In this document: positions 1 through 36,276 of the stretch, piece after piece | How the letters are laid out: each line of letters begins with the position of its first letter | How positions within the stretch are numbered: the first letter of the stretch is position 1 | IMG/VR virus record: IMGVR_UViG_3300006641_000083 | Location: 1-36,276 of that record | Strand: one strand, 5' to 3' | DNA from: a virus | DNA: 36,276 bases | Program-made: the position numbers and the translations under genes | The notes under the pieces: model-generated | Databases searched by the model: none | What the model saw: only the letters and a program-made list of their open reading frames with translations | Told to the model about the DNA's origin: nothing

Positions 1-60
1 CTCCAAGGGTGGATAGAGTCATCTCTTCCTTCCCTCTCCAAGCTTTTAAATGTATTAAAT

Positions 61-210
61 ACAAAAAAAGCCCCAAGTGCGCTTGACGGATTAGTTCGCT
101 TCCCACATTGGCTTGGATTCCACCGCAGTACCAATGGGATTAACAGTCGCCTAATCAACGCTGTTCGCATTTTGCACAGGGGTGTACTGTGTGCGGTGAT
201 TCTTGGGTTC
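61..210 (-). ncRNA. candidate structured non-coding RNA (unassigned)
   Basis: There is no ORF here, but the sequence is dense in complementary segments: CCCAAG 72-77 with CTTGGG 202-207; CACCGCA 121-127 with TGCGGTG 192-198; AACAG 142-146 with CTGTT 161-165; CACAG 175-179 with CTGTG 187-191; CATTGG 106-111 with CCAATG 131-136. The last pair encloses one strand of the 121-127 stem, so the pairs are either alternative or form a pseudoknot. Read on the minus strand the element ends in GGGGC followed by seven T (69-63), as at an intrinsic terminator. No clear promoter is visible and no known RNA family is recognised. The strand is the weaker part of the call. Confidence 0.3.
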
Positions 211-259
211 AGTCCATGCAGACCATCAGCTAACGCGCCCTGACGGTTGATGTAGAAAC

Positions 260-348
260 AAAAAAGCCGTTTACAACTGCTATCGGTGGAAACCTTATCT
301 AAGAATACCCTTCGTATCTTAGGTAAGGCGATAGCATGTGTAAACGGC
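260..348 (-). terminator. long intrinsic terminator hairpin ending the leftward early operon
   Basis: GCCGTTTACA (266-275) pairs perfectly with 339-348. TGCTATCG (278-285) pairs with 329-336. Positions 293-308 pair with 314-328 with one bulged A and one wobble, around a 5-nt loop (309-313). In total about 33 bp form, interrupted by a 2x2 internal loop and a 7-nt bulge (286-292). On the minus strand the stem is followed by six T (265-260). It lies 46 bp beyond the stop of the last leftward gene (394), so it fits termination of that operon. It is much longer than a usual intrinsic terminator and may also be an RNase III target. Confidence 0.7.
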
Positions 349-393
349 CTCAATTTGTTGTTTTCCACGACAACGGTTTGAATTCTATAGCAG

Positions 394-786
394 TTAATGC
401 AGGTTTTTATCAACAGTTATAGATTTTTTTAACTGCCGTAACTTTTCAGCAACATCAGCTGGCATTCCTACGGCTCGTTTGGTGTCTTCCTCAATCTTTG
501 CCAAGGCGGGATCCTTGAACGTCACATTGAGGTTTATCGTCATCTCTTTCGTTTCTGGAATCTCAGCTCCATCCCAGCGCATCTGGTTGATGTAGACCAA
601 TGGAGCAGGGATAAAGTCACCGTTTTGCTTAGTCCAAGCATCTGTGGTTTTCATCCATTCCACGTGCTTAATGATCTGATCGGCCTGTGCATCAAGCTTT
701 AACTTGTTCCACTTTGCTAAACAGGTTGATTTGCCGCCTTTACGTACAGACTTAGGCCAAGCAGCCCAAAAAAGATCAAATGTCAT
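394..786 (-). CDS. replication-associated domain protein
   Basis: This 130-residue protein starts at ATG 786 and is the last gene of the leftward early operon. Its first 75 residues (FWAAWPK near the start, a Lys-rich helix, then W-K-NGDFIPAPLVYINQMRW) match in pattern the C-terminal region of many phage replication-initiation or helicase-loader proteins, here as a free-standing protein. From family knowledge, that region accompanies N-terminal winged-helix replisome organisers. No such N-terminal domain is present here. A role in recruiting replication factors is inference. The C-terminal third is Lys-rich and featureless. It is separated from the next upstream gene by one base. Confidence 0.5.
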   Translation of the reverse strand: MTFDLFWAAWPKSVRKGGKSTCLAKWNKLKLDAQADQIIKHVEWMKTTDAWTKQNGDFIPAPLVYINQMRWDGAEIPETKEMTINLNVTFKDPALAKIEEDTKRAVGMPADVAEKLRQLKKSITVDKNLH

Positions 787-787
787 T

Positions 788-976
788 TCATTTCTCCAAA
801 TGTTTAATGCAATCTTCTATCCAAGCCCTAATCTCGTTGTGTCGCTTCCAATATTGTTTTTCGTTACCGTAATAACCGCCATCTTCTTCGGCGACCATAC
901 AGTAACCAAATAACTGCTGAAAGTGAGATAAACGCAATGGTTTAATCTTGGTTTTCTTTTCAAAAACTATTTCCAT
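788..976 (-). CDS. small hypothetical protein
   Basis: A 62-residue charged protein starting at ATG 976, with GGGGAA a few bases upstream as ribosome binding site. It has a basic N-terminal segment and an aromatic, mixed-charge second half containing an NEIRAWIEDCIKHLEK helix at the end. There is no membrane segment and no recognisable domain. It is sandwiched with 1-bp gaps between the replication-type gene and the gene ending at 978, so it is co-transcribed with them. The function is unknown. Confidence 0.6.
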   Translation of the reverse strand: MEIVFEKKTKIKPLRLSHFQQLFGYCMVAEEDGGYYGNEKQYWKRHNEIRAWIEDCIKHLEK

Positions 977-977
977 G

Positions 978-1151
978 CTATTCCCCAGTAAAAATCTTTG
1001 GTTTTTGTTCTTGGTCTTGCAGGTGAGCTACAAACTCTAAGAACATCTTTGCTATGGTGCTTGCGCCTGAGTCTTCAGGTGCGTCAGACAAGATACGAAT
1101 GCCTAAAGTGCCATCTTCTTTGTCTGTCAGGATGATGTTTACTTCACTCAC
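978..1151 (-). CDS. small hypothetical protein (GTG start)
   Basis: About 57 residues, predicted from GTG at 1151 because GAGGAG lies 8 bases upstream. A longer reading to 1166 would need a TTG start without a well-placed ribosome binding site. The start overlaps the stop of the upstream gene (ends at 1144), which is typical of translational coupling here. The sequence has a short beta-rich N-terminus (VNIILTDKEDGTLGIRIL) and a helical C-terminus, with no known motif. The function is unknown. The tight packing in the operon supports it as a real gene. Confidence 0.55.
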   Translation of the reverse strand: MSEVNIILTDKEDGTLGIRILSDAPEDSGASTIAKMFLEFVAHLQDQEQKPKIFTGE

Positions 1152-1341
1152 TGTCAATCTCCTCAATTGCCCTGCGAAGATAGATCGCCATGTCTAGCGC
1201 TTCCTCGTAAGCGTGTTGCAACCATTCTTTGTGCGACAGAGGGTTTTGTGCCACTGTCGTCCCATACTTTTCAATGCCCTTTTGTTGCCTGGCAATGATG
1301 TCCAAGCAAACTCGAGCTTCCGTGCCTACTGCGCTGTTCAT
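1144..1341 (-). CDS. small all-alpha MazG-like protein
   Basis: A 65-residue protein with the pattern RQQKGIEKYGTT ... W-x-QHAYEEALDMAIYL-RRAIEE, common in phage genomes and similar to the helical core of all-alpha NTP pyrophosphohydrolases. The EEALD and following helix supply acidic residues that could bind metal, but the protein is shorter than a full MazG domain. It overlaps the upstream MazG-like gene by four bases (ATGA), so the two are translationally coupled. A shared role in nucleotide-pool housekeeping is inference. Confidence 0.5.
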   Translation of the reverse strand: MNSAVGTEARVCLDIIARQQKGIEKYGTTVAQNPLSHKEWLQHAYEEALDMAIYLRRAIEEIDSE

Positions 1342-1646
1342 TGCTCTTTGACGAAGATACCTTCGGCATTCATGTAGCCACGACGATCCTTGATCTGCTC
1401 GTAAGCAGCCTCGAGACAGTCAGTCAGGTTTACATCCAGCAAAGCACATACGTTGATCAAACAAACCACTGTGTCACCCACAGCGTCAATGGCATCGATT
1501 TTGTTGTTATCACGCAACGCATCGACTAGCTCGTTGATCTCTTCTACAGCCTTCATGGACTGTGCAAAAGGTGTGCTGTTTGGAATGATCTTACGGGCCT
1601 CAGACCACTGCACAACTTTCATTTCTAACTCTGCGTAACTGCTCAT
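1338..1646 (-). CDS. MazG-like nucleotide pyrophosphohydrolase
   Basis: A 102-residue single-domain protein with the helical MazG pattern: EE-x-x-E at residues 35-39 and DAVGD at 54-58 followed by a hydrophobic helix (TVVCLINVCALL). These acidic clusters bind Mg2+ in the MazG/dUTPase-like superfamily, which hydrolyses NTPs or dNTPs to the monophosphate and pyrophosphate. Phage versions are thought to adjust nucleotide pools or blunt the host stringent response. The exact substrate cannot be read from sequence. It starts at ATG 1646 within an ATGA overlap with the upstream gene and is followed by a second MazG-like protein. Confidence 0.75.
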   Translation of the reverse strand: MSSYAELEMKVVQWSEARKIIPNSTPFAQSMKAVEEINELVDALRDNNKIDAIDAVGDTVVCLINVCALLDVNLTDCLEAAYEQIKDRRGYMNAEGIFVKEQ

Positions 1647-1789
1647 TTTTCTTCTTTCTTTGGTTCTTCTTTGGGTTTGTCTTCTTTCTTTTCTTCTACT
1701 GGCTTATCACGCTTGAAGATGGCATCCCAACGAGATGCGTACTCTTCGTTAGCCACAGAAAAAGGACGAGGTGCTGAACCCTTACCCAT
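1643..1789 (-). CDS. small Lys/Glu-rich hypothetical protein
   Basis: A 48-residue protein with the start chosen at ATG 1789 (MGKGSAPRPFSV). The reading frame is open further upstream, but that stretch lies inside the Cro-like gene. The N-terminal half (GKGSAPRPF ... WDAIFKR) is a pattern I recognise from many phage genomes without a known function. The second half is a low-complexity run of Lys, Glu and Pro, likely disordered. It overlaps the end of the Cro-like gene by 8 bp and shares ATGA with the MazG-like gene. Confidence 0.6.
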   Translation of the reverse strand: MGKGSAPRPFSVANEEYASRWDAIFKRDKPVEEKKEDKPKEEPKKEEK

Positions 1790-1961
1790 TGCTCTGCTCC
1801 ACAAACCACTCAGGCTTTTTCTCTTTGAGTTCATACAAACGCAAAGGTGGCACATTGCCTGTCTTTGTCCACTTGTAGCAAGCTGGCGCTGTTACACCAA
1901 GCACACGTGCAATCTCTGACAGGTTGCACTTACTACGCTGCAATAGTTCTTCAACTTTCAT
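1782..1961 (-). CDS. Cro-like helix-turn-helix regulator
   Basis: A 59-residue protein starting at ATG 1961, preceded by AAGGAG 7 bases upstream. It is the first gene of the leftward operon. The pattern LLQRSKCNLSEIARVLGVT-AP-CYKW, then NVPPLRLYEL, matches small Cro/YdaS-type helix-turn-helix repressors: helix 2 about residues 14-21, recognition helix about 25-33. Such proteins bind operators between divergent early promoters. An 18-bp near-palindrome (2031-2048) lies 70 bp upstream and is the obvious candidate target. No separate CI-like repressor is visible, so lysogeny is not implied. Confidence 0.7.
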   Translation of the reverse strand: MKVEELLQRSKCNLSEIARVLGVTAPACYKWTKTGNVPPLRLYELKEKKPEWFVEQSNG

Positions 1962-2118
1962 AGGTTCTCCTTGTTAAACGCCAGTAGTATACTTACGTCC
2001 AATACCAAGGTTGATTGTTTTTTTCTATGAACATTAACCGGTTGATGTATATATTTTTCTTGCGATTGGAGAAAAGTACATTACCATACTCATACGTTCA
2101 CAGCACAGGAGGATACAG
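1962..2118. promoter_or_regulatory. divergent early control region
   Basis: This 157-bp gap separates the leftward Cro-like gene from the rightward early operon. It is AT-rich with a T-run (2018-2024) and no ORF. A rightward promoter may be TTGCGA (2060-2065), 16-bp spacer, TACCAT (2082-2087). A leftward -10 candidate is TATACT on the minus strand (1991-1986), but its -35 is weak. The near-palindromic operator at 2031-2048 lies between them. The promoter assignments are tentative. Confidence 0.45.
2031..2048. promoter_or_regulatory. near-palindromic operator
   Basis: ACATTAACCGGTTGATGT is an 18-bp palindrome with a single mismatched base pair. Its core TTAACCGGTT recurs in reverse orientation at 35781-35790, ahead of the other rightward gene group. 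Placement between divergent early genes and next to a Cro-like gene makes it a likely repressor site. Binding is inferred. Confidence 0.5.
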
Positions 2119-2280
2119 ATGGAACGCAAACTAGACGCAGTCGAAGCCTTTCAACAAGGCTACCAAGAAGGGCAATTGAACTTTCTCAAGTTAATCAACC
2201 AGTTCTGTGGCTTTACTGCCAAGAACATGCAAGAGTTGATTCACGCTATCAATGCGAAGGAGAAACAAGATGTTTTTTAA
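2119..2280 (+). CDS. small early hypothetical protein
   Basis: A 53-residue protein, the first gene of the rightward early operon. ATG 2119 has a strong AGGAGG ribosome site (2108-2112 region) 7 bases upstream. It is soluble and probably helical, with a Gln-rich N-terminal helix (DAVEAFQQGYQEGQLNF) and a second helix toward the C-terminus. No family is recognised. Its stop overlaps the start of the next gene by 11 bp. First-gene position suggests an early takeover or regulatory role, which is inference. Confidence 0.6.
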   Translation: MERKLDAVEAFQQGYQEGQLNFLKLINQFCGFTAKNMQELIHAINAKEKQDVF

Positions 2281-2485
2281 GTTAAACATTTTCTCCGGCA
2301 ACACATACACGGGAAATGACAATTTAAGAATTCGTCAAGACGGTGAGGTGTTCAACAAGTGTGGCGACATGTGGGTTGGTCAGCATGGTCAACTAATCCG
2401 TGATGATGGTCAAACACAGATGAACCTAAATACTGGAATCATCTCTACTTTTGGTGACCCATTTGGAGACAATGATGCTTTATGA
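2270..2485 (+). CDS. small hypothetical protein, Gly/Asn/Asp-rich
   Basis: A 71-residue protein. ATG 2270 is preferred over an in-frame ATG at 2252 because AAGGAG (2257-2262) is correctly spaced for it. The composition is rich in Gly, Asn and Asp with alternating hydrophobic residues (NLRIRQDGEVFNKCGDMWVGQHGQLIRDDG), suggesting a small beta-strand repeat of about 12-15 residues. There is no transmembrane segment and no known domain. It overlaps both neighbours and is part of the rightward operon. Confidence 0.6.
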   Translation: MFFKLNIFSGNTYTGNDNLRIRQDGEVFNKCGDMWVGQHGQLIRDDGQTQMNLNTGIISTFGDPFGDNDAL

Positions 2486-2666
2486 CTTTAACCCCACAGT
2501 GAGAAAGTACCCACGTAGCATGCTGGAAGCTTTCCCCTCATCAATCGAATCGGCTCAATGGATGGAACATTACAAAGCACCTGCAACCGCCAAGGATGTG
2601 GCGTTGTATCTGGTCTTGTTGGCAACAACACTAGCTCTAGTGACGGCAACGCTATGGATGTTGTGA
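2472..2666 (+). CDS. small C-terminally anchored membrane protein
   Basis: A 64-residue protein from ATG 2472 (a second ATG follows at 2475), with GGAG 5 bases upstream. Residues about 43-63 form one hydrophobic segment (VALYLVLLATTLALVTATLWML) at the very C-terminus. The N-terminal 40 residues are soluble. The topology suggests a tail-anchored inner-membrane protein. No family is recognised. It overlaps the preceding gene by 14 bp and the next by 13 bp. Confidence 0.55.
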   Translation: MMLYDFNPTVRKYPRSMLEAFPSSIESAQWMEHYKAPATAKDVALYLVLLATTLALVTATLWML

Positions 2667-2875
2667 ACTGGACTGAGAACCTGTCGACATACGACATCAA
2701 AAACCAACAGTTCATCAAGCACATTAAGTTCGACAAATACAAGTTCATCGTTAAGTACCACAGACTAGACGAAGACGACTTTGTAGTTGACGAAGTTCAA
2801 ACACTTGACAAACAAAACATTACAGATCTTTTGAGCTGTAGAACCCTAGATAGGATAGAAAGGAAGTTGAAATGA
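2654..2875 (+). CDS. small hypothetical protein
   Basis: A 73-residue protein. ATG 2654 is preferred to the upstream ATG at 2558, because the longer form would overlap almost half of the membrane-protein gene. It is highly charged, with Lys/Asp-rich stretches (KFDKYKFIVKYHRLDEDDF) and a helical C-terminus ending in RTLDRIERKLK. No motif is recognised. It shares ATGA with the next gene, indicating coupled translation. Confidence 0.55.
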   Translation: MDVVNWTENLSTYDIKNQQFIKHIKFDKYKFIVKYHRLDEDDFVVDEVQTLDKQNITDLLSCRTLDRIERKLK

Positions 2876-3084
2876 AAACCAAAAGTTTGTTTACCCAGTA
2901 CATGGAAGAGTTCAAGCAATCAGACACACTGTATTGCTACTACTGCCTGGAGTGCAAAGGCGAAAACGTAGGATGCTGTGGTGAGAACCACTTTGGCGAG
3001 TTCCGCTACTTAGATCGTGAAGATCAAATTGCAATCATTGAAAACGAATTGCAGTTGGCATTTGATTTGGAGGAAAAGCAATGA
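2872..3084 (+). CDS. small Cys-rich protein, possible zinc ribbon
   Basis: A 70-residue protein with six Cys clustered within residues about 21-38: C-Y-Y-C-x-x-C then CC after a short GENVG turn, plus a His. The CxxC-plus-Cys arrangement could bind zinc, but spacing does not match a named zinc-finger family that I can identify. The C-terminal half is an acidic helix (IAIIENELQLAFDLEEK). It directly precedes the ERF recombinase gene with a 4-bp overlap, so a link to DNA recombination is possible by context only. Confidence 0.55.
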   Translation: MKTKSLFTQYMEEFKQSDTLYCYYCLECKGENVGCCGENHFGEFRYLDREDQIAIIENELQLAFDLEEKQ

Positions 3085-3689
3085 ATGTCTATCAAAAACT
3101 AAACAGCGCACGTGAGATCTTTCATCAGCGCAAACTCAAGAAGTCAGGCCACAACAAATTTGCCAACTATTTCTACTTTGAGCTGGGTGACTTTGTTATC
3201 CCCGCATTGGAAATCTTCAAGCAAGTTGGCCTCACATCGGTGATCCGTTTTACGGTTGATCATGCATTCATGGAGATCGTGAACACAGAGAAACCAGAAG
3301 AGAAGATTGTCATCAGCTCTCCCATGTCTACGGCTGCTTTGAAGGGCTGTCATGAGGTCCAAAACCTTGGGGCAGTCCAAACATACATTCGCCGCTATTT
3401 GTGGGTTGCAGCCCTCGAGATCGTTGAACACGATGCCCTCGATGCAACGACAGGCAAAGGTGCTGGACGAGTCAAGCCAACAGACAGCGATCTGACCCTC
3501 CCCCAAGAAGAGGTGGACTACCTGCGTGAAATGGCACAAGAACTGACAGAGATTGTCAAAAATGGTGATCCCAAGGCTGCACTGAACATGGTTCATGCTG
3601 CTGGACTTGAGGCCGAGCAACATACGTTTCTCTGGTCGCAATTAGATTCACAAACCCGATCATCAATCAAGAAAGCAAAGGAGCTATAA
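3081..3689 (+). CDS. erf: ERF-family single-strand annealing recombinase
   Basis: A 202-residue protein. An N-terminal domain of about 125 residues carries the ERF signature: a YF-x-L-x-D-F-V-I-PAL segment near 30-43, then GCHEVQNLGAVQTYIRRYL (89-107) ending in a hydrophobic helix and HDALDAT (118-123). ERF proteins (first known from P22 Erf) anneal complementary single strands and drive recombination or circularisation of phage DNA. The C-terminal 75 residues are helical and variable, as in the family. Start ATG 3081 lies in a 4-bp overlap with the upstream gene. The following gene has an SSB-like tail and is a plausible partner. Confidence 0.88.
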   Translation: MNVYQKLNSAREIFHQRKLKKSGHNKFANYFYFELGDFVIPALEIFKQVGLTSVIRFTVDHAFMEIVNTEKPEEKIVISSPMSTAALKGCHEVQNLGAVQTYIRRYLWVAALEIVEHDALDATTGKGAGRVKPTDSDLTLPQEEVDYLREMAQELTEIVKNGDPKAALNMVHAAGLEAEQHTFLWSQLDSQTRSSIKKAKEL

Positions 3690-4001
3690 ATGAAGATTGA
3701 TTTACAAGTAGAAGTTGAACACAAGGACGGTAAGTACCCATCGTTCAACCTCATCCTGCGGACAGGACCTGGCAAAGACCCATTCATGATCATTCGCGGA
3801 TGCCGCATTGTTCATGGTTCTAATGGTGACTTCATCAGCTACCCCAGCCGCAAACAAGATGATGGCAAGTACTGGAACCATGTCTACGGCTCGAAAGAGT
3901 TCAATGACATTGTTATGAGTGCAGCCAATCATGCCCCCGCGCCAAAAGCAGCGGCCCCTAGCAAAGCTGTTGCCGATATGGACAGCGACATCCCCTGGTA
4001 A
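3690..4001 (+). CDS. putative ssDNA-binding partner of ERF (SpoVG-like core, SSB-like tail)
   Basis: A 103-residue protein that starts immediately after the ERF stop codon (no gap). The core has alternating strands with RIVHGSNGDFISYPSRK near residues 38-54, similar in pattern to the SpoVG fold. A disordered Ala/Pro/Lys linker (about 81-94) leads to an acidic terminal DMDSDIPW. Bacterial and phage single-strand-binding proteins end in an acidic DDDIPF-like tail that recruits partner enzymes. Position next to ERF and this tail suggest that it binds ssDNA or docks recombination proteins. It does not look like a standard OB-fold SSB. Confidence 0.5.
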   Translation: MKIDLQVEVEHKDGKYPSFNLILRTGPGKDPFMIIRGCRIVHGSNGDFISYPSRKQDDGKYWNHVYGSKEFNDIVMSAANHAPAPKAAAPSKAVADMDSDIPW

Positions 4002-4017
4002 ACATAGGAGTATTGAA

Positions 4018-4146
4018 ATGAAAAAAGTAATTGCTATTGCATTGTTAGTTGCCTCTGGTATTGCAGCGGCTTCTTGTCCAACATATGCCCCATATCGTTG
4101 TGTCGTTCAAATGAACGGTAAGCAGCTCTGTGGTTGTGGAATGTAA
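4018..4146 (+). CDS. small exported Cys-containing protein
   Basis: A 42-residue protein. ATG 4018 follows TAGGAG by 7 bases. MKK, then a hydrophobic core (VIAIALLVASGIAAA) and a small-residue region form a convincing signal peptide of about 18 residues. The mature peptide is only about 23 residues and contains four Cys (positions 20, 28, 38, 40), so it may be disulphide-bonded in the periplasm. No canonical lipobox precedes Cys20. An exported mini-protein among recombination genes is unusual. Its function is unknown. Confidence 0.55.
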   Translation: MKKVIAIALLVASGIAAASCPTYAPYRCVVQMNGKQLCGCGM

Positions 4147-4154
4147 TTAAACCT

Positions 4155-4406
4155 ATGCACTATCCGATTTGTTTTCCAACTGAGAAACTCTATAGAGAGT
4201 GGTTGTATTTCGCTCGGGTAGTGCGTGAACCCTCGACAATCTGTGAAGATTGTTCGAAGGAATATCAAGAAAAAATGGAAAAGCAAGGACGCTGTTTCAA
4301 AGACAAAGAACAGCTAAAAGTATTTGCAAGAGTTCAAGTAAAGCAAAGGATAGAAAATGAGCAACTCGATCTTCTCGAAATTCTTTTCTCGAGCCCGAAC
4401 AACTGA
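4155..4406 (+). CDS. small hypothetical protein with CxxC
   Basis: An 83-residue protein from ATG 4155. An in-frame TTG at 4134 would extend it by seven residues into the upstream gene, and neither start has a strong ribosome site. It contains ICEDC near residue 26 and a third Cys at about 40, then a long basic helix (KDKEQLKVFARVQVKQRIENEQLDLLEILF). A zinc knuckle is possible. Its 3' end overlaps the following gene by 50 bp, so the true start or extent deserves some caution. Confidence 0.5.
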   Translation: MHYPICFPTEKLYREWLYFARVVREPSTICEDCSKEYQEKMEKQGRCFKDKEQLKVFARVQVKQRIENEQLDLLEILFSSPNN

Positions 4407-4659
4407 CCCCACCACAAGTCACCAAGCGGCAGAAGCAGTAAAAGAACACACAGTACAAAAGCATTTTGCACTGATCCACAACACCCTCGTAGAACATGGC
4501 CCCCTCGGCAAAGACAGCATAGCCCTGCATTCAGGACTAGACCCTAATCAGGTAGCTCGTCGGTTGCCAGAGATGATGAAGGTCAATGCCGTTGAGTTAA
4601 CAGGCAGAGTAGTACCGTCTTTTAGTGGTCGTAACGAACGTGAATGGAGAGCAATATGA
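4357..4659 (+). CDS. winged-helix-like DNA-binding protein
   Basis: A 100-residue protein with AAGGA 6 bases before ATG 4357. The N-terminus (RARTTDPTTSHQAAEAVKEH) and the following helices (HFALIHNTLVEHGPLGKDSIALHSGLDPNQVARRLPEMMK) match small phage proteins with a winged-helix or helix-turn-helix fold, with the recognition helix at about residues 66-75. The C-terminus (VELTGRVVPSFSGRNEREW) resembles a wing. These are often found near replication genes. Whether it is a regulator or a replication accessory cannot be told. It shares ATGA with the next gene. Confidence 0.6.
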   Translation: MSNSIFSKFFSRARTTDPTTSHQAAEAVKEHTVQKHFALIHNTLVEHGPLGKDSIALHSGLDPNQVARRLPEMMKVNAVELTGRVVPSFSGRNEREWRAI

Positions 4660-4862
4660 GTGAAGCAAAAGGAAAATCAGCTTTTCCTCATGAAAATCAT
4701 TTATCTCATAGAGGCATGTCATTGCGTGATTACTTTGCTGCTAAAGCAATGATTGCATTTGTTGATAAAAACCAATGGCAGTCAAGTATTGGAGATGTTG
4801 CAGAAGATGTAGCGTTCAAAGCTTATGCATTAGCAGACGCAATGATGGAGGCAAGAAAATGA
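4656..4862 (+). CDS. conserved small phage protein
   Basis: A 68-residue protein starting at ATG 4656 in an ATGA overlap. The central motif GMSLRDYFAAKAM followed by an acidic helical region and AYALADAMMEARK is a pattern I recognise from many phages of Gram-negative bacteria, where it has no assigned function. It is soluble and helical. The tight overlaps on both sides show it belongs to the rightward operon. Confidence 0.65.
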   Translation: MSEAKGKSAFPHENHLSHRGMSLRDYFAAKAMIAFVDKNQWQSSIGDVAEDVAFKAYALADAMMEARK

Positions 4863-5059
4863 TGTACATGAAAGTAATAGCAACAACTTGTTTCCCATTC
4901 GTGGTGACAGAATTCATTGCTTATTTAATAGGCAGCTTTATCAATGTCTCGTTCAACCCAGAGATGTGGACATTGGACTTGCGGATACTTATGCCTTGGG
5001 CGGGTATGCTGTTTGGTATTGCGCTTTACATGAAACTTAACCACGAGAGACTCGTATGA
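4859..5059 (+). CDS. small membrane protein, two transmembrane helices
   Basis: A 66-residue protein from ATG 4859 (a second ATG follows at once). Hydrophobic segments span about residues 8-29 and 43-59, separated by a short SFNPEMWTLD loop, with a basic C-terminus (KLNHERLV). This hairpin topology resembles small holins and also other phage membrane proteins. It is in the early operon rather than the lysis cassette, so holin function is not favoured. The function is unknown. Confidence 0.55.
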   Translation: MMYMKVIATTCFPFVVTEFIAYLIGSFINVSFNPEMWTLDLRILMPWAGMLFGIALYMKLNHERLV

Positions 5060-5298
5060 CTATCAATGCATTCCACCCTGACTTCATCAAAACCTACATG
5101 CCAGAGTTCCTGACAAAGATTCGCATTGAATCAACTCAGTACTCCAATGGGGTAATCAACGGTGGCAAGTCAAAAGCATCACGTGAATCAAAGCAGGGCA
5201 AGACAGTGAATAGCATCAGTGTCTTCCCTAAAACAAAAGCACGTGTCTCAACCGATGTGACTAACTTTCACATCTACTCACGGGCAGGTGTCAAATGA
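5056..5298 (+). CDS. small basic hypothetical protein
   Basis: An 80-residue protein with a start at ATG 5056 overlapping the preceding stop by 4 bp. After an aromatic N-terminus (FHPDFIKTYMPEFLTKIRIE) it is Lys/Ser-rich (GGKSKASRESKQGKTVNS) and probably partly disordered. It may bind nucleic acid by charge, but no motif is recognised. Confidence 0.5.
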   Translation: MTINAFHPDFIKTYMPEFLTKIRIESTQYSNGVINGGKSKASRESKQGKTVNSISVFPKTKARVSTDVTNFHIYSRAGVK

Positions 5299-5408
5299 GT
5301 GATGAGTTGTTTAACATCATGGTGTTGTCAACAATCCTGATCTTTGGAGCAGGAATCTTCACATGCGTAGTGATCTTTATTGCCAGCTTACTGGCATTTA
5401 AAAACTAG
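5295..5408 (+). CDS. 37-residue single-span membrane protein
   Basis: ATG 5295 lies in an ATGA overlap with the previous gene. The protein has seven polar residues, one hydrophobic span (about 8-34, ending in FIASLLAF) and a two-residue tail. It is the last gene of the rightward operon and overlaps the 3' end of the oppositely oriented endolysin gene by 11 bp. No terminator is visible between the convergent operons. Its small size makes the call moderate. Confidence 0.5.
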   Translation: MSDELFNIMVLSTILIFGAGIFTCVVIFIASLLAFKN

Positions 5409-13880: not shown

Positions 13881-15493
13881 TAGAACGCATCCTCAGTGAC
13901 TGTTGATTGGAAGTTCATGGCTGTTACATTCCATGTGTCTGTAGCATCATTAGTACCAAACTTCATGGAAATAGAACGACTAGATTGTTGTTCAGTAGTC
14001 ATCCAAGGGTAATCAGTGTCAATGTCCATCACGCCTTGTTGACCATAGTCAGGCGTTTGACCAACAGAGTTAGAGCCTCCAATAGTGAGATTCAACTTGC
14101 CCGTTCCAGTAACTTCTGGCAATGTCCTGTGAACATAAACCAGTGAGCTGTACGGTACGCTAGAACCATCAGCCATTGTCAACAGCATGTTGTTACGTTC
14201 AAATTCAGCATCAATAGCTGCTCCAACAAATGAATTGCCTACGTTGGTTTGAATTAACTTAGCGTTTGCGACTTCACCTTTGGCATATACAACCGTGCGA
14301 GAAGCCAAGTTAAATTGACCACTGACAACCTTTGGACCTTCTGTTGCCATACAGGCATTCATGATGTCTTTTGGTGGGTTCCAAATGTCCAAGTCGTATC
14401 GATACGAAATCATCTTGTTACACCAACCGGTTGATGTCAGGTCTGGGTAATAGATCTCAATCTGATACTTTTGAGTGTTGTTTACCATGAACACACGGTC
14501 ATAGTACGTTGGATTCAGGTGATCAAAGAAATAATTCTTGATTCTCTGATTGCCAATTGAGTTGAAGTTAGACCCGTCAAACGCCCAAATGTCACGCGCA
14601 TCGATGCCAAACACCATTGCATCAGTGTTGGTCCAGCAGTTGTTGTTTAACAACCCACGCCCTTGGTTAAACAGACGCACACCAAAGATTGGCGCTGTCG
14701 TGCTTTGGTAGGCAATAGGTGAGAAAACAACAGTATCCCAATATGAGCAAACATAGAAGTTGGCCCCAAGGAAGAAACCGTCAATCAATGGACCACGAAC
14801 AGGAACCTCTTGCTCGTTAGCCACGTTAGACAAGGTTGGCTCCCATGTCGCAGGAATGCCAGTGTTGGCAAATGCCTGTGACCAACGAACCGTGGTTGGA
14901 TAGTTGTACTCAGTACCGCTAATAACTTTGGTAAGGTTGCCAGCAATTAGGATGTTGCCTACGTTTGGAGAACAGTAGTTACGGACAAAGGCAGCTTTTG
15001 TACTGGTTACGCCAATGTCGTAGTTCCAATCAGCATCAGGCGTAATGGTGATTTCGTTGCTTGTCGGCAAGAACTGCATGGGGTTGTTGATCGTGTCATT
15101 GATAAAAAACACGTTACCAACCCACGATGTCGTGATGTTCAGGTTTGCCGTATAGCCAGCCAAGTAGGCAGCTGGGTTAGCGCCAACGCCTGGGGTAATG
15201 TTTGACACCCCTGAAGTTGTTACCATGTACCACTTGCCATGACTGCTAGAGTCACGGGTGGCTACGATGTAAACCCAGTTTGTCTCACTGCGAAAGCCGC
15301 CTTCCATGAAGATGCCGCCAGCAGGAACAGCAGTCAAAATCTCTTCTTCGCCAAAGATCTTCTTGATGCCACGAACATCAGATTCGACGTTTTTACCGGA
15401 GTTATATTCCATTGGGCCAAGGACGTTGCTAGGAACGTCTGGCGTGAAGGACATCTTTGAAAAGGGGGAGCGCAGCCGCTGATAATCAGCCAT
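13880..15493 (-). CDS. tail hub/nozzle protein (gp10-like)
   Basis: 537 residues from ATG 15493, chosen over ATG 15499 because GAGG is 7 bases upstream of the former. The sequence is beta-rich with repeated aromatic and Asn motifs (FQSTV, NYPTTVRWSQAF, YYDRVFMVNN, YRYDLDIWNPP) and FGIDARDIWAFDGSNFNSIGNQRIKNYFF, similar to the stabilisation protein gp10 of P22-type tails and to beta-propeller tail-nozzle proteins of podoviruses. It would close the portal and adaptor channel and hold packaged DNA. The assignment rests on pattern and position. Confidence 0.6.
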   Translation of the reverse strand: MADYQRLRSPFSKMSFTPDVPSNVLGPMEYNSGKNVESDVRGIKKIFGEEEILTAVPAGGIFMEGGFRSETNWVYIVATRDSSSHGKWYMVTTSGVSNITPGVGANPAAYLAGYTANLNITTSWVGNVFFINDTINNPMQFLPTSNEITITPDADWNYDIGVTSTKAAFVRNYCSPNVGNILIAGNLTKVISGTEYNYPTTVRWSQAFANTGIPATWEPTLSNVANEQEVPVRGPLIDGFFLGANFYVCSYWDTVVFSPIAYQSTTAPIFGVRLFNQGRGLLNNNCWTNTDAMVFGIDARDIWAFDGSNFNSIGNQRIKNYFFDHLNPTYYDRVFMVNNTQKYQIEIYYPDLTSTGWCNKMISYRYDLDIWNPPKDIMNACMATEGPKVVSGQFNLASRTVVYAKGEVANAKLIQTNVGNSFVGAAIDAEFERNNMLLTMADGSSVPYSSLVYVHRTLPEVTGTGKLNLTIGGSNSVGQTPDYGQQGVMDIDTDYPWMTTEQQSSRSISMKFGTNDATDTWNVTAMNFQSTVTEDAF

Positions 15494-16553
15494 CTTCATC
15501 CTCTGTCATTTTGACCAGATTGGACATCAATCGTGCGTCTTTAGGATTAAATTCTAGTGCTTTTTCACAAAGCGTGATTGCCTCTTCTTTGCGTCCCAAA
15601 TGCCATGCAGCAATGCTTGCCAAGTCATACGGCTTCTCTGTCCACACGGACGGGTCCATTGTATAAACAAGGGCCTTGTCTTTGATTTCTAGAGACTTCT
15701 GAGCAGCAAAATAGCACTGGTTCCAATCATGCTTCATGTAGCTAAACATAGCCAAATCAACCCAAGGCTCACGTGTACCAGGCGCTTCAGCACAAGCAGC
15801 CATGTACCACTTTAAAGCTTCGCTATGGTTGTTCAAATGTTCATAGCTTTTGCCTAAAAGGCGCATGGCATAGCATCTTTCGTTTGCCCAAGTAGCTCCA
15901 TCCATTTCAAGATACTTACGCAAATACGTAACAGCCTCTTCCCACCGGCTATAAAACGTCAGTTCCCGCGCATGATAGAAGGCATTACGTGGACAAAAAG
16001 GATCTTCCTTTATAGCCAGCTCTAAGAGTGGCATGTATTGACCACGACTCTTGGTTGGATCAGGATGGTGGCTAACCAACAACATGTCAGTGTGGGCGTA
16101 TATCTCGTTTGTCCTGTGATCAGGGCGAGGATATTCGTGAACAGGGTGATGCCAATGGTAACCATGACGGTGGTGAATCTTCTCGTAAAAGAAAGAAATT
16201 CCACAGCCCCAATCAAACTTGTAGCGCAGACGGGTAGTGTTTTCTTGCCAGACCCGTTCAATTTCCTCGCGCCAGCCTGACTCAAGGATTTCGTCAAGGT
16301 CTAGGCTGATACAAACATCAAAGTCTCTAGGAATCAATGCAAGAGCAGTATCACGGGCTTTGTCAAAGCGCCAAGGGCTGATGCAAATGTCATGCACTAC
16401 AGCCCCGTACTTCTTTCCCCACTTAGCGGTTCTGTCTGTAGAACCTGTGTCAGCAATCAGAATGAGGTCAGCATCTTTTGCTGAGTTGCAGAATCGTTCT
16501 ACAAATTGTTCCTCATTCTTGCTGATTGCGTAAACTGCTATTTTCAATGCCAT
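15486..16553 (-). CDS. glycosyltransferase family 2 with TPR-like C-terminus
   Basis: 355 residues from ATG 16553, 14 bp after the upstream stop and with AGGAA well placed. An open frame to 16589 would run into the upstream gene. The GT-A core shows DTGSTDRT (35-42) and the DxD-type metal and nucleotide-sugar site DLDEIL (85-90). HRHGYHWHHPVHEY lies in the acceptor region. The C-terminal half has TPR-like helices (LGKSYEHLNNHSEALKWYM, LGRKEEAITLCEKALEFNPKDARL). It should transfer a sugar from an activated donor, but the acceptor is unknown. Its location between the tail hub and fibre genes suggests a virion or fibre substrate, or host-surface modification. Confidence 0.8.
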   Translation of the reverse strand: MALKIAVYAISKNEEQFVERFCNSAKDADLILIADTGSTDRTAKWGKKYGAVVHDICISPWRFDKARDTALALIPRDFDVCISLDLDEILESGWREEIERVWQENTTRLRYKFDWGCGISFFYEKIHHRHGYHWHHPVHEYPRPDHRTNEIYAHTDMLLVSHHPDPTKSRGQYMPLLELAIKEDPFCPRNAFYHARELTFYSRWEEAVTYLRKYLEMDGATWANERCYAMRLLGKSYEHLNNHSEALKWYMAACAEAPGTREPWVDLAMFSYMKHDWNQCYFAAQKSLEIKDKALVYTMDPSVWTEKPYDLASIAAWHLGRKEEAITLCEKALEFNPKDARLMSNLVKMTEDEDG

Positions 16554-16567
16554 GCTATGTTTTCCTA

Positions 16568-17026
16568 TTAAGGTGTCATTGGTTGCCAATCGGGGCTTTT
16601 AGGCCACTCAACTGGTAAACGTGCGTCAGTCACTGTAGCAGGGAAATCTCGCAATGCTTGGCGATATGTAGCCCATGCTTGTTTGTCAACGGTACAGTCA
16701 GGAATCTGTGTCCAATCGCATTGAGTCAGCAAGTTATTGCGAGTGCCACGCAATTGAGTCATTGCAGAATCTTTAGCTGCTTGAATTTCTTCTGCGGTCA
16801 GGCTTTGAACTTGAACAACGCTTACGAATTCACCATCGTCATAAGCAGCTGCTGGAACTAACTTTTGTGTCAGTGAATCGTAGTTTTTGAAACGATTGAC
16901 TTTTTTAGCTCCTTGTTCAGTCAACCATTCATCACTTGAACCGTTTACAGGAAATGATGTGTTTGGGAATAGCTCTTTGTAGTCGCCTACTGTAATAGTG
17001 CCGTTTTGTGTAATTGCAATTTCCAT
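16568..17026 (-). CDS. tail fibre assembly chaperone-like protein
   Basis: A 152-residue protein. The last 75 residues contain RNNLLTQCDWTQIPDC, WATYRQALRDFP and WPKSPDW, the recognised pattern of the phage tail assembly chaperone family (PF16778-type), often fused or adjacent to tail fibres. The N-terminus (ITQNGTITVGDYKELFPNTSFP) is characteristic of the same proteins. It probably helps fold or assemble the fibre proteins encoded next to it. Ten bases separate it from the LamG protein upstream. Confidence 0.75.
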   Translation of the reverse strand: MEIAITQNGTITVGDYKELFPNTSFPVNGSSDEWLTEQGAKKVNRFKNYDSLTQKLVPAAAYDDGEFVSVVQVQSLTAEEIQAAKDSAMTQLRGTRNNLLTQCDWTQIPDCTVDKQAWATYRQALRDFPATVTDARLPVEWPKSPDWQPMTP

Positions 17027-17035
17027 GATTTTTCC

Positions 17036-19060
17036 TTATGAACTTATTGGGCCAACATTTGAGAAAGCCGCTGCTGGAGGTGTAAATGCCGTTGTGTAAC
17101 GTGCATAACCTTTGGTGATGCGGAGGTCGTCTATGTAACCAACGTATTTATATGGACCTAAAGTGCCTCTAGAACCAATTACTGGTTGGCTTGTTGAAGT
17201 AATTGCGTAATTGTATGTATCGGTATACGTTGATCCTTCTTGAACACCATTAACAAACATTTTTGTGCTTGTTCCAGATCGACATACTGCAATATGACTC
17301 CATTGACTTGTAGGAGTTGCATTTGCATTACTCAATATTCTGTCTGCTCCGTTTGACGCAAAAACTAATTTGTTTGCTTCCAAATACCAATTAAATGGAA
17401 GTGCGGTATATGCAGGGTTGTAATATCCAATAATCCAATTGTCAGCAAGACTTGAAGGATTAATCCATGCTTCTATTGTAAAGTCGCCTGTACCAAATGC
17501 CCAAATTGCATTGTTTTGACCAATAAGGTAGCTGCTTCCATCAAAGTACATTGACCCTGTACCAAACTTTTTAACGCTAGTAGAAATCTGAGCATTACCC
17601 ACAGTTTCTAAGTCGTTCATCATTGCGTTGTCGTAGATGGCTCCGTTGGTCATGTTGCAAAGCAGCGATGTGTTTGAAACAGCAGTCAATGGCGCAGTTG
17701 GTGGAGTGAAGTTTGTCGTGTAAACCGCAGTTCCGTTTACAACTCGGAGATCAGAAACATATGCTGGTAAGAAATATTGCGTACCATCGTAGCTGCCAAT
17801 ATATGTAGCTCGAATAGGGGTAGCGGGATTACTTCCTGAGCTTGTTGGCGTGCCAGCCAATCCATTTACAAAAACAGTATAGTTAGTACCGTTCTTTACC
17901 AGCGCAAAATGATTCCACGTATTGTTCTTCATTCCATAAACACCAGCTCCACCTCCAATGCCATTTACAAAGTAGGCTGGGCTATTGTTTTGCGATGAAA
18001 CGTAGGCTTCAATGTCGCCGTTACGCAAATATATTTGAATCGGGTATCCATTTGAATAGATGCACTGGTATGAACCGGAAGTCGAAGAGCCGCTATAGAC
18101 CCAGCCCTCGATTGTCCAATCACCAGATGTTAGGTTTAATGCAGAACCGCTACCAACATTCAAATAATCCCCAGACCCATCAAAATACCCGCTACCACCA
18201 ATAGTGGCTGTACTGTATGCAGTAGATGTTCCAAATGGGTTGAAGCGTTGTACGCTTGGATTTCCGTCCACTGTCACAGCGAAAGCATTGCTACTGCTAT
18301 CTTTAAACCTATTTGCTTGGCAAGTAAGTAATGAAGTCCCGCTGATTGCTGTTAATGGTGTAGTGCTTGGCGTGAACGCAGCAGTGTAAACAGCAGTACC
18401 TTTAACAACCCTTGCATTTGAAATATAACCCAAAAATGTCTGGCTATATCCGTCAAAGTTACCGATACCAAGTCTTGAAGTAGTTGTTTTTAAGGCTTTT
18501 GAATTTGTGAATGTGTTACTTTGCGTGCCATTAATAAACACTCTAAACGTAGTTCCAGACCTTGTGACGGCAATGTGGTTCCAAGTGTTATACGAAACCG
18601 TAGTAACAGACGTTACATCGTCGCTTGAGTTATCAGAGTAAGTTACAAAGAATCGAATTGTTCTGGCATCGTTCAATAAAAGGCCAAAAGTATCTTGAAA
18701 ACTCGCAGCATACTTGGTGATAATGCCACCATATCCTGCGCCAATATTTCCAGTGGGGCAAATCCATGCCTCAAGCGTAAAGTCACCACTACCAAAATCA
18801 AAGGCAGTGTTATTTGCAACCATTAAATCATCACCAGAACCATCAAAATAATTTGACCAATTAGACCCGTAAGGACTAAATGAGCCTTGTGTCGTATTGC
18901 CAGCGCGTGTAATGGTGAAGTTGTTGGTTGAGCTGTCCAAAAATGTATTGTTCTGAGCGCCGTTAGTACCATCTCCATGCAACAGCATAGTGACGTAATT
19001 AAACTGAGCGTCTGGAGGTGTTGACGCAGCAGCGCCTGATTTGATTGCAGCACTAAACAT
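17036..19060 (-). CDS. tail adhesin with three LamG/lectin-like domains
   Basis: A 674-residue protein. After a short N-terminus (AAASTPPDAQFNYVTMLLHG), three concanavalin-A/LamG-like domains of about 200 residues follow, each marked by YFDGSG-D or YFDGSSYL, GDFTLEAWI / GDWTIEGWV / GDFTIEAWI, WNHIAVTRSGT / WNHFALVKNGT / WSHIAVCRSGT and a conserved end with Y(I/V)SDLRV-like and YTTAFTPP segments. LamG domains bind glycans, so host-surface recognition is inferred. Internal triplication is clear. It is one of several adjacent fibre-type proteins. Confidence 0.8.
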   Translation of the reverse strand: MFSAAIKSGAAASTPPDAQFNYVTMLLHGDGTNGAQNNTFLDSSTNNFTITRAGNTTQGSFSPYGSNWSNYFDGSGDDLMVANNTAFDFGSGDFTLEAWICPTGNIGAGYGGIITKYAASFQDTFGLLLNDARTIRFFVTYSDNSSDDVTSVTTVSYNTWNHIAVTRSGTTFRVFINGTQSNTFTNSKALKTTTSRLGIGNFDGYSQTFLGYISNARVVKGTAVYTAAFTPSTTPLTAISGTSLLTCQANRFKDSSSNAFAVTVDGNPSVQRFNPFGTSTAYSTATIGGSGYFDGSGDYLNVGSGSALNLTSGDWTIEGWVYSGSSTSGSYQCIYSNGYPIQIYLRNGDIEAYVSSQNNSPAYFVNGIGGGAGVYGMKNNTWNHFALVKNGTNYTVFVNGLAGTPTSSGSNPATPIRATYIGSYDGTQYFLPAYVSDLRVVNGTAVYTTNFTPPTAPLTAVSNTSLLCNMTNGAIYDNAMMNDLETVGNAQISTSVKKFGTGSMYFDGSSYLIGQNNAIWAFGTGDFTIEAWINPSSLADNWIIGYYNPAYTALPFNWYLEANKLVFASNGADRILSNANATPTSQWSHIAVCRSGTSTKMFVNGVQEGSTYTDTYNYAITSTSQPVIGSRGTLGPYKYVGYIDDLRITKGYARYTTAFTPPAAAFSNVGPISS

Positions 19061-19069
19061 TGTTAGTCC

Positions 19070-19465
19070 TTACTGTGTGTAGTTTTGACCAACAGTCACG
19101 CCATACCAGCTTGTTCCATCGCTGAAGAACGAATAAATATCTTGTTTACTTGCGGTACTTGTCACTGTTGGAGCAGTGCCACCAGCCCAGTTAACTGTTG
19201 ACCAAGTAACAGTACGTGATCCGGTTGCATCTTGACGCAAATAAATGATAAATGATTTACCAGCGGCTGCTGTAGGCATTGTGATTGTTGCGTTACCTGT
19301 CAACGTCAAAACTTGCACAGTACCGTTAGCCAATGAAACTGTAATTGCCGTGCTTGTGTTAGCCGTGTACGCAGTTTCTGTGTAGTTGGTAACTGTTGGA
19401 TTTGTTAAGCCACCATTGGAATCAGCAACTTCTGCTAATTTAGATAGGTTGCGGGGAATTGTCAT
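19070..19465 (-). CDS. small Thr-rich fibre-associated protein
   Basis: 131 residues from ATG 19465, which shares ATGA with the upstream stop and has GGAAGGAA upstream. A longer frame to 19480 is open but less likely. It is very rich in Thr, Ser and Val with alternating strands (TAITVSLANGTVQVLTLTGNATITMPTAAAGKSFIIYLRQD) and W residues near the end, a beta-sandwich pattern seen in phage fibre tips. The function is likely structural. Confidence 0.65.
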   Translation of the reverse strand: MTIPRNLSKLAEVADSNGGLTNPTVTNYTETAYTANTSTAITVSLANGTVQVLTLTGNATITMPTAAAGKSFIIYLRQDATGSRTVTWSTVNWAGGTAPTVTSTASKQDIYSFFSDGTSWYGVTVGQNYTQ

Positions 19466-19818
19466 ACTATTTCCTTCCAAGATGTTGTTTCTTCATCCCA
19501 TGCATACATTTTGCCATCAGTAGGCATAGGAGTGGGTGCGTCCCATAAGCAAGTCTGCTCGTTCAATACCCATGAAGCAAATGGCTTTGGTGGGATAAAC
19601 GCATCACGTTGAGCATCGTATGTGTAGCCTACGCCAGCATAGTTCTTACGGATGTTTCCGTTGTAGCTGGTTTGAACCCATGTGCCACCAAAATGGCTAC
19701 GGCAGAACTCAGCACCAACTGATTCTGTTTCTACGCCATCAAGCAAGCAGTCATTGTTATGCACCACGATCACACGCAGTACTGTGTTGTTTAATCCGAT
19801 TTCAGCAAAGTGTGCCAT
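19462..19818 (-). CDS. conserved phage protein, GGTW/YAGIGY type
   Basis: A 118-residue protein of a family often seen in marine and freshwater phages next to tail genes. Hallmarks are MAHFAEIGLNN, V-I-V-V-H-N-N-D, FGGTWVQTSYNG, RKNYAGVGYTY, DAFIPPKPFASWVL and WDAPTPMPTDGKMYAWDEETTSW. It is small, soluble and aromatic-rich. The role is probably as a minor tail or fibre protein, but no biochemical function is known to me. Confidence 0.7.
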   Translation of the reverse strand: MAHFAEIGLNNTVLRVIVVHNNDCLLDGVETESVGAEFCRSHFGGTWVQTSYNGNIRKNYAGVGYTYDAQRDAFIPPKPFASWVLNEQTCLWDAPTPMPTDGKMYAWDEETTSWKEIV

Positions 19819-19827
19819 GTTATTTCC

Positions 19828-20697
19828 TTAGAACGTGATGGAGCCAGAGGCTGTGAATTTGTAGATGTTATATGAGCCATCAGTGGTTATTGTTGGAGAG
19901 CCTGTTGTTGATGCTGCTGTTGAAAGTGTTCTAATAATTACAACGCCTGAACCGCCAGAGGCTCCACTATTGCTATTTGAACCACCACCACCGCCGCCGC
20001 CTGTATTAGCAGTACCAGCAGTACCAGCAGCATTTTTGCCACCATTACCACCGCCTCCAGCTCCACCTGTTCCAGCAGAACCAGAAGAAGAACTGTAAGC
20101 ACCACCGCCACCGCCGCCAGCATAAGTCACAGATGCCCCTGTAATTGATGATGCAGTACCTGCGCCACCGTTGCCAGCCGTAGCGTTTGCAGTGGCGTTA
20201 CTACCAACTGCACTTGCTCCTCCACCCCCGCCGCCATTCCATGTTGCGCCATTACCACCAGTGTTACCTTGAGATGGAGATGTAGATGGAGTGTTTCCAG
20301 CTCCACCAGTTGTAGCATATGTTCCACCACCACCAGAACCGCCTGAACCAGCAGTTCCAAGATATGTAGAACCGCCACCGCCGCCAGTAGAAGTAATTGA
20401 ACCAAATACAGAATTACTACCATTTGCACCGTTGCTAGGCCAAACATTACCCGTACCGCCAGCGCCAACGGTAACTGTAATAGCAGAACCAGAAGAAACA
20501 CTTAATCCGGTAGCAGTTCTAAAACCGCCAGCTCCTCCAGCTCCTCCACCACCTGATTGACCTTCAGAGCCGCCACCGCCACCAGCAACAACCAAATATT
20601 CAACAGAAACTGGTGGAATATAAGGAGAGGGCCAATTACTAGCGCCTTTAGCTTGTCCCTGTTGTGTCAGTGTAAAAATTCCTGAGTATTGAGCCAT
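19828..20697 (-). CDS. glycine-rich tail tip adhesin (paralog 1)
   Basis: A 289-residue protein of the Gly-rich phage tip type. The N-terminus is followed by VEYLVVAGGGGG, FRTATGLSVSSGSAITVTVGAGG and many poly-Gly segments, then VVIIRTLSTAAST and a terminal YNIYKFTASGSITF. Poly-Gly helices of such proteins stack into sheets at fibre ends and carry host range. The neighbouring gene 20707-21594 encodes the same architecture, so this is a recent duplication or cassette. The start ATG 20697 follows the upstream stop by nine bases. Confidence 0.8.
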   Translation of the reverse strand: MAQYSGIFTLTQQGQAKGASNWPSPYIPPVSVEYLVVAGGGGGSEGQSGGGGAGGAGGFRTATGLSVSSGSAITVTVGAGGTGNVWPSNGANGSNSVFGSITSTGGGGGSTYLGTAGSGGSGGGGTYATTGGAGNTPSTSPSQGNTGGNGATWNGGGGGGASAVGSNATANATAGNGGAGTASSITGASVTYAGGGGGGAYSSSSGSAGTGGAGGGGNGGKNAAGTAGTANTGGGGGGGSNSNSGASGGSGVVIIRTLSTAASTTGSPTITTDGSYNIYKFTASGSITF

Positions 20698-20706
20698 TTT
20701 TTATCC

Positions 20707-21594
20707 TCAGAATGTGATTGAACCTGAAGCAGTCCATGTGTAAATACGATATCCACCAGTAATGGTGTATGTTGGAGAGCCTGTTGTAGATGCAGCTTCT
20801 GCGTAGGAGTCGGCGTAACGAATAATAACAATGCCAGAGCCGCCAGTGCCGCCGCCTTTATGATTTGCTCCGCTTGTGCCTGATGAGCCAGCTCCACCGC
20901 CACCGCCGCCAGTATTAGCTGTTCCATTTGATCCAGCTGAATTAGATCCACCTTGACCACCACCGCCAGAACCGCCATTGCCACCAATAGCGCTAGAGTC
21001 GCCACCACCACCACCGCCACCACCTGCGTAAGTTACAGAACTTCCGCTAATAGATGAAGCCGTGCCAGAGCCACCAGAACCTCCAGTGCTAGAGTTGTAG
21101 TTTCCCCCAGCAGAACCAGAGCCGCCACCACCACCAGCAGGATATGGGCTACTACTGCTGCCGTTTCCACCTGCGTTACCTTGTCCAGATGTTCCAGCAC
21201 CACCGTTTCCAATGGATGGGTAAGTACCGCCGCCTCCAGAGCCGCCAACTTGGCCTCCTATGTTATTAGGCGAGCCAGTATAGTTGCCGCCCTTGCCGCC
21301 TCCAACAGAAGTTATGGTGCTAAATACGGAATCGGAGCCATTTGAATATGCGTTAGTTGTAGTCGCTGCCTGACCAGCACCACCCGCACCTACAGTTACA
21401 GTAATTGCAGAACCGGAAGTCACAGCAAAGCCTGTTGCCGTTCTAAAACCGCCAGCGCCACCACCGCCGCCTTCCCATCCACCACCTCCACCACCACCTG
21501 CTACAACAAGATACTCAACTGTTGAAGCAGAAGGAAGAGCTGATAAGGGATTAAAAGTCTCAGTAATAAACCCACCAAGGTATCTATTAGACAT
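20707..21594 (-). CDS. glycine-rich tail tip adhesin (paralog 2)
   Basis: A 295-residue protein with the same order as its neighbour: VEYLVVAGGGGG, FRTATGFAVTSGSAITVTVGAGG, long Gly-rich blocks, GGSGIVIIRYA and a terminal YRIYTWTASGSITF. The N-terminal segment (NRYLGGFITETFNPLS) differs from paralog 1, so the attachment sites may differ. The two Gly-rich regions have diverged in length and sequence while the framing motifs are conserved, the pattern of a receptor-binding module under diversification. Confidence 0.8.
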   Translation of the reverse strand: MSNRYLGGFITETFNPLSALPSASTVEYLVVAGGGGGGGWEGGGGGAGGFRTATGFAVTSGSAITVTVGAGGAGQAATTTNAYSNGSDSVFSTITSVGGGKGGNYTGSPNNIGGQVGGSGGGGTYPSIGNGGAGTSGQGNAGGNGSSSSPYPAGGGGGSGSAGGNYNSSTGGSGGSGTASSISGSSVTYAGGGGGGGGDSSAIGGNGGSGGGGQGGSNSAGSNGTANTGGGGGGAGSSGTSGANHKGGGTGGSGIVIIRYADSYAEAASTTGSPTYTITGGYRIYTWTASGSITF

Positions 21595-21606
21595 AATAAT
21601 TCCTTA

Positions 21607-21978
21607 TTAGGTAATTGCTTCGTATGCCGCAGTCAGTTCAATTGCGTTTGATGTACCAGAAGTCACCACAATTGATTGACCTTCGCCGACATAGATTGAT
21701 GTGCTTTTATCCAAAATAATCAATGAACCATTACCAGGAACAGTAATTTGATAAGCAATACGGTAAGCAGTGCCGCCACCGCCTGTTGCGCTATTGATCG
21801 ACACAGTAATTGATGCCGCAGAACTTGTTACGTTAGCAGCAACAATGTTGTCAATCTTGTTAACAGTGCCAGAAGCAGGAGTCAAAGCAGTCCAAGTGGT
21901 TGCACTTGTACCTGTAGGGATTAGATACGATGTGTTTCCATAAATGGATGTGACGTTTACGATGTTTGGATTAGCCAT
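21607..21978 (-). CDS. small beta-rich fibre-associated protein
   Basis: A 123-residue protein with alternating hydrophobic and Thr/Ser strands (NPNIVNVTSIYGNTSYLIPTG, ITVSINSATGGGGTAYRIAYQITV, SIVVTSG). A jelly-roll or beta-sandwich fold is likely, of a type often found in late phage operons beside fibres. It is soluble and without catalytic motif. One base separates it from the collagen-like gene upstream. The function is unknown, probably structural. Confidence 0.65.
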   Translation of the reverse strand: MANPNIVNVTSIYGNTSYLIPTGTSATTWTALTPASGTVNKIDNIVAANVTSSAASITVSINSATGGGGTAYRIAYQITVPGNGSLIILDKSTSIYVGEGQSIVVTSGTSNAIELTAAYEAIT

Positions 21979-21979
21979 T

Positions 21980-23998
<2,019 letters not shown>

Positions 23999-24006
23999 CC
24001 CTTACC

Positions 24007-24990
24007 TCACTTAAAGTTGTAGCGATAGCCACGTGGCTGAAATTCGCTAGTCAAGTGGCGATCACCACCAGACCATTTATCTTTGACCATTTGGTCTTCA
24101 ATCAGACCATAAGCATCATCAAGGCGTGACAGCCATTTCTGAGATTCTTCGGTGTTTTTGTTCTTGTCGTAGTACGCCCACAAGGTTGCATAGAAGTAAC
24201 CTTCAGGGAAGCTTGCCAACACAGCGTTGCTTTGAACCAATGGATATAAAGGATCTTCCGTTGGGCTAAACAAGAATGGGAATGTGCGGATGTAATACGC
24301 ATTGATGATCACGCCACCACCTGGGTTTGGCGTAAACACATAGTTAGGACCAACTTCAGAGAAGCTGGCGCGGATCACACGAGGTACGCCGAAAGGACGA
24401 ACGTACAACTGATCAATCATTCGCAAACGAATAATCTCTCTGTCACCAACACGGTCATAAACAATCCAAGGACCCATACTGGCAGCAGGTGTGTCAGGCT
24501 GGACTTCGTTGTTTGGAGTTTGTTGGAAGAAGAAAATAGGCCAGTTCATATCCGCAGGGATAGGAGCCATACCTTGATCGTCAGTAATCAATACACATGG
24601 GTCAACAGTGTCATAGGGATTGGTACGCAAAGCTGGAAGCTCCAGCTTACGCATTTTCAATTCACCCATCTGGATTGACTGTGTAATCTCAATAGTTGAC
24701 TGTGTAGGCAACATCAACAATGTGCCAGGCAAGTCATCATTGGAAATCATGCCATCAGGATCATTAACAGTAACGGTTCCTGATGTAAGTGCTGTGACAA
24801 CGCAAAACCCTTTGAGTGGGCTAATACCAACAAAGTCACCAACCATCAAAATACTTGTTGGATCACTAGAAACAGTGATTACGCCATCGGTAATATCAGT
24901 TGCAGAGATGCCAGTGCTTTTTGGAATTGCTCCAACCCACTTTGCTACTCGACTCACTAGAGCATTTGCAGATTGAATAAAGTCTGACAT
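24007..24990 (-). CDS. head-tail adaptor/tail tubular-like protein
   Basis: A 327-residue protein with a helical N-terminus (FIQSANALVSRVAKWVGAIPKS), a beta-rich middle (VVTALTSGTVTVNDPDG, LRTNPYDTVDPCVLITDD) and a helical C-terminal region YFYATLWAYYDKNKNTEESQKWLSRLDDAYGLIEDQMV. The C-terminal helices resemble those of podoviral adaptor proteins (P22 gp4 / T7 gp11-type), which sit under the portal. Position between capsid and fibre genes agrees. The exact member of the family is not certain. Confidence 0.6.
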   Translation of the reverse strand: MSDFIQSANALVSRVAKWVGAIPKSTGISATDITDGVITVSSDPTSILMVGDFVGISPLKGFCVVTALTSGTVTVNDPDGMISNDDLPGTLLMLPTQSTIEITQSIQMGELKMRKLELPALRTNPYDTVDPCVLITDDQGMAPIPADMNWPIFFFQQTPNNEVQPDTPAASMGPWIVYDRVGDREIIRLRMIDQLYVRPFGVPRVIRASFSEVGPNYVFTPNPGGGVIINAYYIRTFPFLFSPTEDPLYPLVQSNAVLASFPEGYFYATLWAYYDKNKNTEESQKWLSRLDDAYGLIEDQMVKDKWSGGDRHLTSEFQPRGYRYNFK

Positions 24991-25040
24991 CTCAATTCCT
25001 CATTTTGTCGGGATAGTTGATTGTATGGTAAAGACGTTTT

Positions 25041-25529
25041 TTATGGCGTTGGCGGGAGGGGAATTTTGCCCGATGGATGGCAAACAAAGTCAGAGTAAAA
25101 CTCGTTGACAATGGCATAAAAACGGATCTTGTCTTTCTTGTCTTGCTTGATCAATTCCCAAGGACGGTTACCAAACCACTTTGAACTGATCTCATGTGCA
25201 AAACACTTAGGCAAGTTCATAGCCTCGAATGTGCCTGGAAAGATTGGGTTATCAGTAGTTCCCATCTGACGATAGAACTCACGCTGATTACGGCAGTATT
25301 CACGAATGTTCTCTACGTTCTTTTGTTCGTACTGAACATAACGCTGGCCATCCTGAGCGCCTACTGTGTATTTCAGGTTCTGTGTGTCAAAAGTCTGTGA
25401 CCACGTACCTGACTTAACCTCGTTGTACAACTTGTCATTAGCGCGAAGAGCTGCTTCAACGCCAGATTCCAAATTGCCCTTCATGTAATAGTCTTCGTTG
25501 ACTGTTACTTCTTCGTCATTCGATTCCAT
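25041..25529 (-). CDS. hypothetical structural protein
   Basis: A 162-residue acidic protein (MESNDEEVTVNEDYY) with a helical, aromatic middle (YEQKNVENIREYCRNQREFYRQMG) and a Trp-rich region (SKWFGNRPWELIKQDKKDKIRFYAIVNEF). It lies between the major capsid gene terminator and the adaptor gene, so a head-completion or neck role is likely. No family is recognised. About 50 bp separates it from the adaptor gene. Confidence 0.5.
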   Translation of the reverse strand: MESNDEEVTVNEDYYMKGNLESGVEAALRANDKLYNEVKSGTWSQTFDTQNLKYTVGAQDGQRYVQYEQKNVENIREYCRNQREFYRQMGTTDNPIFPGTFEAMNLPKCFAHEISSKWFGNRPWELIKQDKKDKIRFYAIVNEFYSDFVCHPSGKIPLPPTP

Positions 25530-25548
25530 GCCTTGCTCCTATAAATAC

Positions 25549-25573
25549 AAAAAGAAGACCCCGAAGGGCCTTC
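25549..25573 (-). terminator. UUCG intrinsic terminator after the capsid gene
   Basis: In the minus-strand RNA, GAAGGCCC pairs with GGGUCUUC around a UUCG tetraloop (one G-U pair) and is followed by five U (25553-25549). On the plus strand the same position is an A-C mismatch, so the hairpin is strand-specific. It starts 18 bp beyond the capsid stop. It would attenuate transcription into the tail genes, so capsid mRNA would be made in excess. Confidence 0.8.
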
Positions 25574-25590
25574 CTTTGATACACCGTTGA

Positions 25591-26751
25591 TTACGATGTG
25601 TAGCGCTGAACTTGACCAGCGGCGCGAGGTGTAGTCACCACAGCGCTTGTGTCGTTGTTGATAGCAGCCAAAACAGCCACACCAGCAGGGTTACGCACGA
25701 TCAACGTACCTTCCATGATGTACTGATCCAAAGAAGCGTCAGCGTTCGAGAACACTTCGTTGTTTGGACCCAGTTCACGCAAGCTACCCCACTGAACAAC
25801 GTCAGGGTTCAAGAACAACACAGAGTTGGAGTCAGAACCAGTTTGGTCCATCACCCAGCTATCGTCGATCTGATAGGTATAGTTGAAGTCGCCTTCGTAA
25901 GTAGCGATTGTGTCGCCCTTGTCAGCGGGGTTGAAACGGTTGATACCACGGCTTTGTGGGATGTTGGTAGAGATGGCAGTACGCAACGATGTTGGGCAGA
26001 CCATGTTAGTGATCTTGGCATTGAAGCGTTGTTCTGCTGTAGTCACCAACTGCTTGTACAACACGGGGCTGAAAGCCTGAGTTGTCACACCGCTAGAGAA
26101 GGTGAAGTAGCAAGAGCCAGCCTTAGCCAGAGTACCGTTGAAAGGAATGTTTGTGTTTTGCACGTATGTGGTGTCATCATCATCAGATGTAGCCACGTTC
26201 AAAACATCAGAACCGTCCGTTGGGTTACCAGAACGAGTACCAGCGAAAGCAAACAAAGAACCGAAACGACGACCGTTGTTTGGTGATGCGCCTTGGGTAG
26301 CAGACTGACCAGAGTACTTGATAGAAGCACCGTCAGCGCGAACCATTTGCAGTTCAACGTCGAACATGATTTCAGTCAATTGCTTGACTTCTTGGTAGGC
26401 TTGGGGATCGCCACCAGCTTGCTCAACAGCACGTGCAGTACCTGTAGCACCAATCACAGTCGTGAAGATCTGTGTGTAGTTACCGCAGTTTTGACGAGTG
26501 TTGCTTTCAGCAGAAGAAGAAGAAACAGAAGCGCCTTCCAACTTTGCGTTCAAAGCGGGAGTGCGATATGTGTCGATAGGCCAAATGTGCAAGGTCGAGT
26601 TGATCTTGCGCTTTTTGCTCATCGCCATGTTGGTGACGGGAGTGCGGTCTTTAACGTAGTTGGACACGGTCATGTCCATGTCTTTTACGACGATGTCGGT
26701 GGTGTAATTGCCGTTACCGTTACCGAGGTTTGCAGAGGTGATTGTTGACAT
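25591..26751 (-). CDS. major capsid protein, SU10/DUF5309 type
   Basis: A 386-residue protein of the HK97-fold SU10 capsid family. Pattern features are a Gly/Asn-rich N-terminus, a strand-turn segment with STLHIWPIDTYRTPALNAKLEG, NYTQIFTTVIGATGTARAVEQAGGDPQAYQEVKQLTEIMFDVELQMV (about 92-140) and a C-terminal domain with SLDQYIMEGTLIVRNPAGVAVL. It forms the icosahedral shell. A scaffold gene immediately upstream and a terminator immediately downstream are typical of capsid genes. The length is within the family range. No protease gene was found, so maturation probably relies on the scaffold alone. Confidence 0.88.
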   Translation of the reverse strand: MSTITSANLGNGNGNYTTDIVVKDMDMTVSNYVKDRTPVTNMAMSKKRKINSTLHIWPIDTYRTPALNAKLEGASVSSSSAESNTRQNCGNYTQIFTTVIGATGTARAVEQAGGDPQAYQEVKQLTEIMFDVELQMVRADGASIKYSGQSATQGASPNNGRRFGSLFAFAGTRSGNPTDGSDVLNVATSDDDDTTYVQNTNIPFNGTLAKAGSCYFTFSSGVTTQAFSPVLYKQLVTTAEQRFNAKITNMVCPTSLRTAISTNIPQSRGINRFNPADKGDTIATYEGDFNYTYQIDDSWVMDQTGSDSNSVLFLNPDVVQWGSLRELGPNNEVFSNADASLDQYIMEGTLIVRNPAGVAVLAAINNDTSAVVTTPRAAGQVQRYTS

Positions 26752-26770
26752 AAGGTTCTCCTGAAAAATG

Positions 26771-27895
26771 TCATCGACGGCGTTTGAAGGCCATCAGTTG
26801 TTGTGCCAAAAGGTCGCGTGTCGCATTCTTATCGCCTTTGGCTGACCGTTCTTGCAGTTCTGAAGCCTCGTCCTTCGGTGCGGTTTTAGCCTTTGATACA
26901 GCCTTGGTTGTGGCTGCTAGTGATCCACCAGCATTCTTAACAACCTTTGGCCCCTCGCGGAACTTCAAACCATCTCGGATCAGGCTCATCAAATGTTCGT
27001 CTGAGGAAACCAAATCAATGTTTGGCACTCCAGGTACAAACGAATTCTTCGCATTACCCCAATCCTTTTCTAACTTTTCACGAAGCTCGTTAAAGTTAGC
27101 CTTGTTGCTTAGTTCTTTGTCCTTAAACGACTGACGGGCTTGTTCCAGACTTCTCTGGACTTCCGCTGATCGTTGAGCATAGAACTCCTCAACTTTCGGA
27201 CGATTCGTTTTCAAGAATGCGGCTTTTTCTTGAATAAGCTCGGCATTTTGACGGATAGCCGCCTGTGCTTCAGCTCGTTTCACTTCATCAGAAGTGCTTT
27301 CAAAAATCTGCTGCCATTGCTGGTTGTAGCCTTGGAGAGTAACCAGCTCATCAGCTGCACTTTGCAACTGAGGAACAATAGTTAACTCAAGTCCAATCTG
27401 CAAACCATCAATTTCCTTACGACGATTCGCTTCATACTCCTCAAACTCAGCTTTTTCAGCTTTAAGCTTACGAGCATGTTCATGGATAGCACTGCCTTGA
27501 CCAAGAATCGCAGCCGCCTTCGATACTGGCACTTCCAAGAAGCCACCTTCGGCATCTTTGTTAGGAATGCGCCAAATCATGTCAGGATTTGACTTAGCAA
27601 ACTCTAGGAAGTTAATCGCATCGTCACTTACACCATCGGTGGGTTCTTCTGCAACTTCCGAATCTGCTGATTCTTCAGTTTCAACACTACTATCTTCAGG
27701 TTCGGCTACCTCTTCAGGAGCCGCCTCGGGGGATTCAGCTTTCGCCTCCTCTTGTCCCGCTGGTGGGGCCGTACTACCTTCGGGTTGCACGTTGGTACGC
27801 TGTCTATTAGCGTCAATCATTGCAGCGATGGCATCGGCGGGATTGACCACACCAGTTTGCTCAGTGGCGGGTGCATTAGCACTTACGTCTGACAT
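26771..27895 (-). CDS. scaffold protein
   Basis: A 374-residue protein, strongly acidic in the first 95 residues (repeated Glu, Asp, Pro, Ser) and then charged coiled coil (about 130-270: KLKAEKAEFEEYEANRRKEI, RSLEQARQSFKDKELSNKANFNELREKLEKDW). It ends in a basic KRRR tail that could contact the capsid subunits. Composition, position between portal and capsid genes, and lack of enzymatic motif fit a capsid scaffold. There is no separate protease domain. Confidence 0.8.
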   Translation of the reverse strand: MSDVSANAPATEQTGVVNPADAIAAMIDANRQRTNVQPEGSTAPPAGQEEAKAESPEAAPEEVAEPEDSSVETEESADSEVAEEPTDGVSDDAINFLEFAKSNPDMIWRIPNKDAEGGFLEVPVSKAAAILGQGSAIHEHARKLKAEKAEFEEYEANRRKEIDGLQIGLELTIVPQLQSAADELVTLQGYNQQWQQIFESTSDEVKRAEAQAAIRQNAELIQEKAAFLKTNRPKVEEFYAQRSAEVQRSLEQARQSFKDKELSNKANFNELREKLEKDWGNAKNSFVPGVPNIDLVSSDEHLMSLIRDGLKFREGPKVVKNAGGSLAATTKAVSKAKTAPKDEASELQERSAKGDKNATRDLLAQQLMAFKRRR

Positions 27896-27910
27896 ATCTT
27901 ATCCTATTCT

Positions 27911-28240
27911 TTATTGCTCTGTTTCTTCAGAGCGTTTGTGAGCGATTTTTCCGAGATACTGTAACTTTTCGATGTAGTTAATGAAATCTCGGACCCCAGC
28001 AACAAAATGTGCGTTGCTAATTCTTTGTTGGTCATCAGTGCAGTCTTCCAACTGCTCCAACATGTTGAACCTATACAGGTTGAACATCAATGCAAAATCT
28101 TGGTTCTTCAACAAGCGGCTTGCCGATTCCCCGTTCTCAATTGCTAGAGTTTTTCTCTCAAGTAACGCCTCCTTTGCGGAATCAGTTGCCCGACTCCTTT
28201 TGTTAAAAAAATCCCGAATGTCTTTTACCAAGCTTTTCAT
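27911..28240 (-). CDS. hypothetical head-assembly protein
   Basis: A 109-residue soluble helical protein between portal and scaffold genes. It is charged (KDIRDFFNKRSRATDSAKEALLERKTLAIENG) with an internal aromatic patch (FALMFNLYRFNMLEQLEDC). A role in head assembly is plausible by location only. No domain is recognised. It overlaps no neighbour; 9-15 bp gaps lie on each side. Confidence 0.5.
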   Translation of the reverse strand: MKSLVKDIRDFFNKRSRATDSAKEALLERKTLAIENGESASRLLKNQDFALMFNLYRFNMLEQLEDCTDDQQRISNAHFVAGVRDFINYIEKLQYLGKIAHKRSEETEQ

Positions 28241-28249
28241 TACAAATCC

Positions 28250-30400
28250 TTAATCAACTTGCACAGCAGAAAGTTTACCTTTCTTCATGGCCTCCATCTC
28301 AAAGAAGTTATCCATATCAATATCTTCAGCTTTCTTGACGTTCAAAGCAGCCACAGTCTGAGATTCTTGTGCCTTAGCCTGATTTAGTTGAACTTTAGAT
28401 TGCATTTCTTGCTCTGGCAAACCTGGGCCAGCTGCTTGTTTAGCTTGAGCCATCTTTGCTGCTTCCTCGAAGGTTGGCAGGTAAGCATCACAGTCTTTTA
28501 CGCCCAACACGTACAGGGTGTCTTCAAAAGATTTACGCAATTTGAAGAACATTTCAGGCACTGATGGGTCCAATTGCATCATTGCTTGCACAAAACCTTG
28601 CTGGGTTTGCAAAATAAGCTGCTGGCGCGTCAAACGGTTCTCTTCTGACATAAAACCCAAGGCCAAATCGATGTTGATTTCCTTGCGGTCAATAAAGTCA
28701 AAGTTTTTCATTGACTCAGCGTCCATAAATGGACCACCTTTGCCATACACACCAGCCAATTGTTGGATGTTGTAGTCATCAGCGTACTGAATCATAGTGC
28801 GCCAAGTAATGTAGATCAGATCGCGCAAGCCAATAGCGCAGTTCTTCACCATTTCATCTTGGATCAGCTGGTTTGGACCCATAGCCAACTGCAGCTTGTA
28901 GCCAGAATTGCCGTCTTTCATCACTTCTGGGTTCAGCATGTCGCCAGGTGATGTCATACCGATCATGGCATTCTTGTCAGACTCAAAGCGCTCCATTGCA
29001 GATTGGACATAGCCCAAGTTGCCTTGCATTGGCTGGAACTCGTATACGTGCTTACCTGCGTCAAACTTGCGGTCCAAGATGAACATTGCAGACACGCCAC
29101 GTTGGATCTCTTCAGCATCAACAAACTCAGGGTTTACACCGATACGAGCTGTTGACGACTGCATAGCAAACGTCATCTCTGCACGGGCAATACTGGTTGC
29201 GTATTCCTGCATTGGAACAAGGCGCTCTGCCAAGCTGTAGCCAAAGAAGTTGCCGACAATTGGCTTTGGATTCATCGAGGCCAATGGAATGAACTCGACT
29301 TCCTTGACATACAGCACGTATGAGCCAGAGAAGCAGCACTCAATGATCTCTTCTTCGCCATCGCCGTCAATGTCTTTGCGAATCCAAGCGGTAGTCAACA
29401 TAACCACACGGCTATATTGGTCAGCACCTTGAGATGCGATCACGCCTTGACCTGGCACAGGTGTTGAATCACGTGCGTGAAGGGCCAAATCGTTTTCTAA
29501 CGCGCCAGCTTGGTAAGCGCCAGCAGGGCCATAGGCAGCATGCTTGGCAAATGACTCTACATCGATGTAGGGATACTGTTCTTTGGCCTCATGGATAGTC
29601 ATGGGGTCATAAAAGCCAACAAAGTCCTGATCTTGGATGTTGTTGATCGTTGGGTTGGCAACAAAATAGTGTTGAGCTACGTGTTTGTACTTAACCTTAG
29701 TTGAGTAGCCTGTCAGCTTGTACTTGGCACGATAAACTGTGTTTTCACGCAGTGCATCTTGCAAGTCTTCATCACTGATCTGCTCTTCAGCCAAAGCATC
29801 TTGAGCCACAGCTGTCATGTCAACGTCAATACGGCGCATTTGCTGGCGCTTAGAGGCCAAGCCTTTTTCAGCAGCCATGATCTCAAAAGAACGCAACTGA
29901 TCGCGTGTTCCTTCTACTTCCTTGTACTGAACAATGGGTTCGCGCACAGGCATAGCCATGACAACGCCAACTTTGTGCAACAAAGCGTCTTGCGCCCAAT
30001 CACGAACAATTGCATAAGAATCGTTCTTGTTGTTGATCATGTTCAAAGTCATCTCAGTGGCTTGACGCGCACCAATGTCGCCTTCGTGTGACTTCACAAA
30101 CTCAAAGTTAACCTTGCCATTAGGCATCAAGCACTTTGTAACGATTGATGTTGCGTAATCAATGCCTGGAGCCACTACAGGGTGGATGTAATCAACGCCA
30201 CGGATTGGTTCCGTAGAGTTAGCCACTGGAATTGTCAGGTAGTGGTAATCAGAGAAACGATTGAGTGTGTTTTTGGCTTGAGTCAGTCGAAGATAGTCAA
30301 CCATCTTGACGTAGACCTCGTGTGCCACTTGCTGGACAACAGTTTTACCGCCACCGTTAGCTGCAAGGTTGTCGACAATAATATTTTGTTTATCCAGCAT
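28250..30400 (-). CDS. portal protein
   Basis: 716 residues from ATG 30400 with AGAGGAT upstream. The open frame extends 51 bp further into the terminase gene, which is unlikely. The layout matches podoviral portals: N-terminal helical region, a beta-rich wing with HVAQHYFVANPTINNIQDQDFVGFYDPM, the clip and stem segments (SYVLYVKEVEFIPLASMNPKPIVGNFFGYSLAERL, DKNAMIGMTSPGDML), then a Gln/Ala-rich C-terminal coil. It forms the dodecameric gate for DNA packaging and ejection. It follows the large terminase gene, whose stop is adjacent. Confidence 0.88.
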   Translation of the reverse strand: MLDKQNIIVDNLAANGGGKTVVQQVAHEVYVKMVDYLRLTQAKNTLNRFSDYHYLTIPVANSTEPIRGVDYIHPVVAPGIDYATSIVTKCLMPNGKVNFEFVKSHEGDIGARQATEMTLNMINNKNDSYAIVRDWAQDALLHKVGVVMAMPVREPIVQYKEVEGTRDQLRSFEIMAAEKGLASKRQQMRRIDVDMTAVAQDALAEEQISDEDLQDALRENTVYRAKYKLTGYSTKVKYKHVAQHYFVANPTINNIQDQDFVGFYDPMTIHEAKEQYPYIDVESFAKHAAYGPAGAYQAGALENDLALHARDSTPVPGQGVIASQGADQYSRVVMLTTAWIRKDIDGDGEEEIIECCFSGSYVLYVKEVEFIPLASMNPKPIVGNFFGYSLAERLVPMQEYATSIARAEMTFAMQSSTARIGVNPEFVDAEEIQRGVSAMFILDRKFDAGKHVYEFQPMQGNLGYVQSAMERFESDKNAMIGMTSPGDMLNPEVMKDGNSGYKLQLAMGPNQLIQDEMVKNCAIGLRDLIYITWRTMIQYADDYNIQQLAGVYGKGGPFMDAESMKNFDFIDRKEINIDLALGFMSEENRLTRQQLILQTQQGFVQAMMQLDPSVPEMFFKLRKSFEDTLYVLGVKDCDAYLPTFEEAAKMAQAKQAAGPGLPEQEMQSKVQLNQAKAQESQTVAALNVKKAEDIDMDNFFEMEAMKKGKLSAVQVD

Positions 30401-30401
30401 G

Positions 30402-31994
30402 TTAGATCCTCTGAACTTTGCCTTCGATTGGGGCAAATCGACGGGCTTCAAATGTATTTGCTCGGCTTACCACGGATTCACCGTGACCTTGGATTAACGC
30501 GAGTATGCCAATTCGAGCCGAGTCAATGTGATCGTCTGGATCAGAAAATTGACCTTTGTCATCAATGGCATAGTTCCTTGCTTCATCCAAGAAAGCTTTG
30601 CATGATTCGTGAATCTTAAAAGTTCCACGATCCATCCCTAGCCGCATTATATTGATACCGTAAGCTTTGTGGTTCGTGACTTTGCCTTGATCATTGGGAG
30701 GATTGAGAATTGCCCCCGCAATGCAGTTGAGGCCGTATGTGTCCTCAAAGACCTCACGCACACTTTGCTCAGTGAGCGTGTAACGTCCCGCCGTAGCAGC
30801 ATCATGCGGTAGGGCGATCGGGACACCTTTAGATTCACGGTCCAAAAGGTAGTGGACATATTCATCCGGCGTTTCCCCAGTTGGGACCGTAATTTGGCGG
30901 TGCAGGAAGATAGTCTCTTCGTAAGGATCCCTGAAAAAGAATGAAATAACTGTCGGGTCATTTTTAATACCTAAGTCAAAGCTAATCAGTCGTTCAAGGT
31001 TAGGATTGTTCTTCAGGTCATACTCTTCAGACTTGTAGACAGGCCATTCCAGCATTGGGAACACCACACCTTTGCCGACCAGCGGAATACCCTTCATCCG
31101 GCATTCGCGCTCCCAAGGCATAAAGTCGCGGGACAGCTGATCACGTTCTTCCTGAGAGAAAAACGATTCACCCCATTCGTTCTCAAAAGGAATGTCGTCC
31201 CAAGTCACGCGCACGTGCGAGTAGCCTTCAATCTGATCCCAAAATTTCCTTACAAGACCTGACAAGCCTTTTAAGGGGGTGAATGAACAGATAACTTGGC
31301 CTTGCCTTTGTGCTGTTCGAGTAACCAACTCTGAAAAAGTTTCATCTGGGGGCTGCTCATCAAGCACAACCAGGTCAAGCTCGAAACCTTGGAGGTGACG
31401 AACCTGTTGTGTGTAGTTGCTGAAATAAAGCTTGGACTTGCCACCACTAGAGTGCCAGATTTCGATGGATAGGACGTTGGCTCCATCGGATCGGTAGGAC
31501 TTGTCATCAATCAACTCCTTGGGGATAGAACCTGTTCCCAGTTTATACGTTTGCTTGATGTCGTCGCAGCCAAGAAGTTTGTTTTGCAGGGTTTTAGCCA
31601 CCTGCTCCCAAGATTCTCCAGAAGCCATAGCCACGATAGGCTTATCCCACCGTTTACCTTTCCACCATGACGGATACAGACCTGTCAGGTGATAAGCAGC
31701 TTCGTAGGTGGAGGCAATTGTTTTACCAGCACGGTTAGCCGCGATCATGCCACGGCGGGTAGATATAAGTCCTGTCTCAAAGAACTTCTTTTGATATGCA
31801 AAAGGACGAAACCACTTGAGTTGGTTGTATTGCATATCTAGCGCGATCTTGTCTCGCGCAGCCTTCATCTTGATCATCTGCTCAGGACTTAAAGCATTAA
31901 CAGCTTTCTTTCCACCGGCAAGTTTTACAAGATGCTTTAACGCCCTCTCTTTGTAGATGGGCATTACATAATCGGTAGCCTCACTTCGTGCCAT
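30402..31994 (-). CDS. terL: terminase large subunit
   Basis: A 530-residue protein. The ATPase part has Walker A AANRAGKT (85-92), Walker B LVVLDE (208-213) and a motif III-like ICSFTP (235-240). The nuclease part contains SFDLGIKNDP (D340), PHDAATAGR (D398) and DHIDSARIG (D488/D491), the acidic triad. It packages DNA with the portal and cuts concatemers. The full length and all motifs are present. The start overlaps the preceding 62-residue gene by 14 bp. Confidence 0.95.
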   Translation of the reverse strand: MARSEATDYVMPIYKERALKHLVKLAGGKKAVNALSPEQMIKMKAARDKIALDMQYNQLKWFRPFAYQKKFFETGLISTRRGMIAANRAGKTIASTYEAAYHLTGLYPSWWKGKRWDKPIVAMASGESWEQVAKTLQNKLLGCDDIKQTYKLGTGSIPKELIDDKSYRSDGANVLSIEIWHSSGGKSKLYFSNYTQQVRHLQGFELDLVVLDEQPPDETFSELVTRTAQRQGQVICSFTPLKGLSGLVRKFWDQIEGYSHVRVTWDDIPFENEWGESFFSQEERDQLSRDFMPWERECRMKGIPLVGKGVVFPMLEWPVYKSEEYDLKNNPNLERLISFDLGIKNDPTVISFFFRDPYEETIFLHRQITVPTGETPDEYVHYLLDRESKGVPIALPHDAATAGRYTLTEQSVREVFEDTYGLNCIAGAILNPPNDQGKVTNHKAYGINIMRLGMDRGTFKIHESCKAFLDEARNYAIDDKGQFSDPDDHIDSARIGILALIQGHGESVVSRANTFEARRFAPIEGKVQRI

Positions 31995-32169
31995 ACGAAT
32001 CTCTGATTGCTAACAAAATATCAGCAGCCTTAGACAAGTAGAAAACGTCCTGTGGTTGTAGTTCTTGAGGACCTTGGAGATCTTTTTGTAGACGCTCCAA
32101 AGTCTTCCTGGCACAGGCTTCTGCTTGGTTCGACAGTTTCTGACGAAAAATAGAAGCGAAGTCTTCCAT
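31981..32169 (-). CDS. small helical protein before the large terminase
   Basis: 62 residues from ATG 32169, overlapping the upstream stop in a TAATG junction. It is charged and helical (QKLSNQAEACARKTLERLQKDLQG) with no membrane span. Small proteins in this place are sometimes small terminase subunits, but the putative small terminase further upstream is a better fit. Its function is unknown. Confidence 0.5.
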   Translation of the reverse strand: MEDFASIFRQKLSNQAEACARKTLERLQKDLQGPQELQPQDVFYLSKAADILLAIRDSYGTK

Positions 32170-32810
32170 TACGACCAAGGATCAGCGATGTTCTTGGTTG
32201 AGCTAGAAGCCAAGCTCTTGTCAATCAGAGTCCAGATACCTGCGCCTTTTTCTCCGCTGCAATATGTGTACATGCGAAGACCGCGCTCAGTGAATGTGCC
32301 ATCAGCATTACGCAAAACAGTTTCAGCAGTACGAGGGTCAACCAACTTGTAGCGCTCAGGGACTTCCTGACCATACTTGTTGACACGACGACCTTCTTCT
32401 TCATAGTGCATAGGCCCCATAACTTGGAAGGTAACTACGTTGTTGTTGTACTTGCGGAACATGATGTGAACTTTGCGGTCCGACTGAGGGTTCAGTGGGT
32501 GAGGCATGTTCGTAGCACCGAAGTGATGGATCTCGGCTTCCTCTGGTGGCAATTCTTTGCCGCGAGGAGGCAATGGAGGAATAGGATCTTTTGGAATCGT
32601 ATTAGTCTTGTCGACATACGGGTTGTCTTCGGTCATGTACTCAACAGGAATTTTTTTTCCTTCGAGTGCATTACGAGCCACAAGATACTGTTCCTCTTTT
32701 GGTTTTCCAACGAGGTCGAGTGCAATCTGTGTACGGTCATACACAAATTGGGCTAATTCTTTAGCCGTGGGTAAGTCTGCCTTTAGGGCATCAATATCAT
32801 ACGTTGCCAT
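32169..32810 (-). CDS. hypothetical late protein
   Basis: 213 residues from ATG 32810 (AAAGG upstream). A longer frame to 32867 is open but unlikely. It has a helical start (TYDIDALKADLPTAKELAQFVYDRTQIALD), a Pro/Glu-rich segment (PLPPRGKELPPEEAEIHHFG) and a beta-rich part with YKLVDPRTAETVLRNADGTF. No family is recognised. The overlap with the next gene suggests a virion or packaging partner. Confidence 0.5.
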   Translation of the reverse strand: MATYDIDALKADLPTAKELAQFVYDRTQIALDLVGKPKEEQYLVARNALEGKKIPVEYMTEDNPYVDKTNTIPKDPIPPLPPRGKELPPEEAEIHHFGATNMPHPLNPQSDRKVHIMFRKYNNNVVTFQVMGPMHYEEEGRRVNKYGQEVPERYKLVDPRTAETVLRNADGTFTERGLRMYTYCSGEKGAGIWTLIDKSLASSSTKNIADPWS

Positions 32811-32823
32811 GCTATACCTTTCT

Positions 32824-33048
32824 TTAGACCTTTGATGGGCGAGTGCCTTTTTGGAACTTACCGCCATTGATGTTTTGTGTATGTTGGTCAGACAGTGTGT
32901 TCACTTTATAAACATCACGGACTGCAACAGCCACTTTTTCACGACGACTGTGTTCAGAAGTACGTGTACTCAACTTATCGTTGATTCCTTTGGTGAGGCC
33001 CTTGCTCATCTTGCCGCCACCGTTAATAACTTTACCGTAACCAGACAT
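32824..33048 (-). CDS. small basic late protein
   Basis: 74 residues from ATG 33048, where GAGGTG is well placed. A start at 33054 is also in frame. It is rich in Lys, Gly and Ser and likely disordered or DNA-interacting. It is one of three consecutive small basic proteins ahead of the terminase gene (32824-33474). Its function is unknown. Confidence 0.5.
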   Translation of the reverse strand: MSGYGKVINGGGKMSKGLTKGINDKLSTRTSEHSRREKVAVAVRDVYKVNTLSDQHTQNINGGKFQKGTRPSKV

Positions 33049-33055
33049 AGTCACC

Positions 33056-33325
33056 TCACTTTAACCAAGATTGACCATCTTTAGCAATGTAGCCAGTGTT
33101 GCCACCGATAGCATCATTGCACTTGGGATAGCTTGCTTTCACTTTCTGACCATTGCCAGAAGTGGGATTAGCGCCAGCTTTAGCAGGACCTTGGCGACCA
33201 GGGCCATATGCCGTATTGCCTTGAGGACGAGTGACAGCAGTAACGCCACCGCCTTTTTTGGCTGGGTCTTTAGATTGATTGCCTTTGCGGTTAGGCGCTT
33301 GAGCGTACAAAAAGTTTGTAGTCAT
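33056..33325 (-). CDS. small basic, Gly/Pro-rich late protein
   Basis: An 89-residue protein, mostly disordered, with RKGNQSKDPAKKGGGVTAV and GPGRQGPAKAG repeats and a positively charged middle. A short folded C-terminus (YIAKDGQSWLK) follows. The ATG overlaps the upstream stop codon (ATGA). No family is recognised. Confidence 0.5.
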   Translation of the reverse strand: MTTNFLYAQAPNRKGNQSKDPAKKGGGVTAVTRPQGNTAYGPGRQGPAKAGANPTSGNGQKVKASYPKCNDAIGGNTGYIAKDGQSWLK

Positions 33326-33474
33326 TTCTTCCCCTTGGGGTTACGTTTGTGTTCTGCCTCGCGTTTGACAGCATAGGCAATTGCTAAAGCCTGTTTCTGA
33401 GGTTTGCCAGCTTTGACTTCTGCTTTCACATTGGCCTTAAACGACTTCTCAGACTTTCCATGCTTCAGGGGCAT
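33322..33474 (-). CDS. small Lys-rich conserved protein
   Basis: A 50-residue protein starting at ATG 33474 with AAAGG nearby. The sequence MPLKHGKSEKSFKANVKAEV, then GKPQKQALAIAYAVKREA, is a pattern repeatedly seen in environmental phage genomes, where it is annotated as hypothetical. It is very basic and helical. It shares ATGA with the next gene, so they are translated together. Confidence 0.6.
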   Translation of the reverse strand: MPLKHGKSEKSFKANVKAEVKAGKPQKQALAIAYAVKREAEHKRNPKGKK

Positions 33475-33475
33475 A

Positions 33476-33961
33476 TCATACCTTTCTTAAAGATTCCATG
33501 AAATCGTCCAAAGCGTCTTCAGCGGAGACGTTCTCTTCGCTGTTAACCATGTTGTTCACGTGTTCAATCGAAATGACAGGAGCCCGTGAAGATTCGTATG
33601 AGGCAATCTTTTCAGCAATCCTAGCACGATCCTTAATATCCAGCTCATTAGACTGCAGAGCTTCGATCAAGGTTTCCATAGCCGTCACCAGGGGAGGTAG
33701 GCCAGCGTCGATCCTTTGTTGGTTCAGCTGATTAAACAAAGCTCCATATTCGGTGACTCTGTTGACAATGGATTTTGGTCGACCAAGAGCATTGCGGTTT
33801 TCTGCTTTGGTAAAAGCGCTTTCACGGGGAGGCTTTTCGCCGGTGGCAATTTTCATGGCTTTTTTCTTTGCGCGACGAGCAGCGGCAGCTTTACGAGCTT
33901 TTTCCTTATGCTCTTCGGAGTTGTGCTTTACTTGCGGTTCTCTAATTGGTTCGTCAAACAT
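33476..33961 (-). CDS. putative terminase small subunit
   Basis: 161 residues from ATG 33961 with GAAGAGG nearby. An open frame to 33988 is also possible. The basic N-terminus (KEKARKAAAARRAKKKAMKI) is followed by GRPKSIVNRVTEYGALF, a helical segment and LDIKDRARIAEKIASYESSRAP. This is the GRPKG-then-helix arrangement of the small terminase type found in podoviruses. Small terminases recognise viral DNA and regulate TerL. Position upstream of terL in the late block supports it. Two intervening genes and a weak sequence match keep the call moderate. Confidence 0.5.
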   Translation of the reverse strand: MFDEPIREPQVKHNSEEHKEKARKAAAARRAKKKAMKIATGEKPPRESAFTKAENRNALGRPKSIVNRVTEYGALFNQLNQQRIDAGLPPLVTAMETLIEALQSNELDIKDRARIAEKIASYESSRAPVISIEHVNNMVNSEENVSAEDALDDFMESLRKV

Positions 33962-34506
33962 TTCATAGCCTCTTCTGTGCGAATCCACGCATATGACCCA
34001 TTAACGGTGAACCCACGCTTCTTGTGGATCTTCATGAACCCGTCATGGTCAGCACGGATGGATGTCGAGCAAATAATGGGAATGCCGTTTTTATATGCCC
34101 ACAGTATATGCTGATCAATCATTTGGTTGACAAGTTTGAGACGGGTGCGCAAGGGCAAGCTTAAGTCGACGCTGTGGAACTTAGAGTTACTGATCTCATC
34201 ATTGCAGTAGCTTGTATAGCCGCCTCGATCAAACCAGCAAAAGCCAAGAAGTTGTCGCACAGTATCATGGCCTACCAATCTATTGTTTTCATCATAAAAA
34301 GGGACGACCTCACCATCGGCACGGCAAACAGCAATAAACTCTTTACCTTTGTTGAATAGTTGTTCAGTACAAGCAACTGTCAACCTATGTCTAAAGATGC
34401 CTTTGTCTCTCTTTAGGATACCTTCAACGTCTGACCCATAGACGGTGTCTCCCAATTCAACCATGTCTTCAATGTCATGAAGAGGGTGAGCTAATGACCA
34501 TTCCAT
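33928..34506 (-). CDS. GNAT-like acetyltransferase, first late gene
   Basis: A 192-residue protein, ATG 34506, with GGAAAGG upstream. The N-terminal part has EWSLAHPLHDIEDMVELGD and a beta-strand core (FIAVCRADGEVVPFYDENNRLVG, LLGFCWFDRGGYTSYCND). The C-terminal half (LVNQMIDQHILWAYKNGIPI, ADHDGFMKIHKKRGFTVNGS) fits the GNAT fold, which transfers acetyl from acetyl-CoA. The usual Q/R-x-x-G-x-G/A pyrophosphate loop is not obvious, so binding may differ. As the first gene behind the structured leader it should be expressed early in the late phase. Its substrate is unknown. It overlaps the putative small terminase by 34 bp. Confidence 0.6.
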   Translation of the reverse strand: MEWSLAHPLHDIEDMVELGDTVYGSDVEGILKRDKGIFRHRLTVACTEQLFNKGKEFIAVCRADGEVVPFYDENNRLVGHDTVRQLLGFCWFDRGGYTSYCNDEISNSKFHSVDLSLPLRTRLKLVNQMIDQHILWAYKNGIPIICSTSIRADHDGFMKIHKKRGFTVNGSYAWIRTEEAMKCLTNQLENRK

Positions 34507-34876
34507 ACTTTGCCTTTCCAGTGCGGAGCAGAAGAAATTTTTTTGTTGGTTGCCTAGGAGCCACCTAAGACCTCTTGTGAGGGGCTTACCTCACCTCATC
34601 CCTTGCCAGACAAAGGACCACCTCAACCAACACGGCTGAAGACTGCTGATGTCTCACCTTAGTAAGTGTCCCGCATGAACTTAATCACTTGGGCTGGGCA
34701 GTCCACACAATCCTCATGCGTGTTAGTTGTTGGTGCATCGGACTCTTATCCCCGATAGTCCTCTAAGCTGTGTGCTTAGCGTTCTAGATTCGTAACTTCA
34801 CCAACACGGCTGAGGACTGAATGTCACCTTGAGAGGCGCGCTTTCCTCTGACACCTAACCCAATCCTCATGCGTGT
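34507..34876 (-). ncRNA. structured late leader with two repeated stem modules
   Basis: This is the untranslated 5' part of the late transcript. Module 2 pairs ACACGCAUGAGGAUUG (34876-34861) with CAGUCCUCAGCCGUGU (34819-34804); module 1 pairs the identical 16-mer (34723-34708) with CAGUCUUCAGCCGUGU (34645-34630). Each stem has 14 of 16 pairs with the same 2x2 mismatch. The only base that differs between the stem copies makes a G-C pair in one and G-U in the other, a change tolerated only in minus-strand RNA. Between modules, CUAAGC-ACACA-GCUUAG and GGACU...AGUCC hairpins lie within 34790-34740. No known riboswitch family is recognised. Confidence 0.6.
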
Positions 34877-34882
34877 ACTCAA

Positions 34883-34912
34883 ATTATAGGACCACACATT
34901 CCTTTTCAGCAA
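34883..34912 (-). promoter_or_regulatory. putative late promoter
   Basis: On the minus strand TATAAT (34888-34883) matches the -10 consensus perfectly. TTGCTG (34912-34907), 18 bp upstream, is a weak -35 (TTG conserved). A start 7 bases after the -10 is A34876, the first base of the leader repeat. It would drive the 29-kb late block. A weak -35 suggests an activator or modified polymerase. Confidence 0.55.
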
Positions 34913-34995
34913 TGTAATACTTTTCCCATTTATCTTTTATATAACCCCGTGTTTTTTGGCACTTTAGCCATTTTCTAGCCTTTTTCTTAAGTCCT

Positions 34996-35027
34996 GAGTA
35001 TTAGTTGTCTGTCAATAATTAATACTC
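34996..35027. repeat. 8-bp inverted repeat upstream of the late promoter
   Basis: GAGTATTA (34996-35003) and TAATACTC (35020-35027) are perfect inverted repeats with a 16-bp interval, about 110 bp upstream of the late start. On the minus strand the interval contains TTGACA (35014-35009), a consensus -35, but no matching -10 is clear. It could be an activator or repressor site or a hairpin. The role is unknown. Confidence 0.4.
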
Positions 35028-35148
35028 TGAAAGTTTTAGGAGGAAAATTTTTATAGGGAAACGGGCTTTTGGGATAGCTAGTGATGGTTTGGATTAGAGC
35101 TAGGTAGGGGAAAAGTTTTTGGAGAAATTTTGGGAATGGGTGAGTGGG

Positions 35149-35201
35149 CCCCCCTTGGGTCTAGGGGTTCCAGCCCTACCCCCCTCTTGCCTAGGGGGGG
35201 G
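35149..35201. repeat. two tandem G/C hairpins with CTAGGGG
   Basis: CCCC (35151-35154) pairs with GGGG (35164-35167) across the 9-nt loop TTGGGTCTA. CCCCCC (35179-35184) pairs with G (35194-35199) across TCTTGCCTA. Both end in CTAGGGG, and a third CTAGGGG occurs at 35307. These stand out in otherwise AT-leaning phage DNA. They may be terminator stems, protein sites or DNA secondary structure. Confidence 0.45.
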
Positions 35202-35249
35202 AAAGCCTGGCTGACGGGGTGCAAAGCCAATGCCCATGCGGGTTGGCGC

Positions 35250-35273
35250 TACTGACTGACCGGTCAGTAAGTA
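35250..35273. repeat. perfect 14-bp palindrome in a longer imperfect one
   Basis: ACTGACCGGTCAGT (35255-35268) is a perfect palindrome. TACT (35250-35253) and AGTA (35270-35273) extend it after one mismatched base on each side. ACCGGTC recurs at 35315-35321. It could be an operator for a dimeric regulator. No gene lies within 500 bp on either side. Confidence 0.45.
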
Positions 35274-35289
35274 ATAAGGCGCTGGAAAG

Positions 35290-35312
35290 CCCTAGGTTTT
35301 TCTCCGCTAGGG
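35290..35312. repeat. CCCTAG/CTAGGG inverted repeat
   Basis: CCCTAG (35290-35295) is complementary to CTAGGG (35307-35312) with an 11-nt loop. It belongs to the same G/C-rich cluster as the tandem hairpins at 35149-35201. TTTCTCCGC occurs within and again shortly after it. The role is unknown. Confidence 0.35.
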
Positions 35313-35390
35313 GGACCGGTCGCTTTTAGGTTTTAGTATTTCTCCGCGCTTCTCTTTTATCTTCTCTCTCTTATGTGATAACTGGAGAGA

Positions 35391-35516
35391 TTGGCTTGGG
35401 GTTTCTAATCTTTTCGCGGGTTTCCCAATGGTTTGGGGGTTTAGGTTTCTTTTGCTTTGCGCCCCTTTTCCCCTATCTGATCACATGGCAATGCGTTAGA
35501 TATTGGCTTGGGGTTT
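35391..35516. repeat. 14-bp direct repeat TTGGCTTGGGGTTT
   Basis: TTGGCTTGGGGTTT occurs at 35391-35404 and 35503-35516, each followed by T/C-rich DNA and a CGCG core. The shorter TTGGCTTGGGG recurs at 36213-36223 inside a coding region. The intervening segment has GTG- and TTG-start open frames but no convincing gene. Replication- or transcription-related iterons are possible. Confidence 0.4.
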
Positions 35517-35651
35517 TTCTTTTCTTTTCCCGCGCATTGGGTGACTTGAATTATTTGATCAATCAAGTGCAAGTTATCAACAAGCCCCCAAGTTGTCCAC
35601 AATAATCCACAAAATGCACCGGCTTTGTGCCAATGCACCATTGTCGGACGG

Positions 35652-35689
35652 TATAATTATCGGTTGCACTATCTTAGAGCATGCTCTAA
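35652..35689 (+). promoter_or_regulatory. TATAAT box with perfect 16-bp palindrome
   Basis: TATAAT (35652-35657) is a consensus -10 without a good -35. TTAGAGCATGCTCTAA (35674-35689), a perfect 16-bp palindrome, begins 17 bp downstream, where it would block initiation or elongation if bound by a repressor. It precedes the rightward genes from 35837. The lack of a -35 makes activator dependence likely or the box fortuitous. Confidence 0.4.
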
Positions 35690-35762
35690 TTGTTTTGGCT
35701 TGGTTTCTTAATACGTTTGGTTTGCTTCTACCTGGGTTTGGTGTTGGCACATTGTTTGCACG

Positions 35763-35790
35763 TATAAATGCACCGGCCCAAACCGGTTAA
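35763..35790 (+). promoter_or_regulatory. possible promoter with shared early operator core
   Basis: TATAAA (35763-35768) with TTGGTG 19 bp upstream (35738-35743) is a weak promoter candidate. AACCGGTTAA (35781-35790), just downstream of the expected start, is the reverse complement of the 10-bp core of the operator at 2034-2043. The same regulator could therefore control both rightward early units. Confidence 0.4.
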
Positions 35791-35836
35791 CCTTTAAACC
35801 AAGGTTATTCACAATTGACCAATGAAGGATATACGT

Positions 35837-36166
35837 ATGCAAACCACCACCCAAACCACCACCGGCAACACGTCAATCACGTTAACACCGGACCTTTTCG
35901 CTTTGATTGACCATGCCGGTGCATTGGATCAAGAGATTAAAGCCCTTACCAAGCAATTAGACAAACTAAAAGACACTATCAAAGCCCAAGGGGCCGGTGA
36001 CTTTTCGGGTTTTGCTTGGACCGCAAAAGTGGTTGACGTTAAAGCTACCGACAAAGTGGATTGGGAAACCATTGCCAAACGCTTTAACCCAAGTTACCAA
36101 CTAATTGCCGCGCATACAACACAAACCAAGGCCACCAAGCGCGTTGGCTTTGAATTGATCAAATAA
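35837..36166 (+). CDS. conserved phage protein, coiled-coil N-terminus
   Basis: 109 residues from ATG 35837 (AAGGAT 9 bases upstream). A longer frame to 35822 is open but has no ribosome site. A Thr-rich start (TTTQTTTGNTSI) is followed by a coiled coil (LIDHAGALDQEIKALTKQLDKLKDTIKAQG) and a beta-rich second half with VDWETIAKRFNPSYQLIAAHT. This type is commonly found near recombination exonuclease genes in phages, but the function is unknown to me. Downstream genes in such clusters may lie beyond this window. Confidence 0.6.
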   Translation: MQTTTQTTTGNTSITLTPDLFALIDHAGALDQEIKALTKQLDKLKDTIKAQGAGDFSGFAWTAKVVDVKATDKVDWETIAKRFNPSYQLIAAHTTQTKATKRVGFELIK

Positions 36167-36176
36167 GGGGCAAACA

Positions 36177-36272
36177 ATGAAAACGACATTCACCACAATG
36201 ATTGGCTTTGCATTGGCTTGGGGCTTTGCCCTTTGTGCTTTGTTGGCTTACTTTGACGTTTTAACCAAGTAA
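36177..36272 (+). CDS. 31-residue single-span membrane protein
   Basis: ATG 36177 is preceded by AAGGGG at a good distance. One hydrophobic span covers almost the whole protein (MIGFALAWGFALCALLAYF). The stop TAA at 36270-36272 is followed by AGGGG, probably the ribosome site of a next gene beyond the window. Its function is unknown. The small size lowers confidence. Confidence 0.45.
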   Translation: MKTTFTTMIGFALAWGFALCALLAYFDVLTK

Positions 36273-36276
36273 GGGG

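Follow-up and report, generated by a model that had tools for sequence, protein, structure and literature searches.

The DNA analyzed here, hereafter the window, is a viral stretch of 36,276 nucleotides (IMG/VR record IMGVR_UViG_3300006641_000083, positions 1 to 36,276). The phage has SU10-type portal and capsid genes, and a predicted protein with collagen-like repeats is encoded at 21980-23998. Near the far end, an array of structured RNA elements lies on the minus strand directly ahead of a gene for a 192-aa protein (Table 1). This protein had no match in Pfam or PHROG, and its relatives were found in 13 viral contigs. A previous sequence-only reading of this DNA had pointed to two copies of a stem built from a repeated 16-mer and a repeated 19-mer, and both repeats were found again where they had been placed: one repeat (19/20-mer) occupies 34626-34645 and 34800-34819 and the other 34705-34723 and 34858-34876, each with 95% identity between copies. 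The proposed extent was too small, since each copy consists of the stem domain (P1) plus a second closed domain (P2; 34729-34805 and 34545-34631), and the window element is thus 34545-34876. In the RNA, the order is P1, P2, P1, P2. The upstream P1 has the layout ACACG-CA-UGAGGAUUG / CAGUCCUCA-GC-CGUGU around its insert, and its foot overlaps P2 by two bases (34804-34805), so that the outermost pairs of the two domains compete.

Table 1. Coordinates of the RNA array and adjoining features in the window
Feature	Position	Strand	Description	Basis
TATAAT -10 box	34883-34888	-	predicted +1 at ~34876	sequence
P1, upstream module	34804-34876	-	41-nt swappable insert	repeats, fold, family arms and covariation
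P2, upstream module	34729-34805	-	GUUGGUG...CACCAAC closing helix, inner hairpins	fold (z -3.5)
P1, downstream module	34630-34723	-	62-nt insert	repeats, fold
P2, downstream module	34545-34631	-	GUUGGUUG...CAACCAAC, three hairpins	fold (z -2.1)
First gene after the array	33928-34506	-	192 aa; kept in relatives whether or not they have the module	

The assignment of the element to the minus strand was borne out by folding. Minus-strand RNA of 34540-34880 folded better than 100 of 100 shuffled sequences (z -3.4), compared with a z of -0.6 for the plus strand, and the two P1 stems folded alone gave z values of -3.2 and -1.9. The difference between a G-C pair in one stem copy and a G-U pair in the other is real. 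Among 193 distinct arm pairs, of which almost all belong to other phages, 91% keep the U-G pair seen in both copies, which indicates that both pairing tolerances are true features of a minus-strand RNA. As for the start site, the TATAAT box does place a predicted +1 where the upstream module begins (~34876), as had been suggested; the -35 region is weak, and a scan for sigma-70 promoters gave no match at this box.

Among the relatives examined of the gene for the 192-aa protein, many are preceded by these arms, which enclose different contents. The 3' arm alone matched at least 120 stretches of viral contigs. After a pairing filter, the collection comprised at least 296 modules in at least 224 viral loci, both window modules counted, and by sequence comparison the assignment of the window array as a two-module member of a widespread phage RNA family is well supported. 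Each module consists of a P1 domain, which has constant arms, a 2x2 internal loop (CA/G(C or U)), the U-G pair and a swappable insert, and a P2 domain, which is closed by a GUUGG...CCAAC helix and is sometimes tRNA-like.

Pairing in these related phages is conserved in the minus-strand sense named by the sequence-only reading, and shows base-pair covariation. In a search that left the helix bases open (with G barred from the central position in the 5' arm and the 3' arm free), three positions of the P1 helix were paired in 78, 75 and 78 of 81 distinct modules, with AT, GC, CG, TA and GU types all represented. The 193 distinct arm pairs were collected without a pairing filter and therefore include some wrong matches; among them, the triplet helix was fully paired in 137, compared with a mean of 56 and a maximum of 69 after shuffling, the 2x2 loop was conserved in ~95%, and in the inner helix G-U combinations outnumbered A-C (58 versus 31). 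The outer helix of P2 also covaries: its pairs 3-6 were paired in 97, 97, 96 and 92% of cases versus 88, 69, 67 and 52% in shuffled controls. P1 inserts folded mildly better than shuffled sequences (mean z -0.71), suggesting that some of them may be unstructured pairing segments.

The P1 module had no match in Rfam at either gathering or relaxed thresholds, in agreement with the suggestion that the element may be undescribed. Rfam scans of ~80 loci other than L036 returned only tRNA, plus isrK and C4 elsewhere in one locus (L241); outside P1, locus L036 has an abiF RNA, and some P2 domains match tRNA. We found no description of P1-P2 modules in the open literature, and the family is apparently undescribed. 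A search for its bacterial home, using an exact 18-mer over 84,980 species, gave five matches, four of which occurred by chance inside other sequence; the single genuine module was on a 3.4-kb contig of a Burkholderiales metagenome-assembled genome.

The contents of the modules are extensively exchanged. At a similarity cut of 80%, on which the cluster numbers depend, the 296 modules listed contained at least 131 insert clusters and at least 110 clusters of downstream P2 starts, and 42 of the 58 multi-member insert clusters were joined to more than one P2 type. The contents of the window array were themselves found in other combinations. For example, a near-identical copy of the upstream insert is present in L052, and the upstream P2 cassette recurs in L040 behind a different P1 insert. 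The downstream insert is near-identical in L073, L110 and L115, the last two of which have other P2 cassettes after it, and a cassette similar to the downstream P2 is present in L087. Comparison of the window with L001 revealed agreement in the promoter, P1 arms and flanks and differences in all inserts; the promoter stretches match up to TATAATTTG, beyond which the arrays diverge.

Three further loci share a promoter ending in GTATAATAAAC. In L003, one module of ~150 nt separates this promoter from the gene; in L006, the same gene lies directly behind the promoter and the module is absent; and in L002, a small protein gene takes the place of the module. The element is therefore optional. At the site of the window array, two relatives (L004:2500-2688 and L008:115-305) have another structured segment instead, GTTGGTGAAAGCTGTCAAAGG...AGCCAACACC, with tRNA-Asn behind it.

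When a common P2 cassette was used as a query, matches were also detected in enterobacterial phages. Here, a sister frame, CACAACAGGUAAGAGCAUUG...CAGUGCUCUUUCCGUUGUG, often precedes the same P2 cassette (GUGAAUGCGCAGGCUGAUGCGC...GCCGGAGAUCAGCACCGGCCAC), which is placed within CACCACAAC rather than CACCAAC. Phage lambda itself contains this frame at 44787-44868 (L246:985-1063): a sister P1 with AUUG...CAGU and the U-G pair directly follows tR' and is in turn followed by a different P2. The lambda module lies between tR' and the lysis genes, where only orf-64 is annotated nearby in the record examined. Relatives of the query module occurred in at least 149 phage records and in at least 310 of 5,426 E. 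coli genomes (E <= 1e-5), one example lying in the interval between Q and the holin gene. The sister frame was present in at least 115 viral stretches, with 32 insert clusters over all loci examined. Among other cultured phages, the module follows a CI-type repressor gene in mEp460, precedes the lysis genes in PY54, adjoins tRNA genes in nithesis and an N4-like phage, and is antisense in a moron of Bas80, beside tRNA-Met.

The P2 cassette is common to the window-type and lambda-type frames, which differ in the lower P1 helix, and it occurs inside many outer frames. Its two hairpin loops, GCUGAU and AUCAGC, are complementary; in a search that demanded CAG in the second loop, the variable loop-loop pair was G-C, G-U or A-U in 22 of 22 cases, only three of which change both sides. 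The lambda-type frame offered 18 distinct arms, too few to tell whether they covary. Because these arms barely vary, the link between the two frames rests on the shared P2 cassette, the layout and the position rather than on covariation.

tRNA genes are frequent neighbors of the modules. They were ~24-fold denser within 700 nt of modules (21 in 0.43 Mb, 0.0486/kb) than elsewhere in the same loci (3 in 1.49 Mb, 0.0020/kb), and in L014 a tRNA-Asn abuts P1 without a gap. The P2 domains of L055, L105, L163 and L167 pass the Rfam tRNA threshold, each with an insertion; those of the window fall below it. Another known RNA was found in L036, where an abiF RNA (RF03085; 55.2 bits, gathering threshold 37) with a T-run occupies positions 1269-1305, right after a P1-P2 module. 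abiF RNA neutralizes the AbiF toxin in trans through direct binding (PMC12373285). Judged by the list of open reading frames, no AbiF gene is evident in the 4-kb locus, and the sequence points to a possible phage-borne antitoxin mimic. The abiF motif was absent from all other arrays, including that of the window.

The gene for the terminase large subunit is located downstream of the modules, on the same strand and within 3 kb, in ~105 of the 224 listed loci, making the head of the structural operon the favored module site. Terminase small subunit genes and an upstream HNH gene also occur in many of the listed loci. Among 174 first modules, 25 have a TATAAT-like -10 box at a distance of 9-19 nt, compared with none of 71 internal modules. 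The end of an HNH endonuclease gene lies ~24 nt ahead of the array in 22 loci, and in these the array seems to be inside an operon and not at a transcript start. A dedicated partner protein was also sought; the neighbors were mostly terminase, portal and HNH genes, with no single RNA-binding protein among them.

Judging from these sequence comparisons, we favor, with moderate confidence, the view that the modules are exchangeable, trans-acting RNAs at the head of strong transcripts that would bind host factors in an anti-host or counter-defense role. This reading is preferred because of the combination of constant arms with exchanged contents, the optional presence of the element, the company and mimicry of tRNAs, and one orphan RNA antitoxin. 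The expression, processing, trans action and targets that we infer for the array RNA are as follows. The array would be abundantly transcribed at the head of either the late transcript or one of its own, and might then be processed. Its RNAs would work in trans by binding host factors, most likely defense or RNA-processing proteins, either as decoys or as mimics of RNA antitoxins. The conserved arms may provide a shared chassis that gives stability, allows processing or binds one common host factor, and the insert and P2 domain would set the specificity and be shuffled under an arms race. On the other side, the abiF case is a single locus (L036), and the terminase-side bias would also suit a role in cis. 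The modules resemble abiF RNA and type III RNA antitoxins, small structured RNAs that neutralize a defense toxin by direct binding (PMC12373285), in that one such RNA forms the final piece of the L036 array; they differ in matching neither abiF nor any other Rfam family and in having no toxin gene.

A broader and more tentative proposal is that tailed phages, including lambda, share an RNA cassette system in which constant frames carry swapped domains as a personal set of inhibitors against host defenses; such a set might, again tentatively, include tRNA mimics, antitoxin mimics and others. If so, the cassettes would be an RNA counterpart of anti-defense gene islands, expressed from the start of strong transcripts, and phage genomes would hold a large natural library of RNA inhibitors of bacterial immunity that is invisible to gene-centered searches. 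In any case, this family of structured RNAs counts hundreds of members, lies outside Rfam and is present even in phage lambda, and the question of counter-defense can be tested at once in lambda and in BASEL phages.

Alternatively, the modules could be base-pairing small RNAs that act in trans, with the arms as a scaffold (e.g., for Hfq or ProQ) and the inserts as seeds against host mRNAs or sRNAs, as in other prophage sRNAs. Hypervariable inserts on a constant scaffold and the terminators closely behind some modules (L055, L099, L107) are consistent with this possibility; Hfq-dependent phage sRNAs, including LPR2, have been reported from lambda, and the Pas and STnc100 sRNAs are located near Q in E. 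coli prophages. However, the inserts are partly structured and recur as conserved domains across phages, protein partners are suggested by the orphan abiF RNA and by the P2 domains that resemble tRNA, and the Rfam families of phage sRNAs do not match the module. AgvB, AsxR, Esr41, Pas and STnc100 are likewise variable RNA genes of lambdoid prophages, some of them near the antitermination gene Q, but they are described as single sRNAs, whereas the modules form arrays in which cassettes are swapped within a constant frame. We regard base-pairing sRNAs as unlikely.

Also unlikely, in our estimate, is that the array is a cis-acting leader of the late transcript that serves the structural operon, whether by antitermination, by shielding the 5' end from decay or by a timed processing step. 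The sequence-only reading had offered a version of this idea, in which the leader acts like the HK022 put RNAs or as a riboregulator for the late block. The HK022 put RNA is described as acting by itself, in cis, to suppress pausing and termination (PMC9378689), and like the window array it has paired stems close to the start of a phage transcript. In contrast to this cis-acting element, that of the window is hypervariable, shuffled, dispensable and present also at non-late positions. Neither sequence nor loops are fixed, as only the arms are constant and the inserts are swapped; most of the module is hypervariable and exchanged, which is at odds with a fixed signal for binding RNA polymerase. 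It is unlikely that the late block requires a put-like action of the module because, in the comparison of genomes, close relatives (L006 and L002) lack the module behind the same promoter. The strong terminator that had been placed in the late block did not stand out: 22 terminator-like sites were counted in 5000-24999, the part scanned, versus 19.0 +/- 4.5 in shuffled sequence, which is no excess. Some role in cis is conceivable because many modules sit where the structural operon is predicted to begin or at its head, as is also reflected in the distribution of -10 boxes between first and internal modules, and the lambda module directly follows tR' within the PR' transcript. Against such a role, the number and content of arrays vary, and modules are also found in immunity regions, in moron regions and in antisense orientation to structural genes.

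Because the modules adjoin terminase genes, we also considered a packaging or DNA-level element, such as a pRNA-like RNA, a cos/pac region or a site for recombination of cassettes, which would accord with the terminase and HNH neighbors and the shuffling of cassettes between frames. This is very unlikely: close relatives lack the module at the same site, the excess of G-U over A-C and the conserved U-G pair would not be favored by a DNA hairpin, and the lambda copy is distant from cos. Finally, the tRNA neighbors and tRNA-like P2 domains might suggest functionless remnants of tRNA genes and spacers, from decayed or inserted tRNA clusters, but this is highly improbable, as no sequences in the region are more constant than the P1 arms, whose helix covaries, and the arms are therefore under selection.

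Phage tRNA genes and tRNA-like elements share several features with the modules: certain P2 domains reach tRNA scores, modules adjoin tRNA genes, and in one P2 class the complementary GCUGAU/AUCAGC loops are placed like D and T loops. The differences are that the anticodon arm of these P2 domains is replaced or disrupted, that P1 is attached, and that most P2 types are not recognizable as tRNA. GOLLD, ROOL and OLE RNAs are associated with tRNAs as well. Like the modules, they are non-coding and structured, and some are carried by phages (PMC12286853); they differ in being very large single RNAs, and the Rfam scans carried out here gave no match to them.

Additional recurrent segments were observed within the arrays. 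P1 inserts of ~103 nt (L014, L024, L038, L040, L048, L075, L087 and L096) seemingly have a common skeleton, UCGGUCA...UUAAUCCCGA, and this insert sub-family looks like an independent conserved RNA domain. A long P2-type cassette, GUUAACGGCCAGAACGAYAGACCG...CGGAGAGACGG, is present in both L001 (2590-2800) and L010 (230-345), and its position relative to P1 differs between the two.
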